64,000 nt of DNA from Propionibacteriaceae bacterium (GTDB lineage: Bacteria; Actinomycetota; Actinomycetes; Propionibacteriales; Propionibacteriaceae): the NCBI GenBank assembly GCA_031271975.1, contig JAISUR010000044.1:1-64000 (forward strand), in the 5' to 3' direction. A program made the translations under genes and the position numbers. How positions within the stretch are numbered: the first letter of the stretch is position 1; each line of letters begins with the position of its first letter. Shown piece after piece: positions 1-64,000 of the stretch. The notes below the pieces were generated by a model. The model saw only the letters and a list, made by a program, of their open reading frames with translations, was not told the origin of the DNA and searched no databases.

Positions 1-425
1 AGCACGACGTTCTTGTTGGTGAGGGTGTACATGTCGCCCATGGTGAAGCTGTCGTTGATCAGGATCACGTACGGGACGGAGCTGTACGCGCCCACCGAGT
101 CGAGCGCCTCCTTCAACTCCGCCCAGGTGTCGACCGACGCCTGGTAGAGCTTGATAGTGCCCCAGACCGCGTCACCCTGCCTGTCGGCCCAGCCCGCGGC
201 TGTGCCCACCACCGGCTCCGGCTCGCCCAACACCGGATCGTCAACTGCCGGCGTCTCAGGCGGGGGCGTCTGCGTGCCATCGTCCGGTTCGGCAACCGCG
301 CTCTGGCTCGGTTCCGGTTCCGGAGTCGGATCCGCCCAAGCGGCAGGTGCCATCGTGGCGGTCATTCCCAGCGCGACAAGGCCAATCAGAACACGCGCAA
401 ACATGTTGGACTTGAGTGTGTGCAT
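1..425 (-). CDS. Secreted surface protein, N-terminal part (cut by window edge)
   Basis: Only the first 141 residues are visible; the gene runs off the left edge. It starts at ATG 425, behind a GGGGGG ribosome-binding site a few bases upstream. The first ~31 residues form a Sec signal peptide (hydrophobic core LIGLVALGMTA, cleavage likely after AAWA). A Pro/Glu/Thr-rich linker of about 40 residues follows. From about residue 95 the sequence (STWAELKEAL-like helix, then VPYVILINDSFTM) resembles the first coils of parallel beta-helix or pectate-lyase-like adhesin domains, where such a helix is followed by a strand naming the default state. That fold is inferred and needs the missing C-terminus. 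It shows as an open frame on the minus strand only up to the edge. Confidence 0.7.
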   Translation of the reverse strand, partial: MHTLKSNMFARVLIGLVALGMTATMAPAAWADPTPEPEPSQSAVAEPDDGTQTPPPETPAVDDPVLGEPEPVVGTAAGWADRQGDAVWGTIKLYQASVDTWAELKEALDSVGAYSSVPYVILINDSFTMGDMYTLTNKNVV

Positions 426-538
426 TGTTCCCCCCAGACACCCACACAGCAAGACGTCCCCCCGGCGTCTCGTCCGTCCAAGTTAGCAGACGTCCAAGCA
501 CCACGCTGGAAAACCGAAACAAATAGCCGTTGCAGGCG

Positions 539-590
539 TCATCCCGGAACGGGGATGACGGGGTGGGTATCCCGGAACGGGATGACGGGC
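539..590. repeat. Dispersed palindromic repeat, two degenerate copies
   Basis: Two tandem short copies of the CATCCCGGAACGGGGATGACG type lie between the secreted protein gene and the adaptor gene. They share the CCCGGAAC/GGGATGACG core with repeats near 2346, 14660, 28369, 47467, 52018, 53084 and 57376. The remaining bases of this 209-bp gap show no further recognisable feature. Confidence 0.7.
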
Positions 591-634
591 GTCTCACGCG
601 AACCAGCGCAGCGGCGCGATGACGGTCGCGTCGG

Positions 635-2314
635 CTAGGACTCCGGCAGGGGCTCCGTCGTGTCCGCCAAGACGACCAACTGGCCGGCTTCCAGCCCGTC
701 GGAGATGTGCGCGTAGCCGCCGCCGACGGCGCCCACGGTGACGGGAACGGTCTCATACTCGGTGGCATTTTCGTCCGCGACCACCCGCACCGTGGTTTCC
801 AGGCCCTCCTCGTCGGATGTGTACACCGCCGAGACCGGCACGACGACGCCATCTGCCGTGCGCACCACCAGGCTCAGCAGCGCCGTGGAGCCTTCGGGCA
901 GTAGGGCGTCCGGGTCTTCGATGAGGGCTTCAGCCGAATAGCTCGGGTTGTCGCCCGCGGTGCCGGACACTTCCAGATCGCTGATCGTCGTAATCGAACC
1001 GGTCAGAGTTGCCGTGCCGCCCACCGGGCTGGCCGTCACCGCGTCGCCCACCTTCAAGAGCTTGCGGATCTTGAGCGGCAGCGAGAAGGTCACCTTCGCC
1101 GCACCCTCGCCGATGATCGTGACAGTGCCGGTCGAAGAACCGCCCTTGGTCAAGCTCAAGGCGCCCACAGTCCCCGAAATGGGCGCCTTGAGCTCGCTCT
1201 CGGCCAGATCGTCCTCAGCATCCGCCAGGGCCTGTTCGGCCTCCAGCACGCTCGCCTTTGCCCGTGCGACGGCTGATTCTGACACGCTGCTGCTGGACGA
1301 TGAACCACCTGAGGCCGAGGGCACACGCGACCCACCGCCGGATGAAGGTTGTTCTTCCTCTCCGGACGGATCAGCGGACCCTTCGATGGTCCCGTTAGTG
1401 ATCAGTTGGTTGTAGTAGTCGGCCAACACCGCGTTGGCCAAGGCCAGGTTTACGCGGGCATCCCCGCAAGCTGCCAAGTCTTCGCTGGTGATGTCGTCGG
1501 CCGTTATCGAAGCGAGTTGCTCGGCGTCACTCTCGTCGCCGTCACCCTCGTCGCCGCCGCCATTGTCTGACCCGCCGTCGTTGTCGTCGCCGCCGTTGTC
1601 TGACCCACCGCCGTTGTCGTCGCCGCCATTGTCGGAGCCACCATTGTCTGATCCACCGCCGTTGTCAGAGCCACCGCCATTGTCAGAGCCGCCCCCATTG
1701 TCGGACCCGCCGTTGTCGTCACCGCCACTGCCCTCGGCTCCCGTGTCGTCGCCGTCTTCGGTGACGTGCAGGGCGTCATAGATCGGATCGCACTTGACCT
1801 GCCACTCGTCGGTGGCCACGTTAACGGCGGCGATGGCCGCGTAGAGCTGCTTCAGATCGTCGGTGTCCGGGTTGAGCGCGGACGGGGGCTGCGTGGGCGT
1901 GGAGCCGCCGCCACCGCCGCTAATGCCGCCACCGCCGCCGAAGCCGCCACCTGACGAACTGGGATGCTGCGCCGAATAGAGGTCTGCCTCCGCCTCGGCC
2001 AACTGGGTCTGCGCCTCCAAGACGGCGATCTTGAGATCGTCGTTCTCCAGGCTGGCCAGGATGTCGCCCGCCTTGACCTCGTCACCGATGGAGACATTCA
2101 CCTTCTTGACGGTCCCCGAAACGGTGAAAGTCGCGTCCATGGCGTCCACGCGCGCGACCGTGCCTTGGGCCGAGTACGTCTGCTGCACCGAGCCGGTGTC
2201 GGCGAGCGCCACCACGAAGCGCGGACCGGTCGCGCCGGCGGACGCGGCCGACCACACCCCCAGGACGAGGGCGATCGCAGCCGCGATGGCCAGTGAGATC
2301 TTCAGGCGTTTCAT
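635..2314 (-). CDS. HlyD/MacA-type membrane-fusion adaptor with Asp/Asn/Gly/Ser tract
   Basis: Adaptor subunit of an ABC exporter, last gene of the operon running from 5557 down. Residues 1-27 are a signal anchor. A biotinyl-lipoyl-like half-motif follows (FTVSGTVKKVNVSIGDEVKAG), then a helical hairpin, the second lipoyl half (APISGTVGALSLTKG) and beta-barrel domains. The hairpin is interrupted at about residues 185-265 by a low-complexity run of DNGG/GSDN repeats, and other Gly/Ser stretches flank it. I start at ATG 2314, preceded by AGGAG; the frame stays open eight codons further upstream without support. In Gram-positive bacteria such proteins are thought to work with MacB-like permeases at the membrane surface. 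Substrate unknown. Confidence 0.8.
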   Translation of the reverse strand: MKRLKISLAIAAAIALVLGVWSAASAGATGPRFVVALADTGSVQQTYSAQGTVARVDAMDATFTVSGTVKKVNVSIGDEVKAGDILASLENDDLKIAVLEAQTQLAEAEADLYSAQHPSSSGGGFGGGGGISGGGGGSTPTQPPSALNPDTDDLKQLYAAIAAVNVATDEWQVKCDPIYDALHVTEDGDDTGAEGSGGDDNGGSDNGGGSDNGGGSDNGGGSDNGGSDNGGDDNGGGSDNGGDDNDGGSDNGGGDEGDGDESDAEQLASITADDITSEDLAACGDARVNLALANAVLADYYNQLITNGTIEGSADPSGEEEQPSSGGGSRVPSASGGSSSSSSVSESAVARAKASVLEAEQALADAEDDLAESELKAPISGTVGALSLTKGGSSTGTVTIIGEGAAKVTFSLPLKIRKLLKVGDAVTASPVGGTATLTGSITTISDLEVSGTAGDNPSYSAEALIEDPDALLPEGSTALLSLVVRTADGVVVPVSAVYTSDEEGLETTVRVVADENATEYETVPVTVGAVGGGYAHISDGLEAGQLVVLADTTEPLPES

Positions 2315-2345
2315 CGGTGTGCTCCTTTCGGGCCGCACTGGGTGC

Positions 2346-2377
2346 GGAGATCCTGAAACAAGTCCAGGATGACAGGG
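2346..2377. repeat. Dispersed palindromic repeat copy
   Basis: A degenerate copy (GGAGATCCTGAAACAAGTCCAGGATGACA-like) lies between the permease and the second adaptor gene, inside the operon. The stem TCCTG..CAGGA carries compensating changes relative to the CCCGG..CCGGG of other copies, which preserves the palindrome. Confidence 0.65.
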
Positions 2378-2420
2378 GTGGTTGTGTTCAGCTTATCGGG
2401 AGTCTGTGCGTTCGCGCTCA

Positions 2421-3647
2421 TCATTCGCTCCGCAAGGCGTCGATCGGCGCCAACTGGGCGGCGCGGGAGGCCGGATAGACGCCGGCGACCAAGCCGATAG
2501 TGAGCGAAACGGCCAAGGCGATGAAAGCGGCTCCCAGCGAGATGCCGATGGCCATGTCCACAGCCACCGAGATCGCCGCCGCGCCGGCGTAGCCAAGGGC
2601 CATGCCCAACGCGCCGCCGGTCAGGCCGAGCACGCCCGCTTCCACCAGGAACTGCCGCCGGATGATGGCCGGCGTGGCGCCCAGCGCCTTGCGCAGGCCG
2701 ATCTCGCGCACCCGCTCGCTGACCGACACCAGCATGATGTTCATCACGCCGATCCCGCCGACCAGCAGCGAGATGGCGGCGATGGCGCCCAGCACCAGCG
2801 TCAAGGTGCCCAAGATCGACGCCATGGCGTCCACCAGCGAAGACATCGTGGACAGGGAGAAGTCGGAGTTGTCCTCCGTGACGCCGTGGCTGGTCAGCAT
2901 GGCCTGGTTCACTTCTTGGTAGGCCAATGACAGGGAGTCGGAATCCTGCGCGGACAAGTAGATCATGCTCAGGCCGACCGGGCTCGCCCCCAGCCGGGCC
3001 TCGGCGGTGGTCAGCGGCACCACGACGATGTCATCCTCGCTGCTGAGCGATGAGTCGGCGGTCGCCAGGACGCCGATCACTGTGAAGGTCTGCCCGTTGA
3101 CTTGGATCGATTCACCCACCGGGCTGGCCTGATCGAACAACTCGTCCGCGGTGTCCGGGCCGATAACCGCCACGGACGTCCCGGCGTCGTATTCCTCCTG
3201 TGAGAAGAAGCGGCCGGTCTCTACCTTGTGATTGCGCACAGTGAGCCAATCGACACTCGTGCCGACGGTCGATGACGTCCAGGTCGTCGTGGAAGATTGC
3301 AGGTTGGCGTTGCCGGTGGCTACCGGGGCCACCGCCGAAATGTGCGGGGCCACCGCTTTGTCGGCGAGCATCTTGGCGTCTTCCATCGTCAGCGAGTTGC
3401 TGGTTTGGCGCATCCGGAAGTTGCCCATCTGCGTCATCGACCCGCCCGGAGACAACGTCAACAGGTTGGAGCCAAGCGAGTTGATCTGGTTCGCGACCTC
3501 TGTGGTGGCCGACTGCCCCAAGCCCACAGTCAGCATCACCGCGGCGATGCCGATGAGGATGCCCAGAATGGTCAACGCGGAACGCAGTCGCCGGGCGCTC
3601 AGCGCCTCAATCGCGGTACGGGCGGTCTCGCCCCAGGCAGCCATCAT
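2421..3647 (-). CDS. MacB-type ABC transporter permease (FtsX fold)
   Basis: Membrane subunit of the MacAB-like exporter, 408 residues. One N-terminal transmembrane segment (about 22-45) follows a short amphipathic start, then a large extracytoplasmic MacB_PCD domain beginning with the family-typical SLGSNLLTLSPGG. Three C-terminal membrane segments carry the FtsX signature around SERVREIGLRKALGA. The ATG at 3647 overlaps the stop of the ATPase gene by 4 nt (ATGA), showing translational coupling. The family uses ATP hydrolysis for mechanotransmission rather than moving substrates through the membrane. What it exports here (peptide, antibiotic or lipoprotein) cannot be read from sequence. Confidence 0.88.
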   Translation of the reverse strand: MMAAWGETARTAIEALSARRLRSALTILGILIGIAAVMLTVGLGQSATTEVANQINSLGSNLLTLSPGGSMTQMGNFRMRQTSNSLTMEDAKMLADKAVAPHISAVAPVATGNANLQSSTTTWTSSTVGTSVDWLTVRNHKVETGRFFSQEEYDAGTSVAVIGPDTADELFDQASPVGESIQVNGQTFTVIGVLATADSSLSSEDDIVVVPLTTAEARLGASPVGLSMIYLSAQDSDSLSLAYQEVNQAMLTSHGVTEDNSDFSLSTMSSLVDAMASILGTLTLVLGAIAAISLLVGGIGVMNIMLVSVSERVREIGLRKALGATPAIIRRQFLVEAGVLGLTGGALGMALGYAGAAAISVAVDMAIGISLGAAFIALAVSLTIGLVAGVYPASRAAQLAPIDALRSE

Positions 3648-4345
3648 TTCGCCGCTCCCACCAACTCGCGGGTCGGCTTGGCGCGAAACATCCCGTCATA
3701 CATGTGCACGGTGCGCTTCGCGCGGGCGGCCACGTCGTTCTCATGGGTGATCACCACGATCGTGCGGCCGGCGTCGTTCAACTCCGCGAACAGATCCAAA
3801 ATGTCATTGGTGGATACCGAATCCAACGCGCCAGTGGGTTCGTCCGCCAGGATCAAGGCGGGGTCGGTCACCAACGCCCGGGCCATCGAGACGCGCTGCT
3901 GCTGGCCACCGGACAGCTCACCGGGACGGTGCTCCATGCGGTCGGCCAGGCCCACGCGCTCCAAAGCGGCCTCCGCGCGCTCCTTGCGCTGGGCGCGTTT
4001 CACACCCGCGTAGATGAGCGGCAGTTCCACGTTGCGTTCGGCCGTCAACGCGGGCAGCAAGTTGAACTGCTGGAACACGAAGCCGATCTTGCGGTTGCGC
4101 ACGTCCGCGAGCTGGTTCTCGTCCATGGACGACACGTCGACGCCATCGAGCTCATAGGTCCCCTCGGTGGGCACGTCCAGGCAGCCGATGATGTGCATCA
4201 GCGTGGATTTTCCCGAACCCGACGGGCCCATGATGGCCAGGTAGTCGCCGGAATCGACATCCAGGTCGATGCCGCGCAACGCCTCAACCGACACTGAGCC
4301 GGTGGCGTACGTCTTGCGCACTGAGCGCATTGAAAGCAAGCTCAT
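3644..4345 (-). CDS. MacB/LolD-type ABC transporter ATP-binding protein
   Basis: Cytoplasmic ATPase of the exporter, 233 residues, normal for the LolD/MacB ATPase group. Walker A is GPSGSGKST, the signature LSGGQQQR, Walker B ILADEPTGALD, and the switch His lies in VITHE. Start ATG 4345 is 6 nt after the adaptor stop. It sits between the first adaptor gene upstream and the permease gene, which overlaps its stop. All three partners are adjacent, so the assignment as one complex is strong; the substrate is not determinable. Confidence 0.92.
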   Translation of the reverse strand: MSLLSMRSVRKTYATGSVSVEALRGIDLDVDSGDYLAIMGPSGSGKSTLMHIIGCLDVPTEGTYELDGVDVSSMDENQLADVRNRKIGFVFQQFNLLPALTAERNVELPLIYAGVKRAQRKERAEAALERVGLADRMEHRPGELSGGQQQRVSMARALVTDPALILADEPTGALDSVSTNDILDLFAELNDAGRTIVVITHENDVAARAKRTVHMYDGMFRAKPTRELVGAAK

Positions 4346-4351
4346 CGCGGA

Positions 4352-5557
4352 TCACCGGTTCGGTTCCGAGAACTGCGGGCCATTGCCACCGCCTGGAGCA
4401 CCGCCACCACCACGGCTGCCACCGCCGCGCTCGACGACCACGCCGCCACCGCCGAACATGCCGCCACCCATCATGACCGGGCCGCCTTCGCCGGAAGACT
4501 CCCCGAAGATCTGCGTGACAACGACTTCTTCGCCTTCTTCCAGGCCGGAGGTGATTTCGGTGGCGTTGCCGAACACGCGGCCTACGGTCACCTCGCGGAC
4601 CTCGCCCGCGTCGCCGGCCAGTGTCACCTGCGACGTTCCGTTGACCGTCGTCACGGCCGCTGTTGGCACCGTCAGCACATCCTTGTATTCGGCCACCGTG
4701 ATCACAGCATCCGCGTTGGTGCCGGAAAAGAGCTCCGGATGTTCGCCGTCCAACTCAACGACGACCGGGAAAGTCGCGGTGCCGTCGGAAGATGATGTGG
4801 CGACAATGCCCACGGACGCCACGGTTCCCGCCATCGGCTCATCGGAGGAGTCCGTCGTCACCTGCGCGGTCTGCCCAGCACTCACGGACGCGAGGTCAGC
4901 CGCGGTGATAGTGCCTTCCAGCTTCCACTCGGATGTGGCGATTACCACGACCTGGGCCGTGCTCGTGCTCGTCGAACCCATCGACGAAGAGCCGCCACCG
5001 CTCCCAGAAGATCCGACCTGGTCGCCAACCTCGACGTTCACCTCCGCGACCGTGCCGGCGATCGTGGCCTTCAAAGTGGCGTTTTCGAGATTCTCCTCAG
5101 CCTTGTCCAACGAAGCCTGTGCGGAATCCACCCGCGCCGAAGCGGCGGTCTTGGAAGCGGACGTGCCGGAGGACTTGGCCTCGGTGTAGTCGGCTTTGGC
5201 GGCCTTCAGGTTGGCTTCGGCCAACTCGACGGCGTTCTCCAAGTCGGAGGAGCCGACCCGTGCCAGCTTGTCGCCTTTCTTGACGACGTCGCCCACCTTG
5301 ACGTAAACCTTGTTGACTTCGCCCGAAACGGAGAAGTTGAGATCCGCACGGTTCTTGGGGGACAGCGCTCCAGAGACGGACACGGTCAACGTCTGGTCGC
5401 CCTTCTCCGCGGCCGCCGTGAACGTGCGCTGCCGCATCGCCTGCGCGTCCGGGGGCTTCAGGAAGAAGAACCACGCGCCCGCGGCAAGCCCAGCAACAAC
5501 CACAAGCGCGATCACGGCAATAAGCCACTTCTTGCGCTTCTTCTTTTCCGCAGCCAT
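4352..5557 (-). CDS. HlyD/MacA-type membrane-fusion adaptor, first gene of exporter operon
   Basis: Adaptor protein, 401 residues. A Lys-rich N-terminus is followed by one membrane anchor (about residues 10-32), then the first lipoyl half (FSVSGEVNKVYVKVGDVVKKG), a short alpha hairpin (about 105-155), the second lipoyl half (ATIAGTVAEVNVEVGDQVG) and barrel domains. The last ~45 residues are a Gly/Met-rich tail. Start ATG 5557 has GAGG upstream. It precedes the ATPase by 6 nt. This is one of two adaptors in the same operon; the other (635-2314) lies after the permease. They may form a hetero-complex or serve different substrates (inference). Confidence 0.85.
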   Translation of the reverse strand: MAAEKKKRKKWLIAVIALVVVAGLAAGAWFFFLKPPDAQAMRQRTFTAAAEKGDQTLTVSVSGALSPKNRADLNFSVSGEVNKVYVKVGDVVKKGDKLARVGSSDLENAVELAEANLKAAKADYTEAKSSGTSASKTAASARVDSAQASLDKAEENLENATLKATIAGTVAEVNVEVGDQVGSSGSGGGSSSMGSTSTSTAQVVVIATSEWKLEGTITAADLASVSAGQTAQVTTDSSDEPMAGTVASVGIVATSSSDGTATFPVVVELDGEHPELFSGTNADAVITVAEYKDVLTVPTAAVTTVNGTSQVTLAGDAGEVREVTVGRVFGNATEITSGLEEGEEVVVTQIFGESSGEGGPVMMGGGMFGGGGVVVERGGGSRGGGGAPGGGNGPQFSEPNR

Positions 5558-5660
5558 CAGCCATCCTCTGCTCGGTTACGCCACGAGCGTACTCGGCGGT
5601 CCTACGAAAACCGGATCAGAACTCTGTGAAAAACCTGTGCGGCGAGAGCTTTGCCAGTGA

Positions 5661-6998
5661 CTACAACACCGGCAAGGACTTGCGCAGTTCCCACTCGGTC
5701 ACGTAGGAGCGATACTCCTCGTACTCGGCTTTCTTGTTGCGCAGGAAGAAGTCGAAGACGTGCTCGCCGAGCGTGTCGGCGACCAACTGCGAGGCTTCCA
5801 TCAGGTCGATAGCCATGCCCAGGCTGCGCGGCAGCGGCTTGACGCCCATCGCCTGGCGCTGCTTGTCAGTCAGCGACCAGACATCGTCCTCGGCGCCTTC
5901 GGGAAGCTCCAAGCCGCGCTCAATGCCGTCCAGCCCGGCAGCCAAGACGAGGGCGAAGGCCAGGTAAGGGTTGGCCCCGGAATCGATCGAGCGCAATTCC
6001 ACCCGGGCCGACGCGCCCTTGTTCGGCTTGTACATCGGCACGCGGACCAGCGCGGAACGGTTGTTTTGCCCCCAGCAGATGTAGCTGGGCGCCTCGCCAC
6101 CGGAGATGAGCCGCTTGTAGGAGTTGATCCACGGGTTGGTCACCGCGCAGATCTCAGCGGAGTGTTCCAGCAACCCGGCGATGAACTGGCGGCCCGTCTG
6201 GGAAAGGTTGAATTCCGCGCTGGCGTCATAGAACGCGTTGGTGTCGCCCTCGAACAGCGAAACGTGGGTGTGCATGCCCGAGCCGGGCTGGTCCGTGAGT
6301 GGCTTCGGCATGAACGAGGCGAACAGGTTCTGCATCGCAGCCACCTCTTTGATCACGACGCGGAACGTCATGATGTTGTCCGCGGTGGTCAGCGCGTCCG
6401 CGTAGCGCAGGTCGATCTCCTGCTGGCCCGGCCCGCCCTCGTGGTGGCTGAACTCGACCGAGATACCCATTTGTTCCAGGATCGTGATCGCCTGCCGGCG
6501 GAAATCGGCGCCAGGGGACGTGGTCGTGTGGTCGAAGTAGCCGCTCTGGTCGGCGGGAACCGGCACCTCGCCGGGAACGATCGGCTGTTTGAACAGGTAG
6601 AACTCGATCTCGGGGTGGGTGTAGAAGGTGAACCCCATCTTGGACGCCTTGTCCAGGGCGCGCTTCAGCACGTAGCGCGGATCGGCGAACGACGGCGAGC
6701 CGTCCGGGAGCCGGATGTCGCAGAACATCCGGGCCGTCCCCTGCGTCGTGCCGCGCCAGGGCAGCAACTGGAACGTCGACGGATCGGGGTGCGCGACCAT
6801 GTCCGACTCGAACACGCGGGCGAAGCCTTGGATCGCCGAACCGTCGAAGCCGATGCCCTCGCTGAACGCGCCTTCGAGTTCAGCAGGGGCGACCGCCACC
6901 GACTTCAAGAATCCCAAGACGTCGGTGAACCATAGGCGGACGAAACGAACGTCCCGCTCCTCCATCGCATGCAGGACAAATTCGGTTTGCTTATCCAT
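5661..6998 (-). CDS. glnA: Glutamine synthetase, type I alpha (GlnA2-like)
   Basis: Makes glutamine from glutamate, ammonia and ATP in the cytoplasm. The 445-residue length and start (MDKQTEFVLHAMEERDVRFV) match the shorter alpha-type enzymes, such as GlnA2 of actinobacteria. Metal and substrate motifs are visible: EIEFYL, the HHEGGPGQQEIDL block (about 195-205), GSGMHTHVSL and the SYKR/R-rich ATP site. Where beta-type enzymes carry the adenylylated Tyr (NLYDLP) this protein reads AEDDVWSL, so it is probably not adenylylated. It is a single gene with its own upstream gap. A beta-type GlnA elsewhere in the genome is expected but not seen here. Confidence 0.93.
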   Translation of the reverse strand: MDKQTEFVLHAMEERDVRFVRLWFTDVLGFLKSVAVAPAELEGAFSEGIGFDGSAIQGFARVFESDMVAHPDPSTFQLLPWRGTTQGTARMFCDIRLPDGSPSFADPRYVLKRALDKASKMGFTFYTHPEIEFYLFKQPIVPGEVPVPADQSGYFDHTTTSPGADFRRQAITILEQMGISVEFSHHEGGPGQQEIDLRYADALTTADNIMTFRVVIKEVAAMQNLFASFMPKPLTDQPGSGMHTHVSLFEGDTNAFYDASAEFNLSQTGRQFIAGLLEHSAEICAVTNPWINSYKRLISGGEAPSYICWGQNNRSALVRVPMYKPNKGASARVELRSIDSGANPYLAFALVLAAGLDGIERGLELPEGAEDDVWSLTDKQRQAMGVKPLPRSLGMAIDLMEASQLVADTLGEHVFDFFLRNKKAEYEEYRSYVTEWELRKSLPVL

Positions 6999-7057
6999 GA
7001 ACTCAATCTTGCCTAGAAGAATGTTTCCGTCGCGTTACAAGACCCCTCTCGCGACGC

Positions 7058-7288
7058 TCAATCAGGGAGTTCGGGCAAAGTATCTGAATGCGGCGGAGGG
7101 CTTTGCTCGGCGACGTCATTGAACCTCGGGTCGTTGTCCCAGTCCTCGTTGCGCTGGGCCACCTGCTGCAACGCGGCCCCCGCTGCCTGCGCCGTGGGGT
7201 ACGGCCCGAGCCGGGTCGCGGAACGGCAGCCATAATATGGCTCCACCTGGTTGTGCTTGAGGCACCAGTACCAGCCGTCCTTGCTCAC
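7058..7288 (-). CDS. Small conserved actinobacterial protein (SPOR-like, function unknown)
   Basis: A 76-residue protein starting SKDGWYWCLKH, followed by a Cys (YYGC) and a GPYPTAQAAGAALQQ stretch. This resembles the short SPOR-like proteins often annotated next to map or glnA in actinobacteria. I choose GTG 7288 because the conserved core begins there; an in-frame extension to 7375 would overlap map on the other strand and has no conserved residues. It is divergent from map, and the two starts are about 20 bp apart, so the promoter space is very tight. The function of the family is unknown to me. Confidence 0.6.
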   Translation of the reverse strand: MSKDGWYWCLKHNQVEPYYGCRSATRLGPYPTAQAAGAALQQVAQRNEDWDNDPRFNDVAEQSPPPHSDTLPELPD

Positions 7289-7307
7289 ACCCTCAGCGTA
7301 GCGGGAT

Positions 7308-8168
7308 ATGATCCCAACCGTGAGCGCCATCAGACCGTACCCGCTGTCCGGACCGCGACCAGTGCCGCCGGACATTCCGCGGCCCCCGTATTTCGGCGAT
7401 CCCGGCCCCGAAATCTACGAAGGCTCTGAAGTACAGCCGGCCGAAGTGATCGAGAAGATGCGGCTCGCGGGCAAGGTGGCGGCGCAGGCGATGGAGGCCG
7501 GGGCGGCCGTGATCGCCCCGGGCGTCACCACGGACCAAGTCGACGCCGTGGTGCACGAATTCCTGCTCGACCACCATGCCTGGCCGGCCACGTTGGAATA
7601 TCGCGGGTTCCCCAAGTCGTGCTGCACTTCCGTCAACGAGGTGATCTGCCACGGCATCCCCGATATGCGGCCCCTGGAAGACGGCGACATCGTCAAGCTC
7701 GACGTGACGGCGTATCTGGACGGCGTCCACGGCGACACCTGCGCCACCTACTTCGCAGGCGACGTGGACGAGGATTCGCGCCTGCTGTCCGAACGGACCC
7801 GGGCGGCGATGCTGCGCGGCATCAAAGCTGTGGTCCCCGGCCGCGAGATTTCGGTGATCGGGCGGGTGATCGAAGCGTATGCCAAGCGTTTCAGCTACGG
7901 CGTGGTCCGCGAATACACCGGCCACGGCTGCCACACGGCGTTCCACTCCGGCCTGGTGATCCCCCACTACGACGAGCCTTCCGTCCACATTCTCATCCAG
8001 CCCGGTATGACCTTCACCGTCGAGCCGATGCTCACCCTCGGCGATCCGCGCAACCACACCTGGGACGACGGCTGGACTGTCCTTACCCGCGACGGTTCGC
8101 GCTGCGCCCAGTTCGAACACACCATCGTCGTCACCGAATCCGGCGCTGAAATCTTGACGCTGCCCTGA
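7308..8168 (+). CDS. map: Type I methionine aminopeptidase
   Basis: Removes the initiator Met from nascent proteins, using two metal ions. 286 residues, with the ~40-residue N-terminal Pro-rich extension typical of actinobacterial enzymes. Expected ligands are present: His in VICHGIPD, Asp in [15 protein letters not shown], His in [11 protein letters not shown], Glu in TVEPML and Glu in [11 protein letters not shown] 7308 is used; GTG 7320 in the same frame is a possible alternative, as neither has a strong ribosome site. Its stop overlaps the ATG of the next gene (TGATG), so the GH3 lipoprotein is translationally coupled. Confidence 0.93.
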
Positions 8169-9325
8169 TGTCTGTCCCCCGCGCTGCCGCTGTTGCCCTC
8201 GCCGCCGCCCTACTGGCCGGCTGTGTCGAGCAGGCGCCGCGCGTGGACCCGACCGTGGTTACGGCACCGGTCGCCATGCCCACGCCGACGCCCGCCGAGC
8301 CGACCGTCGCCGAACGCTGCGCCGCCACGGTGGCTGATCTGAGCCAAGCCGAGCAGATCGGGCAGTTGCTGATGATGGGAATCTCCGCGGACTTGGATTC
8401 GGCCGAGCAGAAGGCGATCGAGAAATACTCGGTCGGCTCGGTGATCCTGATGGACCAGGACGGCAAGTCTGTGAAGAACGTGGCGAAACTGGTCAAGAAA
8501 CTGGCCAAACTCGACGCCGGCATCCTCGTCGCCGCCGATCAGGAAGGCGGCCAGGTGCAGCGGCTCGACGGCTCCGGATTCGCGGTGATCCCCTCAGCCA
8601 AGAAACAAGCCAAGCTGTCCGCGTCAGAGCTGGCCGAGGACGCCGCCGCCTGGGGCAAAGACCTCGCCGAAGCCGGGGTGCGCCTGAACCTGGCGCCGGT
8701 CGCCGACGTCGTGCCGGACGATCTGACAGAGCGCAACATGGCGATAGCGCGCCTCGACCGCGGTTATGGCAGCGACCCGGAGCAGGTCTCCGAAAAGGTG
8801 GCCGCCTTCACCGCGGGCATGCACGCGGCGGGGATCGCCGTCGCCGTCAAACACTTCCCCGGCCTGGGCATAACCACCGTCCACACCGACGCGGCCAAGA
8901 AGGCCACCGATTCGGTCACCACCTTGGAGGACGCAGCCCTGCGGCCGTTCCAAGATGCGTTGCCGACTACCGACGCGGTCATGGTCTCATTAGCCACCTA
9001 CACCCGCATCGACTCCGAGATGGCGGTCTATTCGCCGCTGGTCATCGGTTGGCTGCGCGACAACGGATTCGACAAAGTCGTGATCAGCGACGACCTGGGC
9101 GCCGCGCGGGCAGCCCAGGCGGTCGCCGCCAAACAACGCGCCGCCAAATTCGTCGCCGCTGGAGGCGATTTGGCGCTCACCGTCGACCCGGCGACGGTTT
9201 CCAAGATGGTCTCCGGCCTGAAAGCGGCGGCCAAGGACGACTCGGCGTTCGCCGCCCGCATCGCCGAGTCGGCGACCCGGGTGCTGATCTTGAAGGAGTC
9301 CGTCGGCCTGGAAGTGTGCAAGTAG
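8168..9325 (+). CDS. Lipoprotein glycoside hydrolase family 3 (NagZ-like)
   Basis: Predicted membrane-anchored exo-hydrolase, 385 residues. A lipobox LLAGC at residues 15-19 marks a lipidated Cys, and a Thr/Pro linker follows. The GH3 barrel has AADQEGGQVQRL, VKHFPGLG and the nucleophile region VISDDLGA (Asp, about residue 304). In NagZ the KHFPGHG motif and a nearby Asp/His dyad act in catalysis; here the second His is Leu but TTVHTD follows closely. The likely substrate is a beta-N-acetylhexosaminide from cell wall fragments, inferred from the family. Start ATG 8168 overlaps the map stop. Confidence 0.82.
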   Translation: MSVPRAAAVALAAALLAGCVEQAPRVDPTVVTAPVAMPTPTPAEPTVAERCAATVADLSQAEQIGQLLMMGISADLDSAEQKAIEKYSVGSVILMDQDGKSVKNVAKLVKKLAKLDAGILVAADQEGGQVQRLDGSGFAVIPSAKKQAKLSASELAEDAAAWGKDLAEAGVRLNLAPVADVVPDDLTERNMAIARLDRGYGSDPEQVSEKVAAFTAGMHAAGIAVAVKHFPGLGITTVHTDAAKKATDSVTTLEDAALRPFQDALPTTDAVMVSLATYTRIDSEMAVYSPLVIGWLRDNGFDKVVISDDLGAARAAQAVAAKQRAAKFVAAGGDLALTVDPATVSKMVSGLKAAAKDDSAFAARIAESATRVLILKESVGLEVCK

Positions 9326-9344
9326 GCTAGACTCGTCCGGTCAT

Positions 9345-9420
9345 CGGGGCGTGGCGTAGTGGCTAGCGCGCCTGCTTTGGGAGCAGGAGATCGCAGGTTC
9401 GAGTCCTGTCGCCCCGACCA
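9345..9420 (+). tRNA. tRNA-Pro (anticodon TGG), CCA encoded
   Basis: A full cloverleaf can be drawn: acceptor CGGGGCG/CGCCCCG (9345-9351 with 9410-9416), D arm with GCGTAGTGGCTAGCGC, anticodon stem CCTGC/GCAGG with loop TTTGGGA, and T arm GCAGG-TTCGAGT-CCTGT. The anticodon TGG at 9378-9380 reads proline codons. The discriminator base is A (9417) and CCA is genomically encoded at 9418-9420. It lies 19 bp after the GH3 stop and 30 bp before pepN. No integrase or duplicated 3' end is seen near it. Confidence 0.95.
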
Positions 9421-9450
9421 AGCGGGTCAGCGGTCCACTAGTATGCGGAC

Positions 9451-12000
9451 ATGTCCAGCGAGAACATCACCCGCGCGGAGTCCGCCCAGCGGGCCGGCTT
9501 CATCCAATGCGCCGATTACAACGTCACCGTCGACCTCACCCCCGCCGCCGCGCTGAACGCCGGAAAAGACCCCGAGCGCGTCTTCTGGTCGCACACGACT
9601 GTGTCCTTCGACTCCGCGCTGGGGGCGTCGTGGCTGAACCTCATCGCCGACGAGGCCGTCCGCATCGTGTTGGACGACAACGAGTTGCCGCTGAACAACT
9701 ACCGGGATTCCAAGGTTCATTTCTCCGTCGCCGCGGGCAGCCACCAGTTGAGCGTCGGAGCTTGGTGCCGCTATTCGCACACCGGCGAGGGCCTGCACCG
9801 CTTCACGGATCCGGCCGACTCGCAGACCTATCTGTACACCCAGTTCGAGACCGCTGACGCGCGCCGCATGTACGCCTGTTTCGAACAGCCCGACCTGAAG
9901 GCGAGCTTCCAGCTGTCCGTGCGCGCGCCGGTCGGGTGGCGGGTGTTCTCAAACGCCCCGTCGCCAAAGCCGAACGAGATCGGGGCCGGAGTCGCGGAAC
10001 ACATCTTCGCACCCACGAAACGCATCTCCACCTATCTGACCGCGCTCATCGCCGGGCCGTACCATGTGGTCCGCGACTCCTACCAGGGCAGCGGCGGCGA
10101 AATCCCGCTCGGCGTGGCCTGCCGCCAGTCGATCGCCCAATACCTGGACGCGGAACGCATCCTGGCCATCACCAAGTCCGGCTTCCAGGTCTACGAAGCA
10201 GCGTTCAACGTGCCCTATGCCTTCGGCAAGTACGACCAGATCTTCGTGCCGGAGTTCAACGCCGGCGCCATGGAAAACGCCGGCTGCATCACTTTCCGCG
10301 ACGAGTACCTGTTCCGTTCCAAAGCCACCGCCGCCCAATACGAGGCGCGCGACGACACGATCCTGCACGAGATGGCGCATATGTGGTTCGGCGACCTGGT
10401 CACCATGAAGTGGTGGGACGACCTGTGGCTGAACGAGTCGTTCGCCGAATGGGCCGCCACGTGGTGCCTCAAGCGCATCGGCGGGCCCGGCGACCCGTGG
10501 GTCACGTTCGCGAATTCGCGCAAAGACTGGGCATACCGCCAAGACCAGCTTCCTTCCACGCACCCGATCGCGGCGGACATGGTCGACTTGGAAGCTGTAG
10601 AACTCAACTTCGACGGCATCACCTACGCCAAGGGAGCGTCCGTGCTGAAGCAGTTGGTCGCATACGTGGGCGAAGAGCCGTTCCTGGCGGGCCTGCGCGC
10701 GTATTTCGCCAAGCACGCCTGGGGCAACACTGTCTTCGACGACCTGCTCGCGGCATTGGCCGAGGCGTCGGGCCGGGACTTGAGCGGTTTCGCCGCCGAA
10801 TGGCTGCAGACAACTGGCCCGAACACGCTGCGCGCTGAGTTCGACGTCGCCGACGGGCATTTCACCCGGCTGGCCGTCCGCCAGGAAGGCGACACCTTGC
10901 GGCATCACCGCATGGCTATCGGCTGCTACGAGTCGCTCGGCGGCGCCATCGTGCGCACCCATCGCATCGAAACTGACATCGCCGGGGAACTCACGCAGAT
11001 CCCGGAAGCCGCTGGGCTGCCCCGCCCGGCGCTGCTGCTGCTCAACGACGACGATCTCACATACGCGAAGGTGCGCCTCGACGACGTCTCCCTGGAGACG
11101 CTGCGCACGCGGCTCAAGGACATTGAGTCCCCCTTAGCGCGGGCCCTGTGTTGGGGCGCGGCTTGGGACATGTGCCGCGACGCCGAGTTGCCCGCCGCCG
11201 CCTACCTCGACATCGTGCTCGGCGCGGTGGAAACGGAGACGGACCTGACTGGTGTGCAGGCGTCGCTGCTGCGCGCGGGTACGGCGGTCGACTTCTACTC
11301 TCCGCGCTCCGACCGGGTGGCGCTCGGCGAGCGCCTCGCCCAAGCCACTCTTGCCGCCGCCCAGAACGCCGAGCCGGGCTCGGACCACGCACTCGCTTTC
11401 TTCCGGGCCTTCATCGCCGCCGCAGGCGCGGGAGACGCGGAGCTGTTGCGGAGCTGCCTGGCTGAGGGGCGTTTTGCCGGCCTTGATGTGGACGCGGACC
11501 TGCGCTGGCGCATCACGACGGCTTTGGCCCGGCTGGGAGTCTTCGGCGATCCCGAAATCGACGCCGAGTTGCAGCGCGACTTCACTGACAAGGGCGCTGA
11601 AAAGGCCGCCGGGGCACGTGCCGCCCGCCCCACAGCCGACGCCAAGGCAGACGCCTGGGAAGCCGCGGTGCTCCGGGACGACACGCCCAACGAGACCCAT
11701 TACCAGATCTGCGCGAATTTCTGGAGGTTCGGGCAGGACGACGTGCTCTCGCCGTACATCGACAAGTATCTGGCGGTGGCGGAGAGCATCTCGGAAGGCC
11801 GCGACGGCTGGGGAGCACGTTCCACCAAGATCCGACAGCACGTGTTGAGCATGCTCTTCCCGTCCCCGCTGATCGACCGACCCCAATTGGAGCGCATCAA
11901 GGCCTGGCGGGACAGCCATGACCTGTCCGACTACGTGCTCCGCCAAGTGGTGGAGAGCATCGACGCCGCCGAACGGGCACTGCGTTGCCAGGAGGCGTAG
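9451..12000 (+). CDS. pepN: Aminopeptidase N, family M1 zinc metallopeptidase
   Basis: Cytoplasmic aminopeptidase, 849 residues, the usual size for actinobacterial PepN. The substrate-anchoring GAMEN motif is at about residues 271-275. The zinc site HEMAH...NESFAE lies at about 306-332, and the Tyr that stabilises the transition state is in the segment about 60 residues later (DGITYAKG). The C-terminal half is the helical ERAP1-like domain. ATG 9451 follows the tRNA directly. The protein ends ERALRCQEA, and the next gene begins about 12 bp after the stop. Confidence 0.95.
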   Translation: MSSENITRAESAQRAGFIQCADYNVTVDLTPAAALNAGKDPERVFWSHTTVSFDSALGASWLNLIADEAVRIVLDDNELPLNNYRDSKVHFSVAAGSHQLSVGAWCRYSHTGEGLHRFTDPADSQTYLYTQFETADARRMYACFEQPDLKASFQLSVRAPVGWRVFSNAPSPKPNEIGAGVAEHIFAPTKRISTYLTALIAGPYHVVRDSYQGSGGEIPLGVACRQSIAQYLDAERILAITKSGFQVYEAAFNVPYAFGKYDQIFVPEFNAGAMENAGCITFRDEYLFRSKATAAQYEARDDTILHEMAHMWFGDLVTMKWWDDLWLNESFAEWAATWCLKRIGGPGDPWVTFANSRKDWAYRQDQLPSTHPIAADMVDLEAVELNFDGITYAKGASVLKQLVAYVGEEPFLAGLRAYFAKHAWGNTVFDDLLAALAEASGRDLSGFAAEWLQTTGPNTLRAEFDVADGHFTRLAVRQEGDTLRHHRMAIGCYESLGGAIVRTHRIETDIAGELTQIPEAAGLPRPALLLLNDDDLTYAKVRLDDVSLETLRTRLKDIESPLARALCWGAAWDMCRDAELPAAAYLDIVLGAVETETDLTGVQASLLRAGTAVDFYSPRSDRVALGERLAQATLAAAQNAEPGSDHALAFFRAFIAAAGAGDAELLRSCLAEGRFAGLDVDADLRWRITTALARLGVFGDPEIDAELQRDFTDKGAEKAAGARAARPTADAKADAWEAAVLRDDTPNETHYQICANFWRFGQDDVLSPYIDKYLAVAESISEGRDGWGARSTKIRQHVLSMLFPSPLIDRPQLERIKAWRDSHDLSDYVLRQVVESIDAAERALRCQEA

Positions 12001-12011
12001 ACTTTTCCGCC

Positions 12012-13463
12012 GTGCCTGACATCACGCCAACTCAAGCCGCCCGGCTCGACACCGTCCGGGCGGCCACGCCTGCCGTGCGCGAGTTGGCCGCGGCGTTCCA
12101 CGGCGCCGGGCACGAGCTTTACCTGGTAGGCGGATCGGTCCGCGACGCTCTGATGGGCCGCCTCGGCAACGACCTGGATTTCACCACCTCCGCCCGCCCA
12201 GAAGAGATCGAGAAGCTGCTGAAGCCGCGTGCCGTGGCAACCTGGGATGTGGGCCGGGCATATGGCACCATCGCCGGGCGGCTCGACGAACCGGACGGCA
12301 CGAGCTGGCTGGTGGAGATCACCACCTTCCGGGCCGACGCGTACGATCCGGATTCCCGCAAGCCGCAGATCGCTTTCGGCGACCACCTCGGCGGCGACCT
12401 CATCCGGCGCGATTTCACCGTGAACGCAATGGCTGTGGCGATGGACACGGGCGAGCTGTTCGACCCGTTCGACGGCATCATCGACTTGGAAGACCGGGTG
12501 CTGCGCACGCCGTCCGCGCCGGAGATCTCATTCTCGGACGATCCGCTGCGGATGCTGCGCGCGGCCCGCTTCGCGTCGCAGTTGGGCTTCCTGCCCGTGC
12601 CTGAAGTCGTGCGGGCGATGGCCGACCTGAAGGACCGGCTGGAGATCGTGTCCGCCGAGCGCATCCGCGACGAACTCGTCAAACTCCTGCTCACCGACCA
12701 TCCGCGCATCGGACTCGACTTGTTGGTGGAAACCGGCATCGCCGACTTGGTACTGCCCGAGCTTCCGGCGCTCAAGATGGAAATCGACGAGCACAACCAC
12801 CACAAAGACGTTTACGAACACTCGCTGACCGTGCTCGACCAGGCAATCGCGCTGGAAAAGGCCCGCGGCCACCAACCCGATATCGTCAACCGGCTGGCAG
12901 CGCTGCTGCACGACATCGGCAAGCCGAAGACGCGTCGCTTCGAGGCCGGCGGCAAGGTCAGCTTCTACCACCACGACATCGTGGGCGCGAAGCTCGCCGC
13001 GAAGCGGATGCAGGCGCTGCGCTTCTCGGGCGACGAGATCAAGGCCGTCTCCAAGCTCATCGAGCTGCACCTACGCTTCCACGGCTACGGGGAGGGCCAA
13101 TGGACGGATTCGGCCGTGCGCCGCTACGTGCGCGACGCCGGAGACCTCTTGGAACGGCTGCACATCTTGACGCGTTCTGATTGCACGACGCGAAACGTCG
13201 CCAAAGCCAATCGGCTGCGCACCGCATACGAGCAGTTGGAATGGCGCATCGACGAGTTGGCCGCGCAAGAAGAACTCGACGCGATCCGGCCCGACCTGAA
13301 CGGCGACCAGATCATGGAGATCCTGGGCATCGGGCCCGGCCGGGAGGTCGGCAAGGCCTATAAGTTCCTGCTGGATTTGCGTATGGAAGCCGGCCCGCTG
13401 GGCCCGGAGCGCGCGAAAGAAGAACTGTTGCGCTGGTGGGAATCCCAGCCGAAGGCCGATTGA
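12012..13463 (+). CDS. cca: CCA-adding tRNA nucleotidyltransferase with HD domain
   Basis: Adds or repairs the CCA end of tRNAs. Poly(A)-polymerase/CCA head at residues ~30-170: GGSVRD for nucleotide binding and DLDF with catalytic aspartates. An RNA-binding helical part follows, then an HD domain (LLHDIGKPKTR at about 295, and a second His in YHHDIVGA). Start GTG 12012 gives PDITPTQAARLDTVRAATP, the usual actinobacterial start; a TTG at 11985 overlapping pepN is possible but gives nine extra residues without similarity. AGGAGG at about 11989-11994 is rather far upstream (17 nt), so the start stays uncertain. Confidence 0.9.
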   Translation: MPDITPTQAARLDTVRAATPAVRELAAAFHGAGHELYLVGGSVRDALMGRLGNDLDFTTSARPEEIEKLLKPRAVATWDVGRAYGTIAGRLDEPDGTSWLVEITTFRADAYDPDSRKPQIAFGDHLGGDLIRRDFTVNAMAVAMDTGELFDPFDGIIDLEDRVLRTPSAPEISFSDDPLRMLRAARFASQLGFLPVPEVVRAMADLKDRLEIVSAERIRDELVKLLLTDHPRIGLDLLVETGIADLVLPELPALKMEIDEHNHHKDVYEHSLTVLDQAIALEKARGHQPDIVNRLAALLHDIGKPKTRRFEAGGKVSFYHHDIVGAKLAAKRMQALRFSGDEIKAVSKLIELHLRFHGYGEGQWTDSAVRRYVRDAGDLLERLHILTRSDCTTRNVAKANRLRTAYEQLEWRIDELAAQEELDAIRPDLNGDQIMEILGIGPGREVGKAYKFLLDLRMEAGPLGPERAKEELLRWWESQPKAD

Positions 13464-13469
13464 GCCAGG

Positions 13470-13904
13470 TCAGACCTCAACCACTTCCATCGACACTGGC
13501 CCGCCGCCTTCGATGGTGCGCGAGACCGTGCACAGCTTCGCGTGGGATTGCTCGACGGCGCGGGGCAGGATCGCCGCTGCGGCGCGGCCCTCGTCGTCGT
13601 CGTCGAACTCCACCGCGAAGCGCACTTGGAGGTTGACCAGCTTGTTGCCGGACGCGTCGCGTTGTTTCACCCCAGATGCGCTCACCTGGAAGTGCCGCGG
13701 ACGCTCGTGCCGGGAAACGGCGACGTCGACGTCGACGGCGGAGCATCCGGCCAGCGCGGCAAGCAGCAACTCCACGGGGGTGAAGTCCTCGCCTTTCCCA
13801 TCGCCGATGCTGATCACGCCGCCGCGTGAGTTCAGCACGCGATACTCGCCCAGCTTTCGCCGTGAGAGGCCAATGGCGACGGCGGGGTTCTCAAGCTCTG
13901 TCAT
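13470..13904 (-). CDS. OsmC family peroxiredoxin-like protein
   Basis: 144 residues starting at ATG 13904 (MTELENPAV), with GAGG just upstream. OsmC/Ohr fold: the strand-rich N-terminus is followed by the conserved helix TPVELLLAALAGCSAVDV, which carries the first reactive Cys, and a second Cys near AKLCTVSRTI close to the C-terminus. The pair fits thiol-based reduction of organic hydroperoxides, although many family members are of unknown substrate. The gene is convergent with cca (6 bp between stops) and divergent from the HAD gene. Confidence 0.85.
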   Translation of the reverse strand: MTELENPAVAIGLSRRKLGEYRVLNSRGGVISIGDGKGEDFTPVELLLAALAGCSAVDVDVAVSRHERPRHFQVSASGVKQRDASGNKLVNLQVRFAVEFDDDDEGRAAAAILPRAVEQSHAKLCTVSRTIEGGGPVSMEVVEV

Positions 13905-13999
13905 GATCCTCGATTCTAGATTTGCCCGGAGTCCATTATCACCCATCCAGACCCGGACACCGACCGGTTCGGTCCAAACATGGCCGTAGACTGGGCGAT

Positions 14000-14653
14000 A
14001 TGCATCTGACTGGGCGGCCCAGCGCCGTGGTTTTCGACTGCGATGGTCTGCTGGTTGAGACAGAGTCTTGGTGGGAGCGGGCGATGCACGATGTCTTCCG
14101 CAACCACGGCTGCGAGTTGACCCCGGAAATCCGCGACCCGCTCATCGGCGTGAGCGTCGACGCGTCCAGCGTCGTGATGGCCGGCCACTTTCCGGACTCC
14201 CCCGATCCGGCCGCGGTCGGCCAGGAACTCTGCGCCACCGTCTTGGCCCTCATCAAGCAAAACGCCGAGCCGATGCCGGGCGCCCAGCAGGTGGTCCGGG
14301 CGGTCGCCGCCGCCGGGGTACCCCATGCGGTGGCATCCAATTCGCCCGCGGACATCGTCTATGCCACTTTGGAGCGCGGCGGCATGCTGGGCGATTTCGA
14401 GACTGTCATCACCGCCGACGACATCAAGCACCCCAAGCCCGAACCGGAGATTTACCTGACCGCCTGCGCCCGCCTGGGCGCCGACCCGCTGCAGGCCGTG
14501 GGTTTCGAAGACACGCTGACCGGGGCTCTCGCGGTCCGCGCCGCCGGGATGCGGGTGATCTTCGTGCCTACGCTGCCGGTGGAAGCCCCAGCCGACTGGA
14601 TCCTGCCCAGCCTGGATTCTCCGGAACTACTTGCCTGGATCCGCTCCTGGTGA
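14000..14653 (+). CDS. HAD superfamily hydrolase, beta-phosphoglucomutase-like
   Basis: 217 residues. HAD motif I is VVFDCDGLLVETE near the N-terminus (nucleophile Asp in DCDG), motif II the Ser/Asn in AVASNSPAD, motif III the Lys in DIKHPKPEP, and motif IV GFEDTLTG. The cap inserted after motif I is helical as in phosphoglucomutase/phosphatase subfamily members. ATG 14000 is preferred because the conserved DxD region follows closely and the longer frame to 13922 runs into the OsmC promoter region. The substrate cannot be told; small sugar phosphates are common for this group. Confidence 0.85.
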   Translation: MHLTGRPSAVVFDCDGLLVETESWWERAMHDVFRNHGCELTPEIRDPLIGVSVDASSVVMAGHFPDSPDPAAVGQELCATVLALIKQNAEPMPGAQQVVRAVAAAGVPHAVASNSPADIVYATLERGGMLGDFETVITADDIKHPKPEPEIYLTACARLGADPLQAVGFEDTLTGALAVRAAGMRVIFVPTLPVEAPADWILPSLDSPELLAWIRSW

Positions 14654-14659
14654 CCTGGA

Positions 14660-14850
14660 AGGGGTGCCCCTGCCGGGGCACACGGACTGCGTCCGAGATC
14701 CCGGAACACCACCCCACAAAGTTCTTCGATACTCTGCTCGGACCCCGGAACACCGCCCCACAAAGTTCTTCGATACTTTGCGGGGATGACGGAACAAGCC
14801 CGGGATGACGGAACAAGCCCGGGATGACGCAACGAACCCGGGATGACGGG
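14660..14850. repeat. Compound dispersed-repeat cluster between convergent genes
   Basis: The whole 202-bp gap between the HAD gene and the alcohol dehydrogenase is repeats. It opens with GGGGTGCCCCTGCCGGGGCAC and GGACTGCGTCCGAG, as also seen at 57427-57462. A 37-bp unit follows twice (14700-14736 and 14744-14780, two mismatches). Three 19-bp units beginning GGGATGACGG come next (14783-14801, 14802-14820, 14821-14839), then a last GGGATGACGGGG. No gene is present. Confidence 0.85.
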
Positions 14851-14855
14851 GCCGT

Positions 14856-15893
14856 CTATATCGTCGACGTGTCGATCACGTAGCGATAGCGCACCTGCGA
14901 ACTGACCACTTTGTCGTAGGCGGCGTCGATCTCGTCGGCGGAGATCACTTCCACCTGGGCGGCCAGGCCATGTTCGCCGCAGAAGTCCAGCATTTCTTGC
15001 GTCTCGGCAACACCTGCCAACTGCGAACCTGCCAATATGCGGTTGCCGCCGACAAGATTCGGCAGGCGCACGGTGGAAGCGTGCTCGGGGAGCCCGACAT
15101 TGACGAGCGCGCCGCCCACTTTCAGACAGCCGATCATCGCGTCCAGATCCAACTCGGCCGAAACTGTGGAGACGATCAGATCGAAGCTCTTGCGCAGCTT
15201 CTTGAGGGTGCCCGGCTCGCTGAGAGCGTAATACTCGGTGGCGCCGAAGCGGCGGCCGTCGGCCTCCTTGGAGCGTGTCTGCGAGATGACGGCGGTTTCG
15301 GCACCCATCGCGGCGGAAATCTGCACGCCCATGTGGCCGAGCCCGCCCATGCCCACGATGGCTACACGCTTGCCAGGCGCCGCGCCCCACTTCTTGAGCG
15401 GGGCGTAGGTCGTGATGCCAGCGCAGAGCAGCGGCGCGGCGGCATCCAGCGGGATCGAATCCGGGATGCGCAGTGCGTAGCCGGCCTCGACGGTGAACAG
15501 TGTGGAATAGCCGCCGACGGTGGGCAGGCCGTCGCGGCCCGTGTCGTTGTAGGTGTAGATGGCTTCTTCGCAGAACTGCTCTTGGCCGCCCGCGCACAGC
15601 TCGCAGTGGCCGCAGGAATCGATGTAGCAGCCCACGCCGACGCGGTCCCCGACCTTGTACTTGTCAACCGCGGATCCGACCTGGGTGACGATGCCGGCAA
15701 GTTCGTGGCCGGGCACGATCGGATACTTGATCGGGCCCCACTCTTGGCGGACCGTATGGATGTCCGAGTGGCAAATGCCGGCGAACTTGTTCTCGAAGAC
15801 AATCTCGGTCGGGCCGGGCTCCCGCCGGGTGATTTCCGCTGGATGGAACGATCCGGTGGGGGAATCGATGGCACGCGCACGCGCAATGGGCAT
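14856..15893 (-). CDS. Zinc-dependent NAD(P) alcohol dehydrogenase (cinnamyl-ADH/YahK type)
   Basis: Medium-chain dehydrogenase, 345 residues. Catalytic zinc ligands: Cys in GICHSD, His-Glu in PGHELAG and a later Cys in the LLCAG segment. Structural zinc: four Cys in the CGHCELCAGGQEQFC stretch. The NADP/NAD site is VGMGGLGHMG. It is aligned best with aldehyde reductases of the AdhA/YahK/CAD group, which reduce aldehydes to alcohols. Start ATG 15893 has a perfect AGGAGG six bases upstream. It is transcribed away from aldA, and the pair shares one regulatory region, suggesting joint handling of a small aldehyde such as lactaldehyde or glycolaldehyde (inference). Confidence 0.9.
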   Translation of the reverse strand: MPIARARAIDSPTGSFHPAEITRREPGPTEIVFENKFAGICHSDIHTVRQEWGPIKYPIVPGHELAGIVTQVGSAVDKYKVGDRVGVGCYIDSCGHCELCAGGQEQFCEEAIYTYNDTGRDGLPTVGGYSTLFTVEAGYALRIPDSIPLDAAAPLLCAGITTYAPLKKWGAAPGKRVAIVGMGGLGHMGVQISAAMGAETAVISQTRSKEADGRRFGATEYYALSEPGTLKKLRKSFDLIVSTVSAELDLDAMIGCLKVGGALVNVGLPEHASTVRLPNLVGGNRILAGSQLAGVAETQEMLDFCGEHGLAAQVEVISADEIDAAYDKVVSSQVRYRYVIDTSTI

Positions 15894-15964
15894 GACAAAC
15901 CTCCTGGTTGTTGCTGGCGGCTTCACCAGTGTATCGGCAGGCTACTGGGCCCGCTGGCGATCTC

Positions 15965-16028
15965 AATCAAGACAAGTGTTGTGGACATGTCTAGCCAAAT
16001 GGTATGACCATAAGTTATCGTCTTGATT
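15965..16028. promoter_or_regulatory. Candidate GntR-type operator inside a larger dyad
   Basis: In the 234-bp gap between the divergent alcohol and aldehyde dehydrogenase genes, TGGTATGACCA (16000-16010) matches the TGGTNNGACCA half-site layout used by FadR-subfamily GntR regulators. It lies between perfect 9-bp inverted arms AATCAAGAC (15965-15973) and GTCTTGATT (16020-16028). No regulator gene is adjacent. Binding is inferred from pattern only. Confidence 0.45.
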
Positions 16029-16127
16029 AACGCTTAAAGGGAGTGCCGGGATCCTCGGGATTGCCCGCTGCAACGGAGCTGGGGGTTTGGTGATCGGCGC
16101 ACTTGTCAGAGGAGGGGAATTCCTTTC

Positions 16128-17552
16128 ATGGGAACCTACAAACAACTAATCAATGGTGAACTCGTCGACGCGACAACAGGAGACTGGATCGAAGTCGAGA
16201 ACCCATACACCCAAGAGATCATCGGCCAAGCCCCCAAGGGCAACGCAAACGACGCCGACAAGGCGTTGCAGGCCGCCAAAGACGCCCAGAAGGCGTGGGC
16301 CAAGCGGGCTTCCGCCGACCGCGCGGGCATCTTGAAGCAGATGGCCCAGGTCATCCGCGACAACCGCATCGAGCTGGCCGACTTGCTGCTGTCCGAGCAG
16401 GCGAAGGTCGCCGGCCTGGCGCAGGTCGAGATCGACTTCACGGCCGATTACTTCGACTACTACGCCGGCTGGGCCAACATCTACGAGGGCGAGGTCATCC
16501 AGTCCCGCGATCCGCAGGAGAAGATGTTCTTGTTCCAGAAGCCGATCGGCGTCATCGTGGGCATCTGCCCGTGGAACTTCCCGTTCTTCGTGATGGCCCG
16601 CAAGGTCGCCCCTTCGATGCTGGTGGGCTGCACGTCCGTCATCAAGCCGTCCTCGACGACGCCGCTGACGACGCTGCGCTTCGCCGAGCTGTGCAAGGAC
16701 ATCATCCCGGCGGGCGTGGTGAACTTCGTGACCGGCGGCGGCTCCACACTGGGCGACGCGCTGGTGCGCCACCCGCTGTCCGACATGGTCTCGCTCACGG
16801 GCTCTGTGGAGGCCGGCGTGGAGATCATCAAGGGCTCCGCGGAGAAGATCATGAAGACGTCGCTGGAATTGGGCGGCAAGGCGCCGGCCATCGTCTTCCC
16901 GGACGCCGACATCGATCTGGCCGTCGAAGCCGTGAAGAACTCGCGCCTCATCTTCTCCGGCCAGGTGTGCAACTGCGCCGAGCGCGCCTATGTGCACAAG
17001 GACGTGTATGACGAGTTCTTGACGAAGCTGAAGGCAGCCTTCGAAGCCGCCGACTACGGCGACCCGAAGACGGCCGGCGATTACTCGTCGCAGGTCGACA
17101 AGGCCCAGTTGGAGAAGATCTCCGAAATGGTCGAGCGGGCCAAGGCGGCCGGCGCGGAAGTCGTCACCGGTGGCGCTCCCGCCGACAAGGGCACTGGGTA
17201 TTTCTACCAGCCCACGATCCTCGCCAACGCCGCCCAGGATTCCGAGATCGTGCAGAAAGAGGTCTTCGGACCCGTGCTGCCGGTCCTGGCTTGGGACGAC
17301 TACGACCAGGTCATCGACGACGCGAACGGCGTGGAGTACGGCCTCACCTCTTCGGTCTTCACGAAGAGCCTTTCCACCACGCTGCAAGCGCTGACAGACC
17401 TCAACTTCGGCGAGACATACGTCAACCGCCACCACTTCGAGGATCTGCAGGGCTGGCACGCCGGCTGGCGCAAGTCCGGCATCGGCGGCGCGGACGGCAA
17501 GCACGGCCTGTTCGAGTATCTGCAACAGCAATTGGCGTACATCAAGTTCTAG
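16128..17552 (+). CDS. aldA: Aldehyde dehydrogenase, lactaldehyde/glycolaldehyde type
   Basis: Cytoplasmic NAD-dependent oxidation of a short aldehyde to its acid, 474 residues. Similarity to E. coli AldA is clear through the whole length, including PWNFPFF, LELGGKAPAIV with the general-base Glu, SGQVCNCAERAYV with the catalytic Cys, EVFGPVLPV and the C-terminal GWRKSGIGGADGKHGL stretch. AldA oxidises L-lactaldehyde and glycolaldehyde in fucose, rhamnose and glycol breakdown; the same substrates are likely but not proven here. ATG 16128 has GAGGGG 11 bases upstream. It is divergent from a zinc alcohol dehydrogenase. Confidence 0.9.
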   Translation: MGTYKQLINGELVDATTGDWIEVENPYTQEIIGQAPKGNANDADKALQAAKDAQKAWAKRASADRAGILKQMAQVIRDNRIELADLLLSEQAKVAGLAQVEIDFTADYFDYYAGWANIYEGEVIQSRDPQEKMFLFQKPIGVIVGICPWNFPFFVMARKVAPSMLVGCTSVIKPSSTTPLTTLRFAELCKDIIPAGVVNFVTGGGSTLGDALVRHPLSDMVSLTGSVEAGVEIIKGSAEKIMKTSLELGGKAPAIVFPDADIDLAVEAVKNSRLIFSGQVCNCAERAYVHKDVYDEFLTKLKAAFEAADYGDPKTAGDYSSQVDKAQLEKISEMVERAKAAGAEVVTGGAPADKGTGYFYQPTILANAAQDSEIVQKEVFGPVLPVLAWDDYDQVIDDANGVEYGLTSSVFTKSLSTTLQALTDLNFGETYVNRHHFEDLQGWHAGWRKSGIGGADGKHGLFEYLQQQLAYIKF

Positions 17553-17563
17553 TGAATCGATAA

Positions 17564-19360
<1,797 letters not shown>

Positions 19361-19363
19361 ACC

Positions 19364-20470
19364 ATGATTGAAATCGGACGCTCCAAGCGCGCCGTCGAGG
19401 TGTTCGGCTTCGACGAGATCGCCATCGTGCCGAACCGGCGCACGCGCGGCATCGAGGAGGTCAACCTCACCTGGAAGATCGACGCGCTGCGTTTCGACTT
19501 CCCCATCGTCGCCGCGCCGATGGATTCGGTGATGTCCCCGGCAACCGCGATCGCGTTGGGCAAACTGGGTGGGCTGGGAGTCCTCAACTTGGAGGGGTTG
19601 TGGACCCGCTACGAGGATCCGACCGCACTGCTGGCCGAGTTGGCCGACATTGAGGATCCAATCGCCGCCACGAAGCGCATGCAGCAGGTGTACGCCCAGC
19701 CGATCCAAGCCGAGTTGATCACCGCCCGCATGAAGCAGATCCGCGACGCCGGCGTCCCCGTGGCCGGTTCGCTGTCTCCGCAAACCTGCGCGGAGTTCGC
19801 CGGCGTGGTGGAGAAATCCGGCGTCGACTTTTTCGTGATCCGCGGCACGACGGTCTCCGCCGAGCATGTCTCGCAGGTGGCCGAGCCGCTGAATCTCAAG
19901 GAGTTCATCTACCACCTCGACGTGCCGGTGATCGTGGGCGGCTGCGCGACGTACCAATCCGCGCTGCACCTGATGCGCACCGGCGCGGCAGGCGTTCTGG
20001 TCGGTTTCGGCGGCGGCGCGACCCGCCGCACCCGCCGCGTGTTGGGGGTCGAAGTGCCGATGGCCAGCGCGCTCGCGGATGTGGCCGAAGCCCGGCGTGA
20101 CTACCTTGACGAATCCGGCGGCCGCTACGTCCACGTCATCGCCGACGGCGCGCTGGGCACGTCCGGCGACATCGCCAAAGCAATCGCCTGCGGAGCCGAC
20201 GCGGTGATGGTCGGCTCGCCGCTGGCCCGCGCCGAAGAAGCCCCCGGCCACGGCTACCACTGGGGCCCGGAGGCCTGGCACTCCACCCTCCCGCGCGGCG
20301 AACGCGTCCGCTTCGGAACGATCGGCACCCTGGAACAAATCCTGTTGGGCCCCTCCCACACCACGGACGGCACCATGAACCTGGTAGGAGCCCTCCGCAA
20401 AGCCATGGCCACCACTGGCTACACCGACGTCAAAGAGTTCCAGCGCGTAGACCTCGTGGTCCACCGCTGA
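19364..20470 (+). CDS. guaB3: GuaB3 family IMP-dehydrogenase-related protein
   Basis: 368 residues, barrel fold of IMPDH without CBS domains, typical of the actinobacterial GuaB3 group always found beside guaB. Family hallmarks include KRAVEVFGFDEIAIVPNRRT at the start, GGRYVHVIADG and DLKEFQ-like TDVKEFQ at the end. The loop that holds the catalytic Cys in GuaB2 reads GFGGGATRRTRR here with no Cys, so classical IMPDH chemistry seems absent. Start ATG 19364. Its role is not established to my knowledge from this family. Confidence 0.88.
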   Translation: MIEIGRSKRAVEVFGFDEIAIVPNRRTRGIEEVNLTWKIDALRFDFPIVAAPMDSVMSPATAIALGKLGGLGVLNLEGLWTRYEDPTALLAELADIEDPIAATKRMQQVYAQPIQAELITARMKQIRDAGVPVAGSLSPQTCAEFAGVVEKSGVDFFVIRGTTVSAEHVSQVAEPLNLKEFIYHLDVPVIVGGCATYQSALHLMRTGAAGVLVGFGGGATRRTRRVLGVEVPMASALADVAEARRDYLDESGGRYVHVIADGALGTSGDIAKAIACGADAVMVGSPLARAEEAPGHGYHWGPEAWHSTLPRGERVRFGTIGTLEQILLGPSHTTDGTMNLVGALRKAMATTGYTDVKEFQRVDLVVHR

Positions 20471-20497
20471 GCGATCTGCCAGTGGTAGAAAGTAGTT

Positions 20498-21322
20498 ATG
20501 TGGATTGCCCTGGTCACCGGCCTCGTCTTGGCCTTGGGCGCCGCAGCCGTCTTCGCGCACCTGTGGCGCAAGACCCGGCGCGAACTGGCTGAGAGCGAAC
20601 GGCTGGGCCAGGCGGCGACGGAAACCGAGCGTGAGCAGATCGCCAAGCTGGCCGTCTCCAACGAGCGGGGGCGGATCGTACGGGAGATGCACGACGTCAT
20701 CGCGCACTCGCTCGCCATCATGATCGCGCAGGCCGATGGCGGCTCGTACGCGGTGGCCGACAAAGACGCCGCCAAGCGGGCTTTCACCACCATCGCGGAC
20801 ACCGGCCGCACGGCGCTGGCCGACACGCGGCGCATCTTGGGCATCCTGCGCTCCGGTGACGCCGCCGAATTGGCGCCCACCCCCGACGAGGGCGCCTTGG
20901 ACGACCTCATTGAGCAGACCCGCGCCGCCGGGCTGAACGTCTCACTGGTGCGCCTCGGCCAACCGGTCCCGCTCCCCTCAGCGGCCAGCTTGGCGCTGTA
21001 CCGCATCTGCCAGGAAGCGCTCACCAACGTCATGAAACACGGCGGCGAAGACGCCCAGGTAGTGATCACGGAAAACTGGCGGGCCGACGACGTGGCGCTG
21101 ACCATCACCAACACCTCCGACACCGAAGCGGCCACCACCGACGGGCGCGGCCAGGGCATCATCGGCATGAAGGAACGCGCCGAGATCGTCGGGGGCACGT
21201 TGACCGCGGGCCCAGTGGCGGGCGTAGGGTTCCGGGTACGGGCGGTCATCCCAGTGGCGGCCGCGCCGAACAGCCCGGACGTGGGCTGGCGCCCCAAGCA
21301 GGAAGAGGCAGAAGATGAGTGA
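20498..21322 (+). CDS. Sensor histidine kinase (HisKA_3 type), one membrane segment
   Basis: 274 residues. A single N-terminal membrane helix (about 3-22) is followed by a short coiled segment, the HisKA_3 dimerisation box VREMHDVIAHS with phosphoacceptor His65, and a HATPase domain with N-box ALTNVMKHGG and G-box GRGQGIIGMKERA. This is far shorter than the multi-membrane kinases of the family, so it has hardly any extracellular sensor and may sense the membrane or an accessory protein. It overlaps the response regulator start by 8 nt. It is 27 bp after guaB3, but a functional link is not evident. Confidence 0.9.
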   Translation: MWIALVTGLVLALGAAAVFAHLWRKTRRELAESERLGQAATETEREQIAKLAVSNERGRIVREMHDVIAHSLAIMIAQADGGSYAVADKDAAKRAFTTIADTGRTALADTRRILGILRSGDAAELAPTPDEGALDDLIEQTRAAGLNVSLVRLGQPVPLPSAASLALYRICQEALTNVMKHGGEDAQVVITENWRADDVALTITNTSDTEAATTDGRGQGIIGMKERAEIVGGTLTAGPVAGVGFRVRAVIPVAAAPNSPDVGWRPKQEEAEDE

Positions 21323-21998
21323 CCCGATCCGGATTCTGCTGGTGGACGACCAAGAGTTGGTGCGGGCCGGCCTGGCCATGGTGATAGGTTCCCAACCCGA
21401 CATGCGGGTGGTGGCTCAAGCCGGGGATGGCCAAGCGGCGGTGGAGTTGGCCCGCAAGACCCCCTGCGACATTGTGCTGATGGACGTCCGCATGCCCGGG
21501 CTCAACGGCATCGAGGCCACCGAGCGCATCCTCGCCGACGCCGACCGGCGCCCCGGCCCCAGCGACGGCCCCCGTGTCGTCGTCTTGACCACCTATGACC
21601 TCGACGAGTACCTGCTGTCGGCGATCAAGGCAGGTGCGTCCGGCTTCCTGCTGAAGAACTCCCCGCCCGAGGACCTGTTGCACGCCATCCGCACCGTCCA
21701 CACCGGCGAGGCGGTCATCGCCCCATCGTCCACGAAGCGGCTGCTGGAGCATGTCGCCACCGCGGGTTCGCTGCTGCTGGCGCCCGACCCGCGCCTCGAC
21801 ACCTTGACCGAGCGCGAACGCGAAGTGCTGGTGCTGGTGGCCAAAGGCTTGTCGAACAGCGAAATCTCGCAGCAGCTGTATCTGAGCGAGACGACAGTCA
21901 AGACGCACATCCGCCATCTGCTGGCGAAACTGGACGCCCGCGACCGTGTGCAAGCCGTGGTTTTCGCCTACGAATCCGGCCTGGTCAGCCCGGGTTGA
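21315..21998 (+). CDS. NarL/FixJ-type response regulator with LuxR HTH
   Basis: 227 residues. Receiver domain: acidic pair DDQ at 11-12, phosphoacceptor Asp57 in VLMDVRMPG, and switch residues in VVVLTTYD and LLKNSPP. The C-terminal LuxR helix-turn-helix (about 155-215) shows LTEREREVLVLVAKGLSNSEIS and TVKTHIRHLLAKL. It is translationally coupled to the kinase. The ABC-2 exporter gene pair ends only 7 bp beyond its stop on the other strand; such kinase/regulator/exporter neighbourhoods are often linked in cell-envelope stress control, but here the genes are convergent, so this is a guess. Confidence 0.93.
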   Translation: MSDPIRILLVDDQELVRAGLAMVIGSQPDMRVVAQAGDGQAAVELARKTPCDIVLMDVRMPGLNGIEATERILADADRRPGPSDGPRVVVLTTYDLDEYLLSAIKAGASGFLLKNSPPEDLLHAIRTVHTGEAVIAPSSTKRLLEHVATAGSLLLAPDPRLDTLTEREREVLVLVAKGLSNSEISQQLYLSETTVKTHIRHLLAKLDARDRVQAVVFAYESGLVSPG

Positions 21999-22005
21999 GC
22001 CGCGG

Positions 22006-23187
22006 CTAAGCCACCCGGATTCCTTTGGGCAGCGTGCGGTAAGGCACCTTCAAGCGCCGGCAGGCCACCGCGAAGAACGCCGCCCCCAACAGCACGTTGC
22101 TGGCCATGCCCCACGGCCACACCGGCGGTCCGGCGCCCACGGGCATCACCTTCACTGGAGATTCATAATCCATGCGCCGCCCGTTTTGGTCCAGCAGCAC
22201 CAGGTTGCCCTCGGCGTCGTGGTACGACTCGTAGTATTGCAAGACCCAGTAGCAGTCGTCGCGCTCAGTGGCCATGGGTTCCGCCATCGCGCGCACAGCG
22301 AGGTGGATGGTGGCCAGCGGGTCGCCCGTGCTGGAGACATACCCGGTCAGGTTGTCACGCGCGGCATCGGGCAGCGGCGCCGAATCGGAGACGATCACGA
22401 ACGGGTTGACGGCCGTCAGCCACCAGAAGCGATCAGCGTGGTAGAACGTCTCCTCTGATTCGTACCACGTGCAGTCGGTGACCTTCGGCTCCGTGTCGTC
22501 ATAGTATTCCCACGTGTCGATGCCGTACACGCGCACTTTGCCCTGCTCCATGTTCAGCGGCACAAGGCAAGCCACGAGTATCAGCGAGATGATGGTGAGG
22601 CCCACCACGCACATGTAAGTCATGACCACAGATCCGGCGGTGCGCGAGATCAACGCCGACCAGCCCAGCCCGATCGCGCAAACCACCGCCACCTCGACGA
22701 ACACGACCGCGAAACACACGATGACCTGCCAGGCGGATATGTTGCCCAGCACCACGGCGACGATGATGAAGGGCAGCGCGGCGACCAAGAACGTCAGCGA
22801 GGTCAGCCAGGCGGCCACCAGCTTCCCGCTGGCGATCTGCGCGGCGCTCAGGCGGGTGGCCTGCAACGTTGCCAGCGTGCCCTGCGCGCGGTCGCCGTTG
22901 ATGGAGGTGGCCGAGAACGTGGGGGCGATGAGCAAGCCCATGCCGAGGACGAACAGCGTGATCGTGCCGAAGACCATTGGGCCGGTCTGCGCGTTGATGT
23001 CCAGAACCGTGGAATAGCCTTCCGTTTGAAGCTGCGTATATGAGAACCGCGCCGTCCAGATGATCAGCCCCGAGATGAACCCGATGAAAACGAACCAAGC
23101 CGTCAAGGCGATGAACCACCGCTTGGAACGGACCCGCTGCCGCAATTCCAGGCCGACAACGGTGGACAAACCAGAAAAGAAACTCAT
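22006..23187 (-). CDS. ABC-2 type transporter permease
   Basis: 393 residues from ATG 23187 with GAGG just upstream and 5 nt after the ATPase stop. The first helix (FIALTAWFVFIGFISGLII) is followed by a loop, and the region GDRAQGTLATLQATRLSAAQI is the ABC-2 signature near the coupling helix. Four more membrane segments follow, then a hydrophilic domain of about 100 residues (roughly 240-350) outside the membrane, and a last helix near the C-terminus. The upstream open frame to 23427 is an antisense-like extension over the ATPase gene. Substrate unknown. Confidence 0.85.
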   Translation of the reverse strand: MSFFSGLSTVVGLELRQRVRSKRWFIALTAWFVFIGFISGLIIWTARFSYTQLQTEGYSTVLDINAQTGPMVFGTITLFVLGMGLLIAPTFSATSINGDRAQGTLATLQATRLSAAQIASGKLVAAWLTSLTFLVAALPFIIVAVVLGNISAWQVIVCFAVVFVEVAVVCAIGLGWSALISRTAGSVVMTYMCVVGLTIISLILVACLVPLNMEQGKVRVYGIDTWEYYDDTEPKVTDCTWYESEETFYHADRFWWLTAVNPFVIVSDSAPLPDAARDNLTGYVSSTGDPLATIHLAVRAMAEPMATERDDCYWVLQYYESYHDAEGNLVLLDQNGRRMDYESPVKVMPVGAGPPVWPWGMASNVLLGAAFFAVACRRLKVPYRTLPKGIRVA

Positions 23188-23192
23188 CTTCC

Positions 23193-24167
23193 TCACGCCC
23201 TTTCTTCGTCCAGCGCCAGATATGCCTCTTCGAGGCGTCCGGTGGTCGGGGTGACTGTGTGCAGCGGCACACCTGCCTGCACGGCCGCCCGCACCAGTTC
23301 GGCAGCCGACGCGGCTCCAGTCAGCATCACCTGCACCTCGTCGGGGCTGGCGCTCAGCTCGTATGGGATGTCCGAACGGACCAGGAACTCGCGCAGCGCC
23401 ACCGGATCGAGAGCTCCAAGGCGCCAACCCCGCAGGACCGTCGAACGCGGGGTATTCGAACCGGCGTCGACGTTGCGGCCGCGCGACAAGAAGACCGCGT
23501 GGTCGTACACCTCCTCCAATTCGGACAGCACATGCGAGGACACCAGGATCGTCTTCCCGCTAGCCGCGAGTGCCCGCAGCAGGTCGCGCAGTTCCACGCG
23601 GGAACGCGGATCAAGTCCGGACGCCGGCTCGTCGAGCAGGAGCACCTGCGGATCGTGGACGAGGGCCCGCGCCAGGCCGAGCCGCTGCTTTTGGCCGCGC
23701 GACAACACCCGCGCGGGCTGGTTGGCAAAATCGGCCAAATACAGGCGCTGCAACAACTGGGCCGCCCGTGCCGCGGATTGCTGTTTGTCCAGCCCGTATG
23801 CGCGCCCGAAGGTGATGAGGATTTCCATGCACGTAAGGGCGTCCCAGGTGCCGAACGTGTCCGGCATCCAGCCCACCTGCGCCCGGGCAGCGGCCGAGTC
23901 GGAGACCAAGTCATGCCCGGCCACACTCGCGTTGCCTGAGTCGGCGGCCAACAGCCCCGCGAGGATCAGCAGCAACGTAGTCTTGCCAGACCCATTCGGC
24001 CCGATGAGCGCGGTGACAGCGCCCGTCGGGGCGGTGAAGGTGGCGCCGTCGACCGCCCGCACCGAACCGAACGAACGCCGCAACTGGTCGGCGGCGATGC
24101 CAGGAACGCAATTGTCAGCCGCTATCACTGCGGGGCCCAGCGGCTCTTCAAGGTGTTGTGTACCCAT
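23193..24167 (-). CDS. ABC transporter ATP-binding protein (ABC-2 export partner)
   Basis: 324 residues from ATG 24167 (MGTQHLEEP). Walker A GPNGSGKTT, Q-loop in VGWMPD, signature LSRGQKQRLGLARAL, Walker B VLLLDEPASGLDP, switch VSSHVLSE. The signature LSRGQ instead of LSGGQ is common in DrrA/CcmA-like exporters. A C-terminal domain of about 100 residues (EFLVRSDIPYELS.. VMLTG) is typical of this type. With the permease it forms a two-gene exporter, convergent with the two-component genes. Confidence 0.9.
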   Translation of the reverse strand: MGTQHLEEPLGPAVIAADNCVPGIAADQLRRSFGSVRAVDGATFTAPTGAVTALIGPNGSGKTTLLLILAGLLAADSGNASVAGHDLVSDSAAARAQVGWMPDTFGTWDALTCMEILITFGRAYGLDKQQSAARAAQLLQRLYLADFANQPARVLSRGQKQRLGLARALVHDPQVLLLDEPASGLDPRSRVELRDLLRALAASGKTILVSSHVLSELEEVYDHAVFLSRGRNVDAGSNTPRSTVLRGWRLGALDPVALREFLVRSDIPYELSASPDEVQVMLTGAASAAELVRAAVQAGVPLHTVTPTTGRLEEAYLALDEERA

Positions 24168-24256
24168 GCCAACCAGGCTACGGACACGAAACCAAGCGCC
24201 AATCATCCTGGTCGGCGCAGCTTCTCCTCCTGGAGGAGGATTTGCGGGTGCCCGCC

Positions 24257-26230
24257 CTACGGACCGTAAGCGTTCACCTGAGGCGCGCGGCTCTGAAGCC
24301 AGCGCGATGCCAGCGCGGAGAACTCGTCACGCAGGCAGGGCCGCGCCGGGAAGTACTCCGGATTGCCGGTCGCAATCGCCATGCTCAGCGCCCACTCCAC
24401 GTCCCAGTAGAACGTGTGCGTCTTGGGCACGTCCTTGAAGTGCTGGACGCTGGTGGAGAACGTGGACACTCCGTACAGATAGGTGTCGACCCGGTGCAGG
24501 AACGCCGCCACTTCGCCGCGCGTCACCGAGTCGTCCGGCTTGAATGTGTTGTTGCCCTTGCCAAGCGTGATGGCGTTGGCGGCCGCCCACTCCACTTCGA
24601 CGGAGAACATGTGGGATCTGGGCACATCGGTGAAAGTGGCGGTGGCCGGACGGGTGAACGCCGGCCTTCCCGCGAGCCGGTACAAGTAGGCGGCGAGTTC
24701 GCCGCGCGTCAGTTCCCGATCTGGCCAGAAGTACTCTCCGCTGGTCGACACCACTCCCCGCTGCACCATTTGGTTGATCGCCTGGTAGAAGCGCTGATTC
24801 GAAGGGACATCGGTGAAGTAGCGGATCTGCCGGGCGGTCTCGGCGGTGTAGACCTCCTGGAGGTTGCCATAGGTAGCGGTTGCGGTGACGGTCAGCTTGC
24901 TGCCGAGCACCGACGCGGTGGGCGTGTAGCTGGCTCCACTCGTCCGAGAGGACCAGGTGTACTGGACGCTCACGCCGTCCTGGCAAGTCAGGCCCGTAGC
25001 AGCCAATTCGCGCCCCACGTTCGGCACGCCCGTTATCTTGAGCGTTCCGGTGCAGAGCGGGCCCGTGAAGGTGTTGGGGGTGTGCAACTTGATGACCGCC
25101 ACACCGTTGCCCTGCGAGACAAACTCGACGCCAAGTTGGCCGCTGATGGCGTTGAACGTGGTGCCCTGGGTCATGTACTGCTTGCCGTTGAACCGCAGCA
25201 CGACACTCTCGTGGTATTGGCGCAGGCTCTTGAGCTCGGTGTCCTGGTCGTTGATCTCACGGGTCACGAAGACGCCGGGGACGTTGCCGTCCTCCTTCTC
25301 GGCCGTGGAGTACTCCACCCAGTATTCGTGATGTGTGTTGCCGGTGTCATCCGTGATGTGCAGCGCCTGCAACGCCTCCAGGTCGGTGGTGGTGGCGTCG
25401 GTGAGCGTGTAGGTGGCGCCATCTGGAGCCGTGGCGGCGTCGATATCGAGGTAGCCCGCGCCCTCCTGGATGATGCCGAGATGTTGCTTCTGCGCTCCGT
25501 TTATGGTTTGCCGCGACAAGGCGTGCGTGTTCCCCATCGGATTGTTCATGTTGCCGTATTCTTCAACGCCACACCCACTGTAGGAGGCGGTGGCAGTGCC
25601 GTTATAGGGGCCCTCGACCATTCCCTGCGGGCAGATGAGGCTTCCCGCGTGGTTCAGCTGCAGATTGTGGCCGAACTCATGCGCCAACGACTGCTTGTTG
25701 AACTCAACGTCGGAATAGATGAGGTGGATCGCCCCGCCCCAACTCCAGCCGCCGGCGCTGGTGGCATATCCCGTGTACGAGGCTGGGCAGTTCGCCGTGC
25801 CCGCAGTGCCGTGGTCCGACCTGGGCGAGATCCCGAGAATGTGGGCGCCCTTGGTGACCTGGTACATGATGTAGCTGCTCCCATACGCCTCAGCCGCAGC
25901 AGTCCATGCGGTGTGCCCGACCAGCTTGTAGGACCCATTGCTGTAACTCGTCGCGCAGTGCTCCTCGGTCTGGATCTTCATGGTCCTGCGCACCGTTATC
26001 GAGGAGATTTCGCCGCGGGATTCGCGCACCCAGAAATCGCTGACGGCGCCCACCAATTCGTTGATTTCCGCGTCCGACAACTCGAACGTGCCGTCCTTGG
26101 ACATGTAGACGACGTCGATCACGTGGGCGACCGGCGAGCCGGATGGCAGCGCGGCCTGGGCCTGCGGGGCCAAGGTGAAAGTGAGGGCGGCGGCGGAAAG
26201 AACCGTGAGAATGCGTTTCAACTGTGACAC
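24257..26230 (-). CDS. Secreted metzincin metallopeptidase with Ig-like and three SLH domains
   Basis: 657 residues, GTG start at 26230 behind GGGAG. Signal peptide to about residue 27 (APQAQA). The catalytic site HEFGHNLQLNH (His184, Glu185, His188, His194) with a downstream Met-turn NNPMG (Met232) identifies a metzincin, resembling reprolysin/gametolysin-like M11 or M12 proteins. An Ig-like segment (about 385-470, CTGTLKITGVPNVG) and three SLH repeats (about 480-645, each with FTDVP/FKDVP and TRGE) follow, so the enzyme is likely held on the cell wall. The last two domains are shared with the subtilase at 60329-62644. Paired Cys suggest disulfides. Confidence 0.88.
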   Translation of the reverse strand: MSQLKRILTVLSAAALTFTLAPQAQAALPSGSPVAHVIDVVYMSKDGTFELSDAEINELVGAVSDFWVRESRGEISSITVRRTMKIQTEEHCATSYSNGSYKLVGHTAWTAAAEAYGSSYIMYQVTKGAHILGISPRSDHGTAGTANCPASYTGYATSAGGWSWGGAIHLIYSDVEFNKQSLAHEFGHNLQLNHAGSLICPQGMVEGPYNGTATASYSGCGVEEYGNMNNPMGNTHALSRQTINGAQKQHLGIIQEGAGYLDIDAATAPDGATYTLTDATTTDLEALQALHITDDTGNTHHEYWVEYSTAEKEDGNVPGVFVTREINDQDTELKSLRQYHESVVLRFNGKQYMTQGTTFNAISGQLGVEFVSQGNGVAVIKLHTPNTFTGPLCTGTLKITGVPNVGRELAATGLTCQDGVSVQYTWSSRTSGASYTPTASVLGSKLTVTATATYGNLQEVYTAETARQIRYFTDVPSNQRFYQAINQMVQRGVVSTSGEYFWPDRELTRGELAAYLYRLAGRPAFTRPATATFTDVPRSHMFSVEVEWAAANAITLGKGNNTFKPDDSVTRGEVAAFLHRVDTYLYGVSTFSTSVQHFKDVPKTHTFYWDVEWALSMAIATGNPEYFPARPCLRDEFSALASRWLQSRAPQVNAYGP

Positions 26231-26282
26231 TGGGGACTCCCTTGTTCGAGGACTGGCCCCAGCCTAACGGCAAACGCCCCCG

Positions 26283-26323
26283 AAAAAGCAACAGCCGCAC
26301 CCCGAGACGGAGTGCGGCTGTTG
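26283..26323 (-). terminator. Intrinsic terminator of groES-groEL
   Basis: Perfect 12-pair inverted repeat CAACAGCCGCAC (26289-26300) with GTGCGGCTGTTG (26312-26323), followed on the minus strand by a T run (A run at 26283-26287 on the plus strand). It lies 15 bp after the groEL stop. Confidence 0.85.
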
Positions 26324-26337
26324 GCGCTTTGCGTTTG

Positions 26338-28255
<1,918 letters not shown>

Positions 28256-28285
28256 GTCAAAACCCTTTCCTCTTAGTTCCATGGA

Positions 28286-28312
28286 TTAGCACCCGCCCTA
28301 AGAGAGTGCTAA
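28286..28312. promoter_or_regulatory. CIRCE element (HrcA operator), proximal
   Basis: TTAGCACCC-N9-GAGTGCTAA, one mismatch to the CIRCE consensus TTAGCACTC-N9-GAGTGCTAA. It lies about 30 bp before the groES GTG. Confidence 0.85.
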
Positions 28313-28317
28313 CTACG

Positions 28318-28346
28318 AATGTATACCTCAGTTAGCACTCAAGCAA
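28318..28346 (-). promoter_or_regulatory. Tentative groES promoter between CIRCE elements
   Basis: On the minus strand TTGCTT (28341-28346), 17 bp, then TACATT (28318-28323). The -35 part overlaps the distal CIRCE. The match is only moderate; other spacings are possible. Confidence 0.4.
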
Positions 28347-28358
28347 GCTGAGTGCCAA
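28332..28358. promoter_or_regulatory. CIRCE element (HrcA operator), distal
   Basis: TTAGCACTC-N9-GAGTGCCAA, again one mismatch to consensus. Centres of the two CIRCE elements are 46 bp apart, so two HrcA dimers could flank the promoter. No hrcA gene is in the window. Confidence 0.88.
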
Positions 28359-28368
28359 CGTCGGTACC

Positions 28369-28408
28369 GGACTACGTCCGGAGATCCCGAAACAAGTTCG
28401 GGATGACG
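28369..28408. repeat. Dispersed palindromic repeat copy
   Basis: GGACTACGTCC and AGATCCCGAAACAAG-TTCGGGATGACG type copy between the groES control region and the TSUP gene. Its CCGAA/TTCGG stem keeps pairing. Confidence 0.75.
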
Positions 28409-28424
28409 CGGAAAGACAAGCAAG

Positions 28425-29213
28425 CTACTCCGGTTTCTTCAGCGCATCGCGGACCATCTTGATGACGATGGCGAGTTGGAACAATGCGAACAGGACGTTC
28501 CCGGTGAACGGGTCCACCCAGGCGGCGGTCATCGCGCCCAGCCAGGTGGTCGCGCACGCTCCCAGGCCGATGCACGCGGCCGCGGGTATGTCCACGTTCT
28601 TGCGGCGGACGTTGCCTACCGTGCCGGAGATCGCGGTGGGGATCATCATGGCCAGCGAGGTGCCTTTGGCGATCAGGTCGGAAGCTCCGAACACCACGAT
28701 GAGCATCGGCACCACGATGATGCCGCCCCCCACTCCCAGCAGCCCGGAGCAGATGCCGACGGCCAGACCGAGGGCGGCGAGCGCAAGTCCCAGCCAGACG
28801 TCGATGGTCAGGCGGGACTCGCGGTTGCTGACCACGATGAACATCGAGACGATCACGGCGCAAAGGAAAGCGATGAAGATCCACCTGATGGTCTTCTTCG
28901 GCAGGCTGGACAGCAGTTTCGAGCCGATCTGGGCGCCCGTCACCGAGCCGACGCAAATCAGCGCGGCGGCGATCCAGTCCACCGACCCGCCGACGGCGTA
29001 GGAACTCACCGCCGCAATCGCGGTAGGCACGATGGCCGCCAGCGACGTGCCGTGCGCCAGCCGCACGTCGAAGGCCGCCACGGACAGCAGCAGCGGGACG
29101 ATGATCGTGCCGCCGCCGACACCGAAAAGGCCCGAAACATATCCGGAGACGACGCCGATCCCGACCAGGATGGCCCAAGTCTTGGGGCTGCGCTTGGCGA
29201 TGACCATGCGCAT
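28425..29213 (-). CDS. TSUP family (TauE/SafE) membrane transporter
   Basis: 262 residues with about eight membrane segments in two homologous halves. The duplicated hallmark appears as GLFGVGGGTIIVP near the start and GLLGVGGGIIVVP after the centre. Family members export small anions such as sulfite or sulfoacetate, or import others; the substrate here is not evident. ATG 29213 is used (ATG 29207 is possible). It follows the methyltransferase stop by 4 nt, suggesting one operon. Confidence 0.88.
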   Translation of the reverse strand: MRMVIAKRSPKTWAILVGIGVVSGYVSGLFGVGGGTIIVPLLLSVAAFDVRLAHGTSLAAIVPTAIAAVSSYAVGGSVDWIAAALICVGSVTGAQIGSKLLSSLPKKTIRWIFIAFLCAVIVSMFIVVSNRESRLTIDVWLGLALAALGLAVGICSGLLGVGGGIIVVPMLIVVFGASDLIAKGTSLAMMIPTAISGTVGNVRRKNVDIPAAACIGLGACATTWLGAMTAAWVDPFTGNVLFALFQLAIVIKMVRDALKKPE

Positions 29214-29217
29214 ATTG

Positions 29218-30381
29218 TTACACCTGCGCGCGGCAGCGCGTGACGGCGAAGGCGCGCGCGCCCGCGCTGGTGGGGGAAAGGATCAGCGTGGCGGCGGCGT
29301 CTCCCCTGGGCTTGAGGCGGCGGCGCAGCTTGGCGGGGTCGACGTCAATGCCCCGCGCCTTGATTTCCAGGACCCCGACACCGGCCGCGCGCACCCACTT
29401 GGCCAGTGCCCGCTCGTCGTAATCCAACACCTCCAAGACGGCAAACGCGGTCGCGAAGCCAGTCGCGGTCAACTCCTGTGATCCGATGTAGGCGATGTTC
29501 TCGGCAAGCTGCCAGCCGGAGACCATCGCGGCGAGTCGGGCGACGCCGCCGGCGCGGATGACCGCTGGGTCTGGTTCGTAGATGAAGCCGGGAGTCTCGG
29601 CGCGCACCGGCGCAGGCTCGGCGCCAGGATCAGTGGCCAGCAATTGCTGCCCGACGAGCGCCCCGCGGAACCCGGCCGGATAGGCGCGGCTGCCGCGCCA
29701 CAGCGCCAACTCGACCAGATCCCCCGAATCGCTCGCCCAGACGGCGCCCATGTCGCTTGGGATGTACTCGTAGCCCAGGCCCGGCCCACACTTGAGGCAC
29801 CCGAAGCGGCCGCGCAAAGCGGCCAGGCAGAACTCCCACGACGGGCTCAGATCGGCAACGCGCCAACTGCGCCCGGCAGCCGTGCGGCGCGCCGGATCCA
29901 GAAACAATGCGGCGGCATCGGGAGGCAATTCGTCGGACGTGATCACGGCGGCGGAAGGAAACGCGGCCAGATTCGCCTGGGCGAAGACTGCCGTCACCGG
30001 GTCGCGTTCCACGGCCATGACCTGCAATCCGGCCCGGGCAAAGGCCAAGGAGTCGGCGCCGATGCCACAGCCAAAATCCACCACGGCGGTTTGGGAGTGT
30101 GCCGCGTACTCGCCAGCGCGCCATTGGGCGACAGCCGGCCGGGTCGCCTGCTGCAGCCCGTCGGGGGTGAAGAACATCTGATCGGCAGCCGCGCCGAACT
30201 TGGTCCGCGCTTTGCGCCGCAACCACGCCTGGGTCAAGGCGGCGGCGGACTGTTCCGGCGTCCAGCGTTTGCGCATGGCGTCTGCCGCCGACAGGCTTTG
30301 CGGATCAGCGAAACCGCAGGCGAGTGCCAGGGCGGGGGCGGCGGCGTCGGACACCAGCCAACGGGCCACGCCCACGTCCAC
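29218..30381 (-). CDS. Class I SAM methyltransferase with THUMP-like C-terminal domain
   Basis: 387 residues, GTG start at 30381. The SAM-binding site is VVDFGCGIGADSLAFA (about 100-115), then AVERDP and the FLDPARR block. The C-terminal ~80 residues (ALAKWVRAAGVGVLEIKARG ... LILSPT) look like the THUMP-like domain found after this methyltransferase in actinobacteria. RNA is the presumed substrate, since THUMP modules bind RNA, but no experimental role is known to me. It lies between metS and the TSUP gene. Confidence 0.82.
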   Translation of the reverse strand: MDVGVARWLVSDAAAPALALACGFADPQSLSAADAMRKRWTPEQSAAALTQAWLRRKARTKFGAAADQMFFTPDGLQQATRPAVAQWRAGEYAAHSQTAVVDFGCGIGADSLAFARAGLQVMAVERDPVTAVFAQANLAAFPSAAVITSDELPPDAAALFLDPARRTAAGRSWRVADLSPSWEFCLAALRGRFGCLKCGPGLGYEYIPSDMGAVWASDSGDLVELALWRGSRAYPAGFRGALVGQQLLATDPGAEPAPVRAETPGFIYEPDPAVIRAGGVARLAAMVSGWQLAENIAYIGSQELTATGFATAFAVLEVLDYDERALAKWVRAAGVGVLEIKARGIDVDPAKLRRRLKPRGDAAATLILSPTSAGARAFAVTRCRAQV

Positions 30382-30387
30382 GGGAGG

Positions 30388-30528
30388 CTACTCGGCTTCT
30401 TCAGCAGGCGCGCCCTTGGGCCATTTGGCCACCTCGGGGCGGCGGATCAAGAACACCGAACTGATGGCCAGGCCACCCCAGATGAGCACCATGGAGAAGA
30501 CCATGAGCAGAATCGCGCCAATACCCAT
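30388..30528 (-). CDS. metS: Small subunit of methionine/alanine importer
   Basis: 46 residues, one membrane helix (ILLMVFSMVLIWGGLAISSVFLI split by a central Trp-Gly-Gly) and a charged tail. Its ATG overlaps the transporter stop (TGATG). This matches MetS of the MetPS system described in Corynebacterium glutamicum, where both are needed for sodium-coupled methionine uptake. Too short for most gene callers, but context makes it convincing. Confidence 0.85.
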   Translation of the reverse strand: MGIGAILLMVFSMVLIWGGLAISSVFLIRRPEVAKWPKGAPAEEAE

Positions 30529-32081
30529 CAGAACAACCTCGGCCTCTCGTAAACCGGCCAGGGCCGGAACACCTGCGGATCGAACGGCCAGCGGAACTTC
30601 GTGAAGACGAAAGCGCACACGATGCACACGATTGTCTGGCCCCAGCCGAAGGTCATCAGCATCCACGACGGATAGCCCTCATACCCGTCGAAGCAGATTC
30701 CCACCGTCACGTTGATGAACATGTAGCCCAACAGCAGCGGGGCCAGCCACGTCAGCAGCAGCTCCCAAATGCGTCCCACCTTGAACGTGGACAGGCTGGA
30801 CAAGTGGAAGCTGAACTCCTTTTGCTTGCGGACCGCCCAGAAGCACGCCAGCGTCATCAAGATGGCGGAGAAGACGATGCCGATGTTGTTGGCCCAGTAG
30901 TCCACGATGTCCAGCACGTACAGCGAAGTCGTCGTCCCGAACAGGCACACCGAGATGACCGCCAACACCGAGCCGGTGGTGACCGAAGCCCGCAGCGGCG
31001 ACATCTTGAACTTGTCCTGGAACGCCGACGAGATCACCTGCGTGATCGAGATCATCGACGTGAAACCGGCCATCAACAACGAGCCGAAGAACAAAGCGCC
31101 GGCGATCCAGCCGCCCGGCATCTGCGAGATCACCTTCGGGAAGGTGATGAAGCTCAGCATGGGGCCGGAGATGGACGCCTCGGCGGCGAACTCCTGGAAT
31201 GGCTTCCCGGCAGCCATGAAGCCGAGGATCGAGAATACGCCGATGCCCGCGAGCAGTTCGAAGCTGGAGTTGGCGAACGCGACCACCAAGCCCGGCGTGG
31301 TCTGGTTGGACTTGCGGTGCCGATACGACGAATACGTGATCATGATGCCGAACGCGATCGACAGTGAAAAGAAGATCTGGCCGTAAGCCGCGATCCACAC
31401 CTTCGGCTCCAACAGCGCGGCGAAGTCTGGTGTGAACAGGGCGTTCAGACCGTCAACCGCACCCGGTAGAAACAGCGCCCGCACGACGAGCGCGACGAAC
31501 GCCACCACCAGCAGCGGCATGAAGATGATGTTGGCCTTCTCCACACCGCGGGTCACGCCGAGCGCCAGCACGGCGATGGCGACGATCCACACGATGGCCA
31601 GCGGGATGGCGATGCCGGGGACAAAGTCGAGCGACACTCCCGGCTCGGCCGCGATCTGCAGGAAGTCCACTTGGAAGAACTTGCTGGTGTCGTCGCCCCA
31701 CTGCGTGCCGAAGCTGAAGACGAAATAGGACGCGGCCCACGCGAGGATCACCGCGTAGTACAAGGCGATGAAGAAGCAGATCATCACCTGGAACCACCCC
31801 AGCGGCTCGAACCAGCTCTTGATCCGCCTGAACGCCAGCGGCGCCGAGCCGCGGAACCGGTGGCCGATCACATAGTCCAGGAACAGGATCGGGATGCCCG
31901 CCGTCACCAGCGCGAACAGGTACGGGATCATGAACGCCCCGCCGCCGTTCGAATAGGCGACTCCGGGGAACCGCCAAATGTTTCCCAACCCGACCGCCGA
32001 GCCGATGGCCGAAATGATGAACGCGAACTGACTCGACCACTGCTGAGACTCACGGGTCTTCGCCGCGGTGTCGATAGCCAT
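30528..32081 (-). CDS. metP: Sodium-dependent methionine/alanine transporter (NSS family)
   Basis: 517 residues with about twelve membrane segments. Family hallmarks: GLGNIWRFPGVAYSNGGGAF in helix 1 and the sodium-site helix SLSIAFGIMITYSSYR. ATG 32081 has AGGAGG five bases upstream; the frame extends to 32123 without support. metS follows with overlap. Close in layout to MetP of Corynebacterium. There is an 81-bp gap to the small unknown gene upstream. Confidence 0.9.
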   Translation of the reverse strand: MAIDTAAKTRESQQWSSQFAFIISAIGSAVGLGNIWRFPGVAYSNGGGAFMIPYLFALVTAGIPILFLDYVIGHRFRGSAPLAFRRIKSWFEPLGWFQVMICFFIALYYAVILAWAASYFVFSFGTQWGDDTSKFFQVDFLQIAAEPGVSLDFVPGIAIPLAIVWIVAIAVLALGVTRGVEKANIIFMPLLVVAFVALVVRALFLPGAVDGLNALFTPDFAALLEPKVWIAAYGQIFFSLSIAFGIMITYSSYRHRKSNQTTPGLVVAFANSSFELLAGIGVFSILGFMAAGKPFQEFAAEASISGPMLSFITFPKVISQMPGGWIAGALFFGSLLMAGFTSMISITQVISSAFQDKFKMSPLRASVTTGSVLAVISVCLFGTTTSLYVLDIVDYWANNIGIVFSAILMTLACFWAVRKQKEFSFHLSSLSTFKVGRIWELLLTWLAPLLLGYMFINVTVGICFDGYEGYPSWMLMTFGWGQTIVCIVCAFVFTKFRWPFDPQVFRPWPVYERPRLF

Positions 32082-32162
32082 CACGCCTCCTTTCCCCCCA
32101 CACCGACGCATCATTCTAGCCAAACAAGCCGGCGCCAGGAGGCGATCGGGGAAGTTAGGCGA

Positions 32163-32435
32163 TCAGTACAGCCGCGCCTTCCGCTCCAGTTCTTCAAGAT
32201 TCGGAAACAGCGCTCGCGCACGGGAGGGTGGAATCTCGTGTGGATACTGGTACCCGGAGGCCCAATATGCCCCGCAGCAGCCACACCGGTAGATCGTGGC
32301 CATCTCCTCATCGCTGACACCAAGCACACGGGGCTCGGTCGCCAGCGGCCGCATCCAAAGCGCCCGGCACTCTTCACATCCGTTGTCTTCCCAACGCAGC
32401 AGCTTGTGATCCGGCCTCTCGGGAAGACTAGCCAT
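32163..32435 (-). CDS. Unrecognised small protein with Cys-pair (zinc-ribbon-like) motifs
   Basis: 90 residues from ATG 32435. Two Cys clusters, CEEC at about residues 20-23 and CGCC at about 50-54, separated by 25-30 residues, could bind one zinc. The rest is charged with a helical Glu/Arg-rich C-terminus (NLEELERKARLY). The start overlaps the stop of the next gene upstream by 8 nt (the ATGGCTAG arrangement), so the two are probably coupled. I do not recognise the family; the function is unknown. Confidence 0.6.
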   Translation of the reverse strand: MASLPERPDHKLLRWEDNGCEECRALWMRPLATEPRVLGVSDEEMATIYRCGCCGAYWASGYQYPHEIPPSRARALFPNLEELERKARLY

Positions 32436-32745
32436 TGGCCCGCCGGGCAATGCCATAGCGCTCGCGCGCCTCGTCTGCCAATTCGGGCGAGATGGCGAAC
32501 GACCCAGCGCCCAGCTTCACCAGTATCCCGACACCCGGCATTAGCCCGGCAAACACTTGGCTGCCAGACATGGTAGATACGAACTTGACCATTGAGCCCA
32601 AGGATTGGATGGCCTGCGGCGAAGCCCCAATCACCATGTAGCGCTTCCCGTCAATGTCTGTCAGGACCGGTCGCGGTTCGGCCTCAGCCACTTGCTCGCG
32701 AACGCGCTCCAAACGAGCCTCAGCTTCTGGGGACAAGCCGGTCAT
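32428..32745 (-). CDS. Unrecognised small protein, coupled to the Cys-rich gene
   Basis: 105 residues from ATG 32745. A helical N-terminus rich in Glu/Arg (about 1-28) is followed by VLTDIDGKRYMVIGASPQAI and a hydrophobic, Gly-rich stretch (about 60-85, GLMPGVGILVKLGAG) that might be a weak membrane or core segment, then a charged tail. It begins 21 bp after the NUDIX gene stop with no clear ribosome site and overlaps the following small gene by 8 nt. Family not recognised. Confidence 0.6.
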   Translation of the reverse strand: MTGLSPEAEARLERVREQVAEAEPRPVLTDIDGKRYMVIGASPQAIQSLGSMVKFVSTMSGSQVFAGLMPGVGILVKLGAGSFAISPELADEARERYGIARRANG

Positions 32746-32766
32746 GACAAGCAGAATAGCGGAGAT

Positions 32767-33246
32767 TCACACGCGGTGGTATGTCCAGCCAACCGGGCGG
32801 CCGGATTCGTAGGGCATGACGCCGTGGAAGGGCTCGTTGTCGGCGAAGACCAGTGGGAGGAAGTGGCGGTCGCCCTCCCACATGGGAAGCTCGTCCAGCC
32901 TTTCGACGTCGGCCCAGATCAGCGGGCCGTCTTCGTTGCGGTCGGGCGGCGTGCCCTGGAAGGCGTCCACGCGGAATATGAAGCCGAACCAATCCGCCCC
33001 TTCCGCGCCGAAGCCGGGCCAGGAAATGGTGCCGCGCAACGACATCTTGGTGGGAACAATGCCGGCTTCTTCTTCGAGTTCGCGGAGGAATCCGGCCACC
33101 ACGTCTTCGCCGGACTCCAGCTTGCCGCCCAGGCCGTTGTACTTGCCGCGTTGCTCGTCGCCCGCGCGCGTCCGCTCCACCAGCAGCACCTGGCGCTGGT
33201 CGGGTGACATGACGTAACCGAGCGTGCCGATGATTGGGGTGAACAT
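32767..33246 (-). CDS. NUDIX hydrolase (8-oxo-dGTP diphosphatase-like)
   Basis: 159 residues from ATG 33246, which overlaps the tsaD stop (TGATG). The Nudix box GGKLESGEDVVAGFLRELEEE with AGI is intact. LVERTRAG, KYNGLGG and the C-terminal LPLVFADNEPFHGVMPYESG region match MutT-like 8-oxo-dGTP diphosphatases. Sanitising oxidised nucleotides is likely. It is the last clear gene in the tsaE-tsaB-rimI-tsaD operon. Confidence 0.88.
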   Translation of the reverse strand: MFTPIIGTLGYVMSPDQRQVLLVERTRAGDEQRGKYNGLGGKLESGEDVVAGFLRELEEEAGIVPTKMSLRGTISWPGFGAEGADWFGFIFRVDAFQGTPPDRNEDGPLIWADVERLDELPMWEGDRHFLPLVFADNEPFHGVMPYESGRPVGWTYHRV

Positions 33247-34286
33247 CACACCTGCACTTTGGTGACCGGCAGGCCTGAATAGGCGCTGATGTCCAAACTG
33301 GAGGGCGCTTTTCCGGCGCAGACGAGTTCGGCGCCCAGGACAGCGACCATCACCCCATTGTCTGTGCACAGACCCGGACTCGGTCGGCGCAGCGTGATGC
33401 CGCCTGCGGCGCAACGCTCGGCGAGCAGCGCGCGCAAACGCGAATTGGCCGCGACGCCGCCGCCCAGCACCAGCGTCGTGAGCGATTCTTGTTCACATGC
33501 CGCGACAGCCTTGCCGGACAACACATCGGCGACCGCCTCCTGGAAGGAAGCGGCCACGTCCGCGATGGAAATCGGACGTCCAGCGAGGCGTTCGGTCTCC
33601 ACGTAGCGGGCGACGGCGGTTTTCAGCCCCGAGAAGGAAAAGTCGAAACGGTGCTTGACTAGGTCTTTTTGCGCGGTTAGGCCGCGCGGGAAGGCGATAG
33701 CCTTCGGGTCGCCCGCGGCGGCGGCGCGGTCGATCACAGGCCCGCCCGGATATGCCAGGCCCAGGACGCGGGCGACCTTGTCATAAGCCTCCCCCGCAGC
33801 GTCGTCGATGGTCGAACCCAACTCGGTTATGGAACCCGTCACGTCATCCACGCGCAACAGCGAGGTGTGCCCACCGGAGACGAGCAGCGCGCCACACGGC
33901 TTGGGCAACGGGCCGTTCTCCAGCATGTCCACACCCACATGGCCGACCAGGTGGTTGACGCCGTACAGCGGTTTGCGCAGCGCCGCGGACAGCGCCTTTG
34001 CGGCTGAGATTCCCACGACCAGCGCCCCCATCAGGCCCGGTCCGGCCGTGACCGCTATGGCGTCCAGGTCGCGCAACTGGACCCCGGCCGCATCCAGCGC
34101 CCGGCGCAGAGTGGGCCCGAGCGCCTGCAGATGTGCCCGGCTTGCGACCTCGGGGACAACTCCGCCAAACCGCACGTGTTCGGCCACGGAGGAAGCCACT
34201 TCGTTGGCGAGCAGTTCTTGGCCGCGGACGATGCCGACCCCCGTCTCATCGCACGAGGATTCGATGCCGAGGACCAGCGGGGACAT
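33246..34286 (-). CDS. tsaD: tRNA N6-threonylcarbamoyladenosine synthase subunit TsaD
   Basis: Transfers threonylcarbamoyl to A37 of tRNAs reading ANN codons, with TsaB and TsaE. 346 residues from ATG 34286. ASKHA fold: [10 protein letters not shown] at the start, the metal site [15 protein letters not shown], the GLKTAV loop, [11 protein letters not shown] and a late Asp in CTDNGVM. Open frame extends to 35168 across rimI and tsaB, but that part is antisense-like. Start overlaps the rimI stop (TGATG). Confidence 0.95.
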
Positions 34287-34744
34287 CAGCAGTCCCCCAC
34301 CGGTAGGGCGACCGACACGCCGAGCACGCAGGCGTCCGAGCCGGGGCCGTAATAGTCGGCGCGGAAACTGAGCGTCTGAAAACCGAAGGAGTGATAGAGC
34401 GCGATGGCGGCCTCGTTGTGGGCATCCACCTCCAAGAGCAGCCTTTCCGCTCCGGCTTTGCCCGCCCACTCCATGATCGCGGCCATCAGGGCGCTGCCGA
34501 TGCCCTGCCGCCAGGAATCGGGCGCGACGATGACCCGGTCCACGTCGGCCACATCCGCGACCACATGCCCGGTCACCACGCCGCGGATCACGCCCTGTTC
34601 GTCGCGGTCCACCAGCACGCAGTGGTTGCCCGCCTCCAGTTCTTCGCGCCACAACTGCTCGCTCCACCGCTCGTTGGCTGGGAAACCAGCCTCTTCGAGC
34701 TGCATGATCGCCAGCAGATCGCGGTGCTTCGCACGCTGAATCAC
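34286..34744 (-). CDS. rimI: Ribosomal protein N-acetyltransferase RimI-like (GNAT)
   Basis: 152 residues, GTG start at 34744 in the tsaB stop (GTGA). GNAT acetyl-CoA site [15 protein letters not shown], plus [20 protein letters not shown] and the Tyr-rich end DYYGPG. In this position between tsaB and tsaD it is the usual RimI, acting on ribosomal S18 or other N-termini. Confidence 0.9.
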
Positions 34745-35403
34745 TTGTCGCCTCCCTTGTCGCGCAGCGCATTCCGGCTGATTCTCGGGAGGACCGACTT
34801 GTGCTTGACGGAAACGTCGGCGTCGGGCCGGCGCAAATAGAGCGGTTCGAGGCCGGCGGCAGGCAGGCGGTGGGCGTTTGCGGCCAGCAGGCCGGCGTCG
34901 AGTTCGGCGGCTGCGTCCAGCACCGGGCCCGGAAGCTCGTACAGCCTGGCGGCCGGACCGCAGATCGGCAGCCTCGGCAACTCGGACGGCCGGGTGACAA
35001 ACGGGCCCGCCATGCGCTGTCCAGCGGCATACCGCGCCCAGTACAACTCGCGGCGGCGGGCGTCGGAGGCGACGACGAACTCTGCGACCTCGCGGCCCAC
35101 TTGCAGGGCCAGGGCGTCGAGCGTGCAGACTCCGCGCACCTCAATGGCGAGTGCTTCGCCCAACGCAATCGCGGCGGCGACTCCCACGCGCAGTCCGGTG
35201 AACGGCCCCGGGCCCACCCCGACAGCGATCTCGTCGAGGTCTTCCCAGGCGACGCCGTTGCCGGCCAACAACTCCTCGGCCAACGGAATCAGCTTCTCCA
35301 CGTGGGCCCTGGAATCAGCGACGACGAGCGAACCCAAAGCCGCCTCGTCGCGGGCCAAGCCCACGCAGACCACACTCGCCGTGTCGATGCCCAGCCTGAT
35401 CAC
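34741..35403 (-). CDS. tsaB: t6A biosynthesis protein TsaB
   Basis: 220 residues from GTG 35403. ASKHA-fold scaffold: [11 protein letters not shown] at the start, [18 protein letters not shown], and [10 protein letters not shown]. It lacks the metal-binding HxxxH found in TsaD, as expected. Its GTGA start overlap with the upstream TsaE fusion stop shows coupling. It supports TsaD and TsaE in t6A formation. Confidence 0.92.
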
Positions 35404-36350
35404 AGCGCCTCCAGATGTTCGCGCTGCCAGGCCCAACGCTCCCCGATGGGGGTCAGGAACAGCCAGCGGGTTTCGTCGTCCGGGTCGACGCTGCGCCGGA
35501 TGTCGATCTCCAACCGCTGGTCAGCCAGGAATTCGGCGATCCCACCACCCCATTCGATGACGGTGACGCATTCGCTGGTGGGCAAGTCGAGATCTTCCAA
35601 CTCGGCGGCGTCCTGGATCCGGTACGCGTCCACGTGCACCAGGTCCGGGCCGCTCGGCGAGTGGTGTACCCGGGCCAGGACGAACGTGGGCGAGATGATC
35701 GGCCCCTCGGCGTCCAACCCGGCACCGATGCCTTGCGTCAACGTCGTCTTGCCCGCGCCCAAGTCTCCGGTGAGGATGACGACGTCGCCCTCTTGCAGCA
35801 AACTGGCCAGCCGTTCGCCGAAGTCGCGCATCTCGTCTGCCGTCGGCACCTCGAAGCGGATGGCCACCTGCCGATGCAGGTGCACGTACGGGGAATCGAG
35901 TTCTTCCTGGGAGAAGCCGTGCCTTTCCCACCAGGCCACAACCTGCGGAAACTCCTCGCGCGCCACGAGCCTGATCTCGGTGGCGTCGTTCATGGCCAGC
36001 AACTCCAACACGACTTCGATCATGGCAGAGGCGACGCCAAGTTGCTGCATATTCGGCCGTACGGACACCCGGTGGATGCCCGCCAGCGTCCCCGAAATTG
36101 ACACGATGATGGCACCCGCGGGCTCGTTGTCGACGAGCGCGAGCACACCGAATCCGCGCTCCAAGGCGGCCGCGATGGAGACTTCGGTTTCTTGCAGGGC
36201 AGGCGGGGTGGGCTTGACGGGCGGGCGGTTGCTGAACGCGTCGATGATGATCTCGCGGACAGCGGCGGCATCACCGGGCTCGGCTTCGACGATGGTGAGG
36301 GCGCGCCCGTCCGCCAGGCTGGATTCAGCCAGGACATTCCGCATCGGCAC
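35400..36350 (-). CDS. tsaE: GNAT acetyltransferase - TsaE ATPase fusion
   Basis: 316 residues. Residues about 15-160 form a GNAT domain with the acetyl-CoA loop VRPNMQQLGVASAM and a WWERHGFS C-terminal motif. Residues ~170-316 are TsaE: Walker A LTGDLGAGKTT (about 193-203), PTFVLARVH and HVDAYRI. TsaE energises release of the t6A complex. Normal TsaE is about 150 residues and standalone; here it is fused behind an acetyltransferase. The overlap with tsaB supports a real single frame. The acetyl acceptor is unknown. Confidence 0.9.
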   Translation of the reverse strand: MPMRNVLAESSLADGRALTIVEAEPGDAAAVREIIIDAFSNRPPVKPTPPALQETEVSIAAALERGFGVLALVDNEPAGAIIVSISGTLAGIHRVSVRPNMQQLGVASAMIEVVLELLAMNDATEIRLVAREEFPQVVAWWERHGFSQEELDSPYVHLHRQVAIRFEVPTADEMRDFGERLASLLQEGDVVILTGDLGAGKTTLTQGIGAGLDAEGPIISPTFVLARVHHSPSGPDLVHVDAYRIQDAAELEDLDLPTSECVTVIEWGGGIAEFLADQRLEIDIRRSVDPDDETRWLFLTPIGERWAWQREHLEAL

Positions 36351-36390
36351 CCCCTCGAACGAGGGTAAAGCCTACTACTGCCCCACCTGT

Positions 36391-37212
36391 TCAGGCGTCG
36401 CGGCGGCAGACGACCGCGATTGCCCCGGCGGTGACGGCGGCGGCCCACACCCACATCAGCGCCATGCCGACGCCGCCGCCAGGCGGCAACGCTTCCTGCG
36501 TAGAAGTCAGCCAACTGCCCAAGGTGGTGGGCCAGTAAAGGAAGACATAGTAGAAGACTTCGCCGACGCCGGGCAGTCCCATGAGTTGCTGCGCCAACGC
36601 CGGGAACAGCATGAAGGCGAGCACGCCCGCCATGACAGCCCCCGCCGTCGATCGGGTCAACCACCCCAGACCGGCGCTCATCACGGCAATCGCCCCCGCG
36701 AAGAGGATCCCACCGAGGATTGACACCGACGTCGGCCCGCTCAGCGCGAAGCCGGTTCCAAGCACCGCGTAGACGCCCAGGGCGGCCACGGAACCCAGTG
36801 CATAGCCGACGGCAACGGTCACCATGGTCACGACGGCCGCGACGGCGGCCTTGCCAAGAACGACTTGGGTGCGGCGGGGCGCAGCCGTGAACGTCACGCG
36901 AATCTGGCCGGAGCGGTACTCATTGGTGACGGCGAGCGCGGCAAACGCCATGAATACGAGCGGCGTCAGCGAGGTCACCATCATGCTAAGCAGCTCGATG
37001 ACCGAGTCGGCCGCTTCTTCCCCCGGTATCGTCTGGCCTTCGGCGCCGACGACGGTCAGCACGGCCGCGCCGACGCCCGCGAACAGGATAAACGCCAGAT
37101 AGCAGCCCAGCAGGAACCAGGTCGACTTCAAGGTCGCGACCTTGATCCATTCCGATGCTGCGATCCGCGTGAAAGTGAGGTGGTTTCGTGTCGCCGCCGT
37201 GCCGCTGGTCAT
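36391..37212 (-). CDS. ABC-2 type transporter permease
   Basis: 273 residues with six predicted membrane segments. The ABC-2 region ALAVTNEYRSGQIRVTFTAAP follows helix 2. Its ATG at 37212 overlaps the ATPase stop (ATGA). An extracytoplasmic loop with a Glu-rich patch follows helix 1. This permease/ATPase pair lies between nnr and the GNAT-TsaE fusion, an unusual place. Similar small ABC-2 systems export peptides or drugs; nothing here says which. Confidence 0.85.
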   Translation of the reverse strand: MTSGTAATRNHLTFTRIAASEWIKVATLKSTWFLLGCYLAFILFAGVGAAVLTVVGAEGQTIPGEEAADSVIELLSMMVTSLTPLVFMAFAALAVTNEYRSGQIRVTFTAAPRRTQVVLGKAAVAAVVTMVTVAVGYALGSVAALGVYAVLGTGFALSGPTSVSILGGILFAGAIAVMSAGLGWLTRSTAGAVMAGVLAFMLFPALAQQLMGLPGVGEVFYYVFLYWPTTLGSWLTSTQEALPPGGGVGMALMWVWAAAVTAGAIAVVCRRDA

Positions 37213-38138
37213 GACTGCCTCCCCGCCTCGGACATGGATGCTGACCGGTATTCGACAGCCCCCTCGGTCAGCGCCAGGAAGGCGTCCTCCAAGGACTTCT
37301 GCAGCGGAGTGTTCTCATGCAGCGCCCAGCCATGGGCGGCGGCCAAGTCCCCGATCTGCGCCGAATCCACTCCCGTCACCCGCAGCAGGCCCGGTTCCAG
37401 CACGGTAATCGAGGTCTGCGGTCCCGCCAAAGCCTGGGCCAACTCGGACGCCTGTGGGGAGCGCACTCGGGTGACGGTGCCGGAAGACTCCGCGATGAAC
37501 TGGCTCATCGGTTTGTCGGCGAGCACCCTCCCGCGACCCAACACGATCAGGTGGTCGGCGGTCTGCGACATCTCCGACATCAGGTGCGACGAAATGAAAA
37601 CCGTCCGCCCCTGCGCCCCGAGCTGCCGGGCAAGGGTCCGCACCCAAATCACGCCCTCCGGGTCAAGGCCGTTGACCGGCTCGTCCAGAATCAGGGTTTC
37701 CGGATCGCCCAGCAGCGCGGTGGCGATGCCGAGCCGCTGTCCCATGCCCAGCGAGAACTGGCCCGCGCGCTTGCCCGCAACCGGCCCCAAGCCGGTGGTC
37801 TCGATCACAGCGTCCACGCGTTTGGGCGATATGCCGTGGGTCGCCGCCACACAGCGCAGATGGTCGCGAGCGCTCCGATTGGGGTGAACGGCTTTGGCGT
37901 CCAACAGGATTCCCACTTCGTGCAACGGCGCCGCGTGATGGCGGTAGGCCTTGCCGTTTACGCGCACGCTGCCGGCTGTGGGGGCGTCCAAGCCGACGAC
38001 CATACGCATGGTGGTGGATTTCCCAGCCCCATTGGGGCCCAGGAATCCTGTCACGGCGCCAGGGCGCACTGTGAAAGAAATGCCGTCAACAGCCAGCTTT
38101 TCGCCGTACCTCTTGGAAAGGCCTACAGCTTCGATCAT
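37209..38138 (-). CDS. ABC transporter ATP-binding protein (CcmA/DrrA type)
   Basis: 309 residues from ATG 38138 (MIEAVGLSKRYGEKLAV). Walker A GPNGAGKST, Q-loop EVGILLDAKAVHP as in bacitracin/lantibiotic-type exporters, signature FSLGMGQRLGIATALLGDP, Walker B LILDEPVNGLDP, switch SSHLMSE. The FSLGMxQRLG signature is typical of the BcrA/NatA group. The C-terminal ~90 residues are the accessory domain of that group. Two-gene exporter with the following permease. Confidence 0.9.
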   Translation of the reverse strand: MIEAVGLSKRYGEKLAVDGISFTVRPGAVTGFLGPNGAGKSTTMRMVVGLDAPTAGSVRVNGKAYRHHAAPLHEVGILLDAKAVHPNRSARDHLRCVAATHGISPKRVDAVIETTGLGPVAGKRAGQFSLGMGQRLGIATALLGDPETLILDEPVNGLDPEGVIWVRTLARQLGAQGRTVFISSHLMSEMSQTADHLIVLGRGRVLADKPMSQFIAESSGTVTRVRSPQASELAQALAGPQTSITVLEPGLLRVTGVDSAQIGDLAAAHGWALHENTPLQKSLEDAFLALTEGAVEYRSASMSEAGRQS

Positions 38139-38255
38139 GGGGCGTTTTCCTAACTCAAACGAGGACTGAGTCAGCGTAACTCCCCTAGTCACAAGAAGAC
38201 CAGGGTCGTAAATTGTTTCGAGATGGTCTTCTTGGTGTCTCGGACGCGGTCCAGC

Positions 38256-39653
38256 TCAGGCACCGGCAATCTGCGGAAAAACCGCCGCCAACTCCTGCGG
38301 CGGCAATGGCCCCGGGTTGGAGGCGGCCGCCAACGCCTGCAAACTGGCGCCGAGTTGGGCGGCGCGGACGGGTTCTGAACCAGCCGCCAAGAACGCGCCG
38401 ATCACGCCGGCGAGCACATCTCCGGAACCGGCTTGAGCCGTCCAAGCTGGGCCGGGTAGAGGTTGGACCACGGTGTGCGACCCCGGCGTGGCGATCACCT
38501 GGTTGGCGCCCTTCAACAACACGGTCGCATTCCACCGCGCGGCAGCCGCCGCGGTGTGCGAGACCGGATCAGCTTCAACCTCGTCTCGCGGCACGGACAG
38601 CAGCCGCGCCAACTCGCCCGCGTGCGGCGTCAGCACGACGTCGGGACGCAGCGTGGCGGGCAGATAGCGTAGGCCGTCGGCGTCCACTGCCATCGGCACA
38701 CCGGAAGCCACCAGCGCGGCGACTACCTTCGCGCCGTCTCTGCGCTCGCCCCAGCCGGGGCCGAGCACCATCGCGTCCACACGCGGCGGTCCACCGATGA
38801 CGGTGTTGGGATACCGGGCCAGGATCTGCTCCGCCACCACCTGATCACCCAGGAATCGCACCATGCCGGCCCCCGCATGGACAGCCCCCGTCACCGCCAG
38901 TACACCCGCCCCCGGATACTGCCGCGAACCAGCGTCGACGCCCACTACCCCGCGCGAGTACTTGTCAGACATCGGTCCGGGGCTGGGCCAGTCGAGGTCT
39001 TCCAACTCGGTCACCTGGATGCCCGGGCGCATGTCGCCCAGGCCGATGTCGATCAGCGCGACTTCGCCGCAAGCCGACCGCCCAGGCTGCAGCACGTGCA
39101 CAGGTTTCAGCCCGCCGAAGGTGACCGTCAGGCCCGCTTTGAAATGCGGCAGTCCGCCGAAGGGCGGGTCGGCGCTCAGACCGGACGGGAGATCGACCGC
39201 CACGACGCGCCGCGGAGGCAGGGATCGCGCCAACGCGGCCAGCGGCTCCGGCAGGCCGGGTCGCCCGCCGATTCCGAGCACACCGTCGACCACCAGGTCG
39301 AAGCCGACTGCGGAAACCGCTTCCAGGGGCACGCCGAGGGTGCGCCGGGTCGCCGCGCTCAGCGCCGCCCATCCTGCCTCGTGAACTGCGCCGGCCGTCC
39401 GCGCCGCTTCCACCCAGACCCCGCGGGCTGCCAGGCGCGCGCCCGCAAATAGGGCGTCCCCACCGTTGTTGCCAGGACCGGCCAGAATGAGGACTTTGGC
39501 ACCGGCCGCCTTGCCCCGCCGCGCCTTGAGCAGCTTCAGGATCTCATTGGCCAAGCCGTGCGCGGCCCGCTGCATCAACACGTCGTCGCCGACCGTTTGA
39601 AAGGCTTCCGCTTCGGCCCGGCGGATTTCGGCAACGGGATAAACCGGTTTCAT
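38256..39653 (-). CDS. nnr: Bifunctional NAD(P)HX epimerase / ADP-dependent dehydratase
   Basis: Repairs hydrated NAD(P)H. 465 residues: an N-terminal YjeF epimerase domain (about 1-210) with LAGPGNNGGDALFAG, and a C-terminal ribokinase-like dehydratase (about 225-465) with TPHAGELARLL and the catalytic GSGDVLAGVIGAFL. ATG 39653 overlaps the acpS stop (TGATG), so nnr is the third gene after glmS-acpS. The dehydratase domain is slightly short in its first strands. Confidence 0.93.
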   Translation of the reverse strand: MKPVYPVAEIRRAEAEAFQTVGDDVLMQRAAHGLANEILKLLKARRGKAAGAKVLILAGPGNNGGDALFAGARLAARGVWVEAARTAGAVHEAGWAALSAATRRTLGVPLEAVSAVGFDLVVDGVLGIGGRPGLPEPLAALARSLPPRRVVAVDLPSGLSADPPFGGLPHFKAGLTVTFGGLKPVHVLQPGRSACGEVALIDIGLGDMRPGIQVTELEDLDWPSPGPMSDKYSRGVVGVDAGSRQYPGAGVLAVTGAVHAGAGMVRFLGDQVVAEQILARYPNTVIGGPPRVDAMVLGPGWGERRDGAKVVAALVASGVPMAVDADGLRYLPATLRPDVVLTPHAGELARLLSVPRDEVEADPVSHTAAAAARWNATVLLKGANQVIATPGSHTVVQPLPGPAWTAQAGSGDVLAGVIGAFLAAGSEPVRAAQLGASLQALAAASNPGPLPPQELAAVFPQIAGA

Positions 39654-40027
39654 CAGCCCTCCAACACCACCACCGCCGCGGCGACACCGCCGTCATGCGT
39701 TATCGAAACGTGCACGTGCTTGACCTGCAGGTCTTCGGCGCGGGTACGCACACCGCCGGACAACACGAACTCTGGCTGGCCGTTCTCGCCAGGCCGCAAC
39801 TGCGCGTCATGCCAGGACAGGTCACGCGGGGTGGCCAGCGCCTTGGCCAGAGCTTCTTTCGCCGCGAACCTCCCCGCCAGATAGTCCAGCATCCGCGCCG
39901 CGCTGGCTTCCTTTGGCGCACGGGTCATTTCGGCGGGTGCGAAGACGCGGTCAACGAAACCGGGGCGCGTGAGAGATTCGCCGAACCGGCTCAGGTCCAC
40001 TATGTCGAGGCCGATGCCGCGGATCAT
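39653..40027 (-). CDS. acpS: Holo-[acyl-carrier-protein] synthase
   Basis: Transfers the 4-phosphopantetheine arm from CoA to acyl carrier protein. 124 residues. Magnesium and CoA motifs: GIGLDIVDLSRF at the N-terminus and AGRFAAKEALAKAL in the middle, plus the late VHVSITHDGG. ATG 40027 overlaps the glmS stop (GTGATG arrangement). Usual size and place. Confidence 0.94.
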   Translation of the reverse strand: MIRGIGLDIVDLSRFGESLTRPGFVDRVFAPAEMTRAPKEASAARMLDYLAGRFAAKEALAKALATPRDLSWHDAQLRPGENGQPEFVLSGGVRTRAEDLQVKHVHVSITHDGGVAAAVVVLEG

Positions 40028-41871
40028 CACTCCACCGTCACGGACTTGGCCAGGTTGCGCGGTTGGTCCACGTCGTAGCCCAGCAGCGTCGCCAACTCGC
40101 AGGCGAAGAACTGCAACGGAACGATCGAGACCAGGGGCTGCAGGATCGTGGAGACGCGCGGCAGCCGGAACAGCGTGTCGGCGTGCGGCGCCACATCCAG
40201 GTCCCCCTCCTCGGCGAGCACGATGGTGTGCGCCCCCCGCGCGCGGACTTCCTCGATATTGGAGACCACCTTGTCATGCAGCCGGTCGCGGCCCATGGGC
40301 GGCACGATGATGAAGACCGGCACGTCTTTGTCCACCAGGGCGATTGGGCCGTGCTTGAGTTCCCCGGCGGCGAAACCCTCCGCATGGACGTAGGCGATCT
40401 CTTTGAGTTTGAGCGCACCCTCCATGGCGATCGGATAGCCCACGTGGCGGCCCAAGAACAGGAAGGACTCCTTGCCGGCCAGGCGTTTCGCGAGGTCGCG
40501 CATGGGTTCGAGGGTGTCGAGCACTTTCTGAATGAGCGGCGGCGTGGCGGCCAACTCCCGCATGACGCCGGCGATCTCGTCGCCGAACATCGTGCCGCGG
40601 ATCTGCGCGAGATACAGCCCCAGCAGATAGCACGCCGCGAGTTGCGTGATGAAGCCCTTCGTGGAAGCGACGCCGATTTCCGGGCCCGCATGCGTGTAGA
40701 TGACCGCGTCCGATTCGCGTGGGATCGTGGAACCGTTGGTGTTGCAGATCGCGACGATGCGCGCGCCTTGCTCGCGGGCGTGCCGGATGGCCATCAGCGT
40801 GTCGGCGGTCTCCCCAGACTGGCTGATAGTGACCACCAGCGTGCGGCCGGTGATGATCGGATCGCGGTAGCGGAACTCGCTGGCGATCTCCACCTCGCAG
40901 GCCACCCGCGTCCAGTGCTCGATGGCGTACTTGGCCACCAAACCGGCGTAGTAAGCCGTGCCGCAAGCCACGATGATGATTTTGTCGACCGCCCGCAAGT
41001 GCCCCTCAGAAATGTGCAGTTCGTCAAGCTTGAGCGCGCCCGCGTCGGTGAAACGGCCCAGCAGGGTGTCGGCCACCGCCCGCGGCTGCTCGAAGATCTC
41101 CTTGCGCATGAACCAGTCGTAGCCGGATTTCTCTGCCGCGGACAGGTCCCAGGTGACCTCGTACGGCTTGCCTTGCGCTGGGCGCCCGGCGAAATCTGTG
41201 ATGGTGACCTGGTCGCGGTCGAGGTCGACGACTTGGTCTTGGCCCAACTCGATCGCCGAACGGGTGAACTCGATGAACGCGGCAACGTCGGAGGCGACGA
41301 AATTCTCGCCTTCGCCCACGCCCACGACCAGCGGCGAATTGCGCCGCGCGGCCACCAGCCGGCCCGGTTGCGTCACGTCCAGCGCGACCAAGGTGAAGGC
41401 CCCATCCAGCAGCCGGCACACCGTGCGCATCGCGTCGGCCAGGTCCGCCCCGGCCTCCACCTCCCGGCCCAGCAGTTGGGCGGCGACCTCGGTGTCCGTC
41501 TTCGACTGGAAAGGGACGCCCGCCGCTTCCAACTGTTGCCGCAAGGTGGCGAAGTTCTCGATGATGCCGTTGTGAATCAGGGCGACACGGCCGTTCGCCG
41601 AAATGTGCGGATGGGCGTTCTCGTCGGTCGGCCCGCCGTGCGTGGCCCAACGCGTGTGCCCGATCGCGATCTGAGTGGGCGCGATGGGGCGTGCCGCGAG
41701 TTCGGCCTCCAGGTTGGCGATCTTGCCTGCCTTCTTGCGCAGCTCGATGTGGTCGCCCACGATGACGGCGACTCCCGCCGAGTCGTACCCGCGATACTCC
41801 ATCCGCTTCAACCCGGCAACCGCCACGTCGAGGGCAACGCGGGGGCCGACGTAGCCAATAATTCCGCACAT
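40027..41871 (-). CDS. glmS: Glutamine-fructose-6-phosphate aminotransferase (isomerizing)
   Basis: Makes glucosamine-6-phosphate for peptidoglycan. 614 residues from ATG 41871 with Cys2 as nucleophile (MCGIIGYVG). The glutaminase domain has GHTRWATHGGPTDENAHPH; two SIS domains follow (GTAYYAGL, ISQSGETADT, and a second set near SFLFLGRH), and the C-terminus ends LAKSVTVE as in all GlmS. With glmM nearby on the same strand it covers two steps to UDP-GlcNAc. Confidence 0.95.
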   Translation of the reverse strand: MCGIIGYVGPRVALDVAVAGLKRMEYRGYDSAGVAVIVGDHIELRKKAGKIANLEAELAARPIAPTQIAIGHTRWATHGGPTDENAHPHISANGRVALIHNGIIENFATLRQQLEAAGVPFQSKTDTEVAAQLLGREVEAGADLADAMRTVCRLLDGAFTLVALDVTQPGRLVAARRNSPLVVGVGEGENFVASDVAAFIEFTRSAIELGQDQVVDLDRDQVTITDFAGRPAQGKPYEVTWDLSAAEKSGYDWFMRKEIFEQPRAVADTLLGRFTDAGALKLDELHISEGHLRAVDKIIIVACGTAYYAGLVAKYAIEHWTRVACEVEIASEFRYRDPIITGRTLVVTISQSGETADTLMAIRHAREQGARIVAICNTNGSTIPRESDAVIYTHAGPEIGVASTKGFITQLAACYLLGLYLAQIRGTMFGDEIAGVMRELAATPPLIQKVLDTLEPMRDLAKRLAGKESFLFLGRHVGYPIAMEGALKLKEIAYVHAEGFAAGELKHGPIALVDKDVPVFIIVPPMGRDRLHDKVVSNIEEVRARGAHTIVLAEEGDLDVAPHADTLFRLPRVSTILQPLVSIVPLQFFACELATLLGYDVDQPRNLAKSVTVE

Positions 41872-42004
41872 GGGCCACACTCTACCTCTGACCCAGTCAT
41901 GAGCGTCGCTGGCCGCACGGCAAGACTTCCTGCAACACCGCGGGCGCGAAGCGCCCACATTATTGGGCTACGCTATGCACGCAAACGCGCGACCAAGGAC
42001 GGTT

Positions 42005-42970
42005 ATGACCACTGAGCACAGCCTGGAGCACGTAAACGAGCACGGGCCGTACCTCGCATTGGACCGGGAGCATTGGGCCGAACTGGCCGCTTCCCGCGGC
42101 GAGGAGTTGGAAGACGAGACCCTAGCGCAGTTGCGCGGCATTGACGATCCGACGGACTTCGCCGAGGTCTCCGAGGTGTACTGGCCGCTGACGGAGTTGG
42201 TGCTGCTCTACTACGAGCGCACCGCGGAGTTGTTCACCGAGTCGCACCGCTTCCTCGGCTTGGCCGGCCACCGCACGCCGTTCATCATCGCGGTGGCGGG
42301 CTCGGTCGCCGTCGGCAAGTCCACCGTTTCCCGTCTCCTGCGAGAACTGCTGTCCCGCTCCGAAACCCGGCCAAAAGTTGAGCTGATAACGACCGATGGC
42401 TTCCTGTACCCCAACGCGAAACTCGAATCGATGGGTCTGATGGGCCGCAAAGGCTTCCCGGAATCGTACGACCGGCGCGCCCTGCTGGATTTCGTCATGG
42501 ATGTGAAGTCCGGCAAGGAAGAGGTCACCGCCCCGGTCTATTCACACCTGAGTTACGACATCGTTCCCGGCGGGCGAGTCGTCATATCGCAGCCGGACAT
42601 CCTCATCGTCGAAGGCTTGAACGTGCTGCAGCCCGCCCGGCGCCGCGCCGACGGCACCACCGGTCTAGCGCTGAGCGACTTTTTCGACTTCTCTGTCTAT
42701 GTGGACGCCGACGACGCGGACATCCGCGAGTGGTACATCGCACGCTTCTTGACCTTGCGGGAGACGGCTTTCCAAGACCCCAACTCCTATTTCACCCGCT
42801 ATGCCGGGCTCTCCGAAGCGCAGGCGCGGGCGACCGCCGGGGACATCTGGGACGCCGTCAACGGCCCCAACCTGACGCTGAACGTAAAGCCGACGCGCGG
42901 CCGGGCCACCGTCATCTTGCGCAAATCGGCCGCTCACAAGGTGAATTGGGTAAGAATTCGCAAGATTTAG
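42005..42970 (+). CDS. coaA: Type I pantothenate kinase
   Basis: First step of CoA synthesis. 321 residues from ATG 42005 with AAGGA a few bases upstream. P-loop AGSVAVGKST, then ELITTDGFLYPN, KGFPESYD, YSHLSYDIV and EGLNVLQ as in PanK-I. Divergent from glmS with a 133-bp gap between the starts. The kinase provides CoA, the donor used by AcpS next door. Confidence 0.95.
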   Translation: MTTEHSLEHVNEHGPYLALDREHWAELAASRGEELEDETLAQLRGIDDPTDFAEVSEVYWPLTELVLLYYERTAELFTESHRFLGLAGHRTPFIIAVAGSVAVGKSTVSRLLRELLSRSETRPKVELITTDGFLYPNAKLESMGLMGRKGFPESYDRRALLDFVMDVKSGKEEVTAPVYSHLSYDIVPGGRVVISQPDILIVEGLNVLQPARRRADGTTGLALSDFFDFSVYVDADDADIREWYIARFLTLRETAFQDPNSYFTRYAGLSEAQARATAGDIWDAVNGPNLTLNVKPTRGRATVILRKSAAHKVNWVRIRKI

Positions 42971-43121
42971 CAGCCGCAGGGCCGCGGAAAACCCCCGATT
43001 TCGTTGCGATCAGGCAAGTCAGGCTCTAATCTGAAGACCGACAAAGCCTGCCGTGGCTTGTAATGCAGTTGGTCGGTGACGCAAGCCGGGCGGTGCCCTG
43101 GCGTGGGATGGGGGCTAGCGG

Positions 43122-43592
43122 TTGAAGATTGAAATCGTCAAGCGCGACGCGTTTCAAGTGTGCGGTTATGCCGTGCCCACGACGCTGCGTGAATACGGAC
43201 GCGAAGGCAACCGCGCCGAACTGATCAACAACTACCGGACACATGACCCGTCGGGCGAGTTGTCGAAGCTGTCCGACACCCCAGACGAGCTTTTCGCCCT
43301 CGCGTGGTACGCCTCCCCCGGAAAGGTCATCGAGTATCTGCTGGGCTACGCCGTCCCGGACGGCACGGTCGCTCCGGAGGGCGCTCTGGTCAAGCACGTC
43401 GCCCCGGCGACCTACGCCGTGGGCAGTTTCGATGCGGGCACGGACATTGTCCGCATCTGGACGGAGTTCTACTACGAGGCCGGCTCGACCGCTGGTTTCC
43501 AACCCGACCTGCAGCATGACGTCTGGTTCGAGTACTACCCGGAAGGGTTGAACGGGCGCTACCAGCTTTGGATCGCCGTCACGCAGAAGTAA
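43122..43592 (+). CDS. Effector-binding (GyrI-like) domain protein
   Basis: 156 residues, single-domain, TTG start at 43122 (IEIVKRDAFQVCGYAV). The fold is inferred from VKHVAPATYAVGSF and the C-terminal FQPDLQHDVWFEYYPEG pattern of the AraC/integron effector-binding family (GyrI-like, Cass2). There is no DNA-binding helix-turn-helix, so it may bind a small molecule or drug, or an enzyme such as gyrase, rather than regulate directly. Its 3' end overlaps the glmM stop by 14 bp tail to tail. The region 42971-43121 ahead of it shows no other feature. Confidence 0.75.
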   Translation: MKIEIVKRDAFQVCGYAVPTTLREYGREGNRAELINNYRTHDPSGELSKLSDTPDELFALAWYASPGKVIEYLLGYAVPDGTVAPEGALVKHVAPATYAVGSFDAGTDIVRIWTEFYYEAGSTAGFQPDLQHDVWFEYYPEGLNGRYQLWIAVTQK

Positions 43593-44943
43593 TGGCGAGC
43601 CGAGCGCGCACCACCTGCGCCAACTCGTCCGCGACGCGCTGGGCTTCGGCCATCGTGGTCGCCTCCACCATCACGCGCACCAGCGGCTCCGTGCCGGATG
43701 GGCGCAACAACACCCGCCCGTTGCCACCCAACGCACGCGCCGCCTCAGTCACCGCGGCGTTGATTTCCGGATCAATGCCGGCTCGGGCCTTGTTGACGCC
43801 CGACACATTGACCAGAACTTGCGGATAACGAGTCACGATTGACGCCAGTTCGCGCAACGGCTGGCCCGTGGCCACCATCCGGCTGGCAAGGTGCAACGCG
43901 GTCAGCACGCCGTCGCCGGTGGTGGCGAATTCGCTCATGATGACGTGGCCGGACTGTTCGCCGCCGAGCGTGAAACCGTTGGCGTTCATGGCCTCCAAGA
44001 CGTACCGGTCGCCAACCTTCGTCTGGTCGACGTGGATGCCGCGCTCGCGCATCGCCTTCAAGAAGCCCAAGTTGCTCATCACCGTCGCCACCACAGTGTC
44101 CGAATGCAGCGACGCGTTCTCCTTCATGGCGACGGCCAGGATCGCGAGGATCTGATCCCCGTCCACGATGGCTCCAGTGTGGTCGACGGCCAAGCACCGG
44201 TCGGCATCACCGTCGAGCGCGATTCCCAAATCGGCCCCGTTGGCGATCACGGCCGCCTGCAAGGACTCCATATGCGTCGAGCCAGCATCCAAGTTGATGT
44301 TGAGCCCGTCCGGGGCGGCGTGGATGGCGACGACTTGGGCGCCCTGGGCCTCGAAAGCCTCCCGCGCGGTCATCGCCGCCGCTCCGTTCGCGCAGTCCAC
44401 GACGACCTTGAGCCCGGCCAGCGACGCCGCGTCGCCCAGCGAGGCGACCAGGTGCGCGATATAGGCCTCAATGGCGCCCAGCTCGGAAGTGACACGGCCC
44501 ACACCAGCTCCGGTGGGGCGCTCCCAATCGCCGCCGAGGCTTTCCTCGATGGCGTCTTCCAGATCGTCGGGCAGCTTCACCCCACCCGCTGCGAAGAACT
44601 TGATGCCGTTGTCGGGCATGGGATTGTGGGAGGCGGACAGCATGACCCCAAGGTCGGCCGCGAGATGGTTCATCAAGAACGCCACGCCCGGAGTGGGGAT
44701 CACGCCCAGCCGGCACACGTCCATTCCCGCAGCGGCGAGCCCGGCGATGACCGCGGCTTCGAGGAACTCGCCGGAAGCCCGGGTGTCGCGGCCCACGATC
44801 GCAATTGGGCGGCGTCCCGGGGCGAACAAGCCTAAGCTCTGCAGGACATGGGCGGCGGATGCCGCCAGATCAAGGGCAAGCTCGGCGGTCAGGTCGCGAT
44901 TGGCGACACCGCGAACACCGTCCGTGCCGAAAAGCCGGGCCAC
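43579..44943 (-). CDS. glmM: Phosphoglucosamine mutase
   Basis: Converts glucosamine-6-phosphate to glucosamine-1-phosphate. 454 residues. Phosphoserine loop SASHNP (Ser105), metal site DGDADR, the sugar-binding GEQSGH and the phosphate site RPSGTEPLVRVM near the C-terminus. It follows rpsI by 11 nt in the rplM-rpsI-glmM operon. Confidence 0.95.
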   Translation of the reverse strand: MARLFGTDGVRGVANRDLTAELALDLAASAAHVLQSLGLFAPGRRPIAIVGRDTRASGEFLEAAVIAGLAAAGMDVCRLGVIPTPGVAFLMNHLAADLGVMLSASHNPMPDNGIKFFAAGGVKLPDDLEDAIEESLGGDWERPTGAGVGRVTSELGAIEAYIAHLVASLGDAASLAGLKVVVDCANGAAAMTAREAFEAQGAQVVAIHAAPDGLNINLDAGSTHMESLQAAVIANGADLGIALDGDADRCLAVDHTGAIVDGDQILAILAVAMKENASLHSDTVVATVMSNLGFLKAMRERGIHVDQTKVGDRYVLEAMNANGFTLGGEQSGHVIMSEFATTGDGVLTALHLASRMVATGQPLRELASIVTRYPQVLVNVSGVNKARAGIDPEINAAVTEAARALGGNGRVLLRPSGTEPLVRVMVEATTMAEAQRVADELAQVVRARLAITSA

Positions 44944-44954
44944 GTGGGCTTTGC

Positions 44955-45470
44955 TTAACGCTTGGAGTACTGCGGGGCCTTGCGGGCCTTCTTCAAGCCG
45001 GCCTTCTTGCGTTCCTTAACGCGGGCATCGCGGGTGAGCAGACCCGCCTTCTTGAGAGCGGGACGGCTAGCCTCGGCGTCGGCGGCGTTCAGCGCGCGGG
45101 CGATGCCCAGGCGCAGGGCTCCGGCCTGGCCGGTCACACCGCCGCCGACGATGGACGCGGTGATGTCGTAGGAGCCGACAACGTTGGCCGTAACCAGCGG
45201 TTCGTTGATCGTCTGCTGGTGCAGCTTGTTGGGGAAGTAATCCTCCAGCGTGCGGCCGTTGATCTGCCACTGGCCGGAGCCGGGCGTGATGCGGACGCGG
45301 GCGATGGCTTCCTTGCGGCGGCCAGTGGCGGCGGCGGCGTTGATGATCGCCGGGCGGGCACTGGGGTTGACGGCGACGGGCTCGGCCTCGGCGCGGTATA
45401 GGATCTCGCGGTCATCCTCCACGAAGGGAGTCACTTCGTCTTCGGTGGTCTCGGCAACGACGTCGGTCAC
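44955..45470 (-). CDS. rpsI: 30S ribosomal protein S9 (uS9)
   Basis: 171 residues, GTG start at 45470 with AAGGA seven bases upstream. The conserved core begins at [12 protein letters not shown] (about residue 49) and ends in [12 protein letters not shown]. The first ~45 residues are an acidic, low-conservation extension; such extensions are common in actinobacterial S9. 11 nt after rplM, as is universal. Confidence 0.95.
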
Positions 45471-45481
45471 TATCTAATCCT

Positions 45482-45925
45482 TCACTGGGCGATCTGGGTG
45501 ATCTCGTATGGCTGCGGCTGCTGCGCAGTGTGCGGATGCTCGGGGCCGGCGTAGACCTTCAGCTTCTTGAGCTGCGCCCGGCTGAGCTTGTTCTTCGGGA
45601 GCATGCCCCAAACGGCGCGCTCGACGGCTTTGCGAGGATCGTTCTCCAACAACTCGCCGTAAGGAACCGCGCGCAAGCCGCCGGGACGGCCAGAGTGCCG
45701 GTAGGCGAGCTTGTCGGTGCGCTTCTTGCCCGTGAGGGCGATCTTCGACGCGTTGACGACGATCACGAAGTCTCCCGTGTCGACGTGCGGGGCGTACTGC
45801 GCCTTGTGCTTGCCGCGAAGCAGAGTGGCGGCGGTCACAGCGAGGCGTCCAAGGACTACATTCTCGGCATCAATAACGTGCCAAGCCCTGGTGACCTCAC
45901 CAGGCTTCGGGCTGTACGTAGACAA
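45482..45925 (-). CDS. rplM: 50S ribosomal protein L13 (uL13)
   Basis: 147 residues from TTG 45925 ([19 protein letters not shown]), the family start. [18 protein letters not shown] and GMLPKN are conserved. AGGAAG lies about 12 bases upstream, a little far. First gene of rplM-rpsI-glmM, behind the promoter at 46001-46030. Confidence 0.95.
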
Positions 45926-46000
45926 GGCCAGCTTCTTCTTCCTGCCAAGTAGTTTGGTTCTCTAGCGCCGGGCGTGAACTGCGCAGCGCAACAGCGCAAC

Positions 46001-46030
46001 ACTTTACTCCGGAGGGCCGAGCAGGGTCAA
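46001..46030 (-). promoter_or_regulatory. Promoter of rplM-rpsI-glmM
   Basis: On the minus strand TTGACC (46025-46030), an 18-bp spacer, then TAAAGT (46001-46006). Both hexamers are close to the vegetative consensus. The transcript would start near 45994, giving a leader of about 70 nt before the TTG of rplM. The rest of the 45926-46168 gap holds the gltA control region, with no clear promoter seen. Confidence 0.6.
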
Positions 46031-46168
46031 AATGAGGCCTTTGGAGGTATCTCAGCATACAAGCCGACACCGCCGCGTAACCCGGCTATCGTAGTCTGCG
46101 TTGAACAGGTCGACTAGGGCGTGTGACCCGGTTGGCCGGGTCGCGCTCCCGCCAGGGAGGAGCCGATC

Positions 46169-47446
46169 ATGAGAGACGTGCTGCAAATCCGCCGCGTAGC
46201 CACGGGACACGAACTCGAGTTGCCGATCAGCGAGGCGACCATCCGGGCCACCGACTTGCGGCAGCTCAATATCGGGGGCGAACCGCTCGCCACGTTCGAT
46301 CCGGGCTTCTTCAATACTGCGGTGTGCCATTCGGCGATCACCTATATAGATGGCGACGAGGGCATCCTGCAGTATCGCGGCTACCGCGTCGAAGACCTTG
46401 CGGAACACTCCACATACCTCGAAGTGGCGTACTTGCTGCTGAATGGAGAACTGCCCACAGCGGACCAGCTCGCCGCCTGGGAGGAGACCATAACGCTGCA
46501 CCGGCGCATCCCGGACAAGCTGAAGATTCTGCTGGCGGGGTTCCCCTACGACGCGCACCCGATGTCGATGCTGATGGCCTCCGTCGCGGCATTCTTCACC
46601 TTCTATCCCGAGTCGCAGGACTACACCGACCCGGAATGCCGCGCGTTGAACATCGCCCGGCTGATCGCCAAGATGCCCACGCTGGCGGCGTTCATCTACC
46701 GCAAGGGCAAAGCCAAGCCGTACGCAGATCCGGACGACGAATACGGCTACTGCCACAACTTCCTGGCGATGCTGTTCAAGCAGGCCGAGCGCAAGTACGC
46801 GGCCGATCCGCGCTTGATCCGCGCGATGGAAGTGCTGTTCATCTTGCACGCCGACCACGAGCAGAACTGCTCCACCAACGCGGTGCGCTGCGTGGCCAGT
46901 TCCGGCAACGACCTGTACACCTGCGTTTCGGCGGGCATTGGGGCGCTGCACGGGCCGCTGCACGGCGGCGCCAACGAGGCGGTGCTCAAGATGCTGCGCG
47001 AGATCGGCTCGCTGGACAACGTGCCGGACTTCATCGCGGCGGTGAAACGCGGCGAGCGGCGCATGATGGGCTTCGGCCACCGCGTCTACAAGAACTACGA
47101 CCCGCGCGCGAAGATCATCCGCCAGGCCGTCGACGATGTGTTCGACATCACCGGGGTCAATCCGCTGCTGCGGGTCGCCCAAGAGTTGGAGCGGATCGCG
47201 CTCAACGACGAGTACTTCACCTCGCGGAAGCTCTACCCGAACGTCGATTTCTACTCCGGGATCATGTACGAGGCCTTGGGGTTCCCGCCCGAGATGTTCA
47301 CCGTGCTGTTCGCCATCCCGCGCACGTCCGGCTGGTTGGCGCAATATCAGGAGTGCGTCACCGATCCGGAACTGAAGATCGCCCGGCCGAAGCAGATCTA
47401 TACGGGGCCCGGACATCGCCGCTACGTGCCCATGGCGCAACGCTGA
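46169..47446 (+). CDS. gltA: Citrate synthase
   Basis: Condenses acetyl-CoA and oxaloacetate in the TCA cycle. 425 residues from ATG 46169 with GGGAGGAG upstream. The His of HADHEQNCST, HGPLHGGANE, GFGHRVYKNYDPRA with the second catalytic His, and NVDFYSG with the catalytic Asp are all present. Length and pattern match the hexameric, GltA-type enzymes. Single gene, divergent from rplM. Confidence 0.96.
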   Translation: MRDVLQIRRVATGHELELPISEATIRATDLRQLNIGGEPLATFDPGFFNTAVCHSAITYIDGDEGILQYRGYRVEDLAEHSTYLEVAYLLLNGELPTADQLAAWEETITLHRRIPDKLKILLAGFPYDAHPMSMLMASVAAFFTFYPESQDYTDPECRALNIARLIAKMPTLAAFIYRKGKAKPYADPDDEYGYCHNFLAMLFKQAERKYAADPRLIRAMEVLFILHADHEQNCSTNAVRCVASSGNDLYTCVSAGIGALHGPLHGGANEAVLKMLREIGSLDNVPDFIAAVKRGERRMMGFGHRVYKNYDPRAKIIRQAVDDVFDITGVNPLLRVAQELERIALNDEYFTSRKLYPNVDFYSGIMYEALGFPPEMFTVLFAIPRTSGWLAQYQECVTDPELKIARPKQIYTGPGHRRYVPMAQR

Positions 47447-47466
47447 CTCCTGGCGCTCCCCTCGTC

Positions 47467-47490
47467 GTCATCCCGGACAAGTTCTGGGGG
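47467..47490. repeat. Partial dispersed-repeat copy
   Basis: GTCATCCCGGACAAGTTCTGGGG, an incomplete copy of the repeat family in the opposite orientation, 20 bp after the citrate synthase stop. Confidence 0.6.
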
Positions 47491-47496
47491 CGCAGG

Positions 47497-47533
47497 AGAA
47501 TTCTCAGGGAACTTTAGGGAAGCGCTTGCCACG
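47497..47533 (+). promoter_or_regulatory. Element shared by two lipoprotein promoters, copy 1
   Basis: TCTCAGGGAACTTTAGGG and a CCACG end match 48678-48714 over about 37 bp, at nearly the same distance (57 bp) from a lipoprotein start. GGGAAC resembles an ECF-type -35, but spacing to a CGTT-like -10 is not clean. Confidence 0.45.
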
Positions 47534-47590
47534 CGGAGTTTTCCCGGTGCGTCATGAAGGCGTATGGACTATTCACACCAGGAGAACACC

Positions 47591-48652
47591 ATGGATCTCA
47601 AGCCGATTCTGACAGTAGCCGCGGCCAGCCTCGCGCTGGCGCTGGCGGGTTGCGCCAGCCCCGCGCCCACCGCGGCTCCCACCGCCACTGCCAACCAGTC
47701 GGCAGAACCAACCCCGGCGGCGTCTCCCACGCCAAGCGCCGAGTTGCCCGACGGCTGGACCGAGGTGGGTGGCAACCCGCTGCCTGGATACCTCACCTTC
47801 AACTGGGTGGGCGATTCATTCTTGGTGACTGGACACGTAAGCGAGACCGACTATGAGCAGGCGCGCTACTACCCGGACAGCGGTGACTGGGTCGAACTGC
47901 CGAGCCCGCCCGGCCCGATCCAGGACTTCGGCGTGTCCAGCCTGCGCGATGGGAGTTGGTATGAGGTGGTGCGGGTCAGCGGCAACCAGTGGGCCATCTA
48001 CATGCTGGACTTGGCGGACAACACCTGGACCACGATGGACATGCCGCGGGTTGCGAATCCGGAGGCTTTGACCGGCGTCCTGGCAGACGACGAGTACCTG
48101 TACGCCTACAACGGATGCAGCTTCTACGAGCAGGTCGGCGGAGATTGGGTCGCGCTGCCCGAGCCACCGCACGAGGTGGACGACAATTGCTGGGCGATGC
48201 TCATGCCGGACAGTGTCGGCTCCAGCAACCACCTGATGGCGCACGTGGTGGGCGAGAGCCAAGAAGGCCAGCCTTGGTACAACGGCGATGACGGGTTCTG
48301 GACCAAGGTGCCCGCCGAGCCGGATGTCTTCTGGGTTGACTACGTCACGTCCACAGGGGACTACGCCATCAGGGGTGTGGACTTCGACGACGAGAATCCG
48401 GTCTTTTGGTTCGGCGGCGAGATCGTGCCCGAACTCGGTATCCGGGCCCAGAACACCCGGCAACGCGAAGGCACGCCGGCCGGCCCGGTGACCGTCGACG
48501 ACCTGGACGACTCCTATTACGTGGTCGGCGTCGAAGATGGCCGCTACCTGAAGATCGAGAAGCCTTGGGCACAGGGCTGGACGTATGGCGTCGGCGGCGA
48601 CACGCTGCTGGTCGGCATGGACGACAAACTGGTGCGCTATGACTTCAGATGA
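47591..48652 (+). CDS. Lipoprotein with beta-rich, propeller-like extracellular domain (paralog A)
   Basis: 353 residues from ATG 47591 behind AGGAG. Lipobox LALAGC gives a lipidated Cys near residue 20. A Thr/Ala/Pro linker is followed by about 290 residues of short strands with regularly placed Trp/Tyr and Asp (LPDGWTEV, GDWVELPSPPG, NTWTTMDMP, GDWVALPEPP, PWYNGDDGFWTKVP). The spacing is of the Kelch/beta-propeller type, but no named family is recognised. A similar gene follows at 48767 with the same upstream element. Function unknown. Confidence 0.75.
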   Translation: MDLKPILTVAAASLALALAGCASPAPTAAPTATANQSAEPTPAASPTPSAELPDGWTEVGGNPLPGYLTFNWVGDSFLVTGHVSETDYEQARYYPDSGDWVELPSPPGPIQDFGVSSLRDGSWYEVVRVSGNQWAIYMLDLADNTWTTMDMPRVANPEALTGVLADDEYLYAYNGCSFYEQVGGDWVALPEPPHEVDDNCWAMLMPDSVGSSNHLMAHVVGESQEGQPWYNGDDGFWTKVPAEPDVFWVDYVTSTGDYAIRGVDFDDENPVFWFGGEIVPELGIRAQNTRQREGTPAGPVTVDDLDDSYYVVGVEDGRYLKIEKPWAQGWTYGVGGDTLLVGMDDKLVRYDFR

Positions 48653-48677
48653 GGCCTGGCATGCATCATGGGATGAA

Positions 48678-48714
48678 AGAATCTCAGGGAAACTTAGGGC
48701 AACGATCCGCCACG
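48678..48714 (+). promoter_or_regulatory. Element shared by two lipoprotein promoters, copy 2
   Basis: ATCTCAGGGAAACTTAGGG with a CGCCACG end, about 37 bp, partner of 47497-47533, 52 bp before the second lipoprotein start. Within each copy two AGGGAA/AGGGCAA blocks recur about 10 bp apart. Confidence 0.45.
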
Positions 48715-48766
48715 TTGGGCTCAGCCAGCACATGTGACGTGTAGTACCAACTCACTAGGAGAGATC

Positions 48767-49855
48767 ATGACTAAGAGGATCATCGCTGCGGCACTCACCT
48801 CGCTGGCCCTTGTCCTGACCGGTTGCGCTCCGACGCCGGCGGCAAGCCCCAGCGATACCCCGACCGCCGCCCCCATTCCGGAACCGACCCAGACCGCGCT
48901 TGAGCAGGGCGTTTGGCTCCCGGTCTCGGGATCGCCCATCGCCACGTGGTATCCCGCCGTCGTATCGCTGGGCGACAGGTTCCTGGTGTTCGGCGGGCAC
49001 ACCGAAGACCTGGGCGGCCTCGTCGAACCCGACAAGGACTTCCAAGCCGACGGCGCCGCGGTGTTCGACCCGAACACCCAGACCTGGACGCAGGCGGCCG
49101 CCCTGCCCGGCCCGCTGACCTGGGTCGAACATGCCCAGCAGGTGGGCGATGCCGTGTACGCGCTGGTCGACGACGGATCGCGGCACTACGCGCTGTACCG
49201 CTATGACACGCTTGGCAACACCTGGAGCACGGTGTCACTGCCGGCTGCCTTCGCTGATATCGACAGCATCGATACGCGGCTCCTCGTTGACGGCGAACGC
49301 CTCTTGCTCACTCGGGACTGCGATTCGGCCGAGCGTGTCGGCGAGGAGTGGTCCGCGCTTCCCGAGATTCCCCATGGCGACGACGAACAATGCGGCTTGC
49401 AGTTCTTGGCGGCCTCAGACTCGCAGCGCTACCTCGCCGCCCAAGTTGGGGTGGAATTGGAAAGCCAAGCGGGATGGTACGTCTACGACGGCTCCCGGTG
49501 GCGGGAAGCGGACGGCGAAGAACTGTATTCGGGCATCGATTTCGACAAGAAGACCGCCTACGAGCTGCAGTTGACCATTGCCGAAACGGGCAAGTGGCGC
49601 GTCGAGAAGGCGGAAACCGCACTCGTTGCAGGCACTCCCGCCCTGCCAGCGTACCTCACAACAGTGTGGATCGGCGATGAAGAAACCGCCCTGCTGCTCG
49701 TTGGAAAGCAGGACGGCAAGTACCTGGTCGTGGACACCGCCAAGTACGTCGACGGGTACCCTGAAAAGGAATGGCGGGACGCCAGCTCGGCTGTGGGCAG
49801 CGGTTCCCTGCTCATCTGGGACGCGGCCCAACCGCTGCAGTACGTGTACGCGTAA
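48767..49855 (+). CDS. Lipoprotein with propeller-like extracellular domain (paralog B)
   Basis: 362 residues from ATG 48767 with AGGAGA upstream. Lipobox VLTGC. The layout matches paralog A: linker, then repeats such as GDRFLVFGGH, NTQTWTQAAALPGPL and GNTWSTVSLP of Kelch-like character, a Cys in TRDCDSAE matching the GCS position of paralog A, and a C-terminal DGKYLVVDTAKY. The two probably arose by tandem duplication, including the promoter element. Family and role are unknown. Confidence 0.75.
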   Translation: MTKRIIAAALTSLALVLTGCAPTPAASPSDTPTAAPIPEPTQTALEQGVWLPVSGSPIATWYPAVVSLGDRFLVFGGHTEDLGGLVEPDKDFQADGAAVFDPNTQTWTQAAALPGPLTWVEHAQQVGDAVYALVDDGSRHYALYRYDTLGNTWSTVSLPAAFADIDSIDTRLLVDGERLLLTRDCDSAERVGEEWSALPEIPHGDDEQCGLQFLAASDSQRYLAAQVGVELESQAGWYVYDGSRWREADGEELYSGIDFDKKTAYELQLTIAETGKWRVEKAETALVAGTPALPAYLTTVWIGDEETALLLVGKQDGKYLVVDTAKYVDGYPEKEWRDASSAVGSGSLLIWDAAQPLQYVYA

Positions 49856-49917
49856 AGGAGTTGCCGGAATCCGGACTTCGGTTGCGAGCAACTCGGCCAG
49901 ATGGAAAGGTTGTCCCC

Positions 49918-51990
49918 ATGAGTTCAAAGCTGAGCAGCACACAAGTGACCAGTCCGGACCAGGTACGCAATGTCGTCCTCATCGGAAATGCGGGGTCTGG
50001 CAAGACGTCCCTGTTCGAACAGTTGTTGAAGGCCCGCGTGGCCGGCTATCGCGGCGAGAAGGATGATCCCGAACGCGCGGCGCAACTGTATCTGGCCACT
50101 TTCATCAACGAGTCCGTCGTGGTCAACCTGTTGGACGCACCCGGGCATCCAGATTTCGTAGGCGAGTTGCGGGCGGGCATCCGGGCCGCCGACGCCGCGA
50201 TCTTCGTGGTTTCCGCCGCCGACGGCATTGACGGCATGGCGCAGGCCCTGTGGGACGAATGCGCCAGCGCCAACCTGCCGCGGATCATCGCGTTGACGAA
50301 GCTGGACGCCGGGCACGCCGACTTCGACGGTTCCGTGACTTCCGCCCAGCAGACGTTCGGAGACATGGTGCTCCCGACGCACGTGCCCACGCTGGCGGCG
50401 TCCGGCGAGCTGGCGGGCAACATCGGCCTGATTTCGCTCGAAGAGCACGACTACTCCGGCGGCTCGGTGAAGACGTTGCCGGTCACCGCGACCGACACGC
50501 ACGTGGAGCGGTACCGCAGCCCGCTGATCGAAGGCGTCATCCAGGAAGCCGAGGACGAGGAGCTCATGGAGCGCCTGTTCGCCGAGGAGGAGATCGGCGC
50601 CGACGAGTTGCTCGACGCGATGATGAAGGCCGTCTCCACCGGCAACCTGTATCCCCTGGTCCCGATTTCGTCCGCCACTGGCGTCGGCGTGGAAGAGCTG
50701 CTGTCGCTCATCGAGCGCGGCTTCCCCACGCCAAGTTCGCATCCGAACCCGGAGGTCGATTCCCTCAAGGGCGATCCGCTGCCGCTGCCGGCCACGGATC
50801 CGGCGGGCCCGCTCGTCGCGCAGGTCATCCGCACCACAACTGACCCGTTTGCCGGGCGGTTGTCGATGGTGCGCATTTTCTCCGGCACGCTCAAGGTGGA
50901 CGACACGGTCCACATCGCCGGGCGCTGGCCGCAGGCCGACGAAGTGCACCAGAATCACGACTCCGACGAGCGCGTCGGTGGCATCCAAGCCCCGGTGGGC
51001 GTCGAGTTGAAGCCGCGCACGTCCGCGATCGCCGGCGAGATCGTCCTGATCCCGAAGCTGAACTCGGCCGAGACCGGCGACACACTGTCCGCGAAGGACC
51101 ACCCCAGCGTGGTGGCCCGCTGGACGCTGCCCGATCCGCTGCTGCCGTTGGCCGTGAAGGCCGCCACGCGCAACGACGAGGACAAGTTCTCCGGCGCGCT
51201 GCAGCGGCTTGCCGTAGAAGATTCCACGGTGCGCGTCGAGCGTTCCGGCGGCGACCAACTCGTCATTTGGACGACGGGCCAGGCTCACGCCGACCTGCTG
51301 CTCAATCGCCTCAACGACCGCTACGGCGTCAAGGTCGAGCAGGAAGAACTGCGCATTCCGCTGCGCGAGACGTTCATCGGCAAAGCCACCGCTGAGGGCC
51401 GCCACGTGAAACAGTCCGGCGGGCACGGCCAATACGCCAAGTGCAACATCGAAGTGGAACCGCTGCCACGCGGCGAGGGCTTCGAGTTCGTCGACAAGGT
51501 CGTGGGCGGCGCGGTCCCACGCCAGTTCATCCCGTCCGTGGAGAAGGGCGTGCGTTCCGCGCTGGAGAAGGGCGTAATCGCCGGCTTCCCGATGGTGGAC
51601 GTCCGCGTCACCCTCTTCGACGGCAAGGCCCACTCCGTCGACTCGTCCGATATGGCGTTCCAGCTTGCCGGCCAGTTGGCCATCAAGGAAGCCGCCAAGC
51701 CTACGGTCACCGCGCTGCTGGAGCCGATCGACCTGGTCACCGTCACCGTCGGCGAAGAGTATCTCGGGCCGGTGATGACGGACTTGTCCGGACGCCGCGG
51801 CCAACTGTTGGGCTCTGATTCGGTGAATCGCAAGGCCGTCATCCGGGCACTCGTCCCGCAGTTGGAGTTGGCGCGCTACGCCATCGACCTGCGCGGCATC
51901 GCCCACGGCTCGGGCACCTTCTCGCGCGAGTTCCACGGCTACGAGTTGCTGCCGGCCCACCTGACGGACAAGTTCCTGACGAAGAACTGA
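49918..51990 (+). CDS. Elongation factor G-like GTPase (FusA2-type)
   Basis: 690 residues from ATG 49918. GTPase motifs: G1 GNAGSGKTS, G3 DAPGH, G4 TKLD. Domains II-V follow the EF-G plan, with the domain IV RETFIGKATAEGRHVKQSGGHGQYA and domain V. A true EF-G has the AHIDAGKTT loop, so this is the paralog known in actinobacteria as EF-G-like or FusA2, with no settled role. Ribosome binding without full translocation is reported for some relatives. Convergent with the D-cysteine desulfhydrase-like gene. Confidence 0.9.
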   Translation: MSSKLSSTQVTSPDQVRNVVLIGNAGSGKTSLFEQLLKARVAGYRGEKDDPERAAQLYLATFINESVVVNLLDAPGHPDFVGELRAGIRAADAAIFVVSAADGIDGMAQALWDECASANLPRIIALTKLDAGHADFDGSVTSAQQTFGDMVLPTHVPTLAASGELAGNIGLISLEEHDYSGGSVKTLPVTATDTHVERYRSPLIEGVIQEAEDEELMERLFAEEEIGADELLDAMMKAVSTGNLYPLVPISSATGVGVEELLSLIERGFPTPSSHPNPEVDSLKGDPLPLPATDPAGPLVAQVIRTTTDPFAGRLSMVRIFSGTLKVDDTVHIAGRWPQADEVHQNHDSDERVGGIQAPVGVELKPRTSAIAGEIVLIPKLNSAETGDTLSAKDHPSVVARWTLPDPLLPLAVKAATRNDEDKFSGALQRLAVEDSTVRVERSGGDQLVIWTTGQAHADLLLNRLNDRYGVKVEQEELRIPLRETFIGKATAEGRHVKQSGGHGQYAKCNIEVEPLPRGEGFEFVDKVVGGAVPRQFIPSVEKGVRSALEKGVIAGFPMVDVRVTLFDGKAHSVDSSDMAFQLAGQLAIKEAAKPTVTALLEPIDLVTVTVGEEYLGPVMTDLSGRRGQLLGSDSVNRKAVIRALVPQLELARYAIDLRGIAHGSGTFSREFHGYELLPAHLTDKFLTKN

Positions 51991-52017
51991 CATTACCGGC
52001 CAACCCACCACCAGGCC

Positions 52018-52058
52018 GGACTGCGTCCCAAGATGCCGGAACAAGTCCGGCATGACGA
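52018..52058. repeat. Dispersed palindromic repeat copy between convergent genes
   Basis: GGACTGCGTCCC-AAG-ATGCCGGAACAAGTCCGGCATGACG type copy. Its CCGG..CCGG stem is extended to ATGCCGGA..TCCGGCAT. It lies 28 bp after the EF-G-like stop. Confidence 0.8.
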
Positions 52059-52101
52059 GCGGGAGGCCATCGTTGCCGCAGCGAAGCGACTTGCAGACCG
52101 G

Positions 52102-53313
52102 CTACAGTTCCGCCCGATAGGGGAACACGCTGGGCAGGCCGCCCGTGTGCCAGAACAAGACGCGCTCGTAGGCGGCAACGCCAGTTCCGGAACGCAACTC
52201 GCTGAGCAGGCCGGCGAAGGCCTTGCCGGAATAGACCGGGTCCAGCAGGATGCCCTCTCGGGACGCCAGCAGGCGCACCGCTTCACGCATGCCATCGGTG
52301 GGGACGCCGTAGCCGGCGCCCAGGGCGTGGTCGGCAACCCGCAGGTGGACTTCTCCTTGGGGCAGGCCCAACGCCCACATGTCGGCGATGATCTGCCGGA
52401 TGCCAGCTTCGGCGCCGGGAGCCGGCTCGTCCACACACATGGCTACTAGCTCGATCGGGGAGCCCAGCGCGGCCAGGCCCGCTGCCAGGCCAGCCGCCGT
52501 GCCATTGGAGCCGTTGGCCACCACAATCGCTTGCGGCAAGTCGTCGGGCAGCAGCGTCTCGTGCAACTCCAAGGCGGCGCGGGCGTAGCCGAGCGAACCC
52601 AGGGCGTTGGAGCCGCCCATCTCGATGACGTAGGCGTCGCGTCCCGCGGCGGCCAACTCGTCCGCCGCCGCCTGGATCGATTCGACCGTGTTGCCGGGGT
52701 AGACGCGGACGTCCGCGCCGAGCAGTTCGTCCAGCCAGACGTTGCCGCCGTTGCGGTATTCATCCGTTGGCAGATGGCCTTCGTGCAGGCCCAGCACGCA
52801 GCGTAGGCCGAGGCGCGCACACGCTGCCGCCGCCTGCCGGGCGAAATTGGACTGGAACCCGCCGCCGGTCACGATTGTGTCGTGGCCCTTGGCGAGGGCG
52901 TCAGCGAGCAGGTATTCCAGTTTGCGCACCTTGTTGCCGCCAGAGGCCAGGCCAGATTGGTCGTCGCGTTTTATCCACAGGTCGGTCCGGGGGACGGGCG
53001 CATCTTCGATGCGCATGGGACTGCGCGTGAGCAGTTGCTCCACAAGCGCGGGATCGGGCGCATCTTCGATGCGCATGGGACTGCGTCCCAAGATCCCGGA
53101 ACGAGTCCGGGATGACGGGGGGGGGGGTGTTGGGGATGACGGGGGTAGGGGTGTTGGGGACGACGCGGGTGGGGGTGTTGGGGACGACGCGGGTGGGGGT
53201 GTTGGGGACGAGCAGGGATCGAGACGGGTGAGGCGATGGGCGGGCGTGGGGAAGAAGCCGAGCGAGACCCTCGGGATGCTGCCTAGAAACTGGGCCAGCG
53301 CTGCGGCGGTCAT
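52102..53313 (-). CDS. D-cysteine desulfhydrase / ACC-deaminase family PLP enzyme with in-frame repeat insertion
   Basis: Degrades D-cysteine (or a related amino acid) to pyruvate, ammonia and sulfide. 403 residues. The start (IPRVSLGFFPTPAHRLTRL) and the core from about residue 107 (DLWIKRDD, GGNKVRKLEYLL with the PLP Lys at ~128, GGGFQSNFARQ, MGGSNALGSLGYARAALEL, GYGVPTDGM, ILLDPVYSGKAFAGL, HTGGLPSVF) match DcyD. Between about residues 34 and 106 lies foreign, repetitive sequence: four 8-residue SSPTPPPA-type units, the dispersed repeat read as SRTRSGILGRS, and a duplicated SPMRIEDAP. ATG 53313 overlaps the upstream stop (ATGA). Without the insert the length would be normal (~348). It may be active, inactive or phase-variable. 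Confidence 0.85.
   Translation of the reverse strand: MTAAALAQFLGSIPRVSLGFFPTPAHRLTRLDPCSSPTPPPASSPTPPPASSPTPLPPSSPTPPPPSSRTRSGILGRSPMRIEDAPDPALVEQLLTRSPMRIEDAPVPRTDLWIKRDDQSGLASGGNKVRKLEYLLADALAKGHDTIVTGGGFQSNFARQAAAACARLGLRCVLGLHEGHLPTDEYRNGGNVWLDELLGADVRVYPGNTVESIQAAADELAAAGRDAYVIEMGGSNALGSLGYARAALELHETLLPDDLPQAIVVANGSNGTAAGLAAGLAALGSPIELVAMCVDEPAPGAEAGIRQIIADMWALGLPQGEVHLRVADHALGAGYGVPTDGMREAVRLLASREGILLDPVYSGKAFAGLLSELRSGTGVAAYERVLFWHTGGLPSVFPYRAEL
52996..53220. repeat. Repeat insertion inside the desulfhydrase-like gene
   Basis: Contains a 30-bp perfect direct repeat (52996-53025 and 53056-53085, 60 bp apart), one dispersed-repeat copy (53080-53116), an 11-base G run (53117-53127) and four 24-bp tandem units (53112-53135, 53136-53159, 53160-53183, 53184-53207), two of them identical. 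The 5-mer GGATC occurs at 53051-53055 and 53216-53220, exactly 165 bp (55 codons) apart, which may mark the insertion. Confidence 0.85.
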
Positions 53314-54494
53314 TTGGCGGCGGCGGCGAAGGCTTGCCGCAGGTCGGCAATCAGGTCGTCGGAGTCTTCCAGGCCCACGGCCAGGCGGACCAAGTCGGCC
53401 GGTATGGCGGCTGCGGAACCGCTCTTTTGGGGGTGCGTCATAGCGGCCGGGTATTCGATCAGCGACTCGACCGCGCCCAGGGAGACGGCCAACAGGAACA
53501 CCTTTGTGGCTTCGCAGATGGCCTTGGCCGCCTGGGCCGAACCCACCTGGAAGGAGACCACCGCCCCGAAGCCGTCCATCTGTTCGACGGCGGTCTGGTG
53601 GCCGGGATCATTGGGCAAGCCTGGATAGCGCACCCGAGTGACTTGCGGGACAGTCTCCAGGAATTCGGCGATGATTTGGGCGTTCGCGCAGGCGGCGCGC
53701 ACCCGGGCGTCGAGCGTCTTTAAGCCGCGTTGCCCCAACCAGCAGTCGAACGGGCTCGGGATCGCGCCGGTGGCGTTCTGCCACCAGTAGGCCTCGGCGG
53801 CAACCAACCCCGTTTCGGAGGCGCCTGGACGGCCCAACTCCAGGCCGGGAGCAAACACCGCCGCTCCCCCGACCAGGTCGGAGTGGCCGCCGATGGCCTT
53901 CGTAGTGGAATGCACGACCACGTCCGCGCCCAAAGTCAGCGGGCGCTGCAGGGCCGGCGTCGCGAAGGTGTTGTCCACAACGAGGAATGCGCCGACGGCA
54001 TGCGCGATGGCGGCTGCGGATTCGATGTCGATGATGTCGAGCAGCGGATTGGACGGCGTCTCCAGCCAGACCACCCGCGGCCGCAACTCCCCCGCGGCGT
54101 TGGCCAGCGCGACCGTGTCAGTGGCGTCCAAGCCGTGGGCCAGCCGGCATTCGGCGGGGAGCAGTTGGTTGAACATGCGGTACGTGCCGCCGTAGACATC
54201 CTGGGAATAGAGCACCCTTTCTCCCGGCTGCACGAGCGCCCGCAACACCGTGTCGGTGGCCGACAGCCCGCTCGGGAAAGCCAGCGCGGATTCGCCCTCC
54301 TCCAGGGAAGCGAGCGCGGCCTGGTAACCGTCACGCGTCGGATTGCCGGAACGCGAGTAGTCGTAGCCGCCGCGCGGCACGCCGACCTGGTCCATGACGT
54401 AGGTGGAAGCGAATGTGACCGGCGGGACGACCGCGCCCGTGATGGGATCGGGCTCTTGCCCGACGTGGATCGCGCGCGTGGAGAACTCAGGCAT
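53310..54494 (-). CDS. metB: Cystathionine gamma-synthase/lyase family PLP enzyme
   Basis: Acts in cystathionine/methionine/cysteine interconversion. 394 residues from ATG 54494, overlapping the ATPase stop by 8 nt. PLP Lys199 in HSTTKAIGGHSD; YDYSRSGNPTRDG, ALAFPSGLSAT, PSNPLLDIIDI and LGAVESLIEYPAAMTH are diagnostic. Synthase, gamma-lyase and beta-lyase cannot be separated with confidence by sequence alone. Position after a cystine-type transporter makes a lyase role plausible. Confidence 0.85.
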   Translation of the reverse strand: MPEFSTRAIHVGQEPDPITGAVVPPVTFASTYVMDQVGVPRGGYDYSRSGNPTRDGYQAALASLEEGESALAFPSGLSATDTVLRALVQPGERVLYSQDVYGGTYRMFNQLLPAECRLAHGLDATDTVALANAAGELRPRVVWLETPSNPLLDIIDIESAAAIAHAVGAFLVVDNTFATPALQRPLTLGADVVVHSTTKAIGGHSDLVGGAAVFAPGLELGRPGASETGLVAAEAYWWQNATGAIPSPFDCWLGQRGLKTLDARVRAACANAQIIAEFLETVPQVTRVRYPGLPNDPGHQTAVEQMDGFGAVVSFQVGSAQAAKAICEATKVFLLAVSLGAVESLIEYPAAMTHPQKSGSAAAIPADLVRLAVGLEDSDDLIADLRQAFAAAAK

Positions 54495-55341
54495 GGCCGC
54501 CGACCCCATGGCCTTCCCCACTGGAGATCAGCGGGGCAGGGGCGTCAACGGCACTGGTCTCGGTCGGACTCACGAACGGCGCGTCCGAATCGGCCAGCGG
54601 ATCCAACACGCGGCGCAGGAATTCCTGCGTGCGCGGCTGTTTGGGGTTGAGCAGCACCTGCTGCGGGTCGCCCTGCTCCACGATCTGGCCCTGGTCCATG
54701 AAGACGGCCTGGTTGGCGACTTGCGTGGCGAAGTGGATTTCGTGGGTCACCACGACCATCGTCCACCCCTGACGGGCCAGGTTGCGCATCACCTGCAGCA
54801 CGTCGCCGACGATTTCCGGATCCAGCGCCGAGGTGGGCTCGTCGAAAAGCAGCAGTTTGGGCTGTAGGGCGAGCGCCCGGGCGATGCCCACGCGCTGCTG
54901 CTGGCCGCCGGACAACTCGTGAGGGAAAGCGCCGGCGCGGTCCGCCAGGCCGACCTGCTCCAACAGCTCCATGCCGTAGCCAACGGCCCATTCGCGCGAC
55001 TTGCCCTGCCCGTAAATGGGGCCCTCGATGACGTTTTCCAGGGCAGTGCGGTGCGGGAAGAGGTGGTGGGCCTGAAAGACGAAGCCGGTCTTGGCGCGCA
55101 GCTCGTGGATCTCCTGCTTGGACGGTTTCGAGACCCAGTCGACGCTGGTGGAGTCGATGGTGACCCGGCCCGACTCGGGCTTTTCCAGGCCGTTGACGCA
55201 GCGCAGCAGCGTGGTCTTGCCGCACCCCGACGGCCCGACGATGACCGTCACCGACCCCGCCGGGACGTCCAACTGGATGCCGCGCAGGACTTGGTTGTCG
55301 CCGAAGGACTTGTGCAGTTCGCGGATTTCGAGCAGCGCCAT
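54487..55341 (-). CDS. Polar amino acid (cystine-type) ABC transporter ATP-binding protein
   Basis: 284 residues. Walker [11 protein letters not shown]-loop [19 protein letters not shown], signature [15 protein letters not shown], Walker [15 protein letters not shown], switch VVTHEI. GlnQ/TcyN group. A C-terminal extension of about 35 residues after the usual end (from DSDAPF on) is Ser/Pro-rich. It is 1 nt after the permease stop region, and metB overlaps its end. Together with permease and binding protein it makes a full importer. Confidence 0.93.
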
Positions 55342-55342
55342 G

Positions 55343-56005
55343 TCACACCGTCACATACTTGCTCAGCCGCACTTCAACCCGTTTCTGGGCGAAGGAGAGC
55401 ACGGTACAGATAAGCCAATAAATCAACGCCGCCTCCGTGTACATCGTGAGGAAATCGTACGTCGGCGTGGCGATGATCTGGGACCGGCGCAGCAATTCGG
55501 TCACCATCACGATGGAAGCCAGCGAGGTGTCTTTGACCAACCCGATGAAGGTGTTCGACAGCGGCGGGATGGCAATACGGAAGGCTTGCGGCAAGATCAC
55601 CCGGCGCAGCGTGCGCCAATAGTCCAAAGTGACGGCGGCCGCGGCTTCCCACTGCCCTTTGGGCACGGCGAGAATCGCGCCGCGTATGGTCTCGCCCGCG
55701 TAGCCGCCGACGTTCACGGAGAAGGCGATTACGGCCGACGGGTACGGATCGAGCAGGACTCCCATGAAGGGCAGTGCGTAGAAGATGATGAAAAGCTGCA
55801 CCAGCAGCGGAGTGCCGCGGATGACCGACACGTAGAACTGGCCGATCAACGCGACGGGCTTGAGCGACGACAGCCGGGCCAGGGCCACCAGCACCGCCAA
55901 GACCAGGCCGAACGCGAAAGACAGCAGCGTGAGCGGAATCGTGCCCGCGACACTCGCCCAGACCAGTGGCCAAAAGGAATCAACCGCGAGTTGCCAATGG
56001 TTCAT
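55343..56005 (-). CDS. Polar amino acid (cystine-type) ABC transporter permease
   Basis: 220 residues, five membrane segments, with the HisM/TcyL signature RGTPLLVQLFIIFYALP and ETIRGAILAVPKGQWEAA, and the EAA loop with G at the conserved site. Start ATG 56005. Single permease, presumably a homodimer. It is separated from the binding-protein gene by 76 bp that hold a strong hairpin. Confidence 0.93.
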   Translation of the reverse strand: MNHWQLAVDSFWPLVWASVAGTIPLTLLSFAFGLVLAVLVALARLSSLKPVALIGQFYVSVIRGTPLLVQLFIIFYALPFMGVLLDPYPSAVIAFSVNVGGYAGETIRGAILAVPKGQWEAAAAVTLDYWRTLRRVILPQAFRIAIPPLSNTFIGLVKDTSLASIVMVTELLRRSQIIATPTYDFLTMYTEAALIYWLICTVLSFAQKRVEVRLSKYVTV

Positions 56006-56029
56006 ATCTTCTCCTCCGCCTCAACGTGG

Positions 56030-56070
56030 TGAGGGCCACACCCCTGCCGCGCGGCGGAGTGTGGCCCTCA
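56030..56070. other. Intercistronic hairpin between binding protein and permease genes
   Basis: Perfect 12-pair inverted repeat TGAGGGCCACAC (56030-56041) with GTGTGGCCCTCA (56059-56070), plus an inner CCGC/GCGG. There is no T run on the minus strand, so it is more likely an mRNA-stabilising or partial-termination element that raises binding-protein output. Confidence 0.6.
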
Positions 56071-56081
56071 GTGTACGACCC

Positions 56082-56879
56082 CTACTGGGAGATATCTTTG
56101 CCGAAGTACTTTTCGCCGATGGCCTTGAGCGTGCCGTCAGCCTTCAGATCGGCCAGCGCCTTGTTGACGGCGTCCAGCAGGCCGGAGTCTTTCTTGAGGG
56201 CGAAGCCCTGGTAGACCTTGTCGTCGGTGACCTCGACCGCAATCTTGGTCTCGGTGTCCTTGGTGGTGCTGAAATAGTCGAGCGCAGCAAGGGCGTCGTT
56301 CAGCGTGAAGTCGATGCGACCCTGCTGGACGGCGGCCACGGCCTCCGAGAAGCCCGGCACAGTCTCGACGGTCGCCCCATAGCCTTCGGCCTTCGCGCCC
56401 CAGTTGGAGCCCGCGGACTGGCCGGCGGTCTTGCCCTTCAGGTCTGCCACGGTGTTGATGGCGGTGTTGTCCGTGCGTGTGATCGCGACCGGGTAAGACA
56501 CGGAATAGGCCTCGCTCATGTCGTAGATGCCCTTACGCTCCTCGGTCAACTCGACCTCGTTGGCGATGGCGTTGAAGCGGCCGGATTCCAGCGCGGCGAA
56601 GATGCCGTCCCAGGTCGTCTCGGCGAACTCGGCCTCCAGGCCCAGCTTTTCGGCGACCGCCTTGGCGACCTCGACGTCATAGCCGACGAGTTCGTTCGTG
56701 GCCTGGTCGTGGTAGGAGAAGGGCGCATAGGTGCCCTCCGTGCCGAAGATGATCTTGCCGTTCAGCGCCGCGACGGCGTCGTCACCGGCGTCACCCGACG
56801 TCTGGGCGGTCGGCTGGGCCGAGCAGGCGCCCAGAGCGAGCAGCAAGATGCCTACGGCGGCGGCTATTGATTTCCTCAT
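56082..56879 (-). CDS. Polar amino acid (cystine-type) ABC transporter solute-binding lipoprotein
   Basis: 265 residues from ATG 56879, AAGGA about ten bases upstream. Lipobox LALGAC at residues ~15-20. Family 3 pattern: IIFGTEGTYAPFSYHD, ELVGYDVEVAKAVAEKLG, TWDGIFAALESGRFNAIAN, LKGKTAGQSAGSN. This resembles TcyJ/FliY cystine-binding proteins, but the amino acid cannot be fixed. First gene of the operon. A weak promoter (TGGACG-N17-TAGAGT, minus strand, 57060-57088) would leave a leader of about 170 nt, in which no riboswitch is recognised. Confidence 0.9.
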   Translation of the reverse strand: MRKSIAAAVGILLLALGACSAQPTAQTSGDAGDDAVAALNGKIIFGTEGTYAPFSYHDQATNELVGYDVEVAKAVAEKLGLEAEFAETTWDGIFAALESGRFNAIANEVELTEERKGIYDMSEAYSVSYPVAITRTDNTAINTVADLKGKTAGQSAGSNWGAKAEGYGATVETVPGFSEAVAAVQQGRIDFTLNDALAALDYFSTTKDTETKIAVEVTDDKVYQGFALKKDSGLLDAVNKALADLKADGTLKAIGEKYFGKDISQ

Positions 56880-57106
56880 GATGGTATTTCCTTTCGTATA
56901 CGCGTGCGTGCGCATGTTGGTCTGTGGGCAGGGGCTCAGGCTGGTTGGATTGGCATGGGTGGGTGCGGATGCTCAGGCTCAGCCTCGCGGGCACATTCGA
57001 CAACAGCAGCGGCCTGCGACGAGGCACGCGACGGCGTTGGATGTGTTTCGCACGGGAGAACTCTAACCCATCGCGCCGAGCGCGTCCACTCGGGTATACA
57101 CGATTG

Positions 57107-57349
57107 TTATCTTGTGGTGCCCCGGCGGCGCCACCAGACGATGGCCAGCGCCAGCAGCCCCAAACCCAGTCCCGTCAGGGCCACCCACAGGCGCCACAGT
57201 TGGCCGGAAACCGCCAACTCGCCGTAAAGGGCCAGGCACACTACCGTCGCCACGCCGAACCCGCCGGAGCCGATGGCCAGCACCAGCTTCCCATCCGGGT
57301 CGAGCGCCTTGACCGGCGCCTGCATGAGCACGGGCTTGATCTGGTTCAC
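57107..57349 (-). CDS. DUF2530 membrane protein
   Basis: 80 residues, GTG start at 57349 (NQIKPVLMQAPVKALDPDG). Two membrane helices (about 24-43 and 52-70) with VALTGLGLGLLALAIVWWRRR at the end, as in the actinobacterial DUF2530 family, often beside a purine permease gene. ATG 57379 in the same frame lies inside a dispersed repeat and is not used. Role unknown. Confidence 0.7.
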   Translation of the reverse strand: MNQIKPVLMQAPVKALDPDGKLVLAIGSGGFGVATVVCLALYGELAVSGQLWRLWVALTGLGLGLLALAIVWWRRRGTTR

Positions 57350-57375
57350 ATCGTGAAGTCTAACTACCTTCCCTG

Positions 57376-57494
57376 TCATGCCGGACTCGTTCCGGCATCT
57401 TGGGACGTAGTCCCATGCACCCCGCAGGGTGCCCCTGACGGGGCACACGGACTTCGTCCGAGATGACGCGGCGCGTTTGTCCGGGATGACGGGC
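57376..57494. repeat. Compound dispersed-repeat block
   Basis: An inverted copy (GTCATGCCGGACTCG-TTCCGGCATCTTGGGACGTAGTCC) is joined to GGGTGCCCCTGACGGGGCAC and GGACTTCGTCCGAGATGACG and a last TCCGGGATGACGGG. The GTGCCCC/GGGGCAC hairpin and the GGACTTCGTCC dyad are the same modules as at 14660-14700. It fills most of the 194-bp divergent gap. Confidence 0.8.
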
Positions 57495-57543
57495 ATTTTC
57501 AAAACACCGCGCGACAGGGCTTTCGGGCGGTTAATATCTGCGC

Positions 57544-59145
57544 ATGGCCTCAACTCCATCGCGGAAACCGGCTGCCAAGAAGCCGGCCGCTGCTAAGAAA
57601 CCGTCTACGGCTGCCGCCAAACCTGCCGCAGCCACTGCCACCAAGCCGAAGGCGGCGCCCTCGGCCCCGAAGACTCCCACCCCGGCGCCGACGCGTCCCA
57701 GCTTCACGCTCAACGGGTGGTTCGAGATCACGAAGCGCGGCTCCAATGTCGGGCGGGAAATCCGCGGCGGCCTGGTGACGTTCTTCACCATGGCGTACAT
57801 CATTGTGCTGAACCCGTTGATCTTGGGTTTCGCCGCCGACAAAGACGGCAACCTCATCAGCGGATTGCCCGCAGACCAGGACGGCGGCAAGTCGCTGGCG
57901 ATGGTCGCGGCCGCCACCGCGCTGGTCGCCGGCGTGATGACGATCATCATGGGCGTTTACGGCCGCTTCCCGGTGGCGCTGGCCGCCGGGTTGGGCATCA
58001 ACTCCATAGTCGCCGGCACCATCGCAAGCCAGATGACGTGGCCGCAGGCGATGGGCATGGTCGCCTGGGAAGGCATCATCATCACGATCCTGGTGCTGAC
58101 CGGATTCCGCAAGGCTGTGATGAACGCCGTGCCGCGCTCCATCCGCTCCGCTATCTCGGTGGGCATCGGCCTGTTCATCACGATGGTCGGATTGGCGGAC
58201 GCGAAGTTCATCACCGCCGGATCCTCCACCCCGGTGCAGTTGGGCTCCAACGGCTCGCTGGCGGGCTGGCCGATCCTGGTATTCATCATCGGGCTGTTCC
58301 TGCTGATCGCCCTGTACGTGGCGCGGGTCAAGGGCGCGATGCTCATCGCCATCATCTCCACCACGGTGATCGCCATGGGCGTCAACGCGGCGTTCTCGCC
58401 GGGCGGATACAGCGCCGACAACCTCACCGGCTGGGCGCTGAACATCCCGGCGTTTGACGGCTGGTCTGCCCCGGATCTCGGCCTGATCGGCCGCGTGGAC
58501 TTGATCGGCGCGTTCAACGGCGCCTCGGCGGGCACCATTTTGGGCTTCATCTTGTTGATTTTCGCCCTGCTGCTGGCTGACTTCTTCGACACGATGGGCA
58601 CGATCGTGGCAGTCGGCGCCGAGGGCAAGCTGCTCAACAAGGACGGCAACCCGGACCACCTGCAGGAAATCCTGATCGTCGACTCGCTGGGCGCGCTAGC
58701 CGGCGGCCTGGGGTCCGTATCCTCCAACACGTCCTATATCGAATCTGCCTCAGGCGTCGGCGACGGCGCGCGCACCGGCCTGGCTTCGGTGACGACCGGC
58801 GTGGCGTTCCTGCTCTGCTTGGTGTTGGCACCGTTCGTGGACATGGTGCCGTCTGAGGCGGCCGCGCCAGCGTTGGTGTTCGTCGGCTGCCTGATGATGG
58901 CCCAAGTCGTCGAAATCAACTGGGCCGACTTGGAAGAGTCCGTCCCGGCGTTCTTGTGCCTGGCGCTCATGCCGTTCGCCTACTCCATTTCGGTGGGCAT
59001 CGGGGCTGGTTTCATCAGCCACGTGCTCATCAAGGCGCTGCGCGGCAAGGCGCGGGACATCCACCCGATCCTGTGGGCGGTCGCGGCCGCGTTCGTGATC
59101 TATTTCGCGCAGTCTGTCATCATTGGGGCGGTCATCGGCGGATAG
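57544..59145 (+). CDS. NCS2 family purine permease (AzgA/PbuG type)
   Basis: Proton-coupled uptake of adenine, guanine or hypoxanthine is likely. 533 residues. Membrane core from about residue 72 with GLVTFFTMAYIIVLNP, AAGLGINSIVA, ADFFDTMGTIVAVG, LGSVSSNTSYIESASG and the C-terminal ISVGIGAGFISHVL. The first ~50 residues are an unusual Ala/Lys/Pro-rich basic extension (KKPAAAKKP-like). No regulator nearby. The AzgA/GhxP subgroup is clear from the conserved motifs. Confidence 0.9.
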   Translation: MASTPSRKPAAKKPAAAKKPSTAAAKPAAATATKPKAAPSAPKTPTPAPTRPSFTLNGWFEITKRGSNVGREIRGGLVTFFTMAYIIVLNPLILGFAADKDGNLISGLPADQDGGKSLAMVAAATALVAGVMTIIMGVYGRFPVALAAGLGINSIVAGTIASQMTWPQAMGMVAWEGIIITILVLTGFRKAVMNAVPRSIRSAISVGIGLFITMVGLADAKFITAGSSTPVQLGSNGSLAGWPILVFIIGLFLLIALYVARVKGAMLIAIISTTVIAMGVNAAFSPGGYSADNLTGWALNIPAFDGWSAPDLGLIGRVDLIGAFNGASAGTILGFILLIFALLLADFFDTMGTIVAVGAEGKLLNKDGNPDHLQEILIVDSLGALAGGLGSVSSNTSYIESASGVGDGARTGLASVTTGVAFLLCLVLAPFVDMVPSEAAAPALVFVGCLMMAQVVEINWADLEESVPAFLCLALMPFAYSISVGIGAGFISHVLIKALRGKARDIHPILWAVAAAFVIYFAQSVIIGAVIGG

Positions 59146-59208
59146 CGCAGTTGACTACATGAGCTAGAGTTACATGGCCCTGCACGGGTGATTCGCGCAG
59201 GACCTCGG

Positions 59209-59239
59209 GCGGCGGGATTCGTTCCCGCCGCTCTTTTTT
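59209..59239 (+). terminator. Intrinsic terminator after the purine permease
   Basis: Nine-pair stem GCGGCGGGA (59209-59217) with TCCCGCCGC (59223-59231), 5-base loop, then TCTTTTTT. It lies 64 bp after the permease stop and just before the next start. Confidence 0.9.
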
Positions 59240-59259
59240 CTGCCGCTAAGGTGGAAACC

Positions 59260-60297
59260 GTGGCTTTGCGGCAGGGGTTGGGAACGCTGGCCGCCCTGTG
59301 CCTGCTGACCGCCTGCGTGCCCACCATGGCCGTGTCGCCGATCCCGTCGGCGATCACCGATCCCGAAGTGACCCAGACCGCTCCCGAAGCCGAATCCGAC
59401 GAGCCGGTCACATTCACGGCCATGAGCTACAACATCCTTGGCGGCTATGGGCCGGCGGCCGGGTTCTATTCCGACTACATCGACTTGGACGAACTCGTGC
59501 CCGTCAACCGCGTGCCCGCGACCATCGACAAGATCCGGCTCGGCGACCCGGACGTGATCGGCTTCCAAGAGTTCCAGTGGGACGACGAGGGCGGGCCGCT
59601 GCTGCGCTCCGAGTTGGACGACTACACGTGGGTCCGGCTCGGCTACGACTTGGCGATCGCCCTGCGGACCAGCAGGTTCGAGGTGCTTTCCACCGGGCAG
59701 GACGTCATCTCCGACGGTGAAGCGCGCGGCTGGGGTTTCAGCCGGGAAGCCGTCTGGGCGGAGGTTTGGGCCAAGGCGGAAAAGCGCCGCTTCTTCGTCT
59801 TCAACACGCACTTGCAGCCTTGGCAGACCGAGGAGAACGCCGAAGTCCGAAATGAAGAAGCCACAAACCTGTTGGCGATGATCGAGCGCGTGGCGGATTC
59901 GGCGCCGTTCATTTTGCTGGGCGATTTCAACCTGCGCAGCGACGAAAAGCGTGCGGTCTTCGTCGATCCGCTGAATACGCTGCTGGACGGTGGCCTGGTG
60001 GATTCGTTCACCGTTGCCAAGAAGGACGTCTCGGATGTGCCCAATGCCGCCTCAATGAACCAGATGGGCGCGAAGGTCGGCGGCACGAAGGTGATTGCGA
60101 AGGTGATCAAGCGGTTCAAATCGTCGCGACACTACGACTACGTCTGGGTGAAGAAAGGCACGAAGGTCGCCACGTGGGCCACGATCAGCGGGCCCAACGT
60201 CAAGTGGAAGAAGGTGAACGGCCAGCGGGTGCCGACCTGGACCGGGATCGTCGCTTCCGACCATTCGCCCGTGCAAGCCAAGCTGACCTTGAAGTAG
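59260..60297 (+). CDS. Secreted lipoprotein with endonuclease/exonuclease/phosphatase fold
   Basis: 345 residues from GTG 59260 (ALRQGLGTLAALCLLTAC), with AAGGTGG upstream. A lipobox LLTAC puts the lipidated Cys near residue 19. EEP motifs: MSYNILGG, GFQEFQ with the metal Glu, NTHLQP, ILLGDFNLRSD, and ASDHSPVQAKL at the end, with Tyr/Asp before it (HYDYVWV). The fold includes nucleases, phosphodiesterases and sphingomyelinases; substrate open. It precedes the subtilase by 31 bp, likely one transcript. Confidence 0.85.
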   Translation: MALRQGLGTLAALCLLTACVPTMAVSPIPSAITDPEVTQTAPEAESDEPVTFTAMSYNILGGYGPAAGFYSDYIDLDELVPVNRVPATIDKIRLGDPDVIGFQEFQWDDEGGPLLRSELDDYTWVRLGYDLAIALRTSRFEVLSTGQDVISDGEARGWGFSREAVWAEVWAKAEKRRFFVFNTHLQPWQTEENAEVRNEEATNLLAMIERVADSAPFILLGDFNLRSDEKRAVFVDPLNTLLDGGLVDSFTVAKKDVSDVPNAASMNQMGAKVGGTKVIAKVIKRFKSSRHYDYVWVKKGTKVATWATISGPNVKWKKVNGQRVPTWTGIVASDHSPVQAKLTLK

Positions 60298-60328
60298 GCT
60301 GAAGGCGCCCCTGAAGTTGGGAGGATCC

Positions 60329-62644
60329 ATGCGATTCTTGCGCAACGCCGCCTTGGCCCTGCTCGCCATCGCCCTCTGCCTTGGCGCCACCCCCGCCCGA
60401 GCAGACGACCCGCCGCCCGCCGATTCACCCGGAACGCTGGCACCCGACCTGACGCCCGACAGCGACGGCGCAATCCCCACCGAACTGCTGGGCCTGCCCC
60501 AGGAAGGCGTTGGGCTAACCGAAGTGCGGGAATACCTGGCCGCGAACGCCGTGCCAGCCACACTGACGACCTCAGGGCGGCGGGCGTCCGTGTTCAAGTT
60601 CGACGTGGCCGCCGCCGACGCCGCCGATGTGGCCGCGGCGCTCACCGGCTCAGGCTTGTTCCAGGCTGTCGACTACAACGCGATGGGCGCTGTGGAGAGC
60701 TACACCGACTCCCCCGACGACCCAGGGTTGGCCGGCCAATGGAACCTGCAACCGTCGCCCGGCTCCAACTTCATCAATGCCTGGCCGCTGCTGGCTAACG
60801 CCGCGCCACCCGAGGACTTTCCCATCGCGCTGCTCGACACCGGCTTTGACATGGAGCACGCCGACAAGGGGCCGAACATCGTGCCCGGCTACGACTTCGC
60901 GGACGACGACTACTGGCCCGACGACACCTACGGCCACGGCACACAGATGGGCGGCGTGATCGCGGCGGCCACCAACAACGCTTTCGGCCTGGCGGGGGCG
61001 TCCTGGGACGCGAAAGTGCTGGTCTACCGGCTCAGCGCCAACGGGCAGATCAGCGACGACGCGGTGGTGGACGGCATTTACGCGGCGGTCGCGGACGGGG
61101 CCAAGATCATCAACATGTCGCTGGGCAAGTGCGCCTTGTCGTCGGTGGTGGCCACGGCCATGGACTATGCGGCCAGCCGCGGCGTGATCCTGGTGGCGGC
61201 CGCCGGCAACCTGTACAACCCGAACGAGCCGCAGTGTCTGATGTACCCGGCCTCGTACAAGCCCGCGGTTTCGGTCAGCGGCACCCAAGAGGATGGCACG
61301 CATGACCCGTACACGATGATGAACGACCAGGTGGACATCTCCGCCCCGTCGTCGATCTTCCCCGCGTTCGGCTTGAACAGCACTTGGGGTTCGCGGCGCG
61401 GCGGCACATCTTCGGCGACGGCGGCGGTCTCGGCGGCGGCGAGCCTGGTGTGGCGGGCCAATCCGGAGTTGAGCTCCGTCCAGGTGAAGGAGTTTCTTTT
61501 CCTCAGCAACAGGCTGAACGCCGCCAACGCCATGTCCAACGCGGTCGGCGTGCCGCGCCGCCCGGCTGAGCACGTCATGATCACGAATATCCCCACGGAC
61601 CTGGAAATCTGGGTGCTGCCCGGAAACTCCGGATCGCTGCAGTTGCGGGCCATCTTGGAAGGCTCGCCGGACGCCCAGATCACTTTCACCTCCGCCAACC
61701 TGCCAAGCTGGATGACTCTGACCGAATCCGGCTTGCTGAGCTACACGCTGCCGCAAGGCCTCGGGTCGGCCAATGAAGAAGTGCGCGTGCGCGCCTCTGC
61801 GGCCGAAGGCATCTGGGATGAGACGCCGATCCTGTTCCACCTGCTGCCCGGCTGCTCCGGATCGGTGCAGCTCACCGGCACGCTGCGGGTGGGCCAGCCG
61901 ATGACGGCGAGCGGCGTCACCTGCCCGCGCTACACGGGCGTAACTTATTCCTGGGAACGGGAAGGCTACGGCGAGGTCGGCACCTCGCAGACGTACACAC
62001 CCACGCACGAGGATCTCGGGCACCGGCTGATCGCCACCATCACTGGCACCCATCCCAACGGCGGCCCGCAGGTTTTCTCGCTGCGTTCGGAGCGTTCCGT
62101 GCGCTACTACCTGGACGTGCCCAGCAACCAGCGCTTCTATGACGCCATCAACTACCTGGCTTGGGCGGGCGTCGCCAGCCACGGCGCCAACAACGACAAT
62201 TTCTGGCCGGAACGCGAGCTATCCCGCGGGGAGATCGCCGCCTACTTCTACCGGCTGCTCGGCTCGCCGAACTTCACCGCCCCAGCCACGCCCACCTTCA
62301 GCGACGTGCCGAACACCCATATGTTCTACCGCGAGATCGAATGGCTGTACTCCATGCGGATGACAAGCGGGAAAGGCGCGGGCACCTTCATGCCCGAAGA
62401 CACCGTGACCCGTGGCGAGATTGCCGCTTTCCTGCACCGCTATCACCTGCTGTTCAACCCGAACACGCCCGTCGCGGCCCCTGTCCCGAGCTACCAAGAC
62501 GTACCCAAGACGCACACGTTCTACTCCGACATCGAGTGGATGCGCTCACTCGGCCTGGCCAGCGCCGAAACGTATTTCCATCCCGCCCGCGCCTGCGCCC
62601 GGGACGAGTTCGCCGCCTTCGTCTACCGGTACGTGAACCGGTGA
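60329..62644 (+). CDS. Secreted subtilisin-like serine protease with three SLH domains
   Basis: 771 residues from ATG 60329 with GGGAGG upstream. Signal peptide to about residue 25 (PARA-DD). An N-terminal region of about 100 residues resembles a propeptide. Catalytic triad: Asp170 in LLDTGFD, His203 in YGHGTQ, Ser361 in GGTSSA; oxyanion Asn294 in AAGN. After the peptidase come about 100 residues, an Ig-like module (about 515-590, CSGSVQLTGTLRVGQ) and three SLH repeats (about 595-770, YLDVP, FSDVP, YQDVP with SRGE/TRGE). The last modules are shared with the metalloprotease at 24257-26230. Confidence 0.92.
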   Translation: MRFLRNAALALLAIALCLGATPARADDPPPADSPGTLAPDLTPDSDGAIPTELLGLPQEGVGLTEVREYLAANAVPATLTTSGRRASVFKFDVAAADAADVAAALTGSGLFQAVDYNAMGAVESYTDSPDDPGLAGQWNLQPSPGSNFINAWPLLANAAPPEDFPIALLDTGFDMEHADKGPNIVPGYDFADDDYWPDDTYGHGTQMGGVIAAATNNAFGLAGASWDAKVLVYRLSANGQISDDAVVDGIYAAVADGAKIINMSLGKCALSSVVATAMDYAASRGVILVAAAGNLYNPNEPQCLMYPASYKPAVSVSGTQEDGTHDPYTMMNDQVDISAPSSIFPAFGLNSTWGSRRGGTSSATAAVSAAASLVWRANPELSSVQVKEFLFLSNRLNAANAMSNAVGVPRRPAEHVMITNIPTDLEIWVLPGNSGSLQLRAILEGSPDAQITFTSANLPSWMTLTESGLLSYTLPQGLGSANEEVRVRASAAEGIWDETPILFHLLPGCSGSVQLTGTLRVGQPMTASGVTCPRYTGVTYSWEREGYGEVGTSQTYTPTHEDLGHRLIATITGTHPNGGPQVFSLRSERSVRYYLDVPSNQRFYDAINYLAWAGVASHGANNDNFWPERELSRGEIAAYFYRLLGSPNFTAPATPTFSDVPNTHMFYREIEWLYSMRMTSGKGAGTFMPEDTVTRGEIAAFLHRYHLLFNPNTPVAAPVPSYQDVPKTHTFYSDIEWMRSLGLASAETYFHPARACARDEFAAFVYRYVNR

Positions 62645-62747
62645 GTTCGAGCCCCGCTTCGCCAAGGGCGGCGACCACGCCGCCAAGAAGACGAGCGTGA
62701 TCGACAAGCTGGCCGTCTTCGTGGAGCGATTGGCCCACCTGGTGTGA
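62643..62747 (+). pseudogene. Possible gene fragment between the subtilase and the permease
   Basis: A coding-like stretch of 34 codons (EFEPRFAKGGDHAAKKTS, then VIDKLAVFVERLAHLV) ends in TGA at 62745-62747 with no start codon. It begins at the subtilase stop in another frame. Amino acid composition looks like the C-terminus of a normal cytoplasmic protein, so it may be debris of a lost gene. Not recognised; chance cannot be excluded. Confidence 0.3.
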
Positions 62748-62756
62748 TCGGCGGCC

Positions 62757-64000
62757 TCACTCGTGGTGCAGCGCGTCCACGACGTTGAGCCTGCTGGCAG
62801 ATTTCGCAGGGCCGGAAGAGGCGATCATGCCGAACGCTATGCCTACTACCGTGGCGGTCACTATGCCCGCGGTGGGGAACGAGTAGGGCATCTCCCAGCC
62901 GATCGCGCTCAGCGCCAGCACCAGGGCGTAGCCGAGGATGACGCCGGCGGCAGCCCCCACGACCGTGCCGATCAGCGACAGCAGCAGCGACTCGGCGAGC
63001 ACCATGCGTTTGACTTGGCGGCGGGTGGCCCCGACAGCGCGCAGCATGCCGATCTCGCGGGTGCGTGCCAACACCGAGATCGAAAGGGTGTTGATCAAGG
63101 CCAGCAGCGACGGGACGGCCAGCGCCGCGATCAACACGTAGAACATGATCATCGACATGTCGAAAATGGCCGACTGCTCAGCTTTCCACGTGTCCGGCTC
63201 GTAAAGGTTGAAAGCCGGATAGCCGGCGACGACGCGCTGCACGCGGGCGGTGACGGTGTCCGGATCGGCGTTCGCCGCGCGGTTGGCCATCACCAGCAGG
63301 TCGTCGGCCACGTTGAAGTCGCGCTGCAAATTCTCCTGCGAGGTGTACAGCGTGGCCAGCTTGGCGTTCAGATAGTCGTTTCCGATACCGGCCAAATAGT
63401 AGGTGCGCAAGCCGTTGGGGGTGTCCAAGACGATGGCTTGGCCCGGCGTCAGCGCGTTAGACGAGGCGTAAATCCCGTTTGCGATCACCCAGCGGCCGGA
63501 CGCGAGCTGGCGCACGGCGTTGTCGGATGACCCGGTGTTCCATTCCAGCGAAGCCACATCCAGATACTTGGCGGGATCGATGCCGATCACTTGCACGTCC
63601 AGGCCGCCCACCTGGCCTTGGCCCACCCGCAGCGTAGAGACCGCCGCGATGCCCGGCGTTTCGCCCAACTGGCGGGCCAGGCCCGGCCCGGCGGCGACAT
63701 TGCCCTGCGACAGCACGATCGACGATGGGATGACCAGGTAGTCCGAAGACATGGATTTGTCGAGATAGGCGAGATAGCCGGTGAAGATCGAGTTGATGAC
63801 GGTGATCATGCCCACGATGGCGGCCATGCCGAGCATGACGGCCGTGACCGTGACGCCGGAACGGCCCGGGTTGCGCTGGATGTTGGACCGCGCGATGGGC
63901 CCCTCGCGGCCGAAAACGGCCTGCAGTGGCTTGATGGCCACATCCGCCACCGGAATGACGACCGCCGGAACAGCCAGCGCGATGGCCACCAGCACCAGCA
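62757..64000 (-). CDS. FtsX-like ABC transporter permease, C-terminal part (cut by window edge)
   Basis: About 414 residues are visible; the start lies beyond the right edge. The part shown has one membrane segment near the start, a second helix-start GPIARSNIQRNPGRSGVTVTAVM, a large outside domain (about 100-270), and three C-terminal helices with the FtsX signature ARTREIGMLRAVGATRRQVKRMV. The repeat organisation suggests a two-FtsX-domain permease of about 800 residues. The end VDALHHE matches the LRYE-type ends of the family. The ATPase gene is not in the window. Confidence 0.85.
   Translation of the reverse strand, partial: LVLVAIALAVPAVVIPVADVAIKPLQAVFGREGPIARSNIQRNPGRSGVTVTAVMLGMAAIVGMITVINSIFTGYLAYLDKSMSSDYLVIPSSIVLSQGNVAAGPGLARQLGETPGIAAVSTLRVGQGQVGGLDVQVIGIDPAKYLDVASLEWNTGSSDNAVRQLASGRWVIANGIYASSNALTPGQAIVLDTPNGLRTYYLAGIGNDYLNAKLATLYTSQENLQRDFNVADDLLVMANRAANADPDTVTARVQRVVAGYPAFNLYEPDTWKAEQSAIFDMSMIMFYVLIAALAVPSLLALINTLSISVLARTREIGMLRAVGATRRQVKRMVLAESLLLSLIGTVVGAAAGVILGYALVLALSAIGWEMPYSFPTAGIVTATVVGIAFGMIASSGPAKSASRLNVVDALHHE

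Follow-up and report, generated by a model that had tools for sequence, protein, structure and literature searches.

Gene content at the locus

The window, i.e. the whole stretch of 64,000 nucleotides of Propionibacteriaceae DNA analyzed here, carries on its reverse strand a gene for a PLP enzyme of the D-cysteine desulfhydrase/ACC-deaminase family, whose reading frame runs through repeat DNA amounting to about 195 bp, or 65 codons, an insert of 165 bp and a further piece of 30 bp (Table 1). The stop codon of the upstream neighbour, a cystathionine gamma-synthase-like orf (53310..54521, reverse strand), overlaps the start codon of the gene as ATGA, in agreement with an earlier, sequence-only reading of this DNA. 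The product matches Pfam PALP (1.3e-47, aa 110-391) and the solved D-cysteine desulfhydrase 7ysk (2.8e-62); it scores 260.6 bits with NCBIfam TIGR01275, below the cut-off of 289.4, and 287.9 bits with the CuyA model, under its 450 bits. Judged by these matches the enzyme is clearly related to the D-cysteine desulfhydrase family, with a substrate that is only putative. Its nearest homologues come from a Propionibacteriaceae MAG (L048; 72% identity over the best segment) and, as a fragment (L032), from the same-genus genome G023; among named relatives the homologues place the Propionibacteriaceae MAG nearest, followed by Amycolatopsis.

Table 1 Features of the desulfhydrase-like gene and of the repeat DNA in and next to it
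Feature	Position	Strand	Basis	Remarks
D-cysteine desulfhydrase/ACC-deaminase-family PLP enzyme gene	52102..53313	-	ORF	403 aa
In-frame insert	53050..53214	-	absent from homologues	165 bp including one CGATCCC copy; 55 codons
CGATCCC, 5′ copy	53215..53221	-	sequence	possible target-site duplication
24-bp satellite units GTCRTCCCCAACACCCCCACCC	53109..53211	-	TRF	period 24, 4.3 copies; SSPTPPPA-type peptide
H1, CGTC-tagged REP hairpin	53092..53117	-	pattern search	CGTC-ATCCCGGA-CTCGT-TCCGGGAT-C
H2, spacer hairpin of the element	53076..53091	-	sequence/fold	TTGGGACGCAGTCCCA
H3, variant of the element's third hairpin	53058..53074	-	sequence/fold	GCGCATCGAAGATGCGC
CGATCCC, 3′ copy	53050..53056	-	sequence	possible target-site duplication
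Second H2/H3 fragment	52996..53025	-	duplication search	about 30 bp, 10 codons (RSPMRIEDAP), in-frame ATG
Intergenic element copy just past the stop codon	52016..52057	-	pattern search	

Anatomy of the insert

The repeat DNA separates the N-terminal FPTP segment from the conserved DLWIKRDD motif. The sequence-only reading had placed it between the first strand of the fold and the active-site lysine; it lies instead ahead of both the IKRDD strand and the GGNK lysine. From the TP motif to DLWIKRDD there are 86 residues in the window protein versus 13-25 in 39 homologues, and positions 59 and 66 of 7ysk bracket six residues where the window protein has 78, in an alignment whose N-terminal piece is weak (5.5 bits). 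None of the 42 homologues inspected (part of 80 homologous loci), L048 among them, carries the insert, and the same-genus fragment from G023 is likewise without it. The in-frame insertion proposed earlier is borne out by this, orthologues sharing the stretch having been named there as the observation that would tell against it.

Read along the gene strand, the order is CGATCCC, four 24-bp units, H1, H2, H3, the second CGATCCC, about 24 bp of probably native sequence and a second, 31-nt H2/H3 piece. The element copy is truncated after H3. The 31-nt duplication CGCAGTCCCATGCGCATCGAAGATGCGCCCG, found at 53055-53085 and again 60 bp away at 52995-53025, consists of hairpins two and three of the element itself. 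At up to three mismatches the genome contains 124 matches to the palindrome, that at 53084-53117 among them (none for the reversed control pattern). The palindrome, the 24-bp units and the duplication, reported earlier as separate pieces, are all present but belong together: the insert is one composite element copy of satellite units, REP hairpin, two spacer hairpins and a duplicated piece. Compared with shuffled sequences, folding gave z of -11.25 for one full dimer of the element, -4.56 for the copy in the gene when the two H3 pieces are both included and -2.34 for the single copy.

The two CGATCCC direct repeats stand exactly 165 bp, or 55 codons, apart; the spacing and the intact frame given by the sequence-only reading thus hold, the repeat itself being this 7-bp motif. 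They are perhaps a target-site duplication, a chance match being possible as well. When the flanks are joined at these copies, the sequence reads ...FFPTPAHRLTRLDPALVEQLLTR... and stays in frame, and removal of both the 165-bp insert and the 30-bp piece leaves 15 residues between the RL and DLW/ELW motifs, compared with 12 in L048 and G023.

Such a large insert might belong to a decaying pseudogene that is still open by chance and in which the insertion was an early lesion. Codon usage is coding-like through the greater part of the enzyme, aa 31-80 being of non-coding type (-0.24 to -0.74 per codon in blocks of ten, against the coding usage of the window), a homologue was found in only 2 of the 24 same-genus genomes examined, so that the genus can do without the enzyme, and one otherwise invariant column is changed from P to E. 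However, of 36 columns without variation among the other 39 members of a 40-sequence alignment the protein agrees at 35, and of the 22 columns conserved at 90-99% it agrees at 19 (it departs at three); its 403 codons hold neither stop nor frameshift, and the core shows dN/dS of 0.13-0.21, a value obtained at dS of 1.0-1.9, near saturation, and mostly reflecting the time before the insertion. In addition, ten unrelated open genes (see below) would all have to be caught at the same early stage. We regard decay as very unlikely.

It is also unlikely, if somewhat less so, that translation restarts at an ATG supplied by the element (MRIEDAP..., codons 80 and 100), giving an N-terminally shortened enzyme with the repeat confined to the mRNA. 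In-frame ATGs do stand just before both H3 copies, and for other repeats of the REP type it has been noted that many N-terminal copies may be extragenic, with translation possibly starting downstream (PMC3733652). Against this, orthologues share the part encoded ahead of the insert, FLGSIPRVSLGFFPTPAHRLTRL, under constraint (dN/dS 0.18-0.29, over 22-25 codons only and with the same limits on dS), all 39 homologues have a TP-type segment ahead of DLWIKRDD, and the ATGA overlap would fit translational coupling to the upstream gene. Nor can a downstream start account for the interior inserts of HypF, LarB, DnaE2 and an MptA-like protein. The conserved N-terminal segment argues for translation of the desulfhydrase-like protein through the insert, and we infer that an active enzyme results.

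The repeat family in the genome

The census of the repeat covered 471,669 bases round known copies, of a genome of 2.70 Mb, and gave 345 H1 units in 165 clusters; the assembly is a draft, and unit numbers in tandem arrays may be wrong. The search pattern fixed GTC and most of the stem (up to three substitutions) and assumed the loop length, leaving the first base of the tag and stem pair 3 free. The free base before GTC was C in 280 of 345 units, and the tag read CGTC in 276 and TGTC in 28. The stem is of 8 bp, with pair 1 A-T in 301 and pair 2 T-A in 302 of 345 and each of the eight pairs formed in 302-341; the free third pair co-varies in a compensatory manner (C-G in 186, G-C in 134). Of the 5-nt loops, 193 read CTTGT and 104 CTCGT, and the tail after the stem is CTC in 131 units, CTT in 92, CCC in 46 and CCA in 9.

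Pairs of units within 170 bp are outward (head-head) in 59 cases, inward (tail-tail) in 14 and tandem in 107. Dimers whose unit starts lie 85-94 bp apart had a length of 113-117 bp in 33 of the 34 measured. Their spacer contains H2, H3 and other hairpins, and a longer form has the hairpin CCCCACAAAGTTCTTCGATACTTTGCGGGG in addition. A GTCxTCC-type head stands 18-45 nt upstream of 114 of 340 copies, as against 103 of 5000 random places. In 46 of these 114 (46 of 340 copies, about one in seven), the copy in the desulfhydrase-like gene included, the GTCxTCC unit is something other than a further H1 copy, and 39 of the 46 are of 19-24 bp. The 24-bp units in the gene resemble these satellites preceding element copies and are not foreign to the element.

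In 322 of 345 copies exactly five of the six reading frames through H1 are open. The in-frame copies are read in differing frames, and HPGLVPGS, VIPDLFRD, SSRTRSGI, IPEQVRDD and RNESGMT are five readings of one palindrome. Full dimers are open in one to four of six frames, not far from shuffled sequences (mean 2.3). Further copies in the window lie at 2350-2373, 28367-28407 and 57374-57407, and tandem 44-bp and 19-bp arrays of element modules occupy 14702-14849, between called orfs.

Among the genomes searched the element has been found in one species only. A 30-nt pattern with up to two mismatches had 207 matches in its own genome and none in 40 others, 24 of them of the same genus; a 32-nt pattern had 114 and none in 395 other genomes of the phylum (one shared with the set of 40). 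Recent transfer from Brevundimonas, Ruegeria or other named sources was considered and dismissed, as 27 named genomes, including that of L048, gave no match at up to one mismatch. Carriage by phage found no backing either (no exact match of one 38-nt pattern in viral contigs). A RAYT transposase as the mover was rejected as well: a search with Y1_Tnp (PF01797) had no match in the genome and, as a control, matches in 5 of 14 named genomes. Rfam, run on five stretches, did not identify the repeat as a known structured RNA. Its only match was 5_ureB_sRNA at the urease locus (L184 4366-4663, forward strand, 68.8 bits), antisense in the urease region.

Other genes carrying the element in frame

The earlier suggestion to look for other in-frame copies was fruitful. 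Within the stretches fetched, orfs open through a cluster and with coding-like codon usage on both sides were scanned for; eight clusters scored at least 0.11 and the next 0.01. Altogether ten genes carry the element in frame, coding for the desulfhydrase-like protein, HypF, DnaE2, LarB, maltokinase, a MurJ-kinase fusion, an MptA-like mannosyltransferase, a LicD-like protein, a CbiQ-like protein and urease, i.e. nine in addition to the gene in the window. Each of the ten products is matched by a Pfam or NCBIfam model with E < 1e-6, the match of the MptA-like protein being below the curated cut-off.

The inserts lie at varied positions in these proteins. In HypF the alignment with 3vth is split at the insert (query 391|434 versus 395|401), and in LarB that with 7mj0 (query 65|165 versus 82|117, the first piece weak at 16 bits). 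According to Pfam, the insert falls inside the HHH_6 match in DnaE2, a protein with a linker of naturally variable length in the genus (a few to over 60 residues), between the N-cap and kinase matches in maltokinase, for which the alignment with the solved relative is one piece downstream of the insert, and between the two domain matches in the MurJ-kinase fusion. In this last orf (L273 1092-4745, reverse strand) a tandem array of AGASGVSPSPVI type leads into the element in the linker. The MptA-like protein contains two element copies, with the insert within a weak TIGR03459 match, and the CbiQ-like protein has three tandem hairpin modules in frame after its CbiQ match at aa 58-269 (nine further stretches). 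In the LicD-like protein, where coding status is judged by codon usage and open frame, the insert precedes the LicD domain in an N-terminal region without family match, and the orf contains another cluster besides.

A degenerate, possibly in-frame copy (L278 3074-3097, reverse strand) was noticed in the orf adjoining larB, LarC-like by eye; it appeared only with four substitutions allowed and was left out of the ten. The element also overlaps the 3′ ends of genes, where it encodes C-terminal tails of a cytidine deaminase, UreG, a lactonase and RdgB (L179, L277, L267 and L243); these are the four sites at which Pfam indicates separate neighbouring genes (see below).

The linker of HypF between Sua5 and Kae1, measured from the RGYAP-type motif to LAVGGELKNTF, is of 50 residues here versus 12-16 in six same-genus orthologues (L280-L284, L290), with L285, L287, L291 and L292 outside the comparison because the motifs did not fit; by match coordinates it is short also in G020, G022 and G436. 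Three other genomes, G007, G008 and G019, have 41-49 residues at the same linker, and the DNA there holds in frame a different palindrome, TTCGACAAGCTC / AGCYTGTCGAAGGG of the CCCTGAGCTTGTCGAAGGG type (L288, L289, L286). Palindromes of this type stand in the same three genomes also in the zinc-finger-to-Sua5 linker of HypF. In G007, G008 and G019 the palindrome may derive from one shared ancestral insertion.

In the urease operon, matches to UreB (aa 41-135) and UreC (from 207 onward) share one open frame (L277 2424-4736, reverse strand; G000:C33:8423-10735), and alignment with 4g7e falls in two pieces, UreB to 130 and UreC from 207. The 75 codons from LQIR of UreB to RDRY of UreC are largely the longer form of the element and satellites; they contain no ATG and no GTG, but three TTG, with one more TTG in LQIR. 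Urease was matched in only two of 30 same-genus genomes (own included), this one and G005, and in the latter ureB has its own stop and ureC its own ATG. The element thus seems, on this comparison of sequences, to weld the two urease genes into one.

Reading frame, selection and the preferred explanation

Copies in ten of ten genes are in frame, but this is not a free count, as an open frame was a condition of the search. The fairer figure comes from sites at which both flanking frames run straight into the element: eight of these are in-frame genes and three have flanks in different frames. Of 53 flank pairs given by a scan on codon usage, the eight in-frame genes and 17 pairs read by eye (four of these tested by Pfam) were covered, and in these 25 no gene broken out of frame was found. 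The three pairs in different frames, together with one looser pair, are separate neighbouring genes according to Pfam. Since about one third would be expected in frame if insertion ignored it, eight to nil points to selection, and selection rather than choice of site would explain the frame.

Repeats are the usual places of assembly misjoins, and this genome is in 49 contigs, so that chimeras joining gene halves through the repeat have to be considered. Yet in the desulfhydrase-like gene, HypF, LarB, DnaE2 and urease both sides correspond to a single homologue or operon, correctly ordered and with the frame kept, which chimeras are not expected to do every time; completeness is 99.86 and contamination 0.1. 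An artefact of assembly is hardly credible as the explanation.

The reading that we hold to be highly probable is that a REP-like element inserts widely and that its gene-internal copies persist only if the frame is preserved and the site is a permissive linker. A REP-like palindromic element would have spread within one species, in a manner of movement that we can only infer, and a composite copy would have landed in the PLP enzyme, in a variable loop near the N-terminus, and may have duplicated the 7-bp CGATCCC. It would have persisted there because 165 + 30 bp leave the frame intact, because H1 can be read in five of six frames and because additional residues are tolerated in the loop. At least nine other genes have received the element in the same way, and from this recurrence wide insertion followed by purifying selection would be the rule.

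A broader reading can be offered only tentatively and is rather less probable than its opposite: that a protein-compatible selfish element builds new working protein, with an obligate UreB-UreC fusion through a linker of about 70 residues that is largely element-coded, and with interdomain linkers as recurrent landing sites for the palindrome of a given lineage. The ten genes in one genome, several with insert-free relatives, provide material on the frequency and the sites at which selfish DNA extends proteins. Whether a repeat creates functional protein sequence could be tested by simple expression of the fused urease and of HypF, with its linker targeted twice.

Comparison with known repeat families

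No open-access title on such elements in Actinobacteria was found. Rickettsia palindromic elements (RPEs) recur across several Rickettsia species, whereas the present element has been found in one species only. RPE-1 and others are described as palindromes inserted in frame into proteins that are unrelated and likely to function (PMC3733652), and in-frame copies in ten unrelated, otherwise conserved genes are alike in this respect, by description and not by sequence. The likeness to RPEs suggested by the sequence-only reading holds in architecture, the CGTC REP super-family comprising RPE-4 and RPE-6 of Rickettsia as well as dRS3 of Neisseria, as stated in those passages of Di Nocera et al. 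(2013; PMC3733652). GTAG REPs with their RAYT transposases are, according to the same source, short high-copy palindromes near genes and sometimes within them; the element described here differs from them in its CGTC tag and in the lack of a PF01797 match in its own genome.

The closest parallel is offered by the CGTC repeats themselves. In the passages concerned (PMC3733652) they have an unpaired CGTC or TGTC tag at one end, a stem of 8-9 bp starting with A-T and T-A pairs, a loop of 4-5 nt and short unpaired tails, mostly CCA; head-head dimers predominate and head-tail ones are negligible, the spacers are structured and there is no dedicated transposase. In-frame intragenic copies encode 20-30 amino acids, or 43-82 in clusters, with DnaE2 among the targets. 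Hosts named there are Proteobacteria, Chlorobi, Bacteroidetes, Spirochaetes and Thermotogae, and no actinobacterium. Set against this description, our element differs in its host, an actinobacterium as judged by its nearest named relatives, in its CTC or CTT instead of CCA tail, in its many tandem pairs, in its satellites of 19-27 bp and in the fusion of UreB and UreC genes through the element. It shares the tag, the 8-bp stem starting with A-T and T-A, the 5-nt loop, the excess of outward over inward dimers and the structured spacers, and likewise the in-frame intragenic copies, DnaE2 as a target and a RAYT transposase not having been found. Except for its tail and tandem pairs, the palindrome would fit the CGTC-tagged REPs by tag, stem, loop and outward dimers, and in-frame insertion of REP-like elements is thereby extended to an actinobacterium, a host absent from those named in these passages.
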